This document shows positions 1-64,000 of a DNA stretch of 64,000 bases, in pieces. The notes under the pieces were generated by a model. It was not told the origin of the DNA and did no database searches. It saw nothing but the letters and a program-made list of their open reading frames with translations. Position numbers and translations under genes: made by a program. The stretch comes from Desulfovibrio sp. UCD-KL4C (GTDB lineage: Bacteria > Desulfobacterota > Desulfovibrionia > Desulfovibrionales > Desulfovibrionaceae). The stretch is taken from assembly GCF_006210265.1 (NCBI RefSeq), contig NZ_VCNC01000004.1, positions 310,001 through 374,000 on the forward strand, read 5' to 3'. Every line of letters starts with the position of its first letter. The stretch's first letter is position 1.

Positions 1-1073
1 AGGCAAGAGTGCTGTTCGTATTGCCAGTCGAAGTTGTTCAGATCCCCGACAGGGGTGAAGAAGTACTTCTCAACCAACTCTTCAGGCCAGCCCTCAGGGT
101 CACCCAGCATCCAGTTTAATTCCCCGGTTTCATAATCGATATTGATAATTATGTCCTGATGGCGTCCGGACAAGGTTAAGGAGTTTGTTGGCTTGTCGTA
201 CCATACTGCGTTGCAGTGAAACCAGTCATGGGAACTCCAACTGCCGGACTTTCCAACATCCATGGGGTAAAGCCCTTGAATATCCCAAGTCTTAAGAATG
301 TCTCCGGTCTCGCGGTCTACCAAGACCAACATGTCTTCCACTGTCTCGCGATGAAAGTCTTGTGTCAGAATCAGTAGATTACCGTCTTTCATTTCGAATT
401 GATCATGATGATAGTTGCCGGGCAACCTATATTCTTTGACGATCTTACCTACCATAGTAACTTCACAGAGGCCCGTGGTGTGGTAGGGAGGGCGAGAATA
501 TCTGTAGGATCCCATCAACAGATTGCCGTTAGCGGCTCGTTTCATGTCAAAGACAAAGTTTTCAGCCATGGCCCAGCGGCAATCCCCGTTGTAGTCATAT
601 CCTGCGGGCAGGGATTTGCCTGCGGCAGAGACGAACATCATCATGCCTTCCATGTATTCTGGAGTGGTGATAATATTCTCGACTTCCTGAGTTAATTCCG
701 GGAGCCCGCCAGTCGTGGCGATGACTGAGCTCTTTTCTCCGGTGGAAAGTTCAATGTCTACTATATTATCGCATTCTTTATAGAGGCCGAGTATTGGCAG
801 CACATGCTCGGTCGCAGGGGGGAAGGTTTTAGTAATATTGGCGACCGATGTAACTCCACGTACTGTAATGGTCACGCCTACAGGTTTTTCTGTGCGGAAA
901 AGAAGCACCGCTGTAAGGGGATTGATGAGGTATGGATTTACCACCAGAAGGGGGTTGTCATACTTGCATTCCTCTTCAGCGAATTGTTTCATAAAAGCTG
1001 CTTCGCTTTCATTTTGCTGAGTCACCAGATGAGATATACGTTCGTAACTAACTTTAGGTAGATTATAGTTCAT
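1..1073 (-). CDS. assT: Aryl-sulfate sulfotransferase (AssT family), 3' end cut by window edge
   Basis: About 357 codons are visible from an ATG at 1073; the gene continues past base 1. The translation carries blocks typical of aryl-sulfate sulfotransferases: YHHDQFEMKDGNLLIL, SHDWFHCNAVWYD, LSGRHQD, and near the edge FDWQYEQHSC. In this family conserved His and Arg in such blocks line the active site, where a His is transiently sulfated while sulfate moves from one phenol ester to another. No N-terminal signal peptide is seen (it begins MNYNLPKVSYERISHL), unlike the periplasmic E. coli CFT073 enzyme, so this one is probably cytoplasmic. A GGAG lies 7 nt before the ATG. It follows the SLC13-type carrier gene after 30 nt on the same strand and is probably cotranscribed. 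The family call is fairly firm; the substrate is unknown. Confidence 0.8.
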   Translation of the reverse strand, partial: MNYNLPKVSYERISHLVTQQNESEAAFMKQFAEEECKYDNPLLVVNPYLINPLTAVLLFRTEKPVGVTITVRGVTSVANITKTFPPATEHVLPILGLYKECDNIVDIELSTGEKSSVIATTGGLPELTQEVENIITTPEYMEGMMMFVSAAGKSLPAGYDYNGDCRWAMAENFVFDMKRAANGNLLMGSYRYSRPPYHTTGLCEVTMVGKIVKEYRLPGNYHHDQFEMKDGNLLILTQDFHRETVEDMLVLVDRETGDILKTWDIQGLYPMDVGKSGSWSSHDWFHCNAVWYDKPTNSLTLSGRHQDIIINIDYETGELNWMLGDPEGWPEELVEKYFFTPVGDLNNFDWQYEQHSC

Positions 1074-1103
1074 TATATTCTCCATATTTATGATTAGAGT
1101 TCT

Positions 1104-2477
1104 CTAAGCTCCGATTAGATTCCAATAAGGAACAGCGGCCAGTATAAAGAAAATGAAGGCCAAAACAGTTCTAATTGCAAAGACCATGATGACATGTTTC
1201 ACCTTGATATATCCAAAAGAGAAGAAATAAAGGAGTACCGCGAATTCATAGGGGAAAATATATTGGTCCAAGCCGTATAGAAGCGAGTAAGCGGCGGTGG
1301 CAGGGGACAGTCCGAAGTTTGTGCAGATATCAACCATCGGGCCGGTGAGTGTGGCTACTGCTGCGAGCGGGGTCAAAACATAGTTTGCAAATACCCCAAC
1401 ACTAAAGATCGCTGTAAGTGTCGAAGTTTGTCCGCCTGTCAAATGCGGAATAATCAGCTCTTGAATCCCACTGCTGAGTCCAGCAGCCTTTGCGCCAGCT
1501 CCGATGCACAAGCACCCTAAGACGAAAAAGATTACGCCAAAGTTCATTTTAGCAAGTTTTTCAGTGTTCAGCAGGTTCATTCCGGGTAGGAAGCAGGTAG
1601 ATCCCATGAAAATCAGGACAAGTCCGGAGTTTAGCCCGTGGTATTTCGTTGTTGCCATTAGAATCAACATGATAACCATAATTGCCAAGCTTTTGTACTC
1701 ATCTGGTTTTGTTTTTCCGAGTGCTTGGTATTCTTGATTGATATAGTCCTTGAGATCTGTGGAAAGCTTGGGGCGCATCACGAGTAGAATAGTGATCAAA
1801 GAGATCGCAGCGTATAATACGGCTAGAGGAAAATTGTGCAGGAAGTAGTTACTCCAAGTTATGGGGACTGCCATGGATTGCCCTGCTATACTCGCGGCCA
1901 TGATGACATCCCCACCACCTGTCAGGTACGCCAGCTTCGAGCAGGCGACTGCAATGAATCCGACCAAGAGGACTGTGGCTCCTTCTCGTGATCCTTTTTT
2001 CAATTGCAGTGCATCGCAAATACCTAGGCAGATGACGGCAAGGATAGTTCCTTTGCCTATGACAGATGGAACAAACGGGCCAATGATGAATCCGGCCAGA
2101 ACCAGTCCTATCATGGCTTTGGTGAAGGAAAAACCTGATAGGCGAATGGAAATCAAAGCAATACGTTTGGCCAACCCTGTTTGCATCATGATCATGCCCA
2201 TCATCATACCACCAAGGAGAACCCAAGGGAGTGATGATGTCCAAGGTGCAAGTATCTGTTTACCTGTTCCCAAGTGAAAGGCCACATAGAAAGCGGGCAG
2301 TAATATTGCGATCAGGTTGTCCGGTAGCGATTCCAGAACCCATCCTAAGACACCCCATACTGTGATGGTAAGAAAAAGAACCATTTTGTGGTCTAGCCCT
2401 AATGATGGACCAAACAGGTAGATTGCAAGGGGAACCAATAGGTTGACCGTCCACTTAGATGAAGTACTTTGAAGCAT
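1104..2477 (-). CDS. SLC13/DASS-type anion permease
   Basis: A 457-residue, highly hydrophobic protein with about 11-12 predicted membrane spans. The repeated halves (around residues 75-210 and 310-440) and stretches such as GGMMMGMIMMQTGLAKR and FANYVLTPLAAVATLTGP fit the SLC13 ion-transporter superfamily, whose members move dicarboxylates, sulfate or similar anions with Na+. The longer open frame begins 12 codons upstream, but the ATG at 2477 is chosen because AAAGGAG lies 6-7 nt before it. It is the first gene of a likely two-gene operon with the aryl-sulfate sulfotransferase downstream, which suggests, but does not show, an organic anion or sulfate ester as substrate. Confidence 0.75.
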   Translation of the reverse strand: MLQSTSSKWTVNLLVPLAIYLFGPSLGLDHKMVLFLTITVWGVLGWVLESLPDNLIAILLPAFYVAFHLGTGKQILAPWTSSLPWVLLGGMMMGMIMMQTGLAKRIALISIRLSGFSFTKAMIGLVLAGFIIGPFVPSVIGKGTILAVICLGICDALQLKKGSREGATVLLVGFIAVACSKLAYLTGGGDVIMAASIAGQSMAVPITWSNYFLHNFPLAVLYAAISLITILLVMRPKLSTDLKDYINQEYQALGKTKPDEYKSLAIMVIMLILMATTKYHGLNSGLVLIFMGSTCFLPGMNLLNTEKLAKMNFGVIFFVLGCLCIGAGAKAAGLSSGIQELIIPHLTGGQTSTLTAIFSVGVFANYVLTPLAAVATLTGPMVDICTNFGLSPATAAYSLLYGLDQYIFPYEFAVLLYFFSFGYIKVKHVIMVFAIRTVLAFIFFILAAVPYWNLIGA

Positions 2478-2823
2478 TATTACTCCTTTAATGAAATTTG
2501 TGAAAAACTTCACGAGTAGTTATCAGATGAGTTGGAATGTTTACATAGTGCAGACTAGTTTACGGTTAGAATGTCGCTGTTAAGTAATTTTTTTAAGGTG
2601 AATTCGAGAAATATTAATTAGAAAAGATAGTGGTTTATCTTGGTTCTTATAAAACATTGTCCGATTAGCCATTGTTTTTTTCCTAAAGGCAGTAGTCCCT
2701 TTTGTCAGTGCTTAGTATATAACTCCTTCAATTATTGCGTGGATTGTGCGCAATAGCTTAGTTTTCTGTAGGATTAATTATGACACAAACAACGCAACGG
2801 CTGAACAATAGACAGATAACAAA
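2478..2823. other. Divergent intergenic region (346 bp)
   Basis: This AT-rich gap separates the minus-strand anion-carrier operon from the plus-strand MFS remnant and must hold both promoters. No convincing sigma70 hexamer pair was found. A small inverted repeat ATTG-TGCG-CAAT sits near 2743-2754. No gene is seen. Confidence 0.4.
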
Positions 2824-3735
2824 ATGTGCAATGAGAAAGGTATGAGTCAAACGATTACAGTAGAACAAAACAGAACTATCGTTGTGGGAATGCTTTTTAT
2901 GTCCATTCTTGGGGCATTAATGGCCTTTACGTCGATATCAACAGATATTTATTTGCCAGCACTCCCTTCTATGGGAAAAGAGTTACATGGCGATCCAGAG
3001 CTGACAATTACAGGATTCTTTTTAGGGTTCACTTTTGCCCAGCTTCTTTGGGGGCCCATTAGTGATAACATTGGGCGCAAACTTCCGCTTTTTATCGGGA
3101 CAATGGTGTTTGCAATTGGTTCCGCAGGGTGTGCATTGTCGCATTCCATTGAAACGATTGTTTTTTGGCGGGTTATTCAAGCCTTTGGTGCGTGTACAGG
3201 GCCAATGCTGGCGCGTGCTATGATTCGCGATTTATTCTCAAGAAAGTATGCAGCACAAATGTTATCGACTTTAATGATAATCATGGCCGTTGCCCCTATA
3301 GTCGGGCCCTTGGTTGGTGGACAAATTCTGCGTATCAGTAGCTGGCATAGCCTATTTTGGCTGCTTACTTTTATTGGTGTGCTGATGTTTTTATCCATCT
3401 TTTGTCTGCCTGAAACATTAACAACAGAAAAACGTGTTTCGACTTCATTTAGAAAAGTTTTCGCTAATTATTGGTACTTACTTCGGCATCGTCTTTATAT
3501 GCGCTACACACTTTGTATCACTTTTTATTATGTCGCTGTTTTTGCATTTGTAACAGGTTCACCAACTGTATATATTTCCTATTTTGGTGTTGCTCCGCAG
3601 TATTACGGTTTGTTATTTGCTGTCCATATTCTGCCATGGGGAATGAATTTGCCAGAGGAGAGGTCTCTTCTCATCAGCATAAAAGGGCACAGCTTGTTTA
3701 TGCCGAAGAAGGAGTACTGGAAACTCATGCAGTGA
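2824..3735 (+). pseudogene. Bcr/CflA-type MFS drug transporter, C-terminal part lost
   Basis: The first roughly 270 residues read as a Bcr/CflA-subfamily major facilitator, with a TM1-TM2 region, motif A GPISDNIGRK and the motif FWRVIQAFGACTGP. Homology ends near FGVAPQYYGLLFAVHI around base 3630. The remaining ~34 residues (LPWGMNLPEERSLL onward) are an out-of-frame reading of the AraC gene that follows. Full-length members have about 400 residues and 12 spans; here about 8 remain, so the transporter is almost certainly inactive. The start is either 2824 or the ATG at 2842 (MSQTI); neither has a strong ribosome site. The simplest reading is that a deletion joined the middle of the transporter to the 5' part of the regulator. 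Confidence 0.75.
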
Positions 3736-4355
3736 ATAAACTATGGTTGGTGCCGCCTCAACAAGTATTTTGGATTCCGCCGGAAATTCCTCATTCTATG
3801 ACCGCTGTCAGTAGAGTTAAAACAAAGTCCTTTTTTATCGATCCTATGTTTTGCTTGCCTGAAATGCCGTCAAACCCCAAAACTTTTAATGCGACTCCCT
3901 TACTCCGTGAGTTGTTGATTCGGGCAGCCACAATTAAGCCACTATACAACGAGCAAGGGCTGGACGGCAGTATTATGGAACTGGTGCTAAAGGAAATAGA
4001 CTGGAAAGACTCGGATGTTTTTACCGTCGGATGGCCTAAGGATTCTAGACTTAGGATTATATGCTCCGTAATCAAAGAATCTCCAAATGATTCGAGAACT
4101 CTTGAACAGTGGGGCGAATTGGTCGGGGCGACTTCCAGAACTCTGACTCGTAAGTTCCGTCAGGAAACCGGAATGCCGTTTTCTTCATGGCGGCAGCATA
4201 TGCGTGTGCTCAAGGCCCAGAGTCTATTACTTGAAGGTGCTCCGGTGACAGACGTAGCCCTCGCCGTAGGCTATGAAAGTCATAGTTCTTTTTCTGCCGT
4301 CTTTCTGCGCATAACTGGCAGACAGCCGCATCTTTATAGAGATTTGTCTGGTTAG
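3636..4355 (+). pseudogene. AraC-family regulator, 5' end lost by fusion to the MFS gene
   Basis: From the ATG at 3636 this frame gives 239 residues. An N-terminal cupin-like AraC sensor begins abruptly (MGNEFARGEVSSHQHKRAQL, then WLVPPQQVFWIPPEIPH), and a C-terminal double helix-turn-helix follows (LEQWGELVGATSRTLTRKFRQ and VTDVALAVGYESHSSFSAVF). NimR-type relatives have some 15-30 extra N-terminal residues before the histidine cupin strand, which are missing. Codons upstream in this frame are only the shadow of the MFS gene. The DNA-binding half is intact, so a shortened protein might be made from ATG 3636, which lies inside the MFS frame without an evident ribosome site. I call it a probable pseudogene. 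Confidence 0.65.
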
Positions 4356-4530
4356 TCTTCTCAGATGTTTGTCGATAAGAGACCTAAGAATTGTTTCGCC
4401 TAAGTGCTGCTGATGAAAGGTAGAGTACTAGCAATTATGCTCAGATTGAACCTTAGCTAGAACTATAAAATGCGGCTTAAGAATTATTTGTTTCCGGATA
4501 GATTGTCTTGTATTTTTTGCTAACAAAAAT

Positions 4531-4562
4531 AAAGGCTTAGAAGGTTTTGCTTCTAAGCCTTT
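4531..4562. terminator. Bidirectional hairpin terminator
   Basis: A perfect 13-bp stem, AAAGGCTTAGAAG (4531-4543) with CTTCTAAGCCTTT (4550-4562) and a 6-nt loop, with A/T-rich flanks. It sits between the convergent AraC remnant and the dehydratase gene. Confidence 0.85.
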
Positions 4563-4642
4563 ATTCTTATGTATACAAAGGAGATACAAACTAATCAGGG
4601 AGTATCTGAGGTTTAATATTTGCCTCAAATTTTACGCTCAGA

Positions 4643-6364
4643 TTAGGCCATGTAGGCTCCCTTCATAGCGGAAACAGCGCTGTCGGAATACCGCTTAAGG
4701 ACGCCACGCTTCTGAGGACGTTCTGGTAGAGTCCAGTTTTCTTTGCGCTGAGCAAGGATCTCGCTAATTTCCTGAGGAGATTTTTTTTCTCCGTTCACTC
4801 CGACGATCTGGAGGACTCTATTCGGGATGTTAATTTCGATTAGATCGTGATCTTCGACCAGTGCAATGGGGCCTCCGTCAACAGCTTCCGGTGAGACATG
4901 GCCGATGCATGGACCGCTTGTGGCTCCGGAGAAACGTCCGTCTGTCACTATTGCAACTGTGCCGTTAAGAGTCTCATCATAGACAATTGCGTCAGTGGTC
5001 ATAAACATTTCAGGCATACCACTTCCCTTAGGACCTTCGTAGCGAATGACGACTACGGAACCAGGCTTGATTTTTCCGGAGATAATGCCGGCCTGAGCTT
5101 CTTCTTCGCTATCGAATACCATAGCTGGCCCGATATGCTGGTGCATGTCAGGGTGTACTGCCGCATATTTAACAACTGCGCCTTCAGAAGCTAGGTTGCC
5201 TTCTAGAACCGCTATGGAACCAGTTTTGGTGGATTGTTCAGGCGTGCGGATGACATCGTTTAGTGGGATGCTATAACTTTTCAGGTAGCCGTGGCAACGG
5301 TCGAAGAATCCATCTTTTTCAAGGATTTCCAGAGACTCGCCCAGTGGTCGACCGGTAACAGTCATAACGTCAAGATCGAGTTGATCTCGTAGTAAATGCT
5401 GTACCATGGGAACACCTCCTGCAAACCAGAAGAGTTCTGCTGTATATTTTCCGCTAGGTTGTATGTTGGTTAAGTATTTGATTTCTTGCCCAATGGCATC
5501 AAATTCTTTTGGATCTATTTCTATGCCTACTTCATGGGCAATTGCCGGCATATGGATGAAAGCATTGGTGCTGCCGCCGATTGCGGCGTGAACTTTCATG
5601 GCGTTGATGAAGTTTGCTTTTGTTAGAATTTTGCGTGCAGTGATGCCTTTTTCGGCCAGATACATGATTTGCTTACCTGCTGAACGGGCCATTCGCCTAA
5701 TTTCAGACATGGTTGCTGGCATTAAAGCTGTTCCCGGTAAGGCCATGCCTAACGCTTCGGACATGCACTGCATTGTGCTTGCTGTTCCCATGAATTGGCA
5801 TGCGCCACAGGAGGGGCAGCCTGTGAGTTGATAATTTTTCATCTCGGCGAGATCAACATGTCCTTTTTTCTTGCGCGCGGATAGCGGGCCAGCCAAGCCG
5901 GAGGTGGAGTTGTTTGGACCGGAGCGCATTGCGCCGCCTGGTATATGGATGGTCGGTATGTCCATTCTGGCTGCTGCCATAAGATGGGCAGGGGTGGATT
6001 TATCACAGCCAGACAATAGTAACATGCCGTCCCACGGAATGACAGATGCATGAATTTCGACCATATCGGCAATAATACCTCGTGAACAAAGGATAAAATT
6101 CATACCTTCATGTCCTTGTGCCCAGCCGTCGCAGATATCCGTGACGTGGAATTTAGCCGGGCGTCCACCAGCTTCATAAACCCCGATGGAAGCTTCTTCG
6201 CTCAGTATATCAAGGTGATAACTTCCTGGGTGACTGTCTCCCTGAACATCATCAATAATAATTTGGGGTTTGTTCACATCTTCTCTAGTCCAGTTCATAC
6301 CCATCATAAGAGCATCAATCTGGGACCAGAGATCACGAACTCGTTCGCATTTTTGTTTTGGCAT
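4643..6364 (-). CDS. IlvD/Edd-family sugar-acid dehydratase (YjhG/YagF-like)
   Basis: A 573-residue protein of the dihydroxy-acid/6-phosphogluconate dehydratase family. The cysteines expected to hold the Fe-S cluster are in TDICDGWAQGHEGM, SGCDKSTPAH and GCPSCGACQFMGTAST. The block NAMKVHAAIGGSTNAFIHMP and GPKGSGMPEMF are shared with the xylonate dehydratases YjhG/YagF. Such enzymes convert an aldonic acid to its 2-keto-3-deoxy acid in the cytoplasm. The ATG at 6364 (MPKQKCERV) is preferred over an upstream start because AAAGGA precedes it and homology begins there. It is last in the gntP-aldolase-dehydratase series. The substrate (xylonate, another pentonate, or a sulfosugar acid) cannot be told from sequence; a true IlvD is less likely given the neighbours. 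Confidence 0.8.
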   Translation of the reverse strand: MPKQKCERVRDLWSQIDALMMGMNWTREDVNKPQIIIDDVQGDSHPGSYHLDILSEEASIGVYEAGGRPAKFHVTDICDGWAQGHEGMNFILCSRGIIADMVEIHASVIPWDGMLLLSGCDKSTPAHLMAAARMDIPTIHIPGGAMRSGPNNSTSGLAGPLSARKKKGHVDLAEMKNYQLTGCPSCGACQFMGTASTMQCMSEALGMALPGTALMPATMSEIRRMARSAGKQIMYLAEKGITARKILTKANFINAMKVHAAIGGSTNAFIHMPAIAHEVGIEIDPKEFDAIGQEIKYLTNIQPSGKYTAELFWFAGGVPMVQHLLRDQLDLDVMTVTGRPLGESLEILEKDGFFDRCHGYLKSYSIPLNDVIRTPEQSTKTGSIAVLEGNLASEGAVVKYAAVHPDMHQHIGPAMVFDSEEEAQAGIISGKIKPGSVVVIRYEGPKGSGMPEMFMTTDAIVYDETLNGTVAIVTDGRFSGATSGPCIGHVSPEAVDGGPIALVEDHDLIEINIPNRVLQIVGVNGEKKSPQEISEILAQRKENWTLPERPQKRGVLKRYSDSAVSAMKGAYMA

Positions 6365-6378
6365 AGTTTTTATCCTTT

Positions 6379-6397
6379 GCCCCCTTTTAAAGGGGGC
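6379..6397. other. Intercistronic palindrome before dehydratase
   Basis: GCCCCCTTTTAAAGGGGGC is a perfect palindrome with 9-bp arms, directly upstream of the dehydratase ribosome site and about 100 bp after the aldolase stop. It may be an RNA processing or attenuating hairpin that sets the ratio of the two enzymes. It has no U-tract. Confidence 0.6.
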
Positions 6398-6495
6398 TCT
6401 GCTTACCGCCATTCGTTCAGAAATTGCGGAAATGATCAAATAGCGTATTGGAACCATAGGGTTCACCCGAAGATCACCAGTTTTTTATATAATAA

Positions 6496-7398
6496 TTAGA
6501 GGCCTGCCTGCGCGAGGATCTCTTTGAATTTCTGTTTTACCTCTTCATCGGGCTCAGTTGCCGGCGATGCAACGCCAGTTGGAATATTAGATCCAGTGTG
6601 ACGGATAGCTTCCTTAAGAAGCCAAGAAAAAGGCATGTCCAATGTGTATAGTTGCGAAAGAACGCTGAGGCGTGGAAGTAAAGTCTTTAAGCTTTCCATG
6701 TCGTTATTTTTGAAAGCTTTGTAGATGCCACAGGTGATTTCAGGTGCAAAGTTAGATGTTCCCGGGATAGCTCCGTCACCACCGAGCATTAGGGTTGTAA
6801 GCAGGTACTCATCAAATCCGCAGATGATCTTAAAATTTTTGCGAACACTTTTGACTTGTAAAATCAGGTCACGAATATGGCTGATGCAATCGACAGTATC
6901 TTTGATACCGATGATATTTGGGCAGTCAACAGCAAGACGTTTAATTAGTGAGGGTGATAAATCCTGTCCTGTTAGAGCAGGGAAATTGTATATCACTAAT
7001 GGCAAAGATATTGATTCTGAAATGGTCCGGTAATGTTTATACAGACGATCTTCACTCATGGTAGAGTAGTATGGATTTACAACAATTACTGCATCTGCTC
7101 CGATTGAAGCAGCATGTTCGCTTAGCTCAATAACTTCCGAGGTTCCGCATGCTCCGGTTCCGATGATAACAGGTTTACGGCCAGCAACTTTTTTTACGCA
7201 GAATTCAGCAACCTGTTTACGAACTGCATTGGTGAGTTGTGAAAACTCTCCGGCACTTCCAAGAAAAAGTAGGCCGTCTACATCGCTTTCAAGCAATCTG
7301 TCGATAAAAACGCCCATGCCTTTGCTATCGAATTCGCCGTTGTCATTGAAAATAGTCGGTACTGGAGGAATAATTCCCTCTAAAGATAATAAAGACAT
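6496..7398 (-). CDS. DHDPS-family 2-keto-3-deoxy sugar-acid aldolase (YagE/YjhH-like)
   Basis: A 300-residue TIM-barrel protein of the dihydrodipicolinate synthase/N-acetylneuraminate lyase family. YNFPALTGQDLSPSLIKRL carries the catalytic Tyr, and NIIGIKDTVDCISHIR carries the Schiff-base Lys. These two blocks match E. coli YagE/YjhH, which cleave 2-keto-3-deoxy-gluconate or -pentonate to pyruvate and an aldehyde, much more closely than they match DapA. GGDGAIPGTSNFAP is also characteristic. The ATG at 7398 has an AAGGAG 6 nt upstream. It lies between the GntP permease and the IlvD/Edd dehydratase and would act on the dehydratase product. Confidence 0.85.
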   Translation of the reverse strand: MSLLSLEGIIPPVPTIFNDNGEFDSKGMGVFIDRLLESDVDGLLFLGSAGEFSQLTNAVRKQVAEFCVKKVAGRKPVIIGTGACGTSEVIELSEHAASIGADAVIVVNPYYSTMSEDRLYKHYRTISESISLPLVIYNFPALTGQDLSPSLIKRLAVDCPNIIGIKDTVDCISHIRDLILQVKSVRKNFKIICGFDEYLLTTLMLGGDGAIPGTSNFAPEITCGIYKAFKNNDMESLKTLLPRLSVLSQLYTLDMPFSWLLKEAIRHTGSNIPTGVASPATEPDEEVKQKFKEILAQAGL

Positions 7399-7419
7399 TA
7401 ATAACTCCTTTCTTCAGTA

Positions 7420-7435
7420 TGGAACTTTTGTTCCA
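7420..7435. promoter_or_regulatory. Inverted repeat TGGAAC-TTTT-GTTCCA upstream of aldolase gene
   Basis: A perfect 6-bp inverted repeat with a 4-bp spacer, 22 bp before the aldolase start. TGGAA/TTCCA half-sites are common in operators of IclR-family proteins, but this differs from the sites upstream of the local iclR gene. It could instead be an intercistronic hairpin. Confidence 0.45.
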
Positions 7436-7512
7436 AAATTATAATTAATATTAAGTCGTTCTTTGTGCAGAGACTCGGACGAAAATCTTACTGTTAAATG
7501 CGGTTAGCTTTG

Positions 7513-8928
7513 CTATATCAGTCCCATAGAAACAAAGATCGACAAAGCTATGATCCCTATTACACCAGCGAGAGCACGGGGAATAGTCAGGTATTTCAGA
7601 CCTTGTTTTGTGTTCAGGTTAAAGAACTGGGTCATGATCCAGAAGCCGCTGTCGTTCAAATGACTGAAAACCATGGTTCCGCAACCTATAGACAGAGTTG
7701 CTGCTACGGGGGAGAGTCCCAGTGAATCCATCATTGGAAGAACTATCGCGGCTGCAGTCAGACCAGCAGTTGTCATAGAACCCACAGCGGTCATTATTAT
7801 TGCGGCTGTGAAAAATGGAATAAGAATCGGAAGCAGACTTGTTCCAGCAACGATTACACCAAGTTCTTTGATGACCGGTGCAGCTTTAAGTATGCCACCC
7901 ATGGCTCCACCCATAGCAGTAATGAGCAATGGAAGAAGAGCAACTATGAGTCCTCTGCCTACCCATGTTCCAAATATCAGCTCTCTCAGCGGAGTATCAT
8001 TGTTGCCAGTGGTGCGGAAGTGATGGGCTTTAACTTTTTCAGACTTGATGAAACCAAGGATTATAGTGAAGACCACGCCCAGTAACAAGGCAACGACTCT
8101 GTCTCCAACAGAAGTGAAGAATGTAAGGGAAGTTCCACCTTCATCCATGTATACCTTTGCAAAAGATGCAAATGTAATGAGCACTACTGGAATCAGTATA
8201 GGAAGCATAGAGAAAAAGGCGTTTGGCAGTCCTGGTTCGTGGATGATAATATCTTCAACCTTATCTGATTTGGCAGTTTCGAAACCTTCTACAAAGTCTT
8301 CTCTCGGAGAAATCCATTCTTTAGCAGCCCATTTACGCAGTATTAACCATGTTCCGAAGAAGGCGATTGCTGCAATAGTTGTTCCCCAGAAAATGGTCAA
8401 ACCGAGATCTGCGCCATACATAAGGGCGATAGCGAGGATGCCGGGGGTTGGAGGAACGAGCCCGTGAGTAAGCCCAAGCCCCATACTAATGAAAGCGGAC
8501 ATAGAAGACATTGATATCTTTTTGCGCACTGACAGGATGGAGGCAATTGGAGCCGTTAGAACCATTGTTATATCGCCGAATACAGGAATGGATACAATGA
8601 ACGCTGTAAGTGCTGGAGCAAGTTCCAACGCACGCCCGCGGAATAAGCGGATGAAAAAGTTTGAGATTGCAGTTGCTGCCCCTGTATCCTGAATACCCAT
8701 TGCCAGAATGGAACCCAAGATGATGGTAACGCCGATTCCTTTGAGGGTCCCGCCGAACCCAGAATTGATTAGGTTGACAGTTCCTATAATCCCGTTATTC
8801 AAAGCCAGCCCAAGTCCAAGGCTGGTAAAGAAAAGCGCGAGGACAGGATGCATTTTTACCTTCATGATCAGCAGCATCAAAAAAATGATAGCAACAGCTA
8901 GAACTACTAAAAAAAATACTGGAGTCAT
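7513..8928 (-). CDS. GntP-family gluconate/sugar-acid permease
   Basis: A 471-residue integral membrane protein with about 12-14 spans. It has the GntP-family look, with ALNNGIIGTVNLINSGFGGTLKGIG near the N terminus, IPVFGDITMVLTAPI, GLTHGLVPPTPGILAIALMYGA, and near the end SHLNDSGFWIMTQFFNL. GntP carriers bring in gluconate or related sugar acids by proton symport; E. coli YjhF, in the xylonate operon yjhIHGF, is one. AGAGGAA precedes the ATG. The gene heads the series gntP-aldolase-dehydratase, is followed after 114 bp by the aldolase, and has three copies of a putative IclR-type site upstream. Confidence 0.85.
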   Translation of the reverse strand: MTPVFFLVVLAVAIIFLMLLIMKVKMHPVLALFFTSLGLGLALNNGIIGTVNLINSGFGGTLKGIGVTIILGSILAMGIQDTGAATAISNFFIRLFRGRALELAPALTAFIVSIPVFGDITMVLTAPIASILSVRKKISMSSMSAFISMGLGLTHGLVPPTPGILAIALMYGADLGLTIFWGTTIAAIAFFGTWLILRKWAAKEWISPREDFVEGFETAKSDKVEDIIIHEPGLPNAFFSMLPILIPVVLITFASFAKVYMDEGGTSLTFFTSVGDRVVALLLGVVFTIILGFIKSEKVKAHHFRTTGNNDTPLRELIFGTWVGRGLIVALLPLLITAMGGAMGGILKAAPVIKELGVIVAGTSLLPILIPFFTAAIIMTAVGSMTTAGLTAAAIVLPMMDSLGLSPVAATLSIGCGTMVFSHLNDSGFWIMTQFFNLNTKQGLKYLTIPRALAGVIGIIALSIFVSMGLI

Positions 8929-9089
8929 TGTTTTCCTCTTCTAAATTTTAAGCCGGGCGCAAGGTCCATGCTTGTACCGGCGTCTATGTTTTGACTGTGA
9001 TTTTCTTAAGAAAAGATACTTGGCGCGTAGAGTGCTCTTCTTGATGATGATATATTTTGATGTATTTACCTCCAGTTAGCTGTCAGCTT

Positions 9090-9106
9090 GTCCTATATTA
9101 TCGCAC
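9090..9106. promoter_or_regulatory. Putative IclR operator, copy upstream of gntP
   Basis: GTCCTATATTATCGCAC matches the perfect inverted repeat upstream of iclR (GTGCGA-TATTG-TCGCAC) at 14 of 17 positions. It lies 162 bp before the permease start. A weaker version (11 of 17) is at 9144-9160. Confidence 0.5.
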
Positions 9107-9229
9107 AGCGTCTACATATATAGTCCAAGTATTTAATAATATCGTATAATATTGTCCCTGCCCACCAAGAACACTACTTAGTAGGATTTCGTTTATCCTT
9201 ATTTCTTCATAAACAAACTTTAAATATCT

Positions 9230-9245
9230 CTAGATATATATCTAG
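9230..9245. promoter_or_regulatory. 16-bp perfect palindrome upstream of gntP
   Basis: CTAGATATATATCTAG is self-complementary over 16 bp, within the 397-bp gap between the permease and iclR. It may be a binding site or only AT-rich sequence. The rest of the gap holds the putative IclR sites and the permease promoter, which I could not place. Confidence 0.35.
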
Positions 9246-9282
9246 CCGTATTTATAAGTATTTTTCTGAGACAACTTATTAT

Positions 9283-9299
9283 GTGCTACATTGTCGCAC
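9283..9299. promoter_or_regulatory. Putative IclR operator, copy after iclR stop
   Basis: GTGCTACATTGTCGCAC matches the iclR-upstream repeat at 15 of 17 positions. It lies between the iclR stop codon (9326) and the permease gene. Confidence 0.55.
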
Positions 9300-9325
9300 G
9301 CTGTCCACACTGTGTGATAAAAAAA

Positions 9326-10084
9326 TTAAATAGCTTCGCTTATTTGGTGTGCAATAGCTGTGATTGATTCAGATATCTGAGCAACCATTTTAGATGAAAT
9401 ACCTGCTTTAGCACCGGAAAGGCTGACGGAAGCGACAATTTCTCCGTTGTGTGTAAAGACAGGTGCTGCGATACACATTAGTCCGGCAACATGTTCTTCG
9501 TCATCGATACTGAATCCTCGCTTACGGATTGTTTCCAGTTCCTGCCGTAGCTCATCAATACTCGTAATAGAATTTGGTCCACGCCTTTCAAGCGGCTCCA
9601 TCTGTTTGAGCAGACGTTCCCGTCTTGTTTCAGGCATGAACGCAAGTAAACATTTGCCTACAGCCGTACAGTACATGGGGTTTTCTGCTCCGACTTCCGA
9701 TTGCATAAAGACAGCTTTTTTTCCTCGGATTTTTTCGATATAAACCACCATGCCGTTCCGCTCCACTGTCAGGTGGACTGTTTCCGAAAACTCTTGAACA
9801 AGTTTTTCCAGAAACGGTGTGGCGCGGCGGACGAGGATACTGTGTCTTCGCACTTGGCCACCGAGTCTCAGCAACTTGAGGCCGAGCGAATACCTTGAAT
9901 CTTTGGGGTTCTGTTCCAGGTATCCATTTTGAGCTAACGTGCTGATTAAGCTGTAAGCTGTGCTCTTACTGAGATCTAAGAGGTTGGCAATTTCAGTTAC
10001 ACTCAGCTCTTGAGTTGAGCGATTGTATAATTCCAATATGCTCAACGCCCTAACTACTGATTGTATTTGTCTGCCTTCACCCAT
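9326..10084 (-). CDS. IclR-family transcriptional regulator of the sugar-acid genes
   Basis: A 252-residue protein. The N-terminal winged helix reads QSVVRALSILELYNRSTQE and VTEIANLLDLSKSTAYSLIS. The C-terminal IclR effector domain includes SEVGAENPMYCTAVGKCLLAFMPE and IDDEEHVAGLMCIAAPVF. The ATG at 10084 (MGEGRQIQS) is chosen over an earlier one at 10159 because AGGAG lies 9 nt before it and the family homology starts there; the extra 25 codons would run across a perfect operator-like repeat. E. coli YjhI and XynR, which serve the equivalent operons, are also IclR types. It probably controls itself and the permease operon in response to a sugar acid or its keto product. Confidence 0.85.
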   Translation of the reverse strand: MGEGRQIQSVVRALSILELYNRSTQELSVTEIANLLDLSKSTAYSLISTLAQNGYLEQNPKDSRYSLGLKLLRLGGQVRRHSILVRRATPFLEKLVQEFSETVHLTVERNGMVVYIEKIRGKKAVFMQSEVGAENPMYCTAVGKCLLAFMPETRRERLLKQMEPLERRGPNSITSIDELRQELETIRKRGFSIDDEEHVAGLMCIAAPVFTHNGEIVASVSLSGAKAGISSKMVAQISESITAIAHQISEAI

Positions 10085-10097
10085 GCCAACTTCTCCT

Positions 10098-10114
10098 GTG
10101 CGATATTGTCGCAC
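10098..10114. promoter_or_regulatory. Perfect inverted repeat, putative IclR autoregulatory operator
   Basis: GTGCGA-TATTG-TCGCAC has 6-bp perfect arms with a 5-bp spacer, 14 bp upstream of the iclR start and just before its ribosome site. Related copies lie at 9283 and 9090, upstream of gntP. Confidence 0.6.
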
Positions 10115-10239
10115 CTTGTTTATTGTTCTGAACTTTATTTGCCATCGGTTTGTTAACATGTCAACCCCTTGAAAAGGGATTGGGATTCACGTGGTTCCTA
10201 TCTTTTAAAAAAAATAGCTAAAAGATTGTGCCATGACAC

Positions 10240-10253
10240 CGTAAATATTTACG
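10240..10253. promoter_or_regulatory. 14-bp palindrome upstream of phosphoesterase gene
   Basis: CGTAAATATTTACG is a perfect palindrome about 93 bp before the phosphoesterase start, in the divergent gap to iclR. The bound protein, if any, is unknown. Confidence 0.35.
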
Positions 10254-10345
10254 AGGTACTGAAGCAGCCTTTTATCGTTCTGGCAGATGTTGTCGTAGGT
10301 ATAGATTTATTGGTAAAAAGTCATGTTATATCAAAAGGTTCTTAA

Positions 10346-11089
10346 ATGAAAATTGCAGTATTATCAGATATTCACAGTAACGTATTTGCATTAGAAGCCG
10401 TAATTGAAGATGCGAAAAGGCACGGCGTAGAGCAAATGGTCAATCTTGGTGATATCTTTTACGGTCCAATTGCGCCTAAGGCCACATATGATCTTTTAAG
10501 CAAGCATAAGTTTATTACTATTCAAGGAAATCAGGATCGCCAAATCTATGAAGCATCCCCAGAAGAAGTAGATGCTAATCCAACTATGCAGTTTATCCTT
10601 GATGATTTAGGCGAAGAGCCGAGATCTTGGATGAAATCACTTCCTTTCGATAATCAGCTGAGCAATGAAGTTTATATGTGCCATGGAACACCACGCAATG
10701 ATGAAGAATACCTCCTTGAAGATATAGAAACAGGATTTCCTCATTTACGTTCTGATAGTGATATAAGCTCCTTACTTAATGGAGTTTCATCGGAAATTAT
10801 TCTTTGCGGGCATACACATATTCCGCGCACTGTAAAACTTGCTTCTGGACAGCTCATAATTAATCCCGGAAGTGTTGGTTTGCCAGCCTATACAGATGAT
10901 GAACCTGTAATTCATTCTATGGAAAATTATTGTCCCCATGCTTCATATGCGGTTCTTGAACGTGTAGAATCTGGGTGGACAGTCCAACAGATAAAAGTTT
11001 ATTACGATTACCGAAAAGCCGCTGAAAAAGCCAAAGAAAGAGGGCGGAAGGATTGGGAGCATTTTTTGAGTACAGGCAGGGGATTTTAA
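10346..11089 (+). CDS. Calcineurin-like metallophosphoesterase (YfcE/MJ0936 type)
   Basis: A 247-residue cytoplasmic protein with the complete metal-site set of the superfamily: DIHSN near residue 8, NLGDIFYGP near 35, GNQD (GNHD variant) near 60, MCHGTP near 112 and CGHTHIPR near 155, followed by NPGSVGLP. Such enzymes are dinuclear-metal phosphodiesterases or phosphatases with mostly unknown substrates. The GNHD His is Gln here, a change also found in some active family members. It is followed closely by the TSCPD gene and the aldo/keto reductase, possibly as one unit. Confidence 0.8.
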   Translation: MKIAVLSDIHSNVFALEAVIEDAKRHGVEQMVNLGDIFYGPIAPKATYDLLSKHKFITIQGNQDRQIYEASPEEVDANPTMQFILDDLGEEPRSWMKSLPFDNQLSNEVYMCHGTPRNDEEYLLEDIETGFPHLRSDSDISSLLNGVSSEIILCGHTHIPRTVKLASGQLIINPGSVGLPAYTDDEPVIHSMENYCPHASYAVLERVESGWTVQQIKVYYDYRKAAEKAKERGRKDWEHFLSTGRGF

Positions 11090-11155
11090 TCAGTTCAATA
11101 AACTTGATTCCCGTTTTGGCGTAAAGACTATTAATAAAAATAAGATTGGATAAAA

Positions 11156-11473
11156 ATGGAAAACATAGACAATATTAATCGCGGTTCAAAACCATTCGTT
11201 CTTAAATCTGAAAAAACATACTCTGCTGATGTTGAGACATATATTCCACAGGGAGTCTGTTCAACAATGATTAATTTTGCAGTTGAAGACGATAAGCTGG
11301 TTTTTGTAGAGTTTACCGGTGGATGTCCGGGAAATCTCAAGGCGATATCTTCATTGATTACTGATATGCCTGTCCAAGACATTGTTGGTAAGCTCAAGGG
11401 GATCACCTGTGGTAAAAAAAGTACCTCCTGTGCAGATCAGCTATGCAAAGCTCTTGATGGGTACCTGAAATAG
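11156..11473 (+). CDS. Stand-alone TSCPD-domain protein
   Basis: A 105-residue protein that is essentially one TSCPD domain. PQGVCSTMINFAVEDD, FTGGCPGNLKAI and KGITCGKKSTSCADQL hold the conserved cysteines that probably bind metal. The same domain forms the C-terminal part of class II ribonucleotide reductases, and single-domain versions (TIGR03905-like) are widespread in anaerobes with no known role. An actual class II reductase gene lies 2.3 kb away on the other strand. Confidence 0.75.
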   Translation: MENIDNINRGSKPFVLKSEKTYSADVETYIPQGVCSTMINFAVEDDKLVFVEFTGGCPGNLKAISSLITDMPVQDIVGKLKGITCGKKSTSCADQLCKALDGYLK

Positions 11474-11556
11474 AAAAGTGTAAATTCTAAGATAATACTC
11501 TTCAAAAATTGTCAGTGTTAACTGATAAAGTTTCTTTGTAGCTAAGGAGATTGACA

Positions 11557-12705
11557 TTGCTTTACAGAACTATGCCCAAGAATGGAGATCAACTTTCCGC
11601 ACTTGGTTTCGGGTGTATGCGTCTACCTATGTTAGACGGAGAAATTGATGAGAAACGCGCTATAGCACAGATTCGTGAAGCTATAGATAACGGAGTCAAC
11701 TACGTTGATACCGCATGGCCTTATCATGATGGAGAAAGCGAGCCATTGCTGGGCAGGGCTTTAAAAGACGGCTACCGCGAAAAGGTTAAAATTGCGACAA
11801 AACTACCAAGTTGGATGGTTGAAAGTCGCGAAGGTATGGATGAATTCCTGAACGCACAGTTGGAAAAACTCGGAACAGACCACATCGATTATTATTTAGT
11901 CCATGCGCTTAGTGGTCCTTCGTGGAAGACTCTTGAAAATCTCGGGGTGAAAGACTTTCTTGATCAGGCTCAGAAAGACGGGCGGATTATCAATCCTGGT
12001 TTTTCGTTTCATGGACTATCTGAAGACTTTCAGCCCATTATTGATGCTTATTCATGGGTGTTTTGTCAGATTCAGTATAATTATTTGGATCAGGAATTTC
12101 AGGCAGGAACTAAAGGGCTCAAGTATGCCGCTTCCAAAGATATTGGTGTAGTTATTATGGAGCCATTGCGTGGCGGAAATCTCGCTCTTCCCGAGGCTCC
12201 TCCTGCCATTGGCGAATTATGGGCTCAGGCTGATGTTAAGCGCCCTCCTGTAGAGTGGGCTTTGCGCTGGGTATGGAATCATCCAGAAGTTACAGTCGTT
12301 TTGTCCGGAATGAATAGGGAGGAGCAAGTCACTCAGAATAAGGCTATCGCTGGTGACGCTGTCGCAAGTTCACTTTCGCCAGCAGAGCTTGAACTCATTG
12401 ATCGTGTTGGTGTTACCTATAGAGAACTTATGCAGGTGGGATGCACTGGTTGCGGTTATTGCATGCCTTGCCCTGTCGGGGTTCAAATCCCGACATGCTT
12501 TGATCTTTTTAATAAGTTACACATGTTTGGAAACCCTGCTGAGGCCAAGCGTTTTTACAATTCATTTGCCAGCGGATCTATTTTACAGCGTGAACCGGGG
12601 TTTGCTTCGCAGTGTGTAGAATGCGGTATGTGTCTTGAAAAATGTCCACAGCAGATTAATATTCCTGAAGTCCTCAAACGTGTTGCAGTTGAGCTTGAAG
12701 ATTGA
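11557..12705 (+). CDS. Aldo/keto reductase with C-terminal 4Fe-4S ferredoxin domain
   Basis: A 382-residue protein. Residues 1-270 are an AKR TIM barrel (GFGCMRLPMLDGEID, DTAWPYHDGESEPLLGRAL, YYLVHAL, GVVIMEPLRGGNLA). The last 90 residues hold two cysteine clusters, CTGCGYCMPCPVG and CVECGMCLEKCPQ, typical of ferredoxin-like domains. The usual start ATG is absent. TTG at 11557 (reads MLYRTMPKNGDQLS) is chosen over TTG 11551, because AAGGAGA ends at 11550 and only 11557 has a workable spacing. Enzymes of this subgroup probably use NAD(P)H or ferredoxin on carbonyl substrates, but the substrate is unknown. Confidence 0.85.
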   Translation: MLYRTMPKNGDQLSALGFGCMRLPMLDGEIDEKRAIAQIREAIDNGVNYVDTAWPYHDGESEPLLGRALKDGYREKVKIATKLPSWMVESREGMDEFLNAQLEKLGTDHIDYYLVHALSGPSWKTLENLGVKDFLDQAQKDGRIINPGFSFHGLSEDFQPIIDAYSWVFCQIQYNYLDQEFQAGTKGLKYAASKDIGVVIMEPLRGGNLALPEAPPAIGELWAQADVKRPPVEWALRWVWNHPEVTVVLSGMNREEQVTQNKAIAGDAVASSLSPAELELIDRVGVTYRELMQVGCTGCGYCMPCPVGVQIPTCFDLFNKLHMFGNPAEAKRFYNSFASGSILQREPGFASQCVECGMCLEKCPQQINIPEVLKRVAVELED

Positions 12706-12874
12706 CCTTAACTGCAAAAATATTAAAATCATAATGTATGTTGTGGAGAACGGCAGAGCATAATGTACCCTCCGCAATATTAAAGAATGTTTTTCTTCAT
12801 TTATTATTTGTTCTTTTGTTATTAATTCATGCATCTCATTTGTCTTTTTAAAACATACCTCAAAGAATGATACG

Positions 12875-13708
12875 ATGAATATACTTTATTACGATTGTTT
12901 CGCCGGAATAAGCGGTGATATGAATTTGGCTGCTATGATCGATCTAGGCATTGAGCCTGATTACCTGAAGTCCGAACTTGATAAACTAGGACTAAGTGAA
13001 GATTTTGATTTGATCGTAGCAGGTGGTGTTCGCAATGGGATCACGGGAACAAGAGTCGATGTGCAGCTTAACGATAAGGTTCATTCTCATGAGCATAATG
13101 ACCATCATCATGATCATGGCCACAATCACGGTCATCATCATGTACATGACCATCACCATGAAGAATCTGAGACTGAAATGGCCGCGGCCCATTCACACGA
13201 CCATCATCGCAATTTAGGTGATATTGAAAAGATTATTCTTGGAAGTGAGCTGGCTAAAGAAGTTAAAGATACCAGTTTAAAAATATTTCATAGGATTGCG
13301 GAAGCTGAAGCCCATGTTCATGGAAAGTCGATTGATGAAGTCCATTTTCATGAGGTAGGAGCCATTGACTCAATTGTTGATATTGTAGGGGCAGCTATCT
13401 GCTTTCATCGTTTAGGGGTTGATGCTGTATGGGCTTCTTCCATCGAGCTTGGTTCCGGTTTTGTAAACTGTGCTCACGGTATTATTCCGGTACCCGCACC
13501 AGCTACGGTAGAGATCTTACACAATATTCCAACCAAACGCGGCGGTTCAAAGCATGAGGCTACGACTCCTACCGGAGCGGCTATTATAGCTTCTCTTGTA
13601 GATAAATTTATTGATGCTCCGGCCTTGACGACTAGTAAAACCGGTTACGGTATCGGGCATCGGGAAACAGAAATTCCAAATGTTTTGCGGGTTCAACTTG
13701 CTACGTAG
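12875..13708 (+). CDS. larC: LarC-type nickel insertion protein lacking the C-terminal domain (LarC1 only)
   Basis: 277 residues match the N-terminal half of LarC, which inserts nickel into the pincer cofactor of lactate racemase-type enzymes: MNILYYDCFAGISGDM, HFHEVGAIDSIVDIVGAA, GIIPVPAPATVEIL and HEATTPTGAAIIASL. A loop around residues 70-115 is very rich in His and acidic residues and probably binds nickel. Full-length LarC has about 400-430 residues. In some bacteria the second domain is reached by ribosomal frameshift, but here the stop at 13708 is followed by only 40 bp and then a terminator, so no LarC2 is encoded. No larA, larB or larE is in view. Confidence 0.75.
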   Translation: MNILYYDCFAGISGDMNLAAMIDLGIEPDYLKSELDKLGLSEDFDLIVAGGVRNGITGTRVDVQLNDKVHSHEHNDHHHDHGHNHGHHHVHDHHHEESETEMAAAHSHDHHRNLGDIEKIILGSELAKEVKDTSLKIFHRIAEAEAHVHGKSIDEVHFHEVGAIDSIVDIVGAAICFHRLGVDAVWASSIELGSGFVNCAHGIIPVPAPATVEILHNIPTKRGGSKHEATTPTGAAIIASLVDKFIDAPALTTSKTGYGIGHRETEIPNVLRVQLAT

Positions 13709-13748
13709 AATTAAATAGAGAGTTAAAACAATACAAGCCGACAAATAA

Positions 13749-13785
13749 AAAATCCGGAAGGTGATAAATTCACTTTCCGGATTTT
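13749..13785. terminator. Bidirectional terminator between larC and nrdJ
   Basis: A 16-bp stem (one G-T pair), AAAATCCGGAAGGTGA with TCACTTTCCGGATTTT and a 5-nt loop, with A/T tracts on both sides. It serves both convergent genes. Confidence 0.85.
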
Positions 13786-13825
13786 ATTTTAAGGATATAA
13801 AGTTCTTATGAACTAGCGCATGTGA

Positions 13826-16510
13826 TTAACCGCAGGTTGTGTAACCGCAGGCTTTACATATTTTGCATCCACCTTCAGGGACGTAGGCTTTTTTGCCGCA
13901 TTCAGGGCATGGGCTTCCAAGTTCTTTGGAAACTATGGTCTGATCGTCCATATCAAGTGATATGTAATTGCGCAGGATGCGTGAGATAATGGCCGCCGCA
14001 TCGATTATATTGTAGCTTGAACGGTCCAGCTGCGTGAGAATGCGGTCGATAGGCATGCCTACTCGAAGGAGGAGACTGGTTAAACGAGTGATTGTTTCCC
14101 ATAGAGAATATTTCTCCTGAAAAACCTGTTCATTATACATACCAGATCCGGTTAAGCCTGCTTCCTTTGGAAGTTTGACGAATATTTCAATCGGGTTGCC
14201 GGATTCATCCACGGAGACGATGATGTACATCTTGGACCCTTTCCATGTAACCCTATGGCGCTCTGCCCGTTCTATATCATTCAGCTCTCTCTCCCGTAAG
14301 GTTGCATTTTGTCCTATCATTGTGGGGTTGGCGTCTTGTGTATCTTCTTTTTTGCTTAAAACCCCTTTTTTACAACCGTTGCGGAAAACAGTCACTCCTT
14401 TAAGTCCGTGTCTCCATGCTTCAATGTAAATCTGGAAGATGGTTTCCCGTGGTGTATCTTCGGAAAGATTGATGGTCGAGGAAATAGAACTGTCTGTGAA
14501 TTTTTGAACAGCGGCCTGCAAGCGGATGCGGTCCATATAGTCAAGTTCGTCAGACTGAACGTAATTCAATTTTTCTTTAAGTTGCAGGGCTGTATATTTG
14601 TCGAACAACTCTTCCTGATCAGTTTCAAGCATCCATTTTAGCGGAGGCATATGGATGAACTCGAAAACTTTTCCAGCTTCAAGGCGGGTTTCGCGGGTGT
14701 AGCTAAAAAGAAACGCAGGTTCGATTCCTGATGTGCAGTTGTCAGACATGATGGAAATGGAGCCTGAAGGTCCGACGGTATTGAATGCCGTATGGCGCAG
14801 CCCATTATCCATAATCTTTTTCTGCAATTTTTTGGGCAGTCCAAGGTTGGTAATATACGGGCAGTTCAGAAAACGTTTTCTGGATTCAGGAGATTCTAGA
14901 GCTTCCACAACCCCGAAGCGTCCGGCTATGTCTGCGCTGACAGATATTTCGGTTATAGCTTTGTCGCGCAGAATCTTTTTGATGAAATCGATTGACTCTT
15001 CGCTGCCGTAGCGCATGCCGAGCATTGCAAGCATGTCGCCAAGTCCGGTGAATTCTATACCGATACGTTTACCGTACTTATCAGCATCCCTATGCTGTTG
15101 GAGAGGATGTTTGCTCTGGTTTAGATCGGACATTGTATCCATAAAGGCAACGGTGCGTCCTAAGTCATCGCGAAACAGGTCTTCATCAAACTGAGCTTCC
15201 TTCGTAAAGGGGTTAACTACATATTTGAATAGAACCATGGCTCCTAAGAGGCAGTTGTTCCAGTAGCCAAGTCCTTGTTCTCCGCACGGGTTGGTAGACA
15301 TAGGTTTTAGGCGCACAGGGTCAATGAATGTTCCGGGGGTATTGCGCTGAGTCGTATCCTGGTAAAGGATTCCCGGGTCTCCTGACTGCCATGCAGAACT
15401 GCTGATTTCTTCAAGTAATCCCCGTGCTTTGACAGTTGTATATGGCTTGAAAGGAAGTCCTAATTCCTGCCAGCGGCTGTAGTCTCCATCCCAGAGAAGA
15501 TTATAAACGGAGTTGACAGGGTCGAAGATATCTGACGTTTCGTTGCGACGTCTGGAAGGGGAAAATAAAAGTGTACCTTCAGGAAGGTTCGCCTGTTCCT
15601 CATTCATTGGTAGATCAGGTTTGACTTTTATCTGATACTTTTCCGGTTCAAGGGCTGTGACTTTATAAATGATCTCGGCCTCAAGGCGGTCTCCCACTTG
15701 AGGATCAAGAGCATTATAGACCTCAGGCAGCAATTGTAGCGTCGTTGCATCACATATCTTGCCTGTTACTTTGTTCATTTCAGGGAAAATAAATGTCCAG
15801 TCCGTATCGTCTTCTACAGCCTGCATAAACTCGTCAGTAATTTTGAGGCTTATATTGGCCCCGAATACATCCTGAGTTTTTCCTGTAAGGGAGTCCACTC
15901 CGAAAATTTCTTCAGGCTTACTTTTGCTCCAGATAAAGCGGCAGGTGTCAGGATGTCTTATATCCATTGATATCATGAGTGCGCCGCGTCTGCCGTTTTG
16001 GCCTATGGTGTTCGTAAGCTCACTGAAAAGAGGCATGAAGCTGACAGCTCCGGAGGAAGTGACCGCAGCATTATTCACAGGGTCGCCGGAAGGGCGCAAG
16101 ATGGTAATGTCTATTCCGCTACCGCCGCGGTAAGAATAAGTCCGTGCGAGTTTTTTCTGAGCTTCGAAGATGCCTTCCAAGGAGTCTGATTCGATTTTTG
16201 CTAAATAGCAGTTGCTGAGGGAGCATTTAGCATAGTCGTTGCCTAGGCCGGATAGAATTGATCCGGCAGGTATGAAGCGTCCTGCCTGAAGCATTTCGCA
16301 TACCTGTTCGTTTTCCTTATTTTCAAAGCTGGAGTGCTTTAAAAATTCACGGCAAAGCCTGTTTTTAACATCGCCAAAAGAGTGTTCCTGAAGGTGTCCC
16401 TTGCTGTCACGGATCTGATATTTTTTTGAGCTGACGGTTTCTTGAAAGCGTCTGTGCTCTTCTAAGGCCATTTTGGCGGATTCACGAGTGATAACTGGTT
16501 GTTTGGTCAT
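13826..16510 (-). CDS. nrdJ: Adenosylcobalamin-dependent (class II) ribonucleotide reductase
   Basis: An 894-residue protein of the NrdJ family, reducing ribonucleotides to deoxyribonucleotides with an AdoCbl radical. Visible blocks are KCSLSNCY (first redox Cys), TYSYRGGSGIDITILRPSG, MSTNPCGEQGLGYWNNC (catalytic Cys/Glu region) and AFNTVGPSGSISI. Near residues 750-850 is a TSCPD-like domain without the canonical cysteines, and the tail CPECGKKAYVPEGG...CKACGYTTCG combines a zinc ribbon with the terminal redox Cys pair. No NrdB-like partner is nearby, arguing against class I. An extra segment around residues 250-320 is longer than in short NrdJs. The ATG at 16510 has AAAGGA 13 nt upstream. 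A cobalamin riboswitch leader precedes it, which is unusual for a B12-dependent enzyme. Confidence 0.88.
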   Translation of the reverse strand: MTKQPVITRESAKMALEEHRRFQETVSSKKYQIRDSKGHLQEHSFGDVKNRLCREFLKHSSFENKENEQVCEMLQAGRFIPAGSILSGLGNDYAKCSLSNCYLAKIESDSLEGIFEAQKKLARTYSYRGGSGIDITILRPSGDPVNNAAVTSSGAVSFMPLFSELTNTIGQNGRRGALMISMDIRHPDTCRFIWSKSKPEEIFGVDSLTGKTQDVFGANISLKITDEFMQAVEDDTDWTFIFPEMNKVTGKICDATTLQLLPEVYNALDPQVGDRLEAEIIYKVTALEPEKYQIKVKPDLPMNEEQANLPEGTLLFSPSRRRNETSDIFDPVNSVYNLLWDGDYSRWQELGLPFKPYTTVKARGLLEEISSSAWQSGDPGILYQDTTQRNTPGTFIDPVRLKPMSTNPCGEQGLGYWNNCLLGAMVLFKYVVNPFTKEAQFDEDLFRDDLGRTVAFMDTMSDLNQSKHPLQQHRDADKYGKRIGIEFTGLGDMLAMLGMRYGSEESIDFIKKILRDKAITEISVSADIAGRFGVVEALESPESRKRFLNCPYITNLGLPKKLQKKIMDNGLRHTAFNTVGPSGSISIMSDNCTSGIEPAFLFSYTRETRLEAGKVFEFIHMPPLKWMLETDQEELFDKYTALQLKEKLNYVQSDELDYMDRIRLQAAVQKFTDSSISSTINLSEDTPRETIFQIYIEAWRHGLKGVTVFRNGCKKGVLSKKEDTQDANPTMIGQNATLRERELNDIERAERHRVTWKGSKMYIIVSVDESGNPIEIFVKLPKEAGLTGSGMYNEQVFQEKYSLWETITRLTSLLLRVGMPIDRILTQLDRSSYNIIDAAAIISRILRNYISLDMDDQTIVSKELGSPCPECGKKAYVPEGGCKICKACGYTTCG

Positions 16511-16755
16511 TATTATTCAAGGTCCTTTCAAGGGATTTTCCACGTGTTCCTTCACTCACAGAGCAAAACACTAGCAATATCGCAAACTGGAAGTTGCGGA
16601 CATGCAAGGTCCTCACATTGAGAAAAGGTATGAGCTTGTGGTGCAGGCAGCCCAGAAGGCATTCTCTGCAGAATTTTTGGGGCCGAATGACCTTTAATCG
16701 TCTTAAAAGATAGGTTCACTCGGTAAATGGAAAATATCTGCATCGTGCAGACATG
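16511..16755 (-). promoter_or_regulatory. Second structured leader domain of nrdJ, downstream of the B12 aptamer
   Basis: Read on the minus strand, this stretch has the same order of elements as the nrdD leader. Hairpin UCUGCA/UGCAGA (16737-16751) comes first. Stem B pairs CCGAGUGAACC (16713-16723) with GGUCAUUCGG (16683-16692) with one bulged A. Stem C pairs UGCAG with CUGCA (16666-16670 and 16642-16646). The block GCCTGCACCACAAGCTCA (16631-16648) matches nrdD at 17 of 18 positions. A CGCAA hairpin lies at 16581-16599, and CTAGTGTTTTGC (16563-16574) is identical in both. A final CCUUGAAAGG hairpin (16524-16533) covers the ribosome site. No terminator is seen, so control may be at translation. 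Confidence 0.7.
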
Positions 16756-16872
16756 CTTCAGGCAGGGGGCTGGCTTCTTTTATTCATAATGAATAAAAAT
16801 TACAGCGGCAGAACCGCCCCGGAATCTAACCGGGTTTCCTTTTCAAAATTTAGAAAAACTAAATTCCTGAAG
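16756..16872 (-). promoter_or_regulatory. Cobalamin riboswitch aptamer upstream of nrdJ
   Basis: A 117-nt element closed by P1 CUUCAGG (16866-16872) with CCUGAAG (16756-16762). The core CCCGGTTAGATTCCGGGGCG and GGTTCTGCCGCTGTAA match the conserved cobalamin-riboswitch core, and AAGCCAGCCCCCTGCC is the B12-box side. A variable A/T hairpin lies between. The same element, also 117 nt, precedes nrdD at 42481. Confidence 0.9.
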
Positions 16873-16891
16873 TGCAAAATCAACTTAGGGC

Positions 16892-16919
16892 AGTTTACCA
16901 AACCATCCTTTTTGGTCAA
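16892..16919 (-). promoter_or_regulatory. Putative sigma70 promoter of nrdJ
   Basis: On the minus strand, TTGACC (16914-16919) and TAAACT (16892-16897) are spaced by 16 bp. The same hexamers with the same spacing and a similar spacer (ending GGTTTG) lie upstream of the nrdD aptamer, which supports the call. The -10 lies in a GTTTG-TAAAC half-palindrome. Confidence 0.6.
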
Positions 16920-16995
16920 GACCTTTCTAGAGTTTTTCTTGACTAAACCTTGTCAGCCCTTGGGAGAGTAAGTGCGGTGTGTAGAGTGATGATAG

Positions 16996-17004
16996 TTATC
17001 CACA
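16996..17004 (+). promoter_or_regulatory. DnaA box upstream of nrdJ promoter
   Basis: TTATCCACA is the perfect E. coli-type DnaA 9-mer, about 77 bp upstream of the nrdJ -35. DnaA controls ribonucleotide reductase genes in E. coli. A looser DnaA box (TGTGGAAAA) lies upstream of nrdD. A single 9-mer can occur by chance. The surrounding gap (about 16920-17440) otherwise holds the aldA promoter and a palindrome; no gene is seen. Confidence 0.4.
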
Positions 17005-17298
17005 GGTGTGTGTATCTGTTCGTAACTATTTAACCAGCTGTTTTGTAAATAATTGTTGAGAATTGTGACTAGCGATCGATTGGTCTAAAATAGAGAAATT
17101 ATTTTCCCGATGAATTATAGTAATTCAAACTTCAACTCTTTTTTACTTTGTAAGCAGTTCAGAAAAGAAACCTCAATTTTATTTAGTTGAAATAGATATT
17201 TTTTTGTTGTGCCGTTTGCCTAGTATAATCTTTAAACTTCTCTCGCCATTAATCCATGTTGTAAAGATTCTTCAGGAAAACTTCTGTTTATCAATAGT

Positions 17299-17318
17299 TT
17301 TTCCATATATATGGAAAA
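17299..17318. promoter_or_regulatory. 20-bp perfect palindrome upstream of aldA promoter
   Basis: TTTTCCATATATATGGAAAA is perfectly self-complementary and ends 22 bp before the -35 hexamer, a position suited to an activator. The cognate protein is unknown. Confidence 0.5.
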
Positions 17319-17340
17319 TTACAATAAAGTAATAAACATG

Positions 17341-17370
17341 TTGAAATAGTAGTGTTTAAAGCTGTATAAA
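17341..17370 (+). promoter_or_regulatory. Putative sigma70 promoter of aldA
   Basis: TTGAAA (17341-17346) and TATAAA (17365-17370) with an 18-bp spacer, about 70 bp before the chosen start codon. Confidence 0.5.
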
Positions 17371-17440
17371 ACTTCGGGACTTGATTTCTGCGTTGAAAAA
17401 TAAATTATTATTAAGCTCAACAGTTAAAGGAGACTCTTTT

Positions 17441-18877
17441 ATGAAAGTTTACCAGCAATACATTAATGGTGAATTTCGTGATGCTGAATCTAAAGAACAA
17501 TTTGAAGTTCTCAATCCTTTTACCGAAAAAGTTATAGCTATGGCTCCTAAGGGAGGAGCTCGTGATGCGGCTCTTGCTTTGGAAGCAGCAAGTTCAGCGC
17601 AGAAAAGCTGGGCTGCTAAATCTTGCATTGAACGCGCAGGCTATCTAAAAAAAATGGCCGAAATTATCAGGGCTAACCGGGATATGCTGGCGCAGACTTT
17701 AGCCGAAGAGCAAGCTAAAATTTTGCCTCTTGCCCAAGTGGAAATTGATGCGACAGCCGAATATTTTGATTATTATGCCGGATGGGCCCGTAAATACGAG
17801 GGCGAGGTTATTCAGAGTGATAATCCAAAAGAAAATATACTTCTTTATCGTCAACCTATCGGGGTTGTTGTAGGCGTCTGCCCTTGGAATTTCCCTTTCT
17901 TTGTTATGGCTCGCAAGGTCGCTCCTTCTCTTTTGACTGGTTGTACCATTGTTTTAAAACCGAGCAGTGAAACGCCAAATACAACTTTTGAATTTGCCAA
18001 GCTGATTTCCAGCATAGGTTTGCCAAAAGGTGTTCTTAACTTTGTCTCCGGCGGCGGTAGTACTTTGGGAGATGCTTTGGTCAGAAGTCCTCAGGTAGGT
18101 CTGGTTACTCTGACAGGCAGCGTGGAAACAGGGCAGCGCATCATTTCTGCTTCTGCTGAAAATATCACTAAGACTTCACTTGAACTTGGCGGAAAGGCTC
18201 CGGTTATCATTTGTGCAGACTGCGACATGGATATGGCAGTTAAAGCCGTTGTTGATTCCAGAATAATTTTCTCAGGTCAGGTTTGTAACTGCGCTGAGCG
18301 TGTTTACGTAGAAGCTGAAGTTTACGACGAATTCATGGGTAAGCTTACCAAAGCTATGAGTGACGTCACTTATGGTGATCCGTTTGCAGATCCTGCTCCA
18401 TGCATGTCCAGCCAGATTAATAAGTCCCAGCTGATTAAAATTGAAGAAATGGTAGCAAAGGCTAAAGCACAAGGAGCTGAAGTTGTTGTTGGCGGGGCAC
18501 GTGGTGATGATCAACCAACAGGTTTCTTTTATAAACCTACACTGCTGGCAAATTGTACTCAGGATATGGAAATCATTCGTAATGAAATCTTCGGTCCTGT
18601 TCTGCCTGTTGTTAAGGTTGCGAACTTCGATGAAGCACTGGATCTGTCCAACGACTGCGAATTCGGTCTGACTTCGTCTGTATTTACAACCAACATCACC
18701 AAAATGATGCGGGCTATCAACGAACTGAAGTTCGGAGAAACCTATGTTAACCGCTCTCACTTCGAGGCTATACAGGGATTCCACGCCGGCTGGCGTAAAT
18801 CCGGCATCGGCGGAGCGGACGGTAAGCATGGTCTGTTTGAATATCTTCAGACACACGTGGCTTATATTCAGTATTAA
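17441..18877 (+). CDS. aldA: Aldehyde dehydrogenase, AldA (lactaldehyde/glycolaldehyde) type
   Basis: A 478-residue NAD-dependent aldehyde dehydrogenase that tracks E. coli AldA along its whole length: YAGWARKYEGEVIQSD, PWNFPFFVMARKVAPSLLTG, LELGGKAPVI with the general-base Glu, FSGQVCNCAERVYV with the catalytic Cys, and FEAIQGFHAGWRKSGIGGAD near the end. AldA oxidizes lactaldehyde to lactate and glycolaldehyde to glycolate in the cytoplasm. The ATG at 17441 has AAAGGAG 9 nt upstream and is preferred to an in-frame start 20 codons earlier. It would accept glycolaldehyde if the nearby aldolase cleaves a 2-keto-3-deoxy-pentonate, but the two loci are not one operon. Confidence 0.88.
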   Translation: MKVYQQYINGEFRDAESKEQFEVLNPFTEKVIAMAPKGGARDAALALEAASSAQKSWAAKSCIERAGYLKKMAEIIRANRDMLAQTLAEEQAKILPLAQVEIDATAEYFDYYAGWARKYEGEVIQSDNPKENILLYRQPIGVVVGVCPWNFPFFVMARKVAPSLLTGCTIVLKPSSETPNTTFEFAKLISSIGLPKGVLNFVSGGGSTLGDALVRSPQVGLVTLTGSVETGQRIISASAENITKTSLELGGKAPVIICADCDMDMAVKAVVDSRIIFSGQVCNCAERVYVEAEVYDEFMGKLTKAMSDVTYGDPFADPAPCMSSQINKSQLIKIEEMVAKAKAQGAEVVVGGARGDDQPTGFFYKPTLLANCTQDMEIIRNEIFGPVLPVVKVANFDEALDLSNDCEFGLTSSVFTTNITKMMRAINELKFGETYVNRSHFEAIQGFHAGWRKSGIGGADGKHGLFEYLQTHVAYIQY

Positions 18878-18898
18878 TCATTTGAATCTTATCAATTT

Positions 18899-18928
18899 AA
18901 AGGTCGACGGCAAAAGCTGTCGGCCTTT
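18899..18928 (+). terminator. Terminator after aldA
   Basis: An imperfect hairpin AAAGGTCGACGGC / GCTGTCGGCCTTT with an AAAA loop, followed by TCTTGTTT. Confidence 0.75.
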
Positions 18929-19000
18929 CTTGTTTGTGCAAGTTAAGAAGTTGCTTAAAAGGGTATTGCCAATCGATCAGCCATTTTGTAGAAATATTCT

Positions 19001-19465
19001 ATGACTCCAGCAATTAACACAGCTAAAAAATTCAAGATTAAGTACACTATTCATGAATATAAGCACGATCCAGCCGCAGAAGCCTATGGCAAGGAAGCTG
19101 CTGAGAAATTGGGTGTTGAGCCTGAACGTGTTTTTAAAACGCTTGTCGTAGCAAATGAAAAGAAGCTTTTTGTTGCAGTAGTCCCGGTTTTGCAACTTCT
19201 GGATTTGAAACGGCTGGCTAAAGCCGCAGGCGAAAAGAAAGTCGCTATGGCTGACATAAAGGTCGTTGAGCGTACCACCGGCTATATTGTCGGCGGCGTC
19301 AGCCCGCTTGGTCAGAAAAAGTTGCTTCCAACTTTTATTGATTCATCTGCTCAGGATCACGAAACAATTTTTGTTAGCGCCGGACGCAGGGGGATGGATA
19401 TTGAACTTTCTCCGCATGACCTTGCAACTCCACTTAAGGGAACTTTTGCAGCAATTGCGAAATAA
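19001..19465 (+). CDS. ybaK: Cys-tRNA(Pro)/Cys-tRNA deacylase, YbaK/EbsC type
   Basis: A 154-residue protein nearly colinear with E. coli YbaK: MTPAINTAKKFKIKYTIHEY, ERVFKTLVVAN with the conserved Lys, DLKRLAKAAGEKKVAMAD, TGYIVGGVSPLGQKK and DIELSPHDLA. It hydrolyses Cys-tRNAPro mischarged by prolyl-tRNA synthetase, in the cytoplasm. The start ATG at 19001 fits the family N terminus exactly, though the ribosome site is weak. It is followed after 36 bp by the alcohol dehydrogenase gene; the pairing has no obvious functional meaning. Confidence 0.9.
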   Translation: MTPAINTAKKFKIKYTIHEYKHDPAAEAYGKEAAEKLGVEPERVFKTLVVANEKKLFVAVVPVLQLLDLKRLAKAAGEKKVAMADIKVVERTTGYIVGGVSPLGQKKLLPTFIDSSAQDHETIFVSAGRRGMDIELSPHDLATPLKGTFAAIAK

Positions 19466-19501
19466 TTTTTAACTAAACCGTATTCATTGCTGAGGTAATT
19501 C

Positions 19502-20689
19502 ATGAATTTTGAATTTAATAATCCGACACAACTTATTTTTGGCGCAGGATCACTTGTCAGACTGGGTGAAGTTGTGAGGGAACACGGCAAAAAAGCATTG
19601 ATAGTAACAGGCGGTGGCAGCATCAAACGTAGCGGTATATTTGACCGCGCAGTTGCAAGTTTAAAAGATGTGGATATTTCGTTTGCGCAGTGTTCCGGCA
19701 TAGAACCTAATCCTCGTATTTCTTCTGTTGTACGCGGCGCAGAAACCGCTCGCGCAGAGGGATGTGACGTAATTATTGCTTTGGGAGGAGGCAGTACTAT
19801 CGATGCCGCAAAGGTTATTGCCGCGGCTGTTTCCTTTGACGGTGATCCGTGGAATATGATTAACCATGGAGATGACAAACTCTATGTCCCGATTACAGCC
19901 CTGCCTATAATAGCCGTCCCGACTTTAGCTGCTACAGGTTCGGAAGCTAACAGTACCGCAGTTATTTCCAACGCAGAAACGTTAGTGAAATCTTCTATTT
20001 CTAATAAATGTCTTTATCCTCGTGTTGCGATTGTTGATCCTGAGCTGACGGTCAGTGTACCTAAGGATCAGACTGCTTACGGCGTATGCGATACTATAAT
20101 TCATGTGACGGAAACTTATTTTAACGGGATAGGCGGTACGCCTATTCAGGATCGTTTTGCCGAAGGAGTTATACTCACTGCCATGGAATGGGGTCCGAAA
20201 GCTATTGCTGACGGAACCGATATCGAAGCTAGAGCGCAAATTCAGTGGGCCGCTTTGGTCGCTCTTAACGGATGGTTACAGGTAGGAACCGATAGCAGTC
20301 GTCCTGTTCATAAAATAGAGCATACGCTCTCAGCCCATCATGATGTTACCCATGCGGCAGGTCTTTCGGCTGTTAATCAGTCATGGATGCGGTTTGCCGC
20401 TAAAGCTCGCCCTGAAAGATTCGTTCAATTTGCCCAGCGTATTTTCGGGCTGGTTCCAAAATCTCCTGACGATATCGATTGTGCAATGGAAGGCATTGAT
20501 CGCTTCGAAGATTTTATTAAGTCTATCGATTGCCCGACTAGCTTGTCAGAAATAGGCATCGGTGATGAGCTGTTTTCTCGCTATGCTGATGATATTTTAT
20601 TACTTACCAAAGATGAAAATGGTAACCTTCCAGGACGTCCGGCAATGAACAGAGATGAGATTTTAGAGTTGTTGCGTGCATCGCTTTAA
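19502..20689 (+). CDS. Iron-containing alcohol dehydrogenase (YqhD/BdhA type)
   Basis: A 395-residue group III alcohol dehydrogenase. The nucleotide site is GGGSIKRSG and ALGGGSTIDAAKVIAAA. The metal ligands are expected in VCDTIIHVTETYF (Asp, His) and HKIEHTLSAHHDVTHAAGL (two His). This resembles the NADPH-type butanol dehydrogenase/YqhD branch, which reduces various aldehydes. GAGGTAA precedes the ATG. It ends just before a terminator shared with the Fnr-like regulator. Confidence 0.88.
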   Translation: MNFEFNNPTQLIFGAGSLVRLGEVVREHGKKALIVTGGGSIKRSGIFDRAVASLKDVDISFAQCSGIEPNPRISSVVRGAETARAEGCDVIIALGGGSTIDAAKVIAAAVSFDGDPWNMINHGDDKLYVPITALPIIAVPTLAATGSEANSTAVISNAETLVKSSISNKCLYPRVAIVDPELTVSVPKDQTAYGVCDTIIHVTETYFNGIGGTPIQDRFAEGVILTAMEWGPKAIADGTDIEARAQIQWAALVALNGWLQVGTDSSRPVHKIEHTLSAHHDVTHAAGLSAVNQSWMRFAAKARPERFVQFAQRIFGLVPKSPDDIDCAMEGIDRFEDFIKSIDCPTSLSEIGIGDELFSRYADDILLLTKDENGNLPGRPAMNRDEILELLRASL

Positions 20690-20716
20690 ATAGTGTGTAT
20701 TCAAATAATTAAAGTT

Positions 20717-20751
20717 ATTCCTGTTCGTTTTAGGATAAGATGAACAGGAAT
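20717..20751. terminator. Bidirectional terminator
   Basis: ATTCCTGTTC (20717-20726) and GAACAGGAAT (20742-20751) form a 10-bp stem between the convergent alcohol dehydrogenase and Crp/Fnr genes. Confidence 0.7.
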
Positions 20752-20766
20752 GGCTTTTCTGCTTTC

Positions 20767-21447
20767 TTACAATAAGTAACTTCCGTCACGGCAAGCTTCT
20801 AAGCGTTCTGTATTAATCACCCTTACGTTCGTACCATCAACTTCAATGAGTTTTTCTTTACTCATTTTTTTTAATGTTCTTGAAAGAGCTTCCGGCGTGA
20901 CTCCGATAATTTTTGAAAGCTCGCGATAAGATATGCCTAATTTTAACCATCCCTCTTCATTTTGACTCAGAAAATACGCCGCCAAGCGGGACGGAATCTG
21001 TTTAAGTGAAAGGGAGTCAATCATGACCATTGCATCTTTAAGACGTTTAGCCATGACGCTCATCATATTGAGTAAAATTGACGGGTCTTCCTGAATTAAT
21101 GTTTGAAATTTGGAAGGGCTTATAAAAAGTACTTTGCTGTCTTCAAGGGCACTTAAATTTGCAGGCATTTTCCCGTCAGAAAAGGTCGAACACAGGCAAA
21201 ATGGTTCGCCTGGTCCAAAAACAAAAATGGTTTGTTCTTTTCCGTCTTCCGCTAGTTTAAATAGCTTTACCTTGCCTGAAAGCAAAACATGCATGCCTTC
21301 TAAAAACTTAGCTTCGCTAAAATAAATTGCTTTTTTAGGAATGTCGCTCAAAACGGCATTTTCTGCCAACCGGCTAAGATTGGGCTCATCCAGATTTGAA
21401 AAGATTGGGAATTTCTTGATGATCTGCTTTAATTCTTTTTTTTCCAT
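20767..21447 (-). CDS. Crp/Fnr-family regulator with Fnr-type recognition helix
   Basis: A 226-residue protein with an N-terminal cyclic-nucleotide-type beta barrel (residues 15-130), a dimerization helix and a C-terminal winged helix. The recognition helix region SYRELSKIIGVTPEALSRTL keeps the E-x-x-S-R pattern by which Fnr reads TTGAT half-sites. It has no N-terminal Cys cluster, so it is not a 4Fe-4S oxygen sensor like E. coli Fnr; FCLCSTF near residue 85 offers two cysteines that could sense redox or sulfur species. It is transcribed away from an SBF-family carrier and a persulfide-reductase gene, with a perfect Fnr-type box between them. Confidence 0.85.
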   Translation of the reverse strand: MEKKELKQIIKKFPIFSNLDEPNLSRLAENAVLSDIPKKAIYFSEAKFLEGMHVLLSGKVKLFKLAEDGKEQTIFVFGPGEPFCLCSTFSDGKMPANLSALEDSKVLFISPSKFQTLIQEDPSILLNMMSVMAKRLKDAMVMIDSLSLKQIPSRLAAYFLSQNEEGWLKLGISYRELSKIIGVTPEALSRTLKKMSKEKLIEVDGTNVRVINTERLEACRDGSYLL

Positions 21448-21473
21448 CTTGTTACCCTGAAATTTAGTTAAAA

Positions 21474-21487
21474 TTGATCGAGATCAA
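21474..21487. promoter_or_regulatory. Perfect Fnr-type box TTGAT-CGAG-ATCAA
   Basis: A perfect dyad of the Fnr consensus, 27 bp upstream of the regulator start and 109 bp upstream of the SBF carrier start. It fits autoregulation and control of the divergent operon. Confidence 0.7.
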
Positions 21488-21595
21488 TGTAAGTGTTTTT
21501 GAATAGAGGTAGAAAAGAATCCACGCGACATCATAAAACGGCTTTTTTTAACGGATCGGCCGTAATTAATATCCTGTACTAATGGAGTATGCATT

Positions 21596-22570
21596 ATGTG
21601 GAAATTTTTAAAACAAATCACCAAAAATCTTACTGTGGCAATCCCTGTCATGATGGTGGCTGGGTTTATCTACGGAGTTGTCGCTGATACCAGCTGGATC
21701 AAAAGTCTTATTGTTCCTTTTACTTTTCTCATGGTGTATCCAATGATGGTTACGCTGAAAATTAAAAAAGTCTTTGAAGGCGGAGATGGTAAAGCTCAAT
21801 TACTAACCCAAGTTATAAATTTCGGGATAATCCCCTTTTTAGCCTTCGGTTTCGGAATTTTTTTCTTTCCTGATAAACCATACATGGCTCTAGGGCTTTT
21901 GCTTGCCGGACTTGTGCCGACAAGTGGGATGACCATTTCATGGACTGGTTTTGCCAAGGGAAATATGTCCGCAGCAATTAAAATGACAGTCATAGGACTG
22001 ATTTGTGGTTCACTTGCTACTCCTTTCTTTGTTAAGGCCCTTATGGGGACGGCTATTGAAATGAGTCTGGTTGCAGTGCTTAAGCAAATAGTTTTTATTG
22101 TTTTCCTGCCTATGGTTTTGGGATATGCTACGCAGCGCTTTTTTGTCAAAAAGTATGGTCAGAGCGATTTTCAAAAAATTATTGCTCCGAAGTTTCCTTT
22201 TCTTTCCACTTTAGGCGTTTTGGGAATCGTTTTTGTGGCATTGGCCCTTAAAGCAAAAACAATAGCAGCAGCGCCGGAAGTCTTACTAAATATACTCATT
22301 CCGCTTGTAATACTTTATGGAATAAATTTCACTTTGAGCACAATGGTCGGTAAGTGTTTTCTCAAAAGAGGTGACGCAATAGCCCTCGTTTATGGATCGG
22401 TTATGCGAAATCTATCTATTGCTCTTGCTATTGCTATCAACGCTTTTGGCCCACAAGGATCAGATGCAGCTTTGGTTATTGCTTTAGCATATATTGTTCA
22501 GGTGCAATCCGCAGCTTGGTATGTGAAGTTTACAGGGAAAATATTTGATTTTTCTCCAGAAGTGGCATGA
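21596..22570 (+). CDS. SBF/ACR3-like membrane carrier (bile acid:Na+ symporter superfamily)
   Basis: A 324-residue protein with 9-10 predicted spans and the superfamily blocks GLLLAGLVPTSGMTISWTGFAKGN and YGSVMRNLSIALAIAINAFG. Relatives include arsenite exporters (ACR3), bile-acid carriers and many uncharacterized anion carriers. The ACR3 cysteine in the fourth span is not evident, so arsenite is doubtful. GGAG precedes the ATG by 8 nt. It is followed after 112 bp by a CoA-disulfide/persulfide reductase and divergent from the Fnr-like regulator; the context suggests transport of a sulfur compound, which is an inference. Confidence 0.7.
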   Translation: MWKFLKQITKNLTVAIPVMMVAGFIYGVVADTSWIKSLIVPFTFLMVYPMMVTLKIKKVFEGGDGKAQLLTQVINFGIIPFLAFGFGIFFFPDKPYMALGLLLAGLVPTSGMTISWTGFAKGNMSAAIKMTVIGLICGSLATPFFVKALMGTAIEMSLVAVLKQIVFIVFLPMVLGYATQRFFVKKYGQSDFQKIIAPKFPFLSTLGVLGIVFVALALKAKTIAAAPEVLLNILIPLVILYGINFTLSTMVGKCFLKRGDAIALVYGSVMRNLSIALAIAINAFGPQGSDAALVIALAYIVQVQSAAWYVKFTGKIFDFSPEVA

Positions 22571-22682
22571 TATAAAAAGCAATAAAGGAACACAGATAAT
22601 ATAAAGATAGTATTCTGTTAAATAGGATAAAAGCGGTGTTTTTCCGCTGAACATATAACACTCTGTAAAGAGGAGACATTTC

Positions 22683-24377
22683 ATGAGTTCACAGAATATC
22701 GTTGTCATCGGCGGTTCCGCCGCCGGCCCAAAAGCCGCTGCTCGTGCAAAACGGCTTGATCAGTCCGCAAATGTTACTCTTCTGCAAAAGGCTCCGGAGA
22801 TGTCTATGGCATCTTGTGGATATCCTTATTATATTGGTGGGAATTTTGATAATCGTGATCAGCTGCTATCTACTCCTACAGGAGTTGTGCGCAATGAAGC
22901 TTTTTTTGCTGGAGCTAAAGGCGTAGAAGCGCGGGTTAATACGGAAGTAACCGCTATTGACCGGATAAAAAAAGTTGTGTCCTGTGTTAATGTCGTAACT
23001 GGTGAAAAATCGGCAGTTCCTTATGACAAGCTGGTAATATGTTCCGGTGCAACTCCTCGTCGTCCGCCGATTAAAGGAATTAATCTGGAAGGAGTGCAGG
23101 CTTTGTCAGAAATGCGTGATGCTGACAAACTTCGCGAACTTCGTGACTCCGGTAAAGTTAAAGATGTAGTTATTGTCGGTGGCGGGCTGATTGGAATTGA
23201 GGTTTGCGAAGCGCTTGCCGATTCCGGTATGAATGTAAATGTAGTTGAAATGCTATCCCAGTTGCTCATGTTTTTGGATTGGGAGCTTGCTAAGCTGGTA
23301 GAAAAACATGTGGCATCCAAAGGAGTCACTGTTCACACTGACAATGGAGTCGCCGAATTTCTGGGCGAAAATGGAAAACTTACTGGCGTAAAATTAAACG
23401 ATGGTTCAGTCGTTTCATGTGAGTTGGCGGTAGTTTCTATAGGCGTTGTGCCAAATGTTGATTTGGCTAGAGAGGCTGGACTGGAGATCGGTGGTTTTGG
23501 GGGTATCGTTGTTGACGAGCGCATGCGGACTTCCGATTCTAATATTTATGCTGCAGGGGACTGCGTAGAGATTCCTAATCGTATCACAGGCAAGAAAACT
23601 TATGCACCTTACGGAGATCTTGCCAATCTTGAAGCAAGAGTTGCCGCTGACAATATTGTCCTCGGTGACAGTTCCACTTTCCCCGGAACAGTAAACAGCG
23701 GTATTTGCAAGGTTTTTAATTTTAGCGCCGGTTCCACAGGAATGTCAGAAAAGCGCGCTGAGGCTGAAGGTTATGAGGTGGTGACTGCCACGAATGCAAG
23801 CCCTGATAAACCAGGATTTATGGGAGCAAAATTGCTTGTTTCCAAGATGGTTGCTGATGCCAAAACAGGCCGCATACTTGGATTTCAGTGTGTAGGAACA
23901 GGTGAAGTTAACCGTCAGGTCGCCGAAGCTGCTATGGCTGTTATGAACGGCAACACTATTTATGAGATTGGCGTAGCCGATCTTCCATATGCTCCTCCTT
24001 TCTCATTGGCTATCGATCACTTTATTGCCACGGCTCATATTTTGGAAAACAAAATAGCAGGTCTGATGACTGGAATAAGTAATGCCGAGGTCAAAGAAAA
24101 AGTTGACGCTGGCAAGGCTCCTTTTATTCTTGATGTTCGCTCCCCTGTCGAGTTCGAAGAAATGCGTCTAAATGTCGGTGAGATACTAATTCCACTTGGA
24201 ACAGTTCGTAATTCTTTGGATAAGTTGCCAAGTGATAAGAATGCGGAGATTGTGACATTTTGTAAGATATCAATGCGTGGTTATGAAGCTCAGCAGGTAC
24301 TCGAAGCAAATGGATGGACTAACGTTAAAGTTATGGAAGGCGGCATAATGGCTTGGCCTTTTAAGGTTGAATTTTAA
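22683..24377 (+). CDS. FAD/NAD(P)H CoA-disulfide (persulfide) reductase with C-terminal rhodanese domain
   Basis: A 564-residue two-domain protein. Residues 1-445 are a flavin disulfide reductase: VVIGGSAAGPKAAARAKR for FAD, MASCGYPYYIGG with the single active Cys near residue 44 typical of CoA-disulfide reductases, VVIVGGGLIGIEVCEAL for NAD(P)H and IYAAGDCVEI. Residues 460-564 are a rhodanese domain with the active-site loop TFCKISMRGYEA. This CoADR-RHD layout matches the Shewanella NADH-dependent persulfide reductase, which reduces CoA persulfides or polysulfide to sulfide. AGAGGAG precedes the ATG. It lies in the Fnr-box operon with the SBF carrier. Confidence 0.88.
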   Translation: MSSQNIVVIGGSAAGPKAAARAKRLDQSANVTLLQKAPEMSMASCGYPYYIGGNFDNRDQLLSTPTGVVRNEAFFAGAKGVEARVNTEVTAIDRIKKVVSCVNVVTGEKSAVPYDKLVICSGATPRRPPIKGINLEGVQALSEMRDADKLRELRDSGKVKDVVIVGGGLIGIEVCEALADSGMNVNVVEMLSQLLMFLDWELAKLVEKHVASKGVTVHTDNGVAEFLGENGKLTGVKLNDGSVVSCELAVVSIGVVPNVDLAREAGLEIGGFGGIVVDERMRTSDSNIYAAGDCVEIPNRITGKKTYAPYGDLANLEARVAADNIVLGDSSTFPGTVNSGICKVFNFSAGSTGMSEKRAEAEGYEVVTATNASPDKPGFMGAKLLVSKMVADAKTGRILGFQCVGTGEVNRQVAEAAMAVMNGNTIYEIGVADLPYAPPFSLAIDHFIATAHILENKIAGLMTGISNAEVKEKVDAGKAPFILDVRSPVEFEEMRLNVGEILIPLGTVRNSLDKLPSDKNAEIVTFCKISMRGYEAQQVLEANGWTNVKVMEGGIMAWPFKVEF

Positions 24378-24426
24378 AAGAGTTTTTTTCTATTGTGCCT
24401 TGTATCACAAAGGTCATTACCATGGA

Positions 24427-24458
24427 GCATCCTCATTTTTATGAGGGTGCTTTTTTTT
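24427..24458 (+). terminator. Rho-independent terminator
   Basis: GCATCCTCAT / ATGAGGGTGC stem with a TTTT loop followed by eight T residues. It ends the carrier-persulfide reductase operon. Confidence 0.9.
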
Positions 24459-24660
24459 GTTGGGTTCTGTATATTTAGAGAAGTTTGAGTAAACATAGTT
24501 TCCGGTATCAGCCCTCAGGAGATGGACATTTGCAATATATAGGACTAATTGGCAGAATCATATGTTTGGTTTAATCCGGCTTGTGTTAACCTGACCATTG
24601 ATCAATTTGGTTGTATTTCCAGTCTGGAATTTTTTCATAAAATATAAATTTTATTCTCTG

Positions 24661-24679
24661 GTTAACCCTCAGTTAACCC
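24661..24679 (+). promoter_or_regulatory. Tandem TTAACCC repeats, 11-bp period, upstream of RND operon
   Basis: GTTAACCC occurs at 24661-24668 and 24672-24679, exactly 11 bp apart; single copies are at 24585 (GTTAACCT) and 24688 (GTTAATGT). OmpR-type response regulators bind such one-turn direct repeats. A like pair lies at 29211. The rest of the 24459-24780 gap is AT-rich and holds no gene. Confidence 0.55.
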
Positions 24680-24780
24680 GTGTTTCTGTTAATGTTTAAT
24701 TTCTTCAAATTTTGTAATCACTAAATTCCGTATAGGAATTCCATTGCATAACAGTCGGCCGAAAAGCCACAGGAGTTAAT

Positions 24781-25971
24781 ATGCTTAAATATAACAAAAT
24801 TTTTCTGACCGTTGCGGCTATCGTGGTTGCAACTTCTTTTGTTTTTGTAGGTTCCGGTTGTAAAAATACCGAACCGGTGCAGGCTAAGGGAGGTCCTCAG
24901 CAAAGGGCTGTTCAAGTGGATGTTGCCGAAGTTACGACAGCTTCCATACGTAAAGAAGTTGAGCTTCCCGGGCGTATCTCAGCGCGTAGAATTGCACAGG
25001 TTCGTGCAAGGGTTGCAGGGATTGTTCTCAGTAGAGATTTTAAGGAAGGCAGTCATGTAAAAAAAGGGCAGCCTTTATTTCATATTGACCCGGCCCAGTT
25101 CAACGCGGCATTATCTTTGGCAAAAGCTGATCTTGCAAAAGCTCAAGCTAACATGGTTGACCTAGAGTCTACAGCTCATCGCTACAGCAAGCTTATTAAG
25201 ACTAAAGCTATCAGTCAGTCGCAATATGACTCTGCTGTGAACTCCTATAATGCTGCGAAGGCGAGCAAAGATGCTGCAGAGGCGGCTGTAAGGACAGCTT
25301 CCTTAAGTCTCAGTTACGCTACCGTTGTCGCTCCTATTTCAGGTAGAATAGGGCGTGCTTTTATAACAGAAGGAGCACTTGTCGGTGAAGGTGAAGCTAC
25401 GCATCTGGCTACAATCCAGCAGCTCAATCCTATCTATGCTGATATTAATGAACCTGTTTCGGAATATCTTAAGCTTAAGGCTACAATGAGTAAGGCTGTT
25501 CATGGCGAGAATGCAGCAGATGTAACTGTTTCTGTCGATGATGTTGACTATGTTGCAAAAGGAAAACTTTTATTTTCTGATGTAACAGTTGATCAAAAAA
25601 GTGGTCAGGTTTCGCTTAGAAGTGAATTTCCAAATGATGACGGGATGCTGCTTCCAGGGATGTTTGTACGTATAAAGCTTAAGATTGGTGAGAGTCGTGA
25701 TGCCGTTATGGTTCCACAGAGAGCTGTAATGGTCGGTCAAGGCGGCGCCGCTCAGGTATACGTTGTTAACAGCCAGAATATAGTCCAGCCTCGCGCTGTA
25801 AAAACAGGATCTATGGACGGCGCTCTCTGGCAGATTACTGAAGGTCTTAAAGCAGGAGAGCAGGTTGTTATTAACGGAACCGGTAAGCTTAAGCCTGGTA
25901 TGACTGTCTCTATAAAAAATGTAGAGAAGCCCAACATAGCATCAAAAAATACTGACACTAAGCAGCAGTAA
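24781..25971 (+). CDS. RND efflux periplasmic adaptor lipoprotein (AcrA/MexA type)
   Basis: A 396-residue membrane-fusion protein. The N terminus has a signal and a lipobox (FVFVGSGC), so it is probably lipid-anchored in the inner membrane facing the periplasm. Two lipoyl halves, VRARVAGIVLSRDFKEGSHVK and YATVVAPISGRIGRAF, flank an alpha-helical hairpin (around residues 100-170), followed by a beta barrel with LLPGMFVRIKLKIG. It couples the inner-membrane pump to an outer-membrane channel. No TolC gene is in the operon. AGGAG lies 8 nt before the ATG. Confidence 0.92.
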   Translation: MLKYNKIFLTVAAIVVATSFVFVGSGCKNTEPVQAKGGPQQRAVQVDVAEVTTASIRKEVELPGRISARRIAQVRARVAGIVLSRDFKEGSHVKKGQPLFHIDPAQFNAALSLAKADLAKAQANMVDLESTAHRYSKLIKTKAISQSQYDSAVNSYNAAKASKDAAEAAVRTASLSLSYATVVAPISGRIGRAFITEGALVGEGEATHLATIQQLNPIYADINEPVSEYLKLKATMSKAVHGENAADVTVSVDDVDYVAKGKLLFSDVTVDQKSGQVSLRSEFPNDDGMLLPGMFVRIKLKIGESRDAVMVPQRAVMVGQGGAAQVYVVNSQNIVQPRAVKTGSMDGALWQITEGLKAGEQVVINGTGKLKPGMTVSIKNVEKPNIASKNTDTKQQ

Positions 25972-25994
25972 AATCAGATTAGAGATAAATACAT

Positions 25995-28900
25995 ATGTCA
26001 CAATTTTTTATTGATAGACCTAACTTTGCTTGGGTTGTTGCTATATTTATTTTATTGGCCGGGGTTTTATCTATTCCAGGTATGGCTGTAGAAAAACTAC
26101 CACAGGTTGCTCCTCCGCAGATCACTATTGATGCTGTATATCCTGGGGCTTCAGCCACGACTATTAACGACTCCGTCGTTAGTTTAATCGAAGAGGAACT
26201 GAACGGAGCCAAAGGACTGCTGTATTATGAGTCTACCAGTAGTTCTACAGGTTCTGCAAAGATAACCGTTACTTTCAAGCCTGGAACAAGCCCGGATATG
26301 GCTCAGGTTGATGTACAGAACCGTGTGCAAAAAGCTGAATCACGTCTACCCCAGTCTGTAAGAGATCAGGGTGTTACTATTGAGCAGGCTAACTCAGGCT
26401 TTTTGATGATCTATGCTTTGCACTATAAAAAAGACATTGCAGGTAGAGATCCTCAGCCTTTGGCAGATGTTATGGCCCGAAATCTCAATAACGAAGTTCG
26501 GCGAGTTGAAGGCGTGGGAACCTTGCAGTTCTTTGCATCTGAAAGTGCAATGCGAGTCTGGGTTGATCCTCAAAAGCTTCTTAGTTACGGCCTTGATCTT
26601 TCAGATGTTGCGGAAGCTATTAAGGCTCAGAATGTTCAGGTTCCTGCGGGTAGTTTCGGCGGACGTCCTGTTGCTTCAGATCAGGAGCTTATGGCTACAT
26701 TCATGGTTCAGGGGCTTCTTGAAACTCCAGAAGAATTCGGGAAGATTTTGCTGCATGCCGGTCTGGACGGGTCAAATGTTCATCTTTCAGATGTTGCTAG
26801 GGTTGAAATCGGCCCTGAGTCTTATAATATTGTTTCCCGTCTTAACGGGACTCCATCAGCCGCTGCGGCAATCCAGCTTGCTCCTGGAGCGAATGCCCTC
26901 GGAACAGTTCAGCGAGTTAGGGCCCGTCTCGATGAACTCTCCAAGACAATTCCTTCTGACATGGAACTGGTCATCCCTTTGGACTCATCCACTTTTGTTG
27001 ACGTCGCAATTGAAAAAGTTCTGCATACTCTACTTGAAGCTATTCTTCTTGTCTTTTTGGTAATGTTCCTGTTTTTGCAGAAGTTCCGCTACACCATCAT
27101 TCCTACAATTGTTGTTCCAGTATGCGTACTCGGTTCATTTGCTGTAATGAACGCAGTCGGCTTTTCTATCAACATGATGACAATGTTCGGAATGGTTTTA
27201 GCTATCGGGATTCTTGTTGATGATGCCATTGTTGTCGTTGAAAACGTAGAACGAATTATGTCTACAGAAGGGTTGCCGCCACGTGAGGCCACAATCAAAG
27301 CAATGGGACAGATTTCCGGCGCTATTGTCGGTATTACTCTGGTTCTCTCAGCGGTATTCCTTCCGCTTGGATTCATGAGTGGTTCTGTCGGTGTTATTTA
27401 CCGCCAGTTTGCAATTTCTGTAGCTGTTTCAATTCTGATTTCAGGATTTTTAGCACTGACTTTGACTCCAGCTCTTTGTGCTACAATACTTAAGCCTATA
27501 CCCAAAGGGCATCATGAATCGAAAGGCGGCTTCTTCGGATGGTTTAACCGGTTTTTTGCAAAACTTGGAGCCCGTTATCAACGTCTTACTGGAGCACTTG
27601 TTACTAGAACTGTAAGATGTCTGTTGATTTATGTCGTTATGGTCGGAGTTCTCGGATTTTTTTACATGCAATTGCCCGAATCCTTTGTTCCGACAGAAGA
27701 TCTAGGAAATATCGTTGTCAATATTCAGCTTCCCCCGGGAGCAACCTATTCCAGAACTCTTGATGTCACAAAAGACGTAGAAGGTTACTTTAAGTCACGT
27801 CCTGCTGTAGAAACAACCTTTACTGTTATCGGGTTCAGTTTTTCCGGTCTTGGGGAAAATGCCGGTATTGCTTTCCCTGTTTTTAAGGACTGGTCAGAGC
27901 GCGGAAAGGGACAGTCCGCAGGGGATGAGGTTGGCATGGCCAATCGGGTTCTTTCGCAGAACACTGACGGATCTATTTTTGCTGTTAACCCTGCTCCTGT
28001 TGACGGGATGGGTAATACAGGCGGATTTGCATTGCGGCTTCAGGATCGCGGCGGCGTAGGGCGAGCCAAGCTTGCACAGGCGCTGGGAATGGTTCTGGGA
28101 AGAGCAAACGCATCGCCTATTATTGCTTACGCTATGCCTCAGGGATTACCGGATGCTCCACAGTTCAGATTGGTCATAGACCGTGAAAAAGCTGAAACTT
28201 TAGGTGTCAGTTTTGCAGATATAAAAACTGTGCTCTCAAGTGCATATGGGTCTAGCATGGTTGCGGACTTTGTTAATGCCGGCAGGGTGCAGAGAGTCGT
28301 TATTCAGGCTAATGCTGAAAGTCGTAAGAACCCTAAAAGTTTAGATAATCTGTATGTTCCAAACTCAAGCGGTGGGCAGGTCCCTATGAGGTCTCTAATT
28401 AAAACTAAATGGGAGACCGGGCCTGTACAGATTGTTCGCTATAACGGTTACAATGCTTTCAAGATAATGGGTGATGCTGCTCCGGGGCATAGTTCCGGTG
28501 AAGTTATGGCCGAACTTGAAAAAATTATGAAAGATCTTCCTCCTGGGATAGGCTATGAGTGGACAGAACTTTCCTATCAGGAAAAGTATGCAGGTGGACA
28601 GGCTCCTATTCTGTTCTCTCTCGCACTGCTTGTAGTTTTCCTCTTATTGGTTGCTTTGTATGAAAACTGGGCGATTCCGTTTTCCGTTATGCTTATTGTT
28701 CCAATCGGTGCTCTCGGAGCGGTTGCCGCGGTGACAATCTTACATATGTCTAACGATGTTTACTTCAAAGTCGGGTTGATCACTATTATCGGTCTTGCTG
28801 CAAAGAATGCAATTCTTATTGTGGAAGTTGCCAAGCAGTATTATGCAGAAGGATTCAGCCTGAAAGAATCAGCAATGAAAAGTGCCGGTTTGCGTTTCAG

Positions 28901-29144
28901 ACCTATCATTATGACTTCCATGGCTTTTATCCTTGGTGTTTTCCCTCTTGCTCTTGCATCCGGAGCTGGTGCTGCAAGTCAGAAGGCTCTCGGTGTAGGG
29001 GTTATCGGAGGAATGATCAGTGCGACTGGACTCGGGGTTATTTTTGCTCCGATATTCTTTGTAGCAGTGCTTTCAGTTGTTGAAAGATTCAGAGGAAAGA
29101 AAACTGATAGCCATGACCATTCTACACCGATTGAGCATAGTTAA
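25995..29144 (+). CDS. RND multidrug efflux pump, HAE1 (AcrB/MexB) type
   Basis: A 1049-residue inner-membrane proton antiporter with 12 spans and two large periplasmic loops. Visible are FFIDRPNFAWVVAIFILLAG at the N terminus, GMVLAIGILVDDAIVVVENVER in TM4 with the adjacent Asp pair needed for proton relay, and the Lys region of TM10 in GLITIIGLAAKNAILIVEVAK. Its length is typical of the HAE1 group. It begins 23 bp after the adaptor gene. Expression is probably set by the response regulator encoded downstream. Confidence 0.93.
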   Translation: MSQFFIDRPNFAWVVAIFILLAGVLSIPGMAVEKLPQVAPPQITIDAVYPGASATTINDSVVSLIEEELNGAKGLLYYESTSSSTGSAKITVTFKPGTSPDMAQVDVQNRVQKAESRLPQSVRDQGVTIEQANSGFLMIYALHYKKDIAGRDPQPLADVMARNLNNEVRRVEGVGTLQFFASESAMRVWVDPQKLLSYGLDLSDVAEAIKAQNVQVPAGSFGGRPVASDQELMATFMVQGLLETPEEFGKILLHAGLDGSNVHLSDVARVEIGPESYNIVSRLNGTPSAAAAIQLAPGANALGTVQRVRARLDELSKTIPSDMELVIPLDSSTFVDVAIEKVLHTLLEAILLVFLVMFLFLQKFRYTIIPTIVVPVCVLGSFAVMNAVGFSINMMTMFGMVLAIGILVDDAIVVVENVERIMSTEGLPPREATIKAMGQISGAIVGITLVLSAVFLPLGFMSGSVGVIYRQFAISVAVSILISGFLALTLTPALCATILKPIPKGHHESKGGFFGWFNRFFAKLGARYQRLTGALVTRTVRCLLIYVVMVGVLGFFYMQLPESFVPTEDLGNIVVNIQLPPGATYSRTLDVTKDVEGYFKSRPAVETTFTVIGFSFSGLGENAGIAFPVFKDWSERGKGQSAGDEVGMANRVLSQNTDGSIFAVNPAPVDGMGNTGGFALRLQDRGGVGRAKLAQALGMVLGRANASPIIAYAMPQGLPDAPQFRLVIDREKAETLGVSFADIKTVLSSAYGSSMVADFVNAGRVQRVVIQANAESRKNPKSLDNLYVPNSSGGQVPMRSLIKTKWETGPVQIVRYNGYNAFKIMGDAAPGHSSGEVMAELEKIMKDLPPGIGYEWTELSYQEKYAGGQAPILFSLALLVVFLLLVALYENWAIPFSVMLIVPIGALGAVAAVTILHMSNDVYFKVGLITIIGLAAKNAILIVEVAKQYYAEGFSLKESAMKSAGLRFRPIIMTSMAFILGVFPLALASGAGAASQKALGVGVIGGMISATGLGVIFAPIFFVAVLSVVERFRGKKTDSHDHSTPIEHS

Positions 29145-29210
29145 TGTCACGAGCTTAGCTTTTGTGACTTTCTTTAAGCTTAGATAGAGGTTCTATTTCG
29201 GTGTAATAGA

Positions 29211-29228
29211 TTACCCTTATATTAACCC
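29211..29228 (+). promoter_or_regulatory. TTACCC/TTAACCC direct repeat, 11-bp period
   Basis: TTACCC (29211-29216) and TTAACCC (29222-29228) start 11 bp apart, as do the repeats upstream of the pump operon. They lie about 100 bp before the DUF4405-response regulator-kinase genes. Confidence 0.45.
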
Positions 29229-29255
29229 CTCCTTCTTTATTATAGTTGCATTATA

Positions 29256-29283
29256 CAGGGAGAGCTAAAATAAGCTCTCCCTG
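29256..29283 (+). terminator. 11-bp perfect hairpin between pump and regulatory genes
   Basis: CAGGGAGAGCT (29256-29266) and AGCTCTCCCTG (29273-29283) pair perfectly across a 6-nt loop. No T-tract follows, so it may attenuate or stabilise rather than terminate. Confidence 0.5.
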
Positions 29284-29325
29284 CAAAAATACATATAACT
29301 ATGATATATATAAGTTGGAGATAAT

Positions 29326-29670
29326 ATGTTTAAAAAATTGACTGACCGATCCTTTCTATCCCCTATTGTCGCCTTCACTTTTCTTCCGGTTGCTTTTACC
29401 GGTATTCTTTTGCTTTTACATTTAAGTTTTCAGGGAATGAAAAGTATACATGAATGGTTAGGGCTGACATTTACCACTTTTTGTGTTTTTCATATTGCTG
29501 TAAACTGGAGAATTTTTTCTAAATATTTTAGCAGAAAAGGAACTCGCTCAGCATTGCTTTTGGCTGTTGTGCTGACCTGTCTTTGCGGGGTAATAGGTTT
29601 AAGTACTGGACATCTTGAGCAGAGAAGTCACCGAACAGCAATTGTTTCTGGTGCAGTCGTACACAGGTAA
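29326..29670 (+). CDS. Small membrane protein, DUF4405-like
   Basis: A 114-residue protein with three predicted spans (residues 10-34, 42-66, 74-92). FHIAVNWRIFSKYF in the second span, with a conserved-looking His, recalls DUF4405 proteins, which resemble short cytochrome b-type helices. GGAG lies 8 nt before the ATG. It is followed by the response regulator after 29 bp and is probably cotranscribed with the two-component genes. Its role is unknown; it may modulate the kinase. Confidence 0.65.
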   Translation: MFKKLTDRSFLSPIVAFTFLPVAFTGILLLLHLSFQGMKSIHEWLGLTFTTFCVFHIAVNWRIFSKYFSRKGTRSALLLAVVLTCLCGVIGLSTGHLEQRSHRTAIVSGAVVHR

Positions 29671-29699
29671 ACATATGGTGGGGAATACAGGAGAGTCTC

Positions 29700-30386
29700 G
29701 TGGGAATAGCCGTATTACTTGTAGAAGATGACTATGATTTGGCGGCTGCGGTGGTCGGATCATTGGAGCTGGAAGGGTTTATTTGCGATCATGCTGCAAA
29801 TGGACCTCATGGCTATGAATTAGCTTCTTCCAATACTTATGATGTTCTTCTGCTTGATGTTATGCTCCCCGGATTAAGCGGAATAGGTGTGTGCGAAAAG
29901 CTTCGCAAAGATGGCGTGACGACTCCTATCCTAATGCTTACGGCACGTGACACCTTAGATGACAAAATATCAGGGTTTAATGCCGGAACGGATGACTACC
30001 TGACAAAACCTTTCAACATGGAAGAATTACTGCTTCGTATAAGAGCCTTATCTAAACGGTTCAGCCGTCAGTCCCGGAAACTTTCAGTGGCTGACCTCGA
30101 AATGAATCTTGATACACATGAAGCAATTCGTAGTGGTAATCCTATACAGCTGACTCCTACAGAATGGAAATTACTCGAAGTATTGGCTGTGCATAGTCCT
30201 AAAGTTGTATCCAGATCGCAGTTGGAACAGACTGTGTGGGGAGATTCCATTCCTTCCCAGAGTCTTTTAAAAGTTTATCTTAACAAGCTTCGGAAGAAAG
30301 TTGATATTCCGTCTTTGCCGCCCATAATCCAAACGCTACCCGGAGTAGGAGTTGTTTTGAGGCTTGGTAATGATCATGAAGAATAG
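29700..30386 (+). CDS. OmpR/PhoB-family response regulator
   Basis: A 228-residue protein. The receiver (1-115) has the acidic pair in LLVEDDYD, phospho-acceptor Asp in VLLLDVMLPG and Lys in DYLTKPFN. The winged-helix effector (130-225) includes LTPTEWKLLEVLAVHSPKVV and LKVYLNKLRKKV. It starts at GTG 29700, with AGGAG 7-8 nt upstream. Its frame overlaps the kinase start by 11 bp. The probable targets are the RND pump operon and itself through the TTAACCC tandem repeats; this is an inference from position. Confidence 0.9.
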   Translation: MGIAVLLVEDDYDLAAAVVGSLELEGFICDHAANGPHGYELASSNTYDVLLLDVMLPGLSGIGVCEKLRKDGVTTPILMLTARDTLDDKISGFNAGTDDYLTKPFNMEELLLRIRALSKRFSRQSRKLSVADLEMNLDTHEAIRSGNPIQLTPTEWKLLEVLAVHSPKVVSRSQLEQTVWGDSIPSQSLLKVYLNKLRKKVDIPSLPPIIQTLPGVGVVLRLGNDHEE

Positions 30387-31629
30387 CCAAAGTATTAAAA
30401 AACTTGTTCTCGTCTATGTACTAATAGCTTGTTCGCTGCTTGTTATTTCTTATTCCATTCTGGTAAATATTTTTTTTGAAAAAGGGTTGGTTTTAGCTGT
30501 TCAGCATCGTCTGGAGCTGGAATCAAACGCCTATGCCACAGCATATGGAAAGGATAAAGACGTCAGGCTCCCCGAGGCTTCTAATTTTAAAACATTCCAA
30601 GATTACAAACGATTGCCCGTTGAGATTCAGGAAAATATTGGCCGTGATTTTCCAGCAGGTGAATTTGATATTGTGCACTCTGTTGAAAACGTAAATGAAT
30701 TTCACTTTATTTATTCGTGGAAACGGTCTGACGGTAAGATTTTGTATTTTGTCTACAGTATTGGTGATGCTGATAAGTCAGAGCTTATACTTTCTACTCT
30801 TCATGGGATTGCCTATTATACAATAGCGACAGGACTGATTTTATTTCTGGGAATAATTTTAGTCGCTTTGCTTATCATCCGTCGCATAACCAAGCTTGTC
30901 ATGAAACTTACAGACTGGGCTGTCCATTTGAACAATGATAATGTTGAGAAGCCTATCGGGGACTTTCAATATAAAGAGCTGAACCAGCTTGCAGTTTTGT
31001 TTCAGCGAAACATGCGCCGCCAGCTTGCCGGTATTCAGCGGGAGCAGAAATTTCTGAGAAATGCCAGCCACGAACTGCGTACACCTGTTGCTGTTTTACA
31101 GAGTAATCTTGACTGGTTAAATCGACTTGGAGCTGACGAAGAAGAAAAGTTTAAGCGCCCGCTAAGCAGTATGGAAAAAGCTGTTAACAATATGAAAGAG
31201 CTCATTACGACGCTCTTATGGATTAACAAAAAAGATATTGATTCTATGCCTAAGCATGAGATTAAAGTCGATGATCAATTGCAAAATATTATTGATGAGA
31301 ACTCATACCTGCTGACTAATAAAAACGTAAATGTTAAAGTTGAGCTGCTTCCTCAAGCTGTTTTTGCTCCGTCTACTTTAGCCCGTATTGTCTGGAGTAA
31401 TATTATTCGGAATTCTTTCCAGCATACATATCAGGGTGAGATTAATATTTCCTTGTCAGGGAGTATGTTGACTGTGACTAATGATCTTATTCCGGATGCG
31501 ACAGACAGCATCAGTGAAGGGTTTGGGCTTGGTCTTATGTTGATTCAGGATTTGACCGATTCTCTCAGTTGGGAATTGGCAATCGATGAGTGGTCAACGT
31601 CTTATTCGGTCATACTTAGAATGGATTAA
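30376..31629 (+). CDS. Membrane sensor histidine kinase
   Basis: 417 residues from ATG 30376 (MKNSQSIKKLV); an in-frame ATG at 30370 and TTG at 30364 are alternatives. Two spans (about 8-35 and 145-172) enclose a short periplasmic sensor. A HAMP segment follows, then HisKA with the phospho-His in FLRNASHELRTPVAVLQ, then HATPase with N-box IIRNSFQHTY and G-box EGFGLGLMLI. The ATPase part is short and the first G-box is weak. It probably pairs with the overlapping response regulator gene. Confidence 0.88.
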   Translation: MKNSQSIKKLVLVYVLIACSLLVISYSILVNIFFEKGLVLAVQHRLELESNAYATAYGKDKDVRLPEASNFKTFQDYKRLPVEIQENIGRDFPAGEFDIVHSVENVNEFHFIYSWKRSDGKILYFVYSIGDADKSELILSTLHGIAYYTIATGLILFLGIILVALLIIRRITKLVMKLTDWAVHLNNDNVEKPIGDFQYKELNQLAVLFQRNMRRQLAGIQREQKFLRNASHELRTPVAVLQSNLDWLNRLGADEEEKFKRPLSSMEKAVNNMKELITTLLWINKKDIDSMPKHEIKVDDQLQNIIDENSYLLTNKNVNVKVELLPQAVFAPSTLARIVWSNIIRNSFQHTYQGEINISLSGSMLTVTNDLIPDATDSISEGFGLGLMLIQDLTDSLSWELAIDEWSTSYSVILRMD

Positions 31630-31670
31630 ACATAATAAATTATTGATTTTGCTTGGGTGAGAGATTGTGA

Positions 31671-31726
31671 GATGAGGATTACCCAATAATGAATATTACA
31701 TGCATGAGTAAGAGTAGATCCTCATC
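31671..31726 (+). terminator. Weak hairpin after kinase gene
   Basis: GATGAGGAT (31671-31679) and ATCCTCATC (31718-31726) could pair across a 38-nt loop. The T-tract is poor. Possible end signal of the two-component operon. Confidence 0.3.
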
Positions 31727-31742
31727 CCTTTATAACTATGTA

Positions 31743-32567
31743 TTAAATTTTATGAAAAGGGTTAACCCTTCTGTCAAGATTCCCTAGCATTGTAACTTCT
31801 TTTACTCCGGGAACTTGCGCAGCGGTTGTTATTATTTGATCATACAAATTAGTCTTAAGCTTTTTAGGGAGTTTGGTCGTTGTTATGGTAATATTGCCAT
31901 CAAGGGATTCAACTTCAGCGAGTGGAACAATCTTTACTATTGCAACCTTCACAGCTGCCGCTAATGCTATATCGTTAATTATTTTTTTAGATTCTTCAGT
32001 CGTTTTAAAAGTGTTTTTTTGAACTACATGGCAAATTATATCGACAGCGTCGTTAACAGAGAACGTTCCGATATGTATGGTCATATCATAAAGTCTGCTA
32101 TCCCATGTATCTATCCCATATGCTTTTAGTCCCCATTTTCTGCGCTCTTCATCATCTTTCTTTAATATATATCTGGCTTCATCTACGGGGATATTCTCTC
32201 TTTTGACTTCCTCTCTTACTCTGTCCTCTAGGTCTGCTGTAATTCTCAGCTTAAAGACATTAGGAATGTTTAAGAGGAAAAAGTGACCGGCAAGGCCATG
32301 ATAAACTAAGTTGTCCTTTTGAGCTTGCTGCAAAAGAGAACTACGAATATGTGCAAGATATCTTTCTTTACCGTTCGTAAACCGTTCAAGGACTGACGGA
32401 GAATCATGAAGAGCACGGATGAGTTTAATTTCAGGAATACCGAATTCTTTTGATGAATCTAAAAGAATATCCCTGGAGGTGCATCTGTAACCGAGTTGTT
32501 CAGCTACTTTTTCTGCGATTTCTTTACCGCGACTATATGAACCTCTTGAAATAGTGATAATTGCCAC
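31743..32567 (-). CDS. Cytidylate-kinase-like protein with BON-like C-terminal domain
   Basis: A 274-residue protein. Residues 1-185 match the cytidylate kinase-like P-loop family: ITISRGSYSRGKEIAEKVAEQLG (degenerate P-loop), GLAGHFFLL, LRITADLEDRVREEV and DDEERRKWGLKAYG. The last ~75 residues (IALAAAVKVAIVKIVPLAEV...VPGVKEVTMLGNL) look like a BON-type ligand or phospholipid-binding domain. Such proteins occur in many anaerobes and their nucleotide substrate is unknown. It starts at GTG 32567, supported by AAGGAG 6 nt upstream. Confidence 0.7.
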   Translation of the reverse strand: MAIITISRGSYSRGKEIAEKVAEQLGYRCTSRDILLDSSKEFGIPEIKLIRALHDSPSVLERFTNGKERYLAHIRSSLLQQAQKDNLVYHGLAGHFFLLNIPNVFKLRITADLEDRVREEVKRENIPVDEARYILKKDDEERRKWGLKAYGIDTWDSRLYDMTIHIGTFSVNDAVDIICHVVQKNTFKTTEESKKIINDIALAAAVKVAIVKIVPLAEVESLDGNITITTTKLPKKLKTNLYDQIITTAAQVPGVKEVTMLGNLDRRVNPFHKI

Positions 32568-32753
32568 TGCTTGCTCCTTGATCTTATAAGTAGAGAATAA
32601 CTATGTTGTGGTTTCTAGAATATGCTTAAAAGAAAATAAAGGCTATTCCTCTATAAAAAATAATAAGGGTAAAGTTATAAATAAAAAGTAGTGGAGTGAA
32701 GGAGTGAAAAGATAAAGAAAAACAGAATAAGCGAATTTGAGTTTCAGGCATTG

Positions 32754-34049
32754 CTACATTCTGAAGAAATCCATTTCCTTTTCAGTCAGGCGTAAGATCG
32801 GTTTTGATTCTTCGACGTAAATATTGAAAATAATTATTCGCAAATTGATTATATCCGACTTGTTAAATGCAGATTTCATGGTGAATTGCCATTCATTGTC
32901 ACCGAATTTTTCATCAAGCGAGATAAAGTTTGGGTGTGAAGCTACTATCTGCAATGCAGGAACCAGAACTTCTGAAAAATCCTTTTTGTTTTTATTAAAT
33001 ATAACAATAATTGCTTTGCCCTCATGCCACGCATCATGCATCAGGAGCTGATCAACTGTTTCAAAGAACCTTGTTTCACTGCTCCATATTTTGCAAATCC
33101 CTGTAAAAACGCTTTTTCCTCCTTCAGAAACGGTTATAGTTGTTTTACCTTCTTTCAGGAAAAGGTCACCTCCAGTGCCGCTTTCAAATTGAGTATTGAG
33201 CGTTGAGATGATGATGTCGCGCAGTTCATTATCATTATGTACTTTAAAAACGTTAGGAGTCCTTTCGCAGCTTGAGCCAGTATGCCTGATAATTCTGATA
33301 ATTTTTATGAAGTCCTCATTCGAAATTGCAGGGTCAGAGTAAACAGCTGAGCTGCTTGGTGAATGGATGCCAAGTAGTTGGCGTGCGTTGATAGGGCTGA
33401 AGGACGCAGCTCTTTTTCTGGATTTCATGCTTACAATTGGGCGCTTACTAAGTGTCTCTAATTGATGAAGTTTTGCAATTCGTTCTACTACAACCTCTTC
33501 AATCGTTTCTTGGAGCGTATTTGTATATCGCTGAATATCTAGATTCTGCCAGTGTAGATATTTTTTAATATCTCTTAAATCACTCATAAACTCAGTTTTA
33601 ATAAGATCTTGTTTAACATTCTGTGGCTGGCTGTAATCTTTAATAAGTCTTCCGTTAGCAATGCCGAAAATAGGCCCTCCTTCCTTATTGAACTTACTTG
33701 GGCGTAGTTGCCAAAGACGGTCATCACCGGAGAAGGGGATTTCAATGCGAATATTGCTGATATCAATAAATCCTGGATGGTTTTTGTCTTCTGATATTTG
33801 AGGAGTAGTGAGTGCGGCATCGATTTTATATTTAATAGGGCGATGTACTTTTATAAAGTGGCCATATAGTTTTAATTCATCTATTGAATTTTTCCCAACT
33901 AGGCGTGCCACAGTTTTACTCGCAGGAGTATTAAGAAAGTCTTTTCCGTTGATTAATTCAACTTGAGACTTAATACTGTTTAAGTTGTTTTTGAGTAACG
34001 ATTCTAAATCGTAATCATTAAAAAGTTTTTTGTGGTCGATTCTTTTCAT
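32754..34049 (-). CDS. Uncharacterized protein with nuclease-fold-like C-terminal domain, active site apparently incomplete
   Basis: 431 residues, no signal peptide or spans. The N-terminal half includes IRIEIPFSGDDRLWQLRPS and a helical stretch DLRDIKKYLHWQNLDIQRY. Residues about 285-370 (ESGTGGDLFLKEGKTTITV, GKSVFTGICKIWSSETRFFE, TVDQLLMHDAWHEGKAIIVI) resemble a restriction-endonuclease-like domain whose relatives, from memory, read about FIAECKFW at the E-x-K step. Here the Glu is replaced (GICKIW), so nuclease activity is doubtful. It is flanked by unrelated genes, is AT-rich, and could be an orphan defence-type gene. Function unknown. Confidence 0.55.
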   Translation of the reverse strand: MKRIDHKKLFNDYDLESLLKNNLNSIKSQVELINGKDFLNTPASKTVARLVGKNSIDELKLYGHFIKVHRPIKYKIDAALTTPQISEDKNHPGFIDISNIRIEIPFSGDDRLWQLRPSKFNKEGGPIFGIANGRLIKDYSQPQNVKQDLIKTEFMSDLRDIKKYLHWQNLDIQRYTNTLQETIEEVVVERIAKLHQLETLSKRPIVSMKSRKRAASFSPINARQLLGIHSPSSSAVYSDPAISNEDFIKIIRIIRHTGSSCERTPNVFKVHNDNELRDIIISTLNTQFESGTGGDLFLKEGKTTITVSEGGKSVFTGICKIWSSETRFFETVDQLLMHDAWHEGKAIIVIFNKNKKDFSEVLVPALQIVASHPNFISLDEKFGDNEWQFTMKSAFNKSDIINLRIIIFNIYVEESKPILRLTEKEMDFFRM

Positions 34050-34236
34050 CTCGGCCTCCGCATCCCTCCATCGCTCGTTAAGCTCTTTTATTTTTTTACT
34101 GGCGGCTCAATTTTAGCGAGTATTTATCAATGTCAAAAAAACATATTTTTGCGGTCTTATAAATAAAATATGCATACGTTGTGCCAGTGTTTTTATTTTC
34201 GGGATAGATAAATATACCAAAATGGCCCAGAAAATT

Positions 34237-34268
34237 AAAAGGTCCGAGCTGTGAAGCCAGGACCTTTT
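34237..34268 (-). terminator. Terminator after allE
   Basis: AAAAGGTCC (34237-34245) and GGACCTTTT (34260-34268) form the stem. On the minus strand it ends in TTTTAATTTT, fitting termination of the allE transcript. The 34050-34347 gap holds no gene. Confidence 0.75.
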
Positions 34269-34347
34269 GTTTTTAAAGCAGGTGAGTTCTAGTAAAAAGT
34301 AAATCTAATTAATATCGTTATTATAAAATATTAGCGTTAAATATGGC

Positions 34348-35127
34348 CTATAGAGGCTCATCTCTATGGCAATCTTTGGAGTAGATATATTCCATGCGTG
34401 TAAGTCCGGTTCCATAACATGCCTGTTTGCAGAAAGGCGCAAACCATATAAAATCTTCTGCTTCAACCGGAATCCATGTGTTATCGAGTAAGTATAGCCC
34501 TTGCCCTTCATAAATATACGCACCATGTTCTTGAACATGAGTCTCCACAAAGGGATGGCAACCTCCAGGAAGGAATGCGAGAGTATGGAAGTTCATATCA
34601 AAAGCTTCATCCACAGGGAGAAGGTCGCGCACAAACACGTTATCCATTTCATCATAGATTTTTTCTGTGATGTTTTTAATGCTGTCTTTAACTATCCATG
34701 GTTTTTTCATTGCAGGATCAGGATGCGGAATAAATTTTTGTTTGTAGAGAATAATACGGACTTCTCCATCTCCGTTTGAAATAAATTCAATGCCTTTACC
34801 CGGAGGAGAGTATATGTAGCCGCCTTCTTCAAGTTTTTCCTGCTTACCGTCAATTGTTACGGTCAGCGAGCCTTTGCCATCCATTACAAAAAGAAAGGCT
34901 TCAACGTTTTCGGCCTTGGCGTATGGAATTGTTGTTTTGCCAGTGTTGCTGACAGTGCCAATCATTTGAACGAATCCTGCCCCTAATTTTGGTGAGGCAA
35001 GAATGGTCATTGCACAGTCTTTGATGCCGGGCACAACGTTAATGACTCTTCCTTCAGGCGAAATGACAGCGTACTTGTTGGGTTCTATTACGGATCTGTT
35101 TTTTAGAAACCCATCTGGATATGGCAT
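34348..35127 (-). CDS. allE: (S)-ureidoglycine aminohydrolase, bicupin
   Basis: A 259-residue bicupin closely following E. coli AllE (YlbA): NRSVIEPNKYAVISPEGRVINVVPG, ILASPKLGAGFVQ, DMNFHTLAFLPGG, and FVETHVQEHGAYIYEGQGLYLLDN with the metal-binding Glu and His residues, ending YIYSKDCHRDEPL. It removes ammonia from (S)-ureidoglycine, derived from allantoate, to give (S)-ureidoglycolate using Mn2+. The start ATG at 35127 has AGGAG 7 nt upstream. No other allantoin genes are present; an ilvC-like remnant sits just upstream on the same strand, so this may be the survivor of a larger ureide operon. Confidence 0.9.
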   Translation of the reverse strand: MPYPDGFLKNRSVIEPNKYAVISPEGRVINVVPGIKDCAMTILASPKLGAGFVQMIGTVSNTGKTTIPYAKAENVEAFLFVMDGKGSLTVTIDGKQEKLEEGGYIYSPPGKGIEFISNGDGEVRIILYKQKFIPHPDPAMKKPWIVKDSIKNITEKIYDEMDNVFVRDLLPVDEAFDMNFHTLAFLPGGCHPFVETHVQEHGAYIYEGQGLYLLDNTWIPVEAEDFIWFAPFCKQACYGTGLTRMEYIYSKDCHRDEPL

Positions 35128-35254
35128 TTTTTGCTCCTAAGTGATCAAAGCTGCAGAAGAGTAATTTCTGCGAAGTAGGTTAAAAGATTTCATCCGTGGG
35201 AATGTTCTTATGACCATCCCCCGGATGGTTCAATTTGATAAAAGAGATGTATGT

Positions 35255-35599
35255 CTATTTGCCGAATTTTTCACGCCATATTTTGCCGGTCTGTTCCATA
35301 TCAGAGTCAGCCCACGTGCGACGAATTCGGTTAAGAGTCGGCATACCAAGTGAAAATTCCTGCAACCAGTTTTTAGCAAAGGTTCCGCTTTTAGTTTCTG
35401 CAAATATTTCTTCCATTGCCTCCTCGTTGATTACCCGTGGTCCGCTATGGCGTACCGCGAATTCGCAAGTGCGGCTTGCCCGTGAAGTCAAGTATTCTTC
35501 GATTCCAACTTCATCAATATCGTCAATGATAGAGCGGATGGAGCGGATTGTATTCGCCGTCAGCAGTCTGTTGCGGCTAAAGAAGCAATGGAGTGTCAT
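35255..35599 (-). pseudogene. C-terminal remnant of a ketol-acid reductoisomerase-like gene
   Basis: A 114-residue frame with no NADPH domain. The last ~80 residues (EEYLTSRASRTCEFAVRHSG, PRVINEEAMEEIFAETKSG, TFAKNWLQEFSLGMPTLNRI) resemble the C-terminal knotted domain of IlvC-type reductoisomerases (compare GPRVI..E and G.FAK.W). The frame upstream of the ATG meets a stop 13 codons away and no IlvC N-terminal sequence is found up to 35980. The first ~35 residues show no clear similarity, so a breakpoint probably lies there. A short hairpin (ACCATCC/GGATGGT, 35213-35229) follows it. It is read as a decayed gene, possibly of the same catabolic operon as allE. Confidence 0.55.
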
Positions 35600-35982
35600 A
35601 TTTGCGGTGTTGCCGAGCGTGCCGGTATTAAATTAATGAAGTAGCGCCTAATAGATAAATTTGTTTCGCTTTATTGTTACAGTTTCGCTCTTTTGGGGGA
35701 CGGCAGTTCTAACCTGCTTTTGTCATTCTGCAGTCAAAGTCTGCTTAAAAACTTTTCTCGAGCTTTCTTTTGCGTTATATTCTTAATACTGTATCAGCTT
35801 GTCTTTGGTTGTTGATAAATTCACATACGGTAAGTTGTATTGTACTCTAAATTTATAGCTTGGAGCAGAGATTGTGAATATCTGAACTATATTTCCTGTT
35901 TTGGTTTTGAATAGCGGTTGTCTAGTTATCATGTTAATAAATGAGTTAGCGTTCTCTATAACGCTACTACTAATATGGGAGC
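35600..35982. other. Noncoding gap upstream of MCP gene
   Basis: 383 bp without a supported gene. A perfect TAGCGTT/AACGCTA inverted repeat lies at 35947-35966, just before the methyl-accepting protein start. On the plus strand a short open stretch ends at a TAG near 35644 (reading ...ECHICGVAERAGIKLMK); it is too short to name and may be another gene relic. Confidence 0.4.
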
Positions 35983-38409
35983 ATGAGTATGAAACTTAAA
36001 GCCAAATTTATTTTACCACAGACGCTAATAATAATTTTATTAGGTTGCCTTTGTGTTTTTGTTACAGTTAATTCATTTAAATCATTGCAGGAAATGTATC
36101 TGTCCTCTGTCGTTGAGAATGCTTTTTCTTTAGTAACTACAGGAATTGATTCAACTACAAAAGATGCTCAAAATATTGCATCACTTTTTTCACAACGGGC
36201 ATCTGTTATAGATGCTTTTGAACTCGCCTCGGCAGGCAATATTGACGATGAGAAATCAGCAGAATCTCAGCAGGCAAGAGAAATACTCCGCAAAAAATTA
36301 AGCCTAGATCTTAAAGGATATGAAAATCTGGGCGAAGGTAAATTGAAATTGCATTTTCACTTGCCGAACGGGCGAAGCCTTGTCAGGCTTTGGCGTAAAA
36401 AACAGGCGAAACGTAATGGTAAGTGGGTTGATATTTCTGATGACATCTCAAGTTTCAGGCAAACAGTTCTTGATGTTAATAAACAGGGTGCTCCTGTTGG
36501 CGGGATTGAGCTTGGGCGCGGAGGCTTTGCTATAAGAGGTCTTGTTCCGGTCATAAATAAATCCGGTAAGACTTTGGGGTCTGTTGAAGTTCTTAAAAAT
36601 TTTAAACCCATATTACAAAATGTAGAAGATTCCGGAATTGAAACAATGCTGTTTATGAATGAAGATTTGCTAAGTACTGCAACGGCATTGCAGGACGCGG
36701 CGAAGTTTCCTGTTTTATTCCAGAATTATGTATTGGTAAGTGCGATTAATAAAGATAAAAATCTCTCACTAATCAATAAAGAACTGCTCGACAAAGGACG
36801 CAAGGAACAGGTCATAACTAATCTTGGGCGTATTGCTTTGGCTGCCTTTCCTATAAAAGATTACCGCGGAAATCAGGTTGGAATATTGGTTGGAGTTATT
36901 GACCTTTCTAAGATGGTAACTTTGTCTGAAAAAGCCAATTTTGTCTTTATTGGAAGTATTGCCGCAATGGTTATTATTCCACTCTTTCTTATGATGTTTC
37001 TTCTGAGGAAAGCTATTTTAAATCCTCTAAAGTTAATTTCCGGTAAAATTGAAGATATCATTTTGGATCGTGCTGACCTTGGGAGCTCAATTGCTATCAA
37101 GTATGACGATGAAATTGGCGATATGACAGCTGTATTTAATAGATTGCTTAGTAAGCTCGATCTCATGGTAAAGGAAATGGAAGTCTATGTGCATGTTCTT
37201 AATGCTGTTCCTGATCCTATTTTCGCTGTTGATGATACTGAAAAAGTTATAATGGCAAATACGGCTATGTCCGAATTGTCCGCACTTAATGAAGAAGAGC
37301 TTAAAAGCAGCACGTGTACTGATGTTTTTCGCAATACTTCCTGTGACTCAGAGCAGTGCTCTGTCCATATGTGTAGAAAGAGTGGAAAACAGGAAATTGC
37401 AGATGTTATTAAAATGCAGGACCCTGCCAAAAATGATGTGTACATACAGTCTGTTTCAGACAGTTTAAAAGATAAGAATGGACAGCTGCTTGGGTACGTT
37501 ACTGTTGCAAGAAATGTAACGGATCTGGTCATTAAAGAGCAAAATATTAATGAGCAGTTGGAAAGGATTAACGATGTAAATACGTCTACCGCTGAAGTTT
37601 CCGGTAATATTTACAGATATTCTGAAGACCTTGAAAAAGAAATGACTTCGGTAAATGAATCAGTTGGTGTCCAGCATCAGCGGCTTGCTGAAACTTCTAC
37701 TGCTATGGAGCAGATGAACGTAAGTGTTCTTGCTGTTGCTGAAAGTGCCTCAAGTGCTTCAAGTAAATCTCTTAATACAAGGGATATGGCTCAGGACGGA
37801 GCTAATATTGTTGGTGAAACCCGTGATGCAATAACCGCAGTGCGTAATCAGACTGATACTTTGAACAATATTATGGACCAACTTGGTGCTGAGGCACAAA
37901 GCATTGGTGGAGTTCTCGGCGTGATTAATGACATTGCTGATCAGACCAATCTGCTTGCTCTCAATGCCGCCATTGAGGCCGCTCGCGCGGGTGAAGCCGG
38001 TAGAGGATTTGCTGTTGTTGCTGATGAAGTCAGAAAACTTGCGGAAAAAACAGTTGATGCAACAAAAGAAGTTGAAGCCGTTATTAAAGGTATTCAGGAC
38101 CGTGCAAAGAGCTCAAAGAAATTAACATCAGAAACATCTTCACTCGTGGTTGTCGCAGCGGAGTCTGCTGAGAAGTCAGGATCATCTTTAAAAGCTATTG
38201 TTGAACTTGCGGATGAATCCGCTGCAGATGTAAGTAACATTGCCGCTGCAGCAGAAGAACAGTCAGCAAGTTCAGAAGAGATAAACAGGGCCATGCAGGA
38301 TGTTAACGAACTTGCTTTGTCTGTATCAGAGAGGGTAAAAGATTCTGCGAAATCGTTGACTGATTTAGTGAAGCTTGCAGAGGAATTGGACGAGATCTCG
38401 CATAAGTAA
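35983..38409 (+). CDS. Methyl-accepting chemotaxis protein with Cache-like sensor and Cys-rich PAS
   Basis: 808 residues. TM1 is at 8-30, followed by a periplasmic sensor of about 290 residues ([19 protein letters not shown] is a Cache-family trait) and TM2 around 325-345. HAMP and a PAS ([18 protein letters not shown]) follow; the PAS contains four nearby cysteines ([13 protein letters not shown] and SSTCTD). The signalling domain has the standard hairpin tip [36 protein letters not shown]. There is no CheR-tether pentapeptide at the C terminus. It acts at the inner membrane on CheA/CheW. The first ATG (35983) is taken; ATG 35989 is equally possible. Confidence 0.9.
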
Positions 38410-38431
38410 AGATTTAGTATTCGAATTATTC

Positions 38432-38465
38432 AAGGGCCGGAACGAAAGTTTCGGCCCTTTTTTTG
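38432..38465 (+). terminator. Rho-independent terminator after MCP
   Basis: AAGGGCCGGAAC / GTTTCGGCCCTT stem (one mismatch) with a GAAA loop, followed by a run of T. Confidence 0.9.
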
Positions 38466-38561
38466 TTATAATGGTTTGAAATCCCATACTAAAAGAGAAA
38501 TTAAGGGCGCTCTGAGTACGAAATGTTATTTTTTTGGAGTGTCGAAATAAAATATGAAAAG

Positions 38562-38597
38562 TTGACAAAGGTCGGTATTTGGCTAAATTGCCAAATA
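38562..38597 (+). promoter_or_regulatory. Promoter with operator centred on the -10 box
   Basis: TTGACA (38562-38567) and TAAATT (38584-38589) are spaced 16 bp. The -10 is the centre of a perfect inverted repeat: TATTTGGC (38576-38583) and GCCAAATA (38590-38597). This is a classic repressor layout for the thioredoxin-CcdA operon that follows; an ArsR-type repressor is possible but none is encoded nearby. Confidence 0.65.
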
Positions 38598-38683
38598 AAC
38601 AAATAATAAATTGTAATCCTCGTTTAAGCATGAAGGACGCAGGCAAAATAAACGAAGATTAACTATTAAAAAGGAGGAGTTAT

Positions 38684-38914
38684 ATGAAAGTTCAAGTGTT
38701 AGGCCCAGGGTGTGCAAAGTGTAAGAAAGTGGAGAAAATAGTCAGGGAAGTTATAGATGAAGCAGGAATTGAAGCAGAAGTAGTAAAGGTTTCTGATTTT
38801 CAGGAAATAGCTTCTTTCGGAGTGTTTTCAACTCCTGCCGTTGCAATTGATGGTGATGTAAAGGTTGTGGGAAGAGTTCCCAGTAAAGATGAAATTCTTG
38901 AATGGATAAAATAG
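38684..38914 (+). CDS. Small thioredoxin-fold redox disulfide protein
   Basis: A 76-residue single-domain thioredoxin-fold protein. GPGCAKCKKVEKIVREV holds the CxxC pair and STPAVAIDG holds the cis-Pro. It matches the redox-active disulfide protein 2 group (TIGR00412-like), cytoplasmic. AAGGAGG precedes the ATG. It heads a four-gene operon with a DGC-domain protein, a thioredoxin-like lipoprotein and a CcdA-type carrier, which suggests passing electrons from the cytoplasm to the periplasm. Confidence 0.88.
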   Translation: MKVQVLGPGCAKCKKVEKIVREVIDEAGIEAEVVKVSDFQEIASFGVFSTPAVAIDGDVKVVGRVPSKDEILEWIK

Positions 38915-38938
38915 AAACTACTGAGGGGATTAATAGTT

Positions 38939-39313
38939 ATGTCTAAATGTGATTGCGCATGTGGTAGCGCTCCGAAATTTGTCTTTTCGTGCTCTGGGGC
39001 AGCTGATGTAGGTGAAATAGCTGATCAGGCTGCTCGTCAATTGTCACGTGAGGGATGCGTGAAAATGTTCTGCCTTGCAGGTATAGGCGGTCGAGTTTCC
39101 GGTATCATGAAAAGTACCGAAGCGGCCTCAAAAATTATTGTAATTGATGGATGCCCGCTTAATTGCGCTAGAAAGACTCTTGAGGAAGCAGATTTCTCAG
39201 ATTTTGAACACCTGCAACTTGATGATATTGGGCTTAAAAAAGGTGTAGCAAAGACCTCTACGGAAAATATCAAGTTGGTAGTTGATTCTGTAAATACTCT
39301 TTTGAAAGGATAA
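38939..39313 (+). CDS. DGC-domain putative zinc-binding protein
   Basis: A 124-residue cytoplasmic protein with many conserved cysteines: CDCACGSAPKFVFSCSGAADVG, CLAGIGGRVSG and VIDGCPLNCARKTLEEA. The DGCPLNC motif names the DGC family, thought to bind zinc or Fe-S. In anaerobes it is often found beside small thioredoxins and CcdA as here. The function is not known. Confidence 0.85.
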   Translation: MSKCDCACGSAPKFVFSCSGAADVGEIADQAARQLSREGCVKMFCLAGIGGRVSGIMKSTEAASKIIVIDGCPLNCARKTLEEADFSDFEHLQLDDIGLKKGVAKTSTENIKLVVDSVNTLLKG

Positions 39314-39315
39314 CT

Positions 39316-39741
39316 ATGAGAGCTGCAAAAGTTATATTTTATCTTACCATACTGACTTTTGTAATGGGTCTGGTTACGGCTTGTTCTTCTGAGGCAGATG
39401 AAAGCAAAAAAGCAATAACATCTTCTGAATTACTTTCTGGTAAGCCGCAAGACTTGCCGATTCACGGCATGGTTACCATGGTGGATATCGGTGCTCATTC
39501 ATGTATTCCGTGTAAAATGATGACACCTATCATCGAAAAGCTTTCTAAAGAGTACGAAGGGCGAGTTGCTATAGCTTTTATTGATGTCTGGGAAAACAAT
39601 GATGAGGCTCCAAAATATGGAGTTCGAACAATTCCTGCACAGATTTTCTATGATGCCGACGGAAACGAGAAATATCGGCATGAAGGTTTCTTGGGTGAAA
39701 GAGATATCGTCAGCAAGTTTATAGAACTTGGTGTTCAATAG
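39316..39741 (+). CDS. Thioredoxin-like lipoprotein
   Basis: 141 residues with a signal peptide and lipobox (FVMGLVTAC), so it is probably anchored facing the periplasm. The thioredoxin domain has GAHSCIPCKMMTP (CxxC) and YGVRTIPAQIFYD with the cis-Pro. It starts 2 bp after the DGC gene. It probably receives electrons from the CcdA-type protein encoded next and reduces periplasmic disulfides. Confidence 0.88.
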   Translation: MRAAKVIFYLTILTFVMGLVTACSSEADESKKAITSSELLSGKPQDLPIHGMVTMVDIGAHSCIPCKMMTPIIEKLSKEYEGRVAIAFIDVWENNDEAPKYGVRTIPAQIFYDADGNEKYRHEGFLGERDIVSKFIELGVQ

Positions 39742-39749
39742 GACATGGC

Positions 39750-40451
39750 GTGGATAACTTCTTTTTAACAGTTAACTCATGGATGGCAGGCGGAACGGCC
39801 ATCGCCGCTCTAGGGTGTTTTCTTTGGGGAATAGTCAGTGTGCTGTTTTCTCCCTGCCATCTAGCATCTATTCCTTTGATTGTAGGATATGTGGGTGGGC
39901 AGAAGGAACTTGTAAAGGGCAAGAAAGCGGCCCTTTACGCAGTTCTTTTTACCACGGGGCTATTTATAACTATTGCATTGATCGGTGTAATATGTGCCTT
40001 AATGGGGCGCATGCTGGGTGATGTAGGTTCTTACTGGACAGTTTTAGTGGGTTTCGTTCTTATTTGGGTTGCTTTGGATATGTTTGGGGTCTCTGGATGC
40101 TCAATATCTGGAGGACTTATGTCGAAATTAAAAGTTAAAGGAAAGTCCGGTTCTTTTATTCTAGGTTTAGCCTATGGAGTCTTGTCCGGTTCATGTACTT
40201 TTGGTTTTATTGCTCCCATCTTAGCTATTATCACCGTGCAAAATCAGGTTTTAATAGGAGTCCTTTACATTGTCCTTTTTGGAATAGGGCATTGCATTCC
40301 CATTGCTATTGCAGGCGGATCTGCGGCTTTGGTCCAAAAAATATTATTAAATCAGAGCTGGCAGCGCGGCGGGATCTTGTTTCGTCGTCTTGCAGGGATT
40401 TTAATTGCATCAATGGGTGTATATTTTGTTATTCAGCCATTTGTGAATTAA
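39750..40451 (+). CDS. CcdA/DsbD-type transmembrane electron carrier
   Basis: A 233-residue protein with 6 predicted spans. FLWGIVSVLFSPCHLASIPLIVGYVGG in the first half and YGVLSGSCTFGFIAPILA in the second hold the paired cysteines by which CcdA proteins pass electrons across the inner membrane. It begins at GTG 39750, 8 bp after the lipoprotein stop. It completes a cytoplasm-to-periplasm thiol relay with the two thioredoxin-like proteins. Its 3' end overlaps the convergent GNAT gene by 4 bp. Confidence 0.88.
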   Translation: MDNFFLTVNSWMAGGTAIAALGCFLWGIVSVLFSPCHLASIPLIVGYVGGQKELVKGKKAALYAVLFTTGLFITIALIGVICALMGRMLGDVGSYWTVLVGFVLIWVALDMFGVSGCSISGGLMSKLKVKGKSGSFILGLAYGVLSGSCTFGFIAPILAIITVQNQVLIGVLYIVLFGIGHCIPIAIAGGSAALVQKILLNQSWQRGGILFRRLAGILIASMGVYFVIQPFVN

Positions 40452-40876
40452 TCTTTAGTAATATAATTCATCTGCTTCATCTTTTCCATATCAATAAAAG
40501 ACCCCATTGCGGTCAACATTGTTTTGAACCCGAGTTTTTCATAAAAACCCTCTTTACCGGGCACAGCGTACAGAATGACATTTTGATTTTGCAGTTTCTC
40601 CATAAGACCATTCATGATCAGCCTGCCGACTCCTTTATTTTGATATTCAGGTAATAAACACAGATCGTAAATTGCAGCACACGTAACCCCGTCTGAAAGA
40701 GCACGTCCAAAGCCGATTAAGCGTTCTGAGTCATATGCAAAGCAGACAACAGCACTGTTTTCAGATGCAATCATTAACTTGGCTGGATCCCGTGTTCCTA
40801 AAGGTGCTTTCTTGAATATATCACATACACTTTTCCAATCAATATTTTTCAGATTAAAGCGCAAACAAATTTCCAT
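40448..40876 (-). CDS. GNAT-family N-acetyltransferase
   Basis: A 142-residue single GNAT domain. LIGFGRALSDGVTCAAIYDLCLLPEYQNKGVGRLIMNGLM holds strand 4 and the acetyl-CoA pyrophosphate loop (Q-x-x-G-x-G/A); EGFYEKLGFK is the usual late motif. The substrate is unknown. It is convergent with the CcdA gene. Confidence 0.85.
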   Translation of the reverse strand: MEICLRFNLKNIDWKSVCDIFKKAPLGTRDPAKLMIASENSAVVCFAYDSERLIGFGRALSDGVTCAAIYDLCLLPEYQNKGVGRLIMNGLMEKLQNQNVILYAVPGKEGFYEKLGFKTMLTAMGSFIDMEKMKQMNYITKD

Positions 40877-41017
40877 TTTGCCTCACAAAATAGCGATAGT
40901 TTAGTATGTTAGCAGATTCTTCTTTGGGCTAATTCTTTTTTAAATGAATACTCGCGGGTGTTCATGTTTGTCTAGTCTGATGTGGATGTAGTGTTTATTA
41001 AATTTATTTAAAATATC

Positions 41018-41080
41018 ATTTGACTATCAAACTAAAACTATGCAAAGAAGTTTGAAGCACTAATTGTTTGATAGTCAAAT
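41018..41080. promoter_or_regulatory. Two MarR-type operator sites in a 15-bp inverted repeat
   Basis: ATTTGACTATCAAAC (41018-41032) and its exact reverse complement GTTTGATAGTCAAAT (41066-41080) flank the promoter region. Each arm is itself a dyad, TTTGA-N3-TCAAA. Centre-to-centre spacing is 48 bp. The MarR gene of the operon is the likely binder. Confidence 0.75.
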
Positions 41081-41099
41081 AATATTTTAGGAGATCAGG

Positions 41100-41843
41100 A
41101 TGGAATTTGAAACTATATTTCTAGTGGCGCTGCAAAGCAGTTTTTTTATAGGGCTTATCCATGGGATTAACCCATGTGGGCATTCATGGCTTATGCTTGC
41201 TCCTTTTGTTTATGGAGAAAAAAAAGGTAGCCGCGTTTTCTCGTTGACTTCAGCTTTTATCATGGGAACATCAATGGCCTGCCTTATTATCGGTTTTACA
41301 TTGGGGTCCATTTCCTTGACTATTCCTGCATCGTTTGAATACGTTGTGGATATTGCCACCGTTTGTGTCTTGATCGGTCTAGGGGCAATATTAATTGTTA
41401 AGCCAGAGTTGCTCCATAGCCATGACCACGATCACGACCACGATCACGACCACGATCACGGACACAGCCACGAACATGAACATAGCCATGAACATTCGCA
41501 TGACTGTCAGTGCGAAGACCATTGTGAAGCTAAATCTACAATTCATAGTATGACTTTTTGGGGGCTTTTCTCTATTGGATTTTTCAACATGATTGTGCCG
41601 TGTCCCACTGTTGCAATCATGTACTCATATGCTCTTGATTCAGGTAGTGTATTGAAGGGAATCGCAGTTTTTGCAAGCTATGCGATAGGAACAGGGATTG
41701 CTCTTTCTGGCGTAATTTACGCTATTTACAAAGCAGCAGGCTTTGTGCGTGCTTTAAAACAAGGCTGGGTTGAGCCGCTTGTAATGCGGACTGCAGGAGT
41801 TATGACAATCGGTTTCGGGATCTACAGCTATACAACTATGTAA
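41100..41843 (+). CDS. His-rich metal permease (NicO/RcnA-like, nickel/cobalt)
   Basis: A 247-residue protein with 6 predicted spans. HGINPCGHSWLMLAPFVYGEKKG in the first span and FFNMIVPCPTVAIMYSYAL later are the paired motifs of the NicO/UreH-like carriers. A cytoplasmic or periplasmic loop at residues 105-140 is nearly all His and Asp/Glu (HDHDHDHDHGHSHEHEHSHEH), as in RcnA-type nickel/cobalt exporters. AGGAG precedes the ATG. It is cotranscribed with a MarR regulator and preceded by paired operators. Efflux is likelier than uptake, but sequence alone does not settle direction. Confidence 0.78.
   Translation: MEFETIFLVALQSSFFIGLIHGINPCGHSWLMLAPFVYGEKKGSRVFSLTSAFIMGTSMACLIIGFTLGSISLTIPASFEYVVDIATVCVLIGLGAILIVKPELLHSHDHDHDHDHDHDHGHSHEHEHSHEHSHDCQCEDHCEAKSTIHSMTFWGLFSIGFFNMIVPCPTVAIMYSYALDSGSVLKGIAVFASYAIGTGIALSGVIYAIYKAAGFVRALKQGWVEPLVMRTAGVMTIGFGIYSYTTM
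41424..41459 (+). repeat. Three tandem 12-bp repeats coding His/Asp
   Basis: GACCACGATCAC occurs three times head to tail inside the permease gene, coding for alternating Asp-His. In-frame slippage here would change the length of the metal-binding loop. Confidence 0.9.
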
Positions 41844-41860
41844 ATAATATAGGAGTGTTA

Positions 41861-42277
41861 ATGAGTTCTTTAAATAATTTAAATCATAGTGTTGTAGAGT
41901 TTTATGAGAAGTTGTCGTCCTGGGAGAATGATATTGTACGTGGGAAGGGGATTACTCTTCCTCAGATGCATACTCTAGAGGTGCTTGGCAGTCAGCAGCC
42001 TATGCGGATGAAAGAGTTGGCTCAGGGTATGGGGATAACTACGGGTACTCTGACCGTCCTCGTTGACAGGCTTGAAATTAAAGGATTTGTCTGTCGTAAA
42101 CCTCATGACTCTGATCGGCGTTCCATCCTTGTTGAATTAACCGAATCCGGTGAAGCTATGTTTGCAGAACATGATCGGCTACATCTACGTTTGATCGAAG
42201 AGCTTACTTCTGAGATCTCAGACTCCGAGCGTGAGGTCTTTTTGAATTGCTTGGAGAAAATGAATAAAGCATTTTGA
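41861..42277 (+). CDS. MarR-family regulator
   Basis: A 138-residue winged-helix protein. GKGITLPQMHTLEVLGSQQPMR, MKELAQGMGITTGTLTVLVDRLEIKGF and PHDSDRRSILVELTESGEAM give the MarR DNA-binding core and wing. ATG 41861 is chosen because AGGAG lies 5 nt upstream, not the GTG at 41855 inside that site. It is encoded 17 bp after the metal permease and probably represses the operon by binding the TTTGA-N3-TCAAA sites; metal or another ligand may release it. Confidence 0.88.
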   Translation: MSSLNNLNHSVVEFYEKLSSWENDIVRGKGITLPQMHTLEVLGSQQPMRMKELAQGMGITTGTLTVLVDRLEIKGFVCRKPHDSDRRSILVELTESGEAMFAEHDRLHLRLIEELTSEISDSEREVFLNCLEKMNKAF

Positions 42278-42349
42278 ATTCTTTAAAGTTGTTATAAATT
42301 ATCTCATGAAAACAGATTGTTAAAAAGTTATGAACAAGAAATGAACAAT

Positions 42350-42358
42350 TGTGGAAAA
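42350..42358 (-). promoter_or_regulatory. DnaA box upstream of nrdD
   Basis: TGTGGAAAA, the complement of TTTTCCACA, fits the consensus TTWTNCACA. It lies 76 bp before the nrdD -35. Noted because nrdJ also has one; a chance match is possible. Confidence 0.3.
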
Positions 42359-42433
42359 TTGATGTTCCTTTTCTTTTCATCCTTACTCTCGCAAGGGATT
42401 TCAGAAAACTTTCATGAAAATGTCTAGAAGTTC

Positions 42434-42461
42434 TTGACCCAAAGCTGAGGTTTGATAAACT
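42434..42461 (+). promoter_or_regulatory. Putative sigma70 promoter of nrdD
   Basis: TTGACC (42434-42439) and TAAACT (42456-42461), 16-bp spacer, identical hexamers and spacing to nrdJ. The -10 overlaps the near-palindrome GTTTGATAAAC. Confidence 0.6.
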
Positions 42462-42480
42462 CTCCTGAGTCGTTTTTGAA

Positions 42481-42597
42481 CTTCAGTTGTCTGTATATTT
42501 CAGACAATTTCAGGAGACCCGGTTAGAATCCGGGGCGGTTCTGCCACTGTAAAATTTCTTCGTTAAGAAGAAATGAAAGCCAGCATCCTGACTGAAG
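42481..42597 (+). promoter_or_regulatory. Cobalamin riboswitch aptamer upstream of nrdD
   Basis: 117 nt closed by CUUCAG (42481-42486) with CUGAAG (42592-42597). A TTGTCTG/CAGACAA hairpin comes first. The conserved core CCCGGTTAGAATCCGGGGCG and GGTTCTGCCACTGTAA follows, then a variable TTTCTTC/GAAGAAA hairpin and AAGCCAGCATCCTG. Repression of a B12-independent enzyme when B12 is plentiful is the known logic for such switches. Confidence 0.92.
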
Positions 42598-42828
42598 CCT
42601 GCCTGCCTCTTGCAGGTATTTATTCCATTTTCCGGAGAGCCAATAAAACTTACGGCTTCCGGTCTAAAGTCTTGCAGGACCAGCCTTCCGGGTAGCCTGC
42701 GCCACAAGCTCAGATCATGATCTCCATACGGGGGCCTAGTAAGAGTGCAACTTTTCAGTTGCTCAGCTTCTAGTGTTTTGCCTTGTGGATGATGTTCTGT
42801 GCGGACAACCCCTTAACAGGTAATATTG
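42598..42828 (+). promoter_or_regulatory. Second structured leader domain of nrdD, downstream of the B12 aptamer
   Basis: It has the same order as in the nrdJ leader. Hairpin CCTGC/GCAGG is at 42602-42616. Stem B pairs CCGGAGAGCC (42632-42641) with GGCTTCCGG (42654-42662), with one bulged A. Stem C pairs GCAGG (42674-42678) with CCTGC (42696-42700). The block GCCTGCGCCACAAGCTCA is at 42695-42712, hairpin GCAAC/GTTGC at 42747-42762, and CTAGTGTTTTGC at 42770-42781. CCACAAG (42702-42708) can pair with CTTGTGG (42782-42788). The ribosome site lies in CCCCTTAACAGG just before the ATG. Confidence 0.7.
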
Positions 42829-44919
42829 ATGCCAAAACAAATTTTGAAACGTGACGGTAGACTAGAATCATGGTCAACAACCAGAATCTCTGAAGCAATT
42901 TTCAAAGCACTTAAAGCCAGCGGGATAAAAGACCCACTTTTAGGCAAGCGTCTGGGTAAAAAGGTTGAGCATAAACTAGCGGAGTATGACGTTCCTGAGC
43001 AGGAAACAGTTCAGGATATGGTTCAGCTTGTCCTTATGGAGAGCCGCCTCTATTCCGTTGCAGAGCGTTACATTATATATCGTGAAAAAAGACGTGAACT
43101 TCGTAAACAGGATGAAACATATCTGGATATTACCGGAACTATTGAAAGTTATCTGGACCGTTCGGACTGGCGCGTAAATGAAAATTCCAATATGGGCCAT
43201 TCTTTTCAGGGACTTATGCTGCATATGTCAGGAGCTGTTCAGGCTCGTTACTGCCTTGAAAAGTATCCTGAAGAAATCAGACTTGCTCATGAACATGGTT
43301 ACTTTCATATCCACGATCTTTCTTTCGGACTTGCAGGATATTGCGCAGGTTGGTCACTTCGCGATTTATTGATCGAAGGGTTCGGTCTGCGCGGACGTTG
43401 TTCATCTTCTCCGGCTAAGCATTTTGATTCTGTTACCGGACAGATGGTAAATTTTCTTGGAACATTGCAGAATGAATGGGCTGGAGCACAGGCTTTTAAC
43501 AACGTAGATACATATCTCGCTCCTTTCGTCAGACATGACGGCCTCGATTATACCCGTGTTAAGCAGATTGTTCAGAAGTTGATATTTAATTTGAATACCA
43601 CCTCTCGCTGGGGTGGACAGAGTCCTTTCACCAACTTCACTTTTGATATGGTTCCTCCTAAGCACATTGCCAGCGAGCCTGTAATTATCGGCGGAGAGTT
43701 TCAGGATACAACTTACGGTGAATATGCTGCTGAAATGGAAATGATTAATAAAGCGTTTGTAGAAGTCATGCTCGAAGGAGACTCTGACGGACGTATTTTC
43801 TCCTTTCCGATTCCTACTTACAACGTAACTCCTGATTTCCCTTGGGAAACTGAAGTCGGTGAACTGCTTCTAGAAATGACAGCCAAATACGGTGCACCAT
43901 ATTTCCAGAATTTCATCAATTCCGACATGAATCCGGAAGATGTTCGCTCCATGTGCTGCCGTCTTCAGATGGATGTCAGAGAAATCCGCAAAAAAACAGG
44001 TGGCCTTTTTGGAGCAGGTGATCTGACCGGTTCTATAGGGGTTGTTACTCTTAACCTGCCTAAGCTTGCTTACCTTGCTCAGGGTGAAGAAGACTTTCTT
44101 GATCTCGTTTCTGAGTATGCGACCCTTGCCAAGGATTCTTTGGAGTTCAAACGCAAGCTGGTTTCAGCTAACTTTGAAAGCGGTATGTTCCCGTTCTCAC
44201 AGTATTACTTGAAAAACGGGTTTAAGGGACACTTCAGCACCATTGGTTTGATCGGTGGTAACGAAGCATGTCATAATATACTTGGTAAAGGTATCGAAAC
44301 TGAAGCTGGAACCAGATTAATGCAGCGTGTTCTTAATCATTTGCGTGATCTAGTTGTTAGATTTCAGGAAGAAACAGATAATCTATACAATCTTGAAGCC
44401 ACTCCAGGTGAAGGTACATGTTATCGTTTGGCTAAGATTGATAAGAATCTCTACGCGGATATTTATACCGCAGGTGATGATGTTCCTTACTACACAAACT
44501 CTACTCTGCTGCCTGCCGGAGCTACGGAAGATGTTGTTTATGCTCTTGAACATCAGAACAAATTGCAGACACTTTATAATGGCGGAACCGTTTTCCATAC
44601 TTTCCTCGGTGAAGCTGTTTCAGATACCAAGGCACTGCGTAATTTTATAATCAAGGCTATGACCAATACTAAGATCCCATACATCTCAGTAACTCCCACT
44701 TTTTCAATCTGCGAAGATCATGGTTATCTGTATGGGGAGCATTTTGAATGCCCTACCTGCGGTAAGGACGCGGAAGTTTATACTCGTATTGTAGGCTACT
44801 ATCGCCCTGTTAATCGCTGGAATAAAGGTAAGCAGGAAGAATACAAAGAAAGGGCTGAATATGGTCATTCTTCGTGTGGGTGCAGTGCTCCCGGCGGAGT
44901 AGTTGTAGAATCCTTATAA
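42829..44919 (+). CDS. nrdD: Anaerobic (class III) ribonucleoside-triphosphate reductase
   Basis: A 696-residue glycyl-radical enzyme. Residues 1-90 are an ATP-cone (ILKRDGRLESWSTTRISEAIFKALK). The catalytic barrel follows, with HIHDLSFGLAGYCAGWSLRDLL, FNLNTTSRWGGQSPFTNFTFDM and IPTYNVTPDFPW. The zinc region has FSICEDHGYLYG and FECPTCGKDAEVYTRIVGYYRPVNRW, where the radical Gly lies in RIVGYY. It makes dNTPs without oxygen or B12 and needs the NrdG activase, which is not encoded here. ATG 42829 is preferred to the TTG codon before it. The leader carries a cobalamin riboswitch and the second conserved domain. Confidence 0.93.
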   Translation: MPKQILKRDGRLESWSTTRISEAIFKALKASGIKDPLLGKRLGKKVEHKLAEYDVPEQETVQDMVQLVLMESRLYSVAERYIIYREKRRELRKQDETYLDITGTIESYLDRSDWRVNENSNMGHSFQGLMLHMSGAVQARYCLEKYPEEIRLAHEHGYFHIHDLSFGLAGYCAGWSLRDLLIEGFGLRGRCSSSPAKHFDSVTGQMVNFLGTLQNEWAGAQAFNNVDTYLAPFVRHDGLDYTRVKQIVQKLIFNLNTTSRWGGQSPFTNFTFDMVPPKHIASEPVIIGGEFQDTTYGEYAAEMEMINKAFVEVMLEGDSDGRIFSFPIPTYNVTPDFPWETEVGELLLEMTAKYGAPYFQNFINSDMNPEDVRSMCCRLQMDVREIRKKTGGLFGAGDLTGSIGVVTLNLPKLAYLAQGEEDFLDLVSEYATLAKDSLEFKRKLVSANFESGMFPFSQYYLKNGFKGHFSTIGLIGGNEACHNILGKGIETEAGTRLMQRVLNHLRDLVVRFQEETDNLYNLEATPGEGTCYRLAKIDKNLYADIYTAGDDVPYYTNSTLLPAGATEDVVYALEHQNKLQTLYNGGTVFHTFLGEAVSDTKALRNFIIKAMTNTKIPYISVTPTFSICEDHGYLYGEHFECPTCGKDAEVYTRIVGYYRPVNRWNKGKQEEYKERAEYGHSSCGCSAPGGVVVESL

Positions 44920-44954
44920 TTAATTCATGGTTTTTAATTTAGTTAATGATTATC

Positions 44955-44989
44955 AGGTCCGGAAGAGAGTTCTCTTCCGGACCTTTTTA
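44955..44989 (+). terminator. Rho-independent terminator after nrdD
   Basis: AGGTCCGGAAGAGA (44955-44968) and TCTCTTCCGGACCT (44971-44984), a perfect 14-bp stem followed by TTTTTAA. Confidence 0.92.
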
Positions 44990-45094
44990 ATTTTAAATCT
45001 AGGGTAAATTTTTTTACTGCAATGTCTTGCAGAAGCTGCCATGCAAAGTTAATTTGTATCCGTGAATAGTAAAAATTTAACCACTTATTAATTT

Positions 45095-45325
45095 ATGATA
45101 TTATCCTCCAGCCAGATAAGGGCTTTGCGCCAGAGAAATGATGAAGAACTTCGCAAAGGTAATTTTGCGAAATATGGATACCCTGCGAATACGATACAGG
45201 ACCTTCTCCAAACTATTGAAGCTTTGAAAAGTGAAAAGAAAAAGTGGAAGAAAGTTGCTCAGGAGCGGGGAGAATTGTTAGGTAGATTAACGGGGATGCT
45301 TGAGGAATATAACAAGCATAAATAA
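45095..45325 (+). CDS. Small charged helical protein, unknown
   Basis: 76 residues, rich in Lys/Glu/Leu, with a likely coiled coil from residue 36 (DLLQTIEALKSEKKKWKKVAQ). It begins MILSSSQIRALRQRNDEEL. No family is recognised. The ribosome site is poor, but codon usage resembles its neighbours and the frame is isolated between a terminator and the next promoter region. It is possibly real, of unknown role. Confidence 0.45.
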   Translation: MILSSSQIRALRQRNDEELRKGNFAKYGYPANTIQDLLQTIEALKSEKKKWKKVAQERGELLGRLTGMLEEYNKHK

Positions 45326-45488
45326 ATTACACTAAACGCAAAAAAAATTTTGCTAAAGCAAGACATTTTTTTGCATTTTAAAATTACACACTGCGTTTGA
45401 TGATAAAATATATAATATGTAATTTTTTTATATTAGTTGTGTTATTTTTTTTAAGTAGATTGTGTAATCTTATCTACAGGAGAAAATC

Positions 45489-47801
45489 ATGAAAGTTAAA
45501 AGTATAAATACAAAATTAGCGTTTTTAATTGCAGGGATTGTATTTGTTTGTATTGCCGTTTTTGTTGTTGTGGTCAGTTCACTTACCAATAACGCTGTAT
45601 ATGAGATTCAAAAGCAGAATATGGAAGTTTTGAATCAGAAATTAGTTCAGCAAGCAGAGAGTTTTCTTGATATTTCAAGACTAGATCTGAAGGGATATGC
45701 CAGCAACCGCGAGTATCGTCATGCATTTGTGGATTCATATGCCCGTTCCAGTGTGAAGAGGTCATTGCAGAGCAGGATTAAGGAGCATGGCGGCATACGG
45801 GTTATGGGAGGCTTTGATAAAACTGGAAAGTTAGTTTTTGGTCTTAATAATAAAGGTAAGGATGTCACTGGTCTTGATTTGAGAAACAGCAAATATATCC
45901 AAGAGATTCTTAACGGAAAAGATTTTGCCATCTCTGATATGATCAAAGCTAAAGACGGTGACGGCAGAGTTGTCATGATGGCTGTTCCTGTAAAGGATGC
46001 CGGTGGGCGTATGTTTGGCGGTTTTCTTGTTGGTTTGGATTGGGATAAATATGCGCGCGATTTAATTGATCATGTCACGATAGGTAAAAATGGATATGCA
46101 TATATTATTAATGATAAAGGGATATTTATTGCTCACCCTGACGGGAGTCTTATTGGGAAAGACGCATCTTCCAATTCTTTTATAAAAAAGAGTCTTTCAG
46201 CTAAAAAGGGTTTCATCTCCTATGAATGGAAGGGGCAGGAAAAAGTGCAGTCTTTCATGGATGTTCCTATGACAGGCTGGGTTGTATGCATGTCTGTCTA
46301 TGTTTCCGATTTAACTGAAGCAGCAACATATGAAAGAAATATTTTGATAGCCATGGGAATTGCCATGGCATTATTTTTGGTTGGAGCAATTGTTTTTGCT
46401 ACACGCAAACAGATTATTGTTCCGATGGACCTGATTAAAAATTTCACCTCTGAAATTTCGCATGGTAATTTCAAAGCTGAGCTTGAAGGTGTTTTTACCT
46501 GTGAGCTATTAGAGCTTTCTGACAATATTAAACACATGGTTGCCGAGCTTAAAAATAAGCTTGGTTTTTCTGAAGGAGTTCTTAAGGGAATCTCGATTCC
46601 ATGTATTGTTGCTGATGCTGACGAAAAGGTCCTTTTCGTAAACCGGGGTATGCTGGAGACATTTAGCCGTCCCGGAGTCCCTTCAGATTATATAGGTAGA
46701 ACTGTAGGTGATGTTGTATATAACGACTCTTCACGCTCAACTGTTATAGGCAAGGTAATTAAAGAAAACCATGCACTGAGTAATTTGGAAATGGATATGC
46801 CTAGTCCGAGTGGTGAAATCTTTAATTTGCTGGTAAACGTTTCACCTCTGTTCGACCTTGATGAACGCATGCTGGGTGCAATTTTAATGGCAACCGATAT
46901 GACTGAAATTAAAAAGCAGCAGCGTGTGATTGAAGAAAATAGTATTATGATTTCGGATGCTGCTGAAAGTGCAACAGAAATTTCAAATCAAGTCGCTGGT
47001 TTTGCGGATTCTCTTGCCGCACAGATAGAACAATCCAGCAGAGGTGCGGAAGAACAGAGCGTAATGGCCAGTGAGGCAGCTACCGCTATGGACGAAATGA
47101 ACTCAACTGTTTTTGAAGTAGCTCGTAATGCCTCCACGGCCGCAGGTATTGCTGATGAAGCTCAGGTGAAAGCTCATTCAGGGAATAAGATGGTTGTTGA
47201 GGCTGTTGAAACCATGACTGAAGTTCATGCTAACTCTGAGGCATTGAGTCATGATATGGCTGAACTTGGCACGCAGGCTGAAGGTATCGGGAATATTATG
47301 GGTGTTATTACTGATATTGCCGATCAGACAAATCTTCTTGCTTTAAACGCTGCTATTGAAGCCGCGAGGGCCGGTGATGCAGGACGCGGTTTTGCTGTAG
47401 TTGCTGATGAAGTAAGGAAACTTGCAGAAAAAACCATGACAGCTACCGGAGAAGTCGGCTCGTATATTACTCTGATTCAAAACAGCACTCGTAAGAATAT
47501 CGTGAGTGCTGAAAAATCTACAGAATCTATTTTGACAGTAACTGAGCTGGTTAATAAATCCGGTGATGTTCTGAAAGAAATTGTAGCCAGTATCTCTGAA
47601 ACAAGTGATCAGGTTCGCAGTATTGCAACCGCTTCTGAGCAACAATCTGCAGCCAGTGAAGAAATAAGTCGTTCAACCGGTCAAATTAATACTATTGCCG
47701 GAGAGACAGCACAGGCTATGACAGAGTCTGCTGAAGCTGTAAGTAAGCTGACGGCTTTGGCGCATGAATTGAATTCTATTATTGCTAAGATGCAGGGCTA
47801 A
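45489..47801 (+). CDS. Methyl-accepting chemotaxis protein with dCache sensor and PAS
   Basis: 770 residues. TM1 is at 10-33. The periplasmic double-Cache sensor (35-275) includes the tell-tale [26 protein letters not shown] and [16 protein letters not shown]2 is around 283-303, followed by HAMP and a PAS ([25 protein letters not shown]). The signalling domain has tip [36 protein letters not shown]. Such sensors bind small carboxylates or amino acids. AGGAG precedes the ATG by 7 nt. The upstream gap (45326-45488) is AT-rich with three ATTACAC/GTGTAAT copies (45326, 45383, 45462). Confidence 0.92.
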
Positions 47802-47833
47802 TATGAGTTTTTAAGATCCTTTAGAGCCAAAAT

Positions 47834-47873
47834 ATCCCCCCTGTAGAAAATTCTACAGGGGGGATGTTTTTTT
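47834..47873. terminator. Bidirectional terminator
   Basis: ATCCCCCCTGTAGAA (47834-47848) and TTCTACAGGGGGGAT (47851-47865), a perfect 15-bp stem followed by GTTTTTTT, between the convergent MCP and nhaB genes. Confidence 0.92.
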
Positions 47874-47891
47874 ACGTTACAAAATTATTTT

Positions 47892-49382
47892 TTATAACCA
47901 CCACCAGACTGCTCCGAGCCCGGTAAGGGTCATTACTACTGTGTACGGGAATGCCATCTTAACCATTTCTCCATAAGAAAGTCTGATCAGAGGCGAAATT
48001 GCGGAAGTGAGCAGGAACAGGAAAGCCGCCTGTCCGTTAGGAGTTGCCACACTTGGAATATTTGTTCCTGTGTTAATGGCAACAGCCAGAAGGTCAAACT
48101 GTTCTTTAGAAATTGCTCCGCTAAGAAATGCCGCTTTGGTTTCTGATATATATACTGTTGCAACAAATACATTATCAGAAATCATGGAAAGGAAACCGTT
48201 TGCAAGATAGTAGGCGGCGAGCTGAACTTTACCTTCAAGACCCAATACTGCGTGAATAACTGGAGTAAAGAGGTGCTGTTCATGAATGACCGCAACTATG
48301 GCGAAGAATACGACCAGAAGAGCTGTAAACGGAAGAGCTTCTTCGAAGGCATGTCCTATGCGATGTTCTTCAGTCACTCCGTTAAGAGCTGTAAGAGCAA
48401 CGATAATGCTCAAACCGATAAGTCCTACCTCCGCGAGGTGTAAAGCCAGAGCGAAGATGAGAAAGACTGCTGCGCAAGCTTGAATGAGGAGAGCCGCCTT
48501 TTGTTTAAGAGACATCTGTTCATCTTTCTTTTTATCTTCTTCTTCAAGAATCTGGCGGACATTGGTTGGTAACTTAAATCCGTATCCGAATATTCCGGTG
48601 ACTTCGAGAAGGATGCAGGTCAGAAGGCCCATGGCTAGAACAGGCATAGAGACTGGGGCAGTTCTATAGAAAAATTCCATAAACTCCCAGTTCATAACAT
48701 GTCCGATAAGCAGGTTTTGAGGTTCCCCGACAATGGTGCATACGCCGCCAAGAGCTGTACCAACAGCACCATGCATAAGCAGGTTTCTTAGGAATCCTCT
48801 GAATTCACCTAAGTGACTTACACATTCTTCTTTTAAGGAAGAGTCATCTGTCACAGAGCATTGGCCTGTTGATGCGAATCTATGGTAAATTCCATAAAAT
48901 CCGTATGCAACGGCAATAAGCACTGCTGTTACAGTTAAAGCGTCAAGGAAAGCAGACAGGAAAGCTCCTGAAAAACAAAATAGTAGCGAAATTGTAAGTT
49001 TTGATTTGATGCGAAGAAGAATCTTTGTGAAGGCATACTGAAGCATATCCTTCATAAAGTAGATTCCGGCAACCATAAACATTAAAAGAAGAATAACCGG
49101 AAAGTTATGCAGTGTTTCTTCATAAACCACTTTTGGTGAGGCCATGCCTAAAGCAATGGCTTCTATAGCAAGCAATCCACTCGCTGGCAGAGGGTAGCAT
49201 TTTAAAGCCATTGCAAGTGTAAAAATGAATTCAGCTATTAAAATCCAACCGGTAATGAAAGGGCCTGCAGTGGCCAGAAGAATAGGGTTGATAATTAAAA
49301 ATCCGATTATAGTCAGCTTGTACCAATCCGAAGAATTGCCTAGAAAGTTTTTTTGAAGGGCTTGTGGGATTGTTTTGGGCAC
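47892..49382 (-). CDS. nhaB: Na+/H+ antiporter NhaB
   Basis: A 496-residue, about 12-span protein following NhaB end to end: [96 protein letters not shown], and [29 protein letters not shown]. It expels Na+ in exchange for protons at the inner membrane, in keeping with a marine organism. It starts at GTG 49382, with AAAGGAG about 7 nt upstream. It lies 47 bp after the beta-helix gene and is probably cotranscribed with it. Confidence 0.95.
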
Positions 49383-49429
49383 TTTGTACTCCTTTTATTA
49401 GCTTGTTTACTGGGAAAACCATTTTCAGA

Positions 49430-50869
49430 CTATAGCTCACTAGGCTCTAACGGGTCGATTGACAGTTCCGGGTAAAGTCCTTTCAAATCGCCTTCCGGAT
49501 AAGGCTGAAGGATGTTGAAAGAGATGTCCTGAGTTTGCTGGGCATGTCCTGCTTTTTCATCTGATCCGTCCCAGAAGGCTCCATTGCATTCAAGGATATG
49601 TTCAATACGATGTCTGAAACCCTCAACAAACTTTGCTCCTATGCCTTCAAAAGTCAGGTCACCAAGTCGGAATTGGCCTTTTAGTGCAGCGAAGTCTGTT
49701 AAAGATATAGAGTGCATTTCAAGGTCTTTCTGCTTGCTGATATAACCCCAGACAAGACTATTCTCTGGGATGACAACTGGTTCCTCAGTATCAATAATAG
49801 TGTGGGGCATTATGATTGAACCGGCACCGACTTCAATTTGGCATTCCTTTTTACCATTTAAAAAGGAGTTAAAACCGACGAAAATATTTCGGTGCAGGTG
49901 AGTGTAAATAACTTTTCCACCATGAGCTGTAACGTTATACCCATCATAGACTGAGTTAATTATATAACAATTTTCCTGTGCATTAGAGCCAGGCCCCAGA
50001 ATTGAATCTTCAAGGTAGGCTCTTTGAGCGATAAGAACATTCTTATCAACTTTACATGTTCCTTTAATTACAGCGTAAGGACTGACCGATGCCCCTTCCG
50101 GTACATCAATCATATTTTCAGGATTCACAGCGGAGTAAATGGGAATAAAGTCTTCTTTTCTCTCTGCAAAAAAGTCTATGAACATGCCTTTAGGCCTGCT
50201 TTCTTCAATGCGGATGTATTTTGCGAGGACTTCAGTTGGGAACTGATAGTTGAATTCAAAGGCTCCGTCGGCTTTGACCCATACGCGTCCGGGACGAATT
50301 CTTTTATGAGAAAGTTCTCCTGCTTGAACGTATGAGTAAGATCCTATGGCACAATCATGACAGATGGATAAATCAACAGTTGAAAAAGGTTCAAGAAAGC
50401 AGCCTTCAACTGATGTTCCGTGGATGTTGGCGTAATGCAGGGATACTGTGTTTGATATTTTGAAAACTTCAAGGTTTTCGGGATCGTGTGAGTTGTTATG
50501 CACCAGTGTTTTCATTAGAAAACTGTCTCTGATGTAAATAACTTCATCATCACGAAGCTTTATGTTGTGACCGCTGACGGCAACAAGATGTCCTTTCCGT
50601 TTTAGTTCATCACCGCGAATATCGCTTTTATGAAGAATGGAATGGTCAACGACGCATTTGCCAAGGAAGTAGGTTCCACCGACACTGGAATGTCGAAAGT
50701 GGAATTTAAGAGGGTGAGTGTTCGTTAAAGAGTAGAACGCGTAGTACAGCGCAAAACTGTCTTTGGGGATGAGGTCCTTGATGAAAGGGCCTACATCGAC
50801 AAGCGGCTCGCGTAGATTGATATTCACGCGATGCACGATATGGTCGATAAGCTTATTCAGCTGTTTCAT
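49430..50869 (-). CDS. Left-handed beta-helix (hexapeptide-repeat) protein, unknown function
   Basis: A 479-residue cytoplasmic protein with imperfect hexapeptide repeats in residues 130-190 and 255-370 (VSLHYANIHGTSVEGCFLEPFSTVDLSICHDCAIGSYSYV and YAVIKGTCKVDKNVLIAQRAYLEDSILGPGSNAQ), as in acyltransferases and nucleotide-sugar pyrophosphorylase tails. No nucleotidyl-transferase domain is visible. AAGGAA directly precedes the ATG. It sits between a DASS transporter and nhaB. The substrate is unknown. Confidence 0.65.
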   Translation of the reverse strand: MKQLNKLIDHIVHRVNINLREPLVDVGPFIKDLIPKDSFALYYAFYSLTNTHPLKFHFRHSSVGGTYFLGKCVVDHSILHKSDIRGDELKRKGHLVAVSGHNIKLRDDEVIYIRDSFLMKTLVHNNSHDPENLEVFKISNTVSLHYANIHGTSVEGCFLEPFSTVDLSICHDCAIGSYSYVQAGELSHKRIRPGRVWVKADGAFEFNYQFPTEVLAKYIRIEESRPKGMFIDFFAERKEDFIPIYSAVNPENMIDVPEGASVSPYAVIKGTCKVDKNVLIAQRAYLEDSILGPGSNAQENCYIINSVYDGYNVTAHGGKVIYTHLHRNIFVGFNSFLNGKKECQIEVGAGSIIMPHTIIDTEEPVVIPENSLVWGYISKQKDLEMHSISLTDFAALKGQFRLGDLTFEGIGAKFVEGFRHRIEHILECNGAFWDGSDEKAGHAQQTQDISFNILQPYPEGDLKGLYPELSIDPLEPSEL

Positions 50870-50934
50870 TTCCTTCTCGCTTTTTTTTGGTGCCGGAAGT
50901 CGTAGGTGGAAACCGGAACTGGTTGATATACAGC

Positions 50935-50968
50935 CTGGACGGTTTCAGCATGTGCCTAAACCGTCCAG
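50935..50968 (-). terminator. Hairpin after DASS operon
   Basis: CTGGACGGTTT (50935-50945) and AAACCGTCCAG (50958-50968) form a perfect 11-bp stem, 36 bp after the DASS stop codon on the minus strand. No T-tract follows, so read-through into the beta-helix gene is possible. Confidence 0.55.
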
Positions 50969-51003
50969 ACTCCTTTACAATTCGCTCCTATAACCTGATA
51001 TTG

Positions 51004-52476
51004 TTAACCGGGCAAGGTTACAGGCATTCCCATCATCGGCCAGAGTACTAAAACCGCAAAACCTACTACGATTAAGAGCATTATGCTGGCCGGGATTCCA
51101 TATAAAAAGAATTCTCCAGTAGTAAATTGTCCGGAATCATAAGCTATGGCATTCGGGGCTGCTCCTACTAGTAGAAGAAACGGCATACCCGCAACTACAA
51201 GGGCTACGAACAGGATTACTTCCGGCGCAACTCCCAAATATGGAGCAATTACCAGTGCCACCGGCAGTGAAATTGCGATTGCGGCTACGTTCATAATAAA
51301 GTTGGTCATCATCAGGACGAAGAAAGCTATGGACATAACAAACACAAACCAATGAGAATTTTGAAAAATTGTCAGCCAATTTACAGCCATCCATTTTGCA
51401 GCACCTGTTTCCCATAGGCAAAATCCGATAGACATTGCTCCTGCAAAGAGAAGAATAATGTTCCATGGAATATCTTCGAGGTCATTGATATCAAGGATCT
51501 TGAATATAAAAAATGAGATCGAAGAAACCAGAATGATTGCTGTTTTATCAATAGCTTTAAGTTCAGGGATAAATGATCTTAAACTCATGATAAGAATAAT
51601 TGAACCTACGAGAACTGCCGCCATTATTTCATCACGACTCAGCGGTCCCATCTGCTTATTCAGTTCCCTTGCTTTTTCACGCAGTCCCGGAATGGTTTTC
51701 TTTTCCGGCTTGAGAAATATCATAAAAAATCCCCAAAGCAGAAAGACCATACCCCATCCGATTGGTGCCATATAATATGTCAGTTCAAAGAAAGTGACAT
51801 CTCTACCAAGGATCTCTTGAAAGAATCCGATAGCAACAGCGCCTCGTGCAGCTCCGAGCAAGGTTACAATGGAACCTGCTCCGGCAATATAAGCCATGCC
51901 TATAAAAAGCCCTTTACCGAACTTGGTAGGCTTGTTTCCTTCGCCGTACAGTGCGTAAATTGCTAAAAGGAGAGGGTAAATTGTTGCAGCGACTGCTGTA
52001 TGAGCCATAATATGAGTTAACAGTGCAGTAACAACGAATACTCCTAAATATATATTCTTGGTTTTCTCACCTACAACCATGAGCATTTTATATGCAAGCC
52101 GTTTAGTCAGTCCGGTTTTGGTGAAAACAAGTCCAATCATGATTGAAGCAAAGATAAAAAGAACAGAAGGGTCCATGAAATCTTTAAATGCAACTTTGGC
52201 AGGGCGGATAAAAAACATAGCCTGCAATACACCGATTGCCAGTGAAGTTATGCCGATTGGTACAACCTCAAATACCCACCATGTGCCAGCCAACAGGAAA
52301 ACTCCAATTGCTCCTTTGGCTTCCTGAGAGAGTATAAAATGTTCGCCCATAGGGTCGATAGCATCAGGCCATGCCGGGCAATAATAAACCACTGCGAACA
52401 GAGTTAAACCTAGCAGCATGAAGAAAAGTCTTTTAAAATCAAAAGATTTTGGCTTTGATAGAGTAGCTGCGCTCAT
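51004..52476 (-). CDS. DASS/SLC13-family anion:Na+ symporter
   Basis: A 490-residue protein with 12 or more spans. It carries family blocks GTWWVFEVVPIGITSLAIGVLQ, FMDPSVLFIFASIMIGLVFTKTGLTKRLA, MTNFIMNVAAIAISLPVAL and LLLVGAAPNAIAYDSGQF. It probably imports sulfate, thiosulfate or dicarboxylates with Na+. GGAG lies before the ATG. It is third in a tight operon receiver-CBS-DASS (gaps of 11 and 7 bp). The two small upstream proteins may gate or regulate transport. Confidence 0.85.
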   Translation of the reverse strand: MSAATLSKPKSFDFKRLFFMLLGLTLFAVVYYCPAWPDAIDPMGEHFILSQEAKGAIGVFLLAGTWWVFEVVPIGITSLAIGVLQAMFFIRPAKVAFKDFMDPSVLFIFASIMIGLVFTKTGLTKRLAYKMLMVVGEKTKNIYLGVFVVTALLTHIMAHTAVAATIYPLLLAIYALYGEGNKPTKFGKGLFIGMAYIAGAGSIVTLLGAARGAVAIGFFQEILGRDVTFFELTYYMAPIGWGMVFLLWGFFMIFLKPEKKTIPGLREKARELNKQMGPLSRDEIMAAVLVGSIILIMSLRSFIPELKAIDKTAIILVSSISFFIFKILDINDLEDIPWNIILLFAGAMSIGFCLWETGAAKWMAVNWLTIFQNSHWFVFVMSIAFFVLMMTNFIMNVAAIAISLPVALVIAPYLGVAPEVILFVALVVAGMPFLLLVGAAPNAIAYDSGQFTTGEFFLYGIPASIMLLIVVGFAVLVLWPMMGMPVTLPG

Positions 52477-52483
52477 ATCTAAA

Positions 52484-53053
52484 TTACTCCTTGATTTTGT
52501 CCGTAGTTTTTATTGCACAAGTCAGGATCGAGTCTCTTACCTTTTCAAAGACATCCCCAAGGCGAAGTACTCCGGTAATTGTTCCGTTTTTTTGAATCAA
52601 AAGAGGTTGGTGGATGCCCATAATGTAAGAATGGAGAGCTTTATCCAGACTGTCGTCCTCATCTAAAATTTCAGAGAGAGCAGGCTTGTACATAATCTTT
52701 TCAACTTTGACTTCGCTGATACTGGAGCAAATAGTCGTCATCGGTTCATCCCAAAGGTTGAAGTCCTTAAAAACTCTTTGAACAAATTTTCTATCTAGAA
52801 AGTTATTTTTATTACTTGAAAGGAATTTGAAATAGGAAGGTTCCATATGTATGAAAATATCAAGTATCGTTAGTTTACCGATTGTTTTTCCATTCTCATC
52901 TTCTACTAAAATATCACGGTGAGGATGCGATAAATTTTTATCATTGCCCTCTTTAATCAATTTGAGCATAGCCTGATGAATTGTAGTATGTTTTTTGATT
53001 CGGCTATATTCTTTTACCGGAATCATGAGATCTTTTACTTTAATGTTTTCCAT
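52484..53053 (-). CDS. CBS-pair protein
   Basis: A 189-residue cytoplasmic protein with two CBS motifs, residues 5-70 (IKVDLMIPVKEYSRIKKHTTIHQAM-like start and DILVEDENGKTIGKLTILDIF) and 105-175 (VEKIMYKPALSEILDEDDSLDKAL, QPLLIQKNGTITGVLRLGDVFEKV). CBS pairs bind adenine nucleotides and tune partner proteins. AAAGGAG precedes the ATG. The partner here is probably the DASS carrier encoded next. Confidence 0.82.
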   Translation of the reverse strand: MENIKVKDLMIPVKEYSRIKKHTTIHQAMLKLIKEGNDKNLSHPHRDILVEDENGKTIGKLTILDIFIHMEPSYFKFLSSNKNNFLDRKFVQRVFKDFNLWDEPMTTICSSISEVKVEKIMYKPALSEILDEDDSLDKALHSYIMGIHQPLLIQKNGTITGVLRLGDVFEKVRDSILTCAIKTTDKIKE

Positions 53054-53064
53054 GTTTATCTCCT

Positions 53065-53421
53065 TTAGCGGTTGTCGGCTGATCGTAAAGTTTTTAATAA
53101 AACTGCAATGTCGACAGGAACTGGAACTTCAGCACATGCTCCAAGATTCATGGCTTCAATTGAAAGTGGAATCGTGTTGCGCTGAGTAATTAAAATAATT
53201 TTCAAATCAGGAACAATTGTTGAAACTGTTTTCATGAATGCAAGTGAATTTCTCCCAAATCCAGATAAGCCGAGCACAATTATCTGTAACTTATTTCTTA
53301 TAATTTGCTCTTTAGCTTCATCCAGATTGTCGGATTCAAAAACTTTCAACCCCGCATTGATGAGTCTTGTTGCTAAGTTTTCGCGAAATTCCGTGTCACT
53401 TTCAACAATCATTATTTTCAT
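53065..53421 (-). CDS. Degenerate stand-alone receiver domain
   Basis: 118 residues, fold-wide match to response-regulator receivers (MKIMIVESDTEFRENLATRL, KIILITQRNTIPLSIEAMNLGA). The phospho-acceptor Asp is absent: the strand-3 end reads QIIVLGLSGFG where D-x-x-L-P is usual. The Lys of the KP motif is also missing (VPVPVDI). It therefore cannot be phosphorylated normally and may work by protein contact. It is first gene of the receiver-CBS-DASS operon. Confidence 0.75.
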   Translation of the reverse strand: MKIMIVESDTEFRENLATRLINAGLKVFESDNLDEAKEQIIRNKLQIIVLGLSGFGRNSLAFMKTVSTIVPDLKIILITQRNTIPLSIEAMNLGACAEVPVPVDIAVLLKTLRSADNR

Positions 53422-53681
53422 TTGGCCGCATGTTTTGTTTCAGTTACTGACCGTAATTTCGGCTTCTGCAACGTGTGCTTTGAGAAAGCACTCTATATGC
53501 CATAAGAAAATAAGTAATTTATAACAGCTTCTTAGGATTAGTGGAAGAGATTAACTTACTTTTTGTTGGAACTTATTGAAACAATATGAAACATTGAATA
53601 TGACCCTTTTTGAAACAAAAAGAGACAAGAGTGAACGGTATGTGAAAATATGATTGTAGATATAGCTAGTTAGGAGGGCGT

Positions 53682-54017
53682 TTAGGAAGAATAAAAATTT
53701 GAGCCAACTATGAGAACTTTTTTCTTGTGAGCATCAATTACTTTTTTTATAGGCCCGATTACGTTGTCGAGTACTTTAATACCTTTCCAAATTAAATATT
53801 GGTAATGCTCGTCGTCAATCCCGCCACAGATTAGAGTGTCGGTTTTATCGGATGTTGCAAGGGCGCATAAATCTTCGGCAGAAGCTTGCGGAAGAACAAT
53901 AATCCGTTCGTCATAGTCTCCGTTCGGTCTTATTTTTACTAAGAGTACGTCCGTGGCAATGTCGAAGCGCGGAGCTACTTCGTTGTTGAACAGGGGAATG
54001 AGTAGTTTTTTATCCAT
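53682..54017 (-). CDS. NifX/NifB-type (dinitrogenase iron-molybdenum cofactor) domain protein
   Basis: 111 residues from ATG 54017 (MDKKLLIPLFNNEVAPRFDIA), a single domain of the NifX/MTH1175 ribonuclease-H-like fold that carries metal clusters in nitrogenase assembly and in the Desulfovibrio orange-protein system. An upstream in-frame start at 54113 lies inside the regulator gene and is rejected. It follows the sigma54 activator after 4 bp. By analogy with D. vulgaris DVU2106 and its orp genes, the pair may belong to that kind of system, though no MinD-type ATPase is present. Confidence 0.8.
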   Translation of the reverse strand: MDKKLLIPLFNNEVAPRFDIATDVLLVKIRPNGDYDERIIVLPQASAEDLCALATSDKTDTLICGGIDDEHYQYLIWKGIKVLDNVIGPIKKVIDAHKKKVLIVGSNFYSS

Positions 54018-54021
54018 TTGA

Positions 54022-55422
54022 TTACCCGTTAATGGAATGCTTTTTAATTTTACGCCAGAATGTAGATCTGCTCCAACCAAGGGAGTTTGCCGCTTCGGCT
54101 TTTCGTCCACCATTTTTAATCAAAGCATCTATAATCATTTGCTTTTCTGCATGTTCCCAGCTTTCAGCAGGGGAGTATACCTTCTGGATATTTTGTTCTG
54201 AGGACGCTTTTACTGATTCAACTACAGGTCGTAGAATGTCTTGCTCAGTGAGGTATGCTGGGAGATGCTCTGTTCCTATGCAATCACGGTCACAGAAATT
54301 TACTGCATATTCTACAATGTTGCTAAGTTCACGGACATTGCCAGGAAAGTGATAGCCAAGAAGAATTTTGGCGGCTTTCTTGGTGAACCCTCTAATCTTT
54401 TTATTAAATTTATTACTGTATTCTTTAAGGAAATGATTCTTAAGTAAGAGAATATCTTCACCCCTTTCTCTAAGCGGCGGCAGGTGAAGATGAACTACGT
54501 TTAGTCTGAACAGAAGGTCAGCCCTGAATAATTTATCGTGAACCATTTGTTTCAGGTCACGATGTGTCGCAACAATTATACGCACATTTGCTTTAAAGCC
54601 TTTTGAACTTCCGAGCGGGTAAATTTCCCTATCATCAAGAAACGAGAGCAGTTTAACTTGAAGGGACAGTGGAAGATCGCCTACTTCAGTTAGGAAAAAT
54701 GAACCGTTGTGTGCCAGCTTTATGCGTCCGGGGCGGTTTTCATGTGCTCCGGTAAAAGCTCCTTTCACGTGGCCAAAAAGTTCAGACTCAAGCAGTGTTT
54801 CCGGCAAAGCTCCGCAGTTAACTTTAATAAACGGACCTCCTGCGCGGTCCGATGCATTATGCATAGCCTCGGCGAGCACGTCTTTTCCTGTTCCGGTTTC
54901 TCCGGTGATGAGAACAGATGAATCTGTAGCTGCAATGCTCGGTATCATGCTGAAAACTTTTATCATTTGCGGGCTTGTTCCGATAAGCCCACCGACTGAA
55001 TAGGCCTTGTTTGCGCTACTGCTAAGTTCCGCAACCTGCCGGATATCTTGAATTGTTTCTACAAATCCAGAAAGTGTATTGTCGCCTGAAAAAATGGGAG
55101 CGATGGTTAGTCTAATAGGAATTTTGATGCGTGACCTATCAATAATATCAGCATCCGTTGCAATGGCAGTAAAGTTTGTTTTACCAGCCATTATAGGGCA
55201 TCCTTTAAAACAATAATCGCAACGTAATCCAAGCATACATTTGAGGCCAATTACTGACTCGGGGTCAGCCCCGGTCATGATTTGCCATGTGCGGTTTACT
55301 ATTTCTATTTTGCCGTTAATATCAAGGACAGCAATACCCATAGGCACTTCATCAAGAAGGTCCGGCAAAAGAATTTGCTGATTTAAAAGTCCGCTGACAG
55401 AGTATGATTTTTCGTTTTTCAC
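54022..55422 (-). CDS. Sigma54-dependent activator with Cys-rich PAS
   Basis: 466 residues. The PAS (25-130) contains GLKCMLGLRCDYCFKGCPIM, with four closely spaced cysteines able to hold a metal or Fe-S centre. The AAA+ domain has Walker A GETGTGKD, the sigma54 contact loop GAFTGA and arginine-finger region RADLLFRLNVVHLHLPPLRER. The Fis-type helix-turn-helix is at the end (KAEAANSLGWSRSTFWRKI). The Walker B reads SFFLTEVGD where F-L-D-E is usual, so Thr replaces the Asp. It starts at GTG 55422, without a clear ribosome site. It probably drives its own operon or a distant orange-protein-type locus. Confidence 0.88.
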   Translation of the reverse strand: MKNEKSYSVSGLLNQQILLPDLLDEVPMGIAVLDINGKIEIVNRTWQIMTGADPESVIGLKCMLGLRCDYCFKGCPIMAGKTNFTAIATDADIIDRSRIKIPIRLTIAPIFSGDNTLSGFVETIQDIRQVAELSSSANKAYSVGGLIGTSPQMIKVFSMIPSIAATDSSVLITGETGTGKDVLAEAMHNASDRAGGPFIKVNCGALPETLLESELFGHVKGAFTGAHENRPGRIKLAHNGSFFLTEVGDLPLSLQVKLLSFLDDREIYPLGSSKGFKANVRIIVATHRDLKQMVHDKLFRADLLFRLNVVHLHLPPLRERGEDILLLKNHFLKEYSNKFNKKIRGFTKKAAKILLGYHFPGNVRELSNIVEYAVNFCDRDCIGTEHLPAYLTEQDILRPVVESVKASSEQNIQKVYSPAESWEHAEKQMIIDALIKNGGRKAEAANSLGWSRSTFWRKIKKHSING

Positions 55423-55571
55423 ATGGCCAAGCTAACATGTCTTATGTCGGGAAGTCACCTTTATAAGTATAAAAAAATGGTTTATTTCTGGATGATTGAT
55501 TGCAAAGTTGTGTCTATAGTTCGTACTTTTCAAAGCGCTGTTTTTGGGGTTATATTCGGTAAGGAAAAACT

Positions 55572-56561
55572 ATGAATACATATATATTTATACCGCCGGT
55601 CAGAAAGCCTACCGGAGGCATCACGGTCTTTTGTCAGATAGCTTCTATTCTTGCGCGTCAGGGAAATAATGTTCGCCTTGTTCTGCGTGAAGCAGGCAGC
55701 TGGATGCCTCCGTTGAATGAAGGAGATCCAGAGCCCATTTTGTGGGACGAGTTGAAACTTTGTAAAGATGACCTATGGCTAGTGCCGGAAGGATGGGTAA
55801 ATAGCCTTGCTCCCGGGCTTAATGCCGGAGCAAAGTGCGTTGTTTACTGCCAGAATTGGGCGTATCTTTTTTCTTCTCTGCCGAAAGGAGTCTTATGGCA
55901 AAACCTGCCTGTTTCATTCCTCGCTGTATCTCATCCTGTTGAATGGTTTATGCAGCAGACCCTTGGCTCCGTTTCACCCATATTAAGGCCCGGTATAGAT
56001 ACAAATCTCTTTTATCCTCCTGAAAATATTGCCGATGGTCCTCTTAGAATTGCCTACATGCCTCGCAAAAACAAAGCATTAGTCCGCCAGATTAAATCTA
56101 TATTCGAAGCTCGTAATCCAAATTGTGATGTTCGCTGGATTGAAATTGCTAATATGGATGCACAAGGTGTGGCTGCTGCTTTAAGAACCAGCCACATTTT
56201 TTTGGTATCAGGATTTCCTGAAGGATGTCCGCTTCCGCCGCTTGAAGCTCTAGCATCCGGCTGTATACCAGTAGGGTTTTCCGGTTTTGGAGGGTGGGAT
56301 TATATGCGTCAGCTTGATGGGGCTGTTTTTAAGCCTTGGTGGCCTCTGCGTGATGTTGAATGGTCCGGCAACGGATTCTGGTCAGCTGACGCAGATGTGC
56401 TTGATGCGGCGTTTAATCTTGAAAAGGCGCTTAATCTATGGCTTGAAGGCGGCGTAGCGCTTGACAGCGCGCTAGCCGCAGGGCAACAAACCGTCCGTTC
56501 CTATACGCTGGGAATTCAGGCTGAAACAGTAAGTAAGATATGGGATAATTTTCAAAGTTAA
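55572..56561 (+). CDS. Glycosyltransferase, GT4-like
   Basis: A 329-residue protein. The N terminus IFIPPVRKPTGGITVFCQIASILARQGNNVRLVL fits a GT-B acceptor domain. LRPGIDTNLFYPPENI and SGFPEGCPLPPLEALASGCIPVGFSGFGGWDYM form the nucleotide-sugar binding end, with the E-x-x-x-L-P-P-L-E-A-L-A-S-G-C pattern of GT4 enzymes. It is soluble or peripheral. AAGGA precedes the ATG. The TPR-SPINDLY transferase 1.4 kb downstream suggests a shared protein- or envelope-glycosylation role. Confidence 0.75.
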   Translation: MNTYIFIPPVRKPTGGITVFCQIASILARQGNNVRLVLREAGSWMPPLNEGDPEPILWDELKLCKDDLWLVPEGWVNSLAPGLNAGAKCVVYCQNWAYLFSSLPKGVLWQNLPVSFLAVSHPVEWFMQQTLGSVSPILRPGIDTNLFYPPENIADGPLRIAYMPRKNKALVRQIKSIFEARNPNCDVRWIEIANMDAQGVAAALRTSHIFLVSGFPEGCPLPPLEALASGCIPVGFSGFGGWDYMRQLDGAVFKPWWPLRDVEWSGNGFWSADADVLDAAFNLEKALNLWLEGGVALDSALAAGQQTVRSYTLGIQAETVSKIWDNFQS

Positions 56562-56570
56562 GATTAAAAT

Positions 56571-57389
56571 ATGTCAAAAAAGAAAAAAAGAGCCTTGCCG
56601 CAGACTGTCGGCATAAATGTGTCCGGTGTTGAAACTCATGCACACCTTGATATGGAAGATTTTAAAGAAGACCTACCTGAAGTAATGGCAAGGGCTAAAG
56701 AATGCGGAATTGCGAAGATCGGTAATGTTTTTCTAGGATCGCAAATATACGAAGCTAATCGTTTTCTTTTTGATGCATATCCTGAAGTATTTTTCCTGCT
56801 AGGAATTCATCCCAATGATGCAGATAAATATACCGATGCTGAGGGGGAAGCCATCCGCGCTGCGTTCAAGTCGGACAGTCGTTTGAAAGCCGTTGGTGAA
56901 ATAGGGCTGGATTATTATTGGGACGATGTCCCCCCTGCTGTGCAGGAAAAGACTTTTCGCGCTCAGCTTGAACTTGCTGACGAACTTGATATGCCAGTTG
57001 TAATCCACAGCCGTGATGCACATGAAAAAACTCTTGAAATTTTGGACGATTACGGTTGGTCAGGCAAGCCTCTGCTCTGGCATTGCTTCGGTTCTGGCAT
57101 TGCAACTGCGAAAAGGATTCTTGATAACGGCTGGTACATTTCCATCCCGGGCCCGATTACCTATAAGAAGAATGAAGAAGCACAGGAAGCCGCAAAGTAT
57201 ATTCCTGTTGAGCGAATGGTTCTTGAAACCGATTGTCCGTACCTTTCCCCTGAGCCGTGGCGTGGCAAACGCAATGAACCTGCATATGTGGTTTTCACTG
57301 CGGCAAAGGTCGCAGAGCTTAAAGGAATGGACGTGAATGAGCTTTGGGCCGCCTGTGCAAAGAATGCCTATGACTTTTTCGGACTGTAG
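56571..57389 (+). CDS. TatD-family metal-dependent DNase
   Basis: 272 residues with TatD blocks: GVETHAHLDMEDF (H-x-H metal site), FLLGIHPNDADKY, VGEIGLDYYW, PVVIHSRDAHEKT, LLWHCFGSG and LETDCPYLSPEPWRGKRNEP. The family are 3'-5' exonucleases or related amidohydrolases with divalent metals. The N terminus has a short extra basic stretch (MSKKKKRALPQTVG). It begins 9 bp after the glycosyltransferase stop. Confidence 0.9.
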   Translation: MSKKKKRALPQTVGINVSGVETHAHLDMEDFKEDLPEVMARAKECGIAKIGNVFLGSQIYEANRFLFDAYPEVFFLLGIHPNDADKYTDAEGEAIRAAFKSDSRLKAVGEIGLDYYWDDVPPAVQEKTFRAQLELADELDMPVVIHSRDAHEKTLEILDDYGWSGKPLLWHCFGSGIATAKRILDNGWYISIPGPITYKKNEEAQEAAKYIPVERMVLETDCPYLSPEPWRGKRNEPAYVVFTAAKVAELKGMDVNELWAACAKNAYDFFGL

Positions 57390-57487
57390 CTTTTTAGATG
57401 AGTATAATTAATGATTGAAAGCGATAGCTTGTTACGAATACTTTGTTTGCGGTGAAATTGCTTAAGTGTAAGTTTTTTGGATAAAAT

Positions 57488-57922
57488 ATGTCTCAAATAA
57501 TTAGAAAAGCCATTGCAGCTGATTATCCTCTTCTTGGTGATATCTGGCTCAGTGCTTCCATAAAGGCCCATTCTTTTGTTCCAGATGAATTTTGGGTCAG
57601 TAAGGTAGATATTATGCGTGATGAATATCTGCCCGCATCTGAAACTTGGGTTATTGAAAACGGCGGTTGCTTAGCCGGATTCTTTTGTCTTGTGGATGAT
57701 GTGCTTGCAGCTATCTTTATCGCTCCGGAATGGCAGGGAAATGGTTGCGGTTCTCAGTTAATGGAGAAAGCAAAGAAGCTGCGTTTACGGTTGGAATTAT
57801 CTGTTTATACTGCTAACTCCAGTGCAATTGATTTTTATAAATTTCACGGTTTTAAGATCGTTGAGGAGCGGCAGGACGTGCATACTTCATGTGCTGAGTT
57901 TGTTATGGAGTGGAAGGGCTAA
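57488..57922 (+). CDS. GNAT-family N-acetyltransferase
   Basis: A 144-residue GNAT domain: SQIIRKAIAADYPLLGDIWL start, AAIFIAPEWQGNGCGSQLMEKAKK with the acetyl-CoA loop, and SAIDFYKFHGFKIVEERQD, which resembles the YjaB/PA4866-like group. The substrate is unknown. Confidence 0.85.
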   Translation: MSQIIRKAIAADYPLLGDIWLSASIKAHSFVPDEFWVSKVDIMRDEYLPASETWVIENGGCLAGFFCLVDDVLAAIFIAPEWQGNGCGSQLMEKAKKLRLRLELSVYTANSSAIDFYKFHGFKIVEERQDVHTSCAEFVMEWKG

Positions 57923-57964
57923 CAGTTTACTTTTTCAAATTGAGTTAACGCATGAGGAATTCTT

Positions 57965-60367
57965 GTGAATCCAGATGAGAACGGACAATTACGGGATGAA
58001 CTGAAGCTTATTTCAGACCGTGCGTACTCGCTTTTTTCTGCGGGGCAGATAGAACCTGCACAGGATCTTTGGTTCCGTGTTGTAAAACTTGATCCTGATC
58101 ACGCTGTTGCTCTTTTCATGCTCGGTCTATGTGCTCAGAAGTGTGGAGATCACACTGCTGCTGTTGATTTTTTTACCCGTGCTTCCACCCTCATTCCTAA
58201 TGAAGCTGATATTCTTAACTCACTTGGTGTTTCTCTAAAAAATCTAGGCCGTCCGGCAGAGGCTTTTGCTGTTTTTGAGCGGGCTTTAGCGTTGCAACCT
58301 GATGACGGTTTTGCCGCATTTAATGCTGGCACAGTCCTGATAGTTCTTGATTGTCTGGATGAAGCCTTGAAATATTTTAAAATTTCTACTCAAACTGCAG
58401 AACTTTATTCTGACGCTCAGGAAGCTTTAATTCGAGTCTTATGCAAGCTCGGTAAAGACAAGGAAGCCTTGTCGGCCTGTGAGAATCTTATTGTTGCGGA
58501 CCCTCGAAATCCGGCCGGACATTTCGGGCTTTGTGATATTCTGGCTCGTTTGAACAAGCCGGAACAAGCTCTTCCGCATTGTCAGTGTGCGGTGGATCTT
58601 GTTCCTGATAATCCTGTGTATCTGTCTCAACTTGGGGATATTTTATATAATATTGGTCGAAACGATGATGCTGTTTTGCGTTACCGCGAAGCCTTGGAAT
58701 ATGATCCTGTTGATGTCAGTACTCGTAATAATCTTGGTGCGGCTTTAAAAGCACTTGGTAAGTACGGGCAGGCTGAAGAAGAATTTAAGCGTTGTCTTGA
58801 AATTAATCCGAATCATCCTTCTGCTCTGGTTAATCGGGGTTTTTCCGCTAAAGAATCTGGTGATTCCGATAAAGGTGCATGGTACTTTGAACGGGCTGTC
58901 TCCATTGCTCCAGCGGACCTGGATCTCAAACTTTATCTGTGCATGAGTCGCATCCCTCCTTACTACGACAGTGATGAAGACATTACTCTTTGCCGAGAAA
59001 GGTATGAGCATGATTTAAGTGCTCTATACCGTGAAGTTACTAATGCTGAGAAAAACGGTGATAAAAAGTCTCTGGCAAAACTTGTTGACGCGGTGGGGAA
59101 ACTTCAGCCCTACTGTCTGCCGTATCAGGGACAGTGTGACCGCGAGCTTATGAAAATCTACGGCTCCGTAATCTTTAAAGCTGTTAATGCAAGTTTTTCA
59201 GAAATAGTCACGAAGGCTCAAAATTCATTTCCCTTTGTATCAATGTCCCCCAAAGAAGGGGAGCGCATACGAGTCGGTATTGTCTCGGGACATTTTCGCA
59301 ATCATTCTGTTTGGAAAATGCCCGTTAAGGGTTGGGTTTCCGGACTTGATCGTAAACGATTTGAAGTTGTCGGCTATAGCACATCTCATCTGGTTGATAG
59401 TGAAACAGATGTTGCGCGGCAGATTTTCGATATTTTCAGAGATAATCTGAAAACGGTTACGGCTCTGGCTGAGTCCGTGGTTAGTGATGCTCCGCATGTC
59501 CTGATTTATCCTGAACTTGGAATGGACCCGCTTTGCGCTAAGTCGGCTTGTTTAAAGTTGGCTCCGGTTCAGTGCGTGTCTTGGGGGCATCCTGAAACCA
59601 GCGGCCTCGAAAGTATAGACTATTTTCTTTCCAGTGATTTGATGGAGCCTGTCGATGGGCAGGAACATTACAGTGAGCAATTAGTCAGGTTGCCAGGGCT
59701 GGGTATTGATTATATTTCTACTTCGCCTGATCCAAGCGGAGATAGTCGGGCTGATTTCGGTCTTGCTGAAACAGATGTTGTATATCTGTGTTTGCAAACT
59801 CTTTATAAGTATTTGCCGCAGCAGGATAGAATTTTTACCAAGATAGCGAAGCATGTTCCTGATTCACGCTTTGTATTCATTGCAAACAGCGGAGCAAGTC
59901 ACCTTAACCGCCGCTTTCGTACCCGTCTTGAAAAGGTTTTCAGCGAGGCAGATTTAAACCCACATGATCGGTTGGTCTTTTTGCCCTCGCTACTGGGCGA
60001 TCGCTTTCAGGCTTTGATAGGATTGGGAGATGTTTTTTTAGATTCTTTCGGCTGGTCCGGTTGCAATTCAAGCCTTGAGACCATGTCTAAAAGTGTTGCA
60101 CCTGTTACTTTGCCCGGAACGCTTATGCGTGGCAGACATACGGAGGCATTTCTTACGCGTATGGATCTTGGCGAGCTGATAGCTTCTTCTGCCGAAGATT
60201 ATGTCGAGAAAGCCGTTCGCCTTGGGCTTGATCCTGATTACCGCCGCAAAATGTCTAAGCTTATTAGTGAACGTATCGGACTTTGCTATGACGGAAGTGA
60301 TACTGTGAAAGGGCTAGAGCGTTTTCTTGAGAAAGTTGTACTTCTGCCACCAAAGGATCACTCTTAA
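57965..60367 (+). CDS. TPR protein with SPINDLY/OGT-type glycosyltransferase domain
   Basis: 800 residues. Residues 10-320 contain about eight TPR units (for example AVALFMLGLCAQKCGDHTAAVDFFTRAS and VSTRNNLGAALKALGKYGQAEEEFKRCL). The C-terminal catalytic half shows RVGIVSGHFRNHSVWKMPVKGW, LAPVQCVSWGHPETSGLESIDYFLSSDLMEP and DVFLDSFGWSGCNSSLETMSKSVAPVTLPG, motifs of GT41-like SPINDLY/O-GlcNAc transferases. It probably glycosylates Ser/Thr of a protein such as flagellin or a surface protein. It starts at GTG 57965 after AGGAA. It is convergent with, and 4 bp from, the CobD-CobQ gene. Confidence 0.85.
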   Translation: MNPDENGQLRDELKLISDRAYSLFSAGQIEPAQDLWFRVVKLDPDHAVALFMLGLCAQKCGDHTAAVDFFTRASTLIPNEADILNSLGVSLKNLGRPAEAFAVFERALALQPDDGFAAFNAGTVLIVLDCLDEALKYFKISTQTAELYSDAQEALIRVLCKLGKDKEALSACENLIVADPRNPAGHFGLCDILARLNKPEQALPHCQCAVDLVPDNPVYLSQLGDILYNIGRNDDAVLRYREALEYDPVDVSTRNNLGAALKALGKYGQAEEEFKRCLEINPNHPSALVNRGFSAKESGDSDKGAWYFERAVSIAPADLDLKLYLCMSRIPPYYDSDEDITLCRERYEHDLSALYREVTNAEKNGDKKSLAKLVDAVGKLQPYCLPYQGQCDRELMKIYGSVIFKAVNASFSEIVTKAQNSFPFVSMSPKEGERIRVGIVSGHFRNHSVWKMPVKGWVSGLDRKRFEVVGYSTSHLVDSETDVARQIFDIFRDNLKTVTALAESVVSDAPHVLIYPELGMDPLCAKSACLKLAPVQCVSWGHPETSGLESIDYFLSSDLMEPVDGQEHYSEQLVRLPGLGIDYISTSPDPSGDSRADFGLAETDVVYLCLQTLYKYLPQQDRIFTKIAKHVPDSRFVFIANSGASHLNRRFRTRLEKVFSEADLNPHDRLVFLPSLLGDRFQALIGLGDVFLDSFGWSGCNSSLETMSKSVAPVTLPGTLMRGRHTEAFLTRMDLGELIASSAEDYVEKAVRLGLDPDYRRKMSKLISERIGLCYDGSDTVKGLERFLEKVVLLPPKDHS

Positions 60368-60370
60368 TTT

Positions 60371-63013
60371 CTACATTCCAAGCGCATTATAAATTGCTTT
60401 CATATCGACATTCTCCCGCACCACTTTTGCTAGTCTGTCCAGTGCGTCTTCCATTCCGAATGTTGTCTGGATTTTTTCAAGTTTAGGCAGACCTTTTTTC
60501 TCACGTAGCGAATCAATAAACCAGCGTCTAAACTCGTCGGCATCGAATATACCGTGCAGGTATGTTCCCCATATCATGCCTGATTTAATTCCGAACCCTA
60601 GAACCTTAGAGATAGGAACTGATCCTGTAAGCCCTTTGGGAACAATCATGGCACGTACTGTAGGCAACAGTGGTTCGGTTTTGCCGTGATGGATTTCATA
60701 ACCGCTGACATCCATTTTGCTGAAACCGTGGGTACCGTTGGTACGGGTTAGAGTTTTTTCCTGCGCCAGAGTTGTCTGGAGTGGCAGAAGTCCTAATCCG
60801 TCTGCGGTAATTACTTCCGATTCTATTTCATCTGGGTCGCTGATGTATTGACCCAGCATTTGAAGTCCGCCGCATATTCCTATTATTTCTGATTTGTCTT
60901 TAAGGTTTAAAATTGCCTGTGCAAGACCGCTTTCTTTAATATGTGTAAGGTCCGAAAGAGTGCTTTTGCTGCCGGGGATAATTATCGCGTCAGGAGTTCC
61001 TATTTCATTAGGATTGTCGACTATTCGCAAATTTACATCGGGCTCACCTTTCAGCGCGTCGAGGTCCGTGAAATTTGAAATGCGCGGTAGATCTATGCAG
61101 ACTATATCGACACAGTCGCTTTGTTTACCACGACTACCGGACTTATTTATGTCCTGTTTAAATGAAACAGAATCTTCGTCAGGCAGGCCTAAATTCTCTA
61201 TGTGCGGGATTACTCCTAGTACGGGTTTTCCTGTGCGGCTTAAGGTGAAATCCAGTGCGGGAGTGAGCAGTGATGCATCTCCTCTGAATTTATTGAGCAG
61301 AAATCCGCAGACCATTTTGCGTTCATGCGCATCGATTAAGTCCATAGTTCCGGAAAGTGCTGCAAAGACTCCTCCGCGATCAATATCACCTGTGATGATA
61401 ACTTTGGCCTCTGCATATTCAGCCATTGCCATATTAACAATGTCGTGCTGCTTAAGATTTATTTCAGCTGGGCTTCCGGCTCCTTCTATCACCATGATAT
61501 CGCTGTCAGCACTTATGGAATCGTATGCCTTTTTAACGGCTTCAAAAGCTGTGGGCTTGTACTTTACGTAGTCCAGAACTTTCATGTTCCCGACAGGTTT
61601 GCCCATTACTATTATTTGCGATCCCGTGTTGCTGTTCGGTTTTAACAGAACAGGATTCATGCGGACATCAGGAGACTGTTTACAAGCCGCTGCTTGAGTC
61701 ACTTGTGCTCGTCCCATCTCCAAGCCATTGTCAGTGACAAAGGAGTTGAGTGACATGTTCTGTGCTTTAAACGGAGCGACTTTGTATCCGTCTTGCAGAA
61801 AAATTCTGCAAAAAGCCGCCGCAAGAATGGATTTGCCCGCATTGGAGCAGGTCCCCTGAATCATGAGGGCAGGAGTTTTCTTCGCCTTTGTCGCGGTTAC
61901 TTCCATTCCTGTGAAGGAACGTAAGCCGTCGATAAATTTTGTATTTTCCTCAGCAGTTCTGACCGCTATGCGGAAATAGGTGGAGTCCAGACCATCAAAG
62001 TTCTCGCAGTGGCGCACGGCAATGTTATTTTTTATCAGGTGTTCAATGAGACCTGTTGCATCCATGCCGACTCGCTGAACTTGGCAGAGCATAAAGTTTG
62101 CCTGTGCAGGGAAAGTCTTAATGCCCGGTATTTTGGCGATTCCTTGAACAAGTTCTTCACGCAAGCGGGTGGTAGTTTCAATCGTCTGGCGCGCATACTC
62201 TTCATCCTTGATGCATCTGAGTCCTACTGTCTGTGCGAGGAGGTTTACGGACCAGCAGGGCAGAATGTTTTTAAGTGCCATTATGATATCCGGTGAAGCA
62301 AAAGCGAGGCCAAGGCGCAGTCCCGGGATGGCATAAAATTTGGTCAGCGAGAGAATCGTAATGACGTTGGGCGGGCGTTTGCCGGTGAGTCTTTCTAAAT
62401 TTGGGATAAAGTCGGCAAAGGATTCATCAACGATAAAGCGTGAATCTGGATGGGCGCGTGCGATTTTTTTTAGTTCTTCTGGGTCAAATGCTGTACCTGT
62501 GGGATTATTAGGCTGAGCCAAAAATACCAATGCAGGTGAAGCTGATAGGAAGGATGAAAGCTTATCGAAATCCGGCGCAAATCCTTTTTGCGGATCTAAA
62601 GGAATTTGTTCTGTTTTAAGGCCTGCGATTGCGCAGGAACGCTCATAATCTACATAGCAAGGTACGGGGATTACAGCTCGCTTGTATCCGCCAAGGCGCG
62701 TAATTGCGCTGATAAGTTCAGAAGCACCGTTTCCGGCAATACATTCTGTAGGCCATACGGAATACTTCTGACAGGCGGCAAGAGTAAGTTCAGCACTTTC
62801 AGGATCAGGGTATTTGTCAACTTCATTAAGTGCGTTGATGACAACCTGCTGCAACCACGGCGGAGGTCCGAGTGGATTAATATTTGCGGAAAAATCAAGA
62901 AGCTCGGACGAAGGGCATCCTGCCCGTTCAGCAAGTTTTTTAATGTTGCCGCCATGAGCGTACTTGGTTTCTTGTTTTGCCAGATTTGTGATATTGTCCT
63001 GTGTGGCCTGCAT
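60371..63013 (-). CDS. Fused CobD (threonine-phosphate decarboxylase-like) and CobQ (cobyric acid synthase)
   Basis: 880 residues in one frame. Residues 15-370 are a class I PLP enzyme like CobD, which makes aminopropanol phosphate for B12: ELLDFSANINPLGPP, FLAQPNNPTGTAF, FIVDESFADFIP and ILSLTKFYAIPGLRLG with the PLP Lys. Residues 380-875 are cobyric acid synthase: LMIQGTCSNAGKSILAAAFCRI, FKAQNMSLNSFVT, VIEGAGSPAEINL, EIIGICGGLQMLGQYI with the glutaminase Cys, and WGTYLHGIFDAD with its His. CobQ amidates four side chains of adenosylcobyric acid. GGAGGGAGCGG precedes the ATG. It links B12 synthesis to the two B12-riboswitch genes in this window. Confidence 0.92.
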   Translation of the reverse strand: MQATQDNITNLAKQETKYAHGGNIKKLAERAGCPSSELLDFSANINPLGPPPWLQQVVINALNEVDKYPDPESAELTLAACQKYSVWPTECIAGNGASELISAITRLGGYKRAVIPVPCYVDYERSCAIAGLKTEQIPLDPQKGFAPDFDKLSSFLSASPALVFLAQPNNPTGTAFDPEELKKIARAHPDSRFIVDESFADFIPNLERLTGKRPPNVITILSLTKFYAIPGLRLGLAFASPDIIMALKNILPCWSVNLLAQTVGLRCIKDEEYARQTIETTTRLREELVQGIAKIPGIKTFPAQANFMLCQVQRVGMDATGLIEHLIKNNIAVRHCENFDGLDSTYFRIAVRTAEENTKFIDGLRSFTGMEVTATKAKKTPALMIQGTCSNAGKSILAAAFCRIFLQDGYKVAPFKAQNMSLNSFVTDNGLEMGRAQVTQAAACKQSPDVRMNPVLLKPNSNTGSQIIVMGKPVGNMKVLDYVKYKPTAFEAVKKAYDSISADSDIMVIEGAGSPAEINLKQHDIVNMAMAEYAEAKVIITGDIDRGGVFAALSGTMDLIDAHERKMVCGFLLNKFRGDASLLTPALDFTLSRTGKPVLGVIPHIENLGLPDEDSVSFKQDINKSGSRGKQSDCVDIVCIDLPRISNFTDLDALKGEPDVNLRIVDNPNEIGTPDAIIIPGSKSTLSDLTHIKESGLAQAILNLKDKSEIIGICGGLQMLGQYISDPDEIESEVITADGLGLLPLQTTLAQEKTLTRTNGTHGFSKMDVSGYEIHHGKTEPLLPTVRAMIVPKGLTGSVPISKVLGFGIKSGMIWGTYLHGIFDADEFRRWFIDSLREKKGLPKLEKIQTTFGMEDALDRLAKVVRENVDMKAIYNALGM

Positions 63014-63220
63014 CCGCTCCCTCCGTGGAGTGAAGATTCATGAATTTAATCTTCTATAGCGTTTATTGGAATTGGATTCAAACTAATCATTACTAGTGGA
63101 ATTTTAAAATAGTAAATCGCTAAGTTTATCAGATTGTTTACTATGTCTTTTATAGTGTTTTGAATTATGTTATAAAATTTAAGTAGTTCTTAAACTCCTT
63201 TGACCCTAATGGAAGAGTTA

Positions 63221-64000
63221 ATGAATAAAAAAAACATTATATTATATTTATTTATTTTTTTGGTTTTTTTGCCAATAAACAGTTACGCGGAAATTATTTG
63301 TTTGCGTATGTCTTCAACTGCTGACGGGAGGCATGAATACTTTTGTGAACTGCTTAAAACGGCTTTAGTTAATGACGGGCATGATGTTTATATTAAAAAA
63401 ATACCCGGACTACCTTTATTGCGTAAACTTAACATGCTTAAAAGTGGCGGGATAAGCATCGCTCGGCTTTTTAGAACTCCTGAACGTGATAAGGATTATA
63501 TTCCTATTCCGGTAAATCTGACAAACGGTTTAATTGGTAAAAGGGTGCTACTTATCCCTGCCGAGGATTTACATATTTATGAAAAGGTTAAAACTCTGGA
63601 TGAGTTTCGAAATATAAATAAAGTAGCTGCATTCGGTAAGAAGTGGTTTGATGTGGGGATTTGGAAGGAAAATGATTTGCCATATAAGGAAGTTGTGAAC
63701 GTTAACAATATATATAAAATGGTAGCTACAAAATCACGTGGTCTGGACTATTTTACTCGTGGATTTAACGAAGTTTTACAGTCTGTTAACAAGTATGATG
63801 CTTTAGTAATTGAGCCTCATTTGCTTCTGGAATATAATCATGATTTTATTTTTTATTTAAGCCCGCAGGAAGCCCGGCTAAAACCTGTTATTGGAAAGGC
63901 TCTTCTGCATGCAAAAAGTTCAGGGCTTATAGATAAATTAATCCATAAATACTGGAGTGTTAATTTTGAAGTTTTAAAGCCTGAAAATAGGACAGTCATT
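63221..64000 (+). CDS. Periplasmic solute-binding-type protein, 3' end cut by window edge
   Basis: 260 codons are visible. The N terminus has a clear signal peptide (MNKKNIILYLFIFLVFLPIN, cleavage likely after SYA). The rest resembles type-2 periplasmic binding folds: ICLRMSSTADGRHEYFCELL, FGKKWFDVGIWKENDLPYKEV and MVATKSRGLDYFTRGFNEVL are typical of uncharacterized binding proteins or sensor modules found in marine proteobacteria. GGAAG precedes the ATG. The ligand and any C-terminal domain are unknown. Confidence 0.65.
   Translation, partial: MNKKNIILYLFIFLVFLPINSYAEIICLRMSSTADGRHEYFCELLKTALVNDGHDVYIKKIPGLPLLRKLNMLKSGGISIARLFRTPERDKDYIPIPVNLTNGLIGKRVLLIPAEDLHIYEKVKTLDEFRNINKVAAFGKKWFDVGIWKENDLPYKEVVNVNNIYKMVATKSRGLDYFTRGFNEVLQSVNKYDALVIEPHLLLEYNHDFIFYLSPQEARLKPVIGKALLHAKSSGLIDKLIHKYWSVNFEVLKPENRTVI

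Follow-up and report, generated by a model that had tools for sequence, protein, structure and literature searches.

The window analyzed here, a stretch of 64,000 nt (positions 310001-374000 of contig C4 in the source genome, G000), holds two ribonucleotide reductase (RNR) genes that lie 26 kb apart on opposite strands. They were named by protein family search as nrdJ and nrdD. The top NCBIfam match of the nrdJ product, TIGR02504, scores 389.8 bits and thus falls slightly below its cut-off of 399.95; the nrdD product exceeds the cut-offs of both TIGR02487 and NF006126. Each gene is preceded by a corrinoid aptamer that exceeds the gathering score of RF00174 (31.5); a fast Rfam scan of the whole window missed the one before nrdD. 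The genes and the parts of their leaders, 5' to 3', are as follows.

16892..16919, minus: sigma-70-like promoter candidate TTGACC-16-TAAACT immediately upstream of the nrdJ aptamer (consensus scan)
16744..16885, minus: nrdJ cobalamin (corrinoid) aptamer, L5 loop UUCUG (RF00174, 42.6 bits)
16737..16751, minus: nrdJ hairpin A (UCUGCA/UGCAGA), candidate P13, L13 = CAGA (sequence; 4-bp complement to L5)
16683..16723, minus: nrdJ stem B, with bulged A (sequence)
16643..16669, minus: nrdJ hairpin PC (GCAG...CUGC), inner GCC/GGC (structure alignment)
16653-16657, minus: nrdJ PC tip UUCUG (LB)
16625..16635, minus: nrdJ P3 5' strand
16612..16622, minus: nrdJ hairpin D (CUCA/UGAG)
16582..16597, minus: nrdJ hairpin E (GCAA...UUGC)
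16542..16552, minus: nrdJ P3 3' strand
16523..16528, minus: nrdJ ribosome-binding site AAAGGA (sequence)
13826-16510, minus: nrdJ, class II (B12-dependent) ribonucleotide reductase
42434..42461, plus: sigma-70-like promoter candidate TTGACC-16-TAAACT before the nrdD aptamer, hexamers the same as for nrdJ (consensus scan)
42467..42610, plus: nrdD cobalamin (corrinoid) aptamer, L5 loop UUCUG (RF00174, 32.8 bits)
42602..42616, plus: nrdD hairpin A (CCUGC/GCAGG), candidate P13, L13 = CAGG
42632..42662, plus: nrdD stem B, with bulged A (sequence)
42669..42672, plus: nrdD P1 5' strand GUCU (elsewhere in the genus, nrdD leaders have GUCC)
42674..42700, plus: nrdD hairpin PC (GCAGG...CCUGC), inner GCC/GGU
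42686-42690, plus: nrdD PC tip UUCCG (LB)
42708..42718, plus: nrdD P3 5' strand
42722..42734, plus: nrdD hairpin D (CUCC/GGGG)
42747..42762, plus: nrdD hairpin E (GCAACU/AGUUGC)
42792..42802, plus: nrdD P3 3' strand
42803..42806, plus: nrdD P1 3' strand GGAC, 10 nt ahead of the ribosome-binding site
42817..42821, plus: nrdD ribosome-binding site CAGGU (sequence)
42829-44919, plus: nrdD, class III (oxygen-sensitive, B12-independent) ribonucleotide reductase, ATG at 42829

In the nrdJ leader the 3' end of the RF00174 model overlaps hairpin A, and P1 is degenerate. A sequence-only reading of this DNA had described one series of hairpins behind the B12 aptamer in both leaders, and direct inspection finds that series over about 230-245 nt. 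The base changes that it reported also lie at the positions listed above: the first hairpin covaries (UCUGCA/UGCAGA in nrdJ, CCUGC/GCAGG in nrdD), and stem B is CCGAGUGA(A)CC/GGUCAUUCGG in nrdJ and CCGGAG(A)GCC/GGCUUCCGG in nrdD, with pairing and bulged A kept. The unpaired blocks GCCTGCRCCACAAGCTCA and CTAGTGTTTTGC are identical between the two window leaders, as had been noted, but they are not universal in the genus, where GCCTGCRCCACAAGCTCA is exact in 7/28 leaders and CTAGTGTTTTGC in 3/28. GCCTGCRCCACAAGCTCA has one exact copy in each window leader and no third site in the genome at up to two mismatches. A search with an 18-base block alone was set aside; the block was too short and gave many chance matches outside the genus.

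The domain in the genus and its counterpart in the family

A covariance-model search, as the sequence-only reading had proposed, recovered 28 copies of the domain spread over all 17 genus genomes searched, with compensatory changes in the stems. The model (R1) was built from nine leaders and returned 36 matches, of which 28 at E < 0.01 were kept and eight at E 0.255-0.924 dropped. The 28, which include the window pair, amount to at least one copy per genome, with 12 before nrdJ and 16 before nrdD. The L5 signature of the aptamer precedes the domain in 28/28 leaders, among them L095, L097, and L098, where Rfam did not call the aptamer; RF00174 reached gathering in 14/14 leaders of one set and 10/14 of another. 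Most of these homologues lack the exact unpaired blocks, one of two losses that the sequence-only reading would have counted against the domain, yet the pairing, the other, is kept. Four nrdJ leaders (L109, L117, L118, and L119) have one or two tRNA genes upstream of the aptamer, and in L120 (G099) the nrdJ aptamer's own variable hairpin holds GCCTTCCGGGC, the PC tip plus inner helix word.

Beyond the genus, R1 with stricter filters gave ten weak matches (E 0.0017-0.08) among 149 genomes of the family, none of them adjoining nrdJ or nrdD. With the model rebuilt from the 28 copies (R2), a search of 297 genomes of the order recovered all 17 of the genus plus four weak matches elsewhere (E 0.001-0.0095), and one of 395 genomes of the phylum recovered G000 alone. 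No strong copy of the domain without an aptamer was found in these family, order, and phylum sets. Three more Cobalamin riboswitches occur in G000 (C1:541075-541287, C1:1342889-1343088, and C2:109466-109653), ahead of genes that we named by reading the sequence as metE-like and, for two, cobaltochelatase-like; the domain is absent behind all three, so a platform common to all B12 riboswitches of the genome was rejected. A further search listed 69 loci, of which L133-L135 were inspected. In L135, from a MAG titled Desulfoplanes, an nrdJ 84% identical to that of the window follows a short leader without the domain, which is B12-like by eye and has no RF00174 call at gathering.

In the genus, the domain runs from hairpin A through stem B, P1 (GUCC/GGAC), and PC to P3, which encloses hairpins D and E. 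PC has the form GCRG(G)...CYGC, encloses an inner GCC/GGC helix, and carries the tip UNCYG; P3 and then P1 close immediately before the ribosome-binding site. In a structure-fitted alignment of the 28 leaders, which leans towards its own structure and whose shuffles leave relatedness in, 87.7% of 764 cells are paired (75.3% shuffled), double changes occur at 23/30 pairs and in 95 cells (34.2 shuffled), and covariation is 0.324 (0.149 when shuffled; no more than 0.097 when slid). The excess is smaller in a MAFFT alignment of the first nine leaders, which is not fitted to the structure: 85.5% of cells are paired vs. 81.5% shuffled (0/500), covariation is 0.169 vs. 0.123 (2/500), double-change pairs number 7 vs. 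4.2 (20/500), and further pair types 17 vs. 14.7 (63/500). The two kinds of leader have PC in common and differ at P1. PC is complete in 16/16 nrdD and 10/12 nrdJ leaders and its inner helix in 16/16 and 12/12, whereas P1 is complete in 16/16 nrdD leaders and 1/12 nrdJ leaders. P3 is imperfect, its outer part being paired in 93/108 cells for nrdD and 53/80 for nrdJ.

Compared with shuffles, fold energies gave no uniform picture: an nrdJ leader folds no better (z = -0.60), and two leaders of nrdD reach z = -3.04 and -3.95. The region of the ribosome site is predicted to be more open than the leader average in 16/16 nrdD and some nrdJ leaders. A pairing proposed by RNAalifold between the 3' half of hairpin D and CUAGUGUUUU was mostly G-U and was set aside, and no upstream ORF is conserved in position across the 28 leaders. 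In each window leader, a terminator scan picked out hairpin A and the U-rich tail behind it, a weak pattern, and it gave several matches in L104; L099, L102, L107, and L114 have no U-rich tail. Since several relatives thus lack such a tail, termination is the less likely output.

Family members outside the genus also carry B12 aptamers before nrdD. RF00174 was detected in 17 of 20 such loci, which were taken from among the best-scoring non-genus matches rather than drawn at random, and in these 17 the distance from the end of the aptamer into the first codons is 141-231 nt. Common to eight of the 17 are a hairpin A containing CGCGGA, a long hairpin (P-B) whose tip is similar to UNCYG, and a helix P-C just ahead of the ribosome site. 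In a MAFFT alignment, 89.0% of cells in these family-type pairs are paired (82.8 shuffled) and double-change cells number 11 (4.0 shuffled), with no excess in pair types (12 vs. 11.5). A covariance model from the eight loci (R3), run on 247 family genomes, matched 29 places in 28 genomes; 28 places in 27 genomes, the founding eight included, lie before nrdD, and L268 (E 0.003), which has no nrdD behind it, was dropped. One genome of another genus (G138) has two nrdD genes (L255 and L269), each with a family-type leader, and another genome has, besides the one before nrdD, a Cobalamin riboswitch downstream of this gene (L073:3858-4064).

R3 has no match in the genus studied here (best 12.3 bits, E 0.99), and the genus and family models fail to find one another. 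From the gene served, the position, the order of parts, and the tip, we infer that the two platforms share an origin. At all 28 nrdD-linked R3 loci, L5 is UCCCG and hairpin A contains CGCGGA, which can pair with this L5 if one C is bulged out; a bulged L13 has been described for another corrinoid riboswitch (PMC10653944). These traits of the family hairpin A fit P13/L13 of corrinoid riboswitches. The tip of P-B was scored in two ways: with the letters C-[CUA]-G assumed, the tip is UNCYG in 25/28, UUCAG in 2, and CUCUG in 1, and with the best stem alone it is UNCYG in 22/28. At nine further loci beyond the reach of R3, a UNCYG tip is found in 4/9.

Origin of the paired leaders and the reductase inventory

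The sequence-only reading had held that shared ancestry could not explain the likeness of the two leaders, a claim that the alignments contradict. The alignable part of the window leaders starts about 180 nt before the aptamer and ends at the start codon, so the likeness reaches past the downstream domain to the upstream region, the promoter, and the aptamer. A tree computed from a MAFFT alignment of all 28 leaders, with a midpoint root for display only, groups those of nrdJ (12) into a single clade (100/99 support), apart from the 16 of nrdD. Because the upstream region and aptamer align and the nrdJ leaders are a single clade, the sequences indicate that one leader was duplicated and that the nrdJ copies are of single origin. 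Most simply, copying would have run from nrdD to nrdJ, since B12 aptamers are common before nrdD in the family; at 20 nrdJ loci of other genera, which cover the leader only in part, no RF00174 match was found. In the nearest species, nrdJ leaders can still be aligned with nrdD leaders over their full length, and distant nrdJ leaders have lost P1 and much of P3. The gene itself was possibly acquired from outside, to judge from its sequence. Against class II enzymes from other genera of the family, from Bacteroidales, and from Micrarchaeota, the identity of NrdJ is mostly near 30%.

No class I RNR was found in the 17 genus genomes, in which TIGR02506 picks up NrdJ alone and below cut-off. NrdJ is present in 12 of the 17, and nrdD with the domain leader in 16, the exception being G104, whose assembly is 84% complete. 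Fourteen genomes have a second nrdD (73-74% identity) that shows no domain match, and no GCCRCTGT-type aptamer string lies within 800 nt upstream of it in any of the 14. All five genomes that lack nrdJ possess this second gene, which is missing from G000, from G074, and, apart from fragments, from G007. In these three genomes, every RNR gene found sits behind a B12 aptamer and the domain, and full shut-off of both genes by B12 would stop dNTP synthesis. It is thus unlikely that both leaders are plain B12 OFF switches, as they govern the only RNRs found in the three genomes. Either B12 switches nrdJ on, or a second signal is sensed, or the switches are leaky. The nrdJ and nrdD leaders may respond to B12 in opposite directions.

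A probable extended expression platform and its rivals

We consider it reasonably probable that the domain is a genus-specific, long expression platform of the corrinoid riboswitch that controls nrdD in the family, and that one such leader was later placed before nrdJ. In the genus (28 copies) as in the family (28 nrdD-linked copies), the stretch follows a B12 aptamer, as judged by the L5 signature and in part by Rfam, and ends near the ribosome-binding site. Three features make an extended platform the best reading: this coupling with the aptamer, the presence of an L13-like hairpin, and an end at the ribosome site. Hairpin A would be P13, and its CRG (L13) would form a kissing interaction with aptamer L5 once a corrinoid is bound; the remaining platform would relay the L5-L13 state to ribosome access. 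The nrdJ and nrdD copies would give different outputs, since aptamer and PC are common to both and P1, beside the ribosome-binding site, differs.

The sequence-only reading had left two possibilities, a second sensor or a shared expression platform of unusual length. Of these, the platform is the better supported; most likely, the stretch is an unusually large switching part of the B12 sensor, with a second sensor as the less probable case. A second, novel aptamer in tandem with B12, for example for a nucleotide or deoxynucleotide, with P1, PC, and P3 forming a three-way junction beside the ribosome-binding site that is read jointly with B12, is in our view unlikely. It would account for an aptamer-like architecture of closing helix, junction, and hairpin with conserved tip, in which P1 is complete in every nrdD leader, and for the confinement of the 28 copies to RNR genes; a dNTP input would be sensible, as these are the only RNR leaders found in the genome. 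Leaders in which an AdoCbl aptamer comes first and further structured RNA follows (AdoCbl/c-di-GMP-I and AdoCbl/T box) are described in PMC9481103, but what follows the B12 aptamer in the nrdJ and nrdD leaders matches no known aptamer, and any ligand of it would be hypothetical. Such a sensor is harder to reconcile with the lack of any strong copy without a B12 aptamer, the restriction to one genus, the incomplete P1 of 11/12 nrdJ leaders, and a junction-strand block that is exact in 7/28. Rfam points the same way. The comparison suggested by the sequence-only reading found no family that fits the stretch behind the aptamer: in Rfam 15, scanned at gathering and at E up to 5, each leader gave, besides Cobalamin, only chance matches far below gathering (E 0.94-4.3), none of which counts as a second described aptamer family.

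A leader whose PC tip and P1/P3 junction bind an RNA-binding protein or keep the ribosome site open, independently of any ligand, seems improbable to us. Its appeal lies in the U-N-C-Y-G tip of PC (27/28) and the open ribosome site predicted for all 16 nrdD leaders, yet strict linkage to a B12 aptamer would be unexpected. GGA is a feature of CsrA-type sites, and in the 5' part of PC it is present in 15/16 nrdD but 2/12 nrdJ leaders, which speaks against this reading. The likeness might also be a mere relic of leader duplication, the region behind hairpin A doing little; this would suit the single duplication, the end-to-end alignment of the nearest species' leaders, and the distant nrdJ leaders without P1 and much of P3. 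We regard it as very improbable in view of the 95 double-change cells against 34.2 shuffled, and of a PC that is complete in 26/28 leaders, and an inner PC in 28/28, though the flanks diverge. Against the platform reading, a stretch so conserved would also fit a further function.

How the platform might switch can be approached through L5 and its possible partners. In the genus, L5 is UNCYG in 28/28 leaders, with no loop letters assumed, and is mostly UUCUG; the PC tip is UNCYG in 27/28 (alignment columns 27-31), the exception being UUCAG. The tip thus resembles L5, and a tentative, on balance doubtful proposal is that the platform carries a copy of this loop (LB) as a decoy, such that L13 would pair with LB without B12 and with L5 in its presence, and that opposite wiring through P1 after the duplication would let B12 repress nrdD and activate nrdJ. 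At least 4 bp to L5 are available behind the aptamer in 22/28 leaders vs. 9.1/28 shuffled (maximum 16, 1000 shuffles), a weak control, since a CUGC/GCAG hairpin carries the complement; in L105, L108, and some others, the region was cut behind this hairpin. The genus L13 sits in the 3' strand of hairpin A and not clearly in a loop. Covariation gives the L5-based decoy no support, as L5 varies little and swapping partners between species was neutral, across the 28 leaders, for both L5:PC and PC:ribosome-site pairing.

Other pairings were considered and rejected. The 3' strand of stem B can form 6 bp with PC GGGCCG in several leaders by eye. In the swap test, values as low were reached in 15/2000 for all 28 leaders, 2/2000 for nrdJ, and 1513/2000 for nrdD; the signal probably reflects relatedness, because the nrdD test was negative. 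Among the anti-Shine-Dalgarno candidates picked by eye (PC 3' strand, P3 5' strand, and PC tip), none was consistent over species, and the swap test was neutral.

Relation to known riboswitches

The leaders resemble the corrinoid riboswitches with an L5-L13 kissing loop that are described in PMC10653944 (RF00174), in that an aptamer above gathering is directly followed by a hairpin holding a candidate complement of L5 and then by a B12-related gene. They differ from that type in the long structured stretch, with 234-252 nt between aptamer end and gene in nine genus leaders; in an L5 that is mostly UUCUG rather than UCCCG; in the second UNCYG loop of the platform; and in that one copy precedes a B12-dependent enzyme. 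The same work reports an activating corrinoid riboswitch, that of cobT, in which P13 is the antiterminator of an intrinsic terminator. By analogy, this would be a precedent for the corrinoid activation that B12-dependent nrdJ would need, but the nrdJ and nrdD leaders show no convincing terminator. Several modes of coupling corrinoid binding to a gene likely await discovery, according to that source (PMC10653944). A uORF-coupled B12 riboswitch, as in PMC11260477, would call for a short leader ORF kept at one position; the 28 leaders studied here have none.

The closest described case is Desulfovibrio vulgaris, of the same bacterial group, in which a B12 element likewise precedes the class III genes nrdDG and was proposed to mediate repression of the B12-independent isozyme by B12 (PMC545781). 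The available text of that report does not mention a conserved downstream domain, and it treats nrdJ as the alternative enzyme, not as a target of a B12 riboswitch. Our searches of the open-access literature turned up neither the domain nor an nrdJ leader that combines a B12 riboswitch with a platform of this kind. The 2'-dG riboswitch has a purine-type aptamer and is linked to RNR genes. It offers a parallel for RNA leader control tied to deoxynucleotide supply; unlike it, the nrdJ/nrdD domain has no Rfam match. A 2'-dG riboswitch is the topic of PMC8872408.

The two leaders form a natural pair, derived from one duplication, on the B12-dependent and B12-independent enzymes of the same reaction. 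They offer a direct test bed for one aptamer wired to two outputs, in three genomes in which no other RNR was found. A second ligand, if true, would be a new tie between dNTP supply and RNA control. Aligned AT-rich blocks lie upstream of both promoters (16990-17060, minus strand, and 42297-42360, plus strand), reading AAAACAG..TTAAA..GTTA.GAACA and then ..TGTGGA; these could be sites for NrdR or another regulator.
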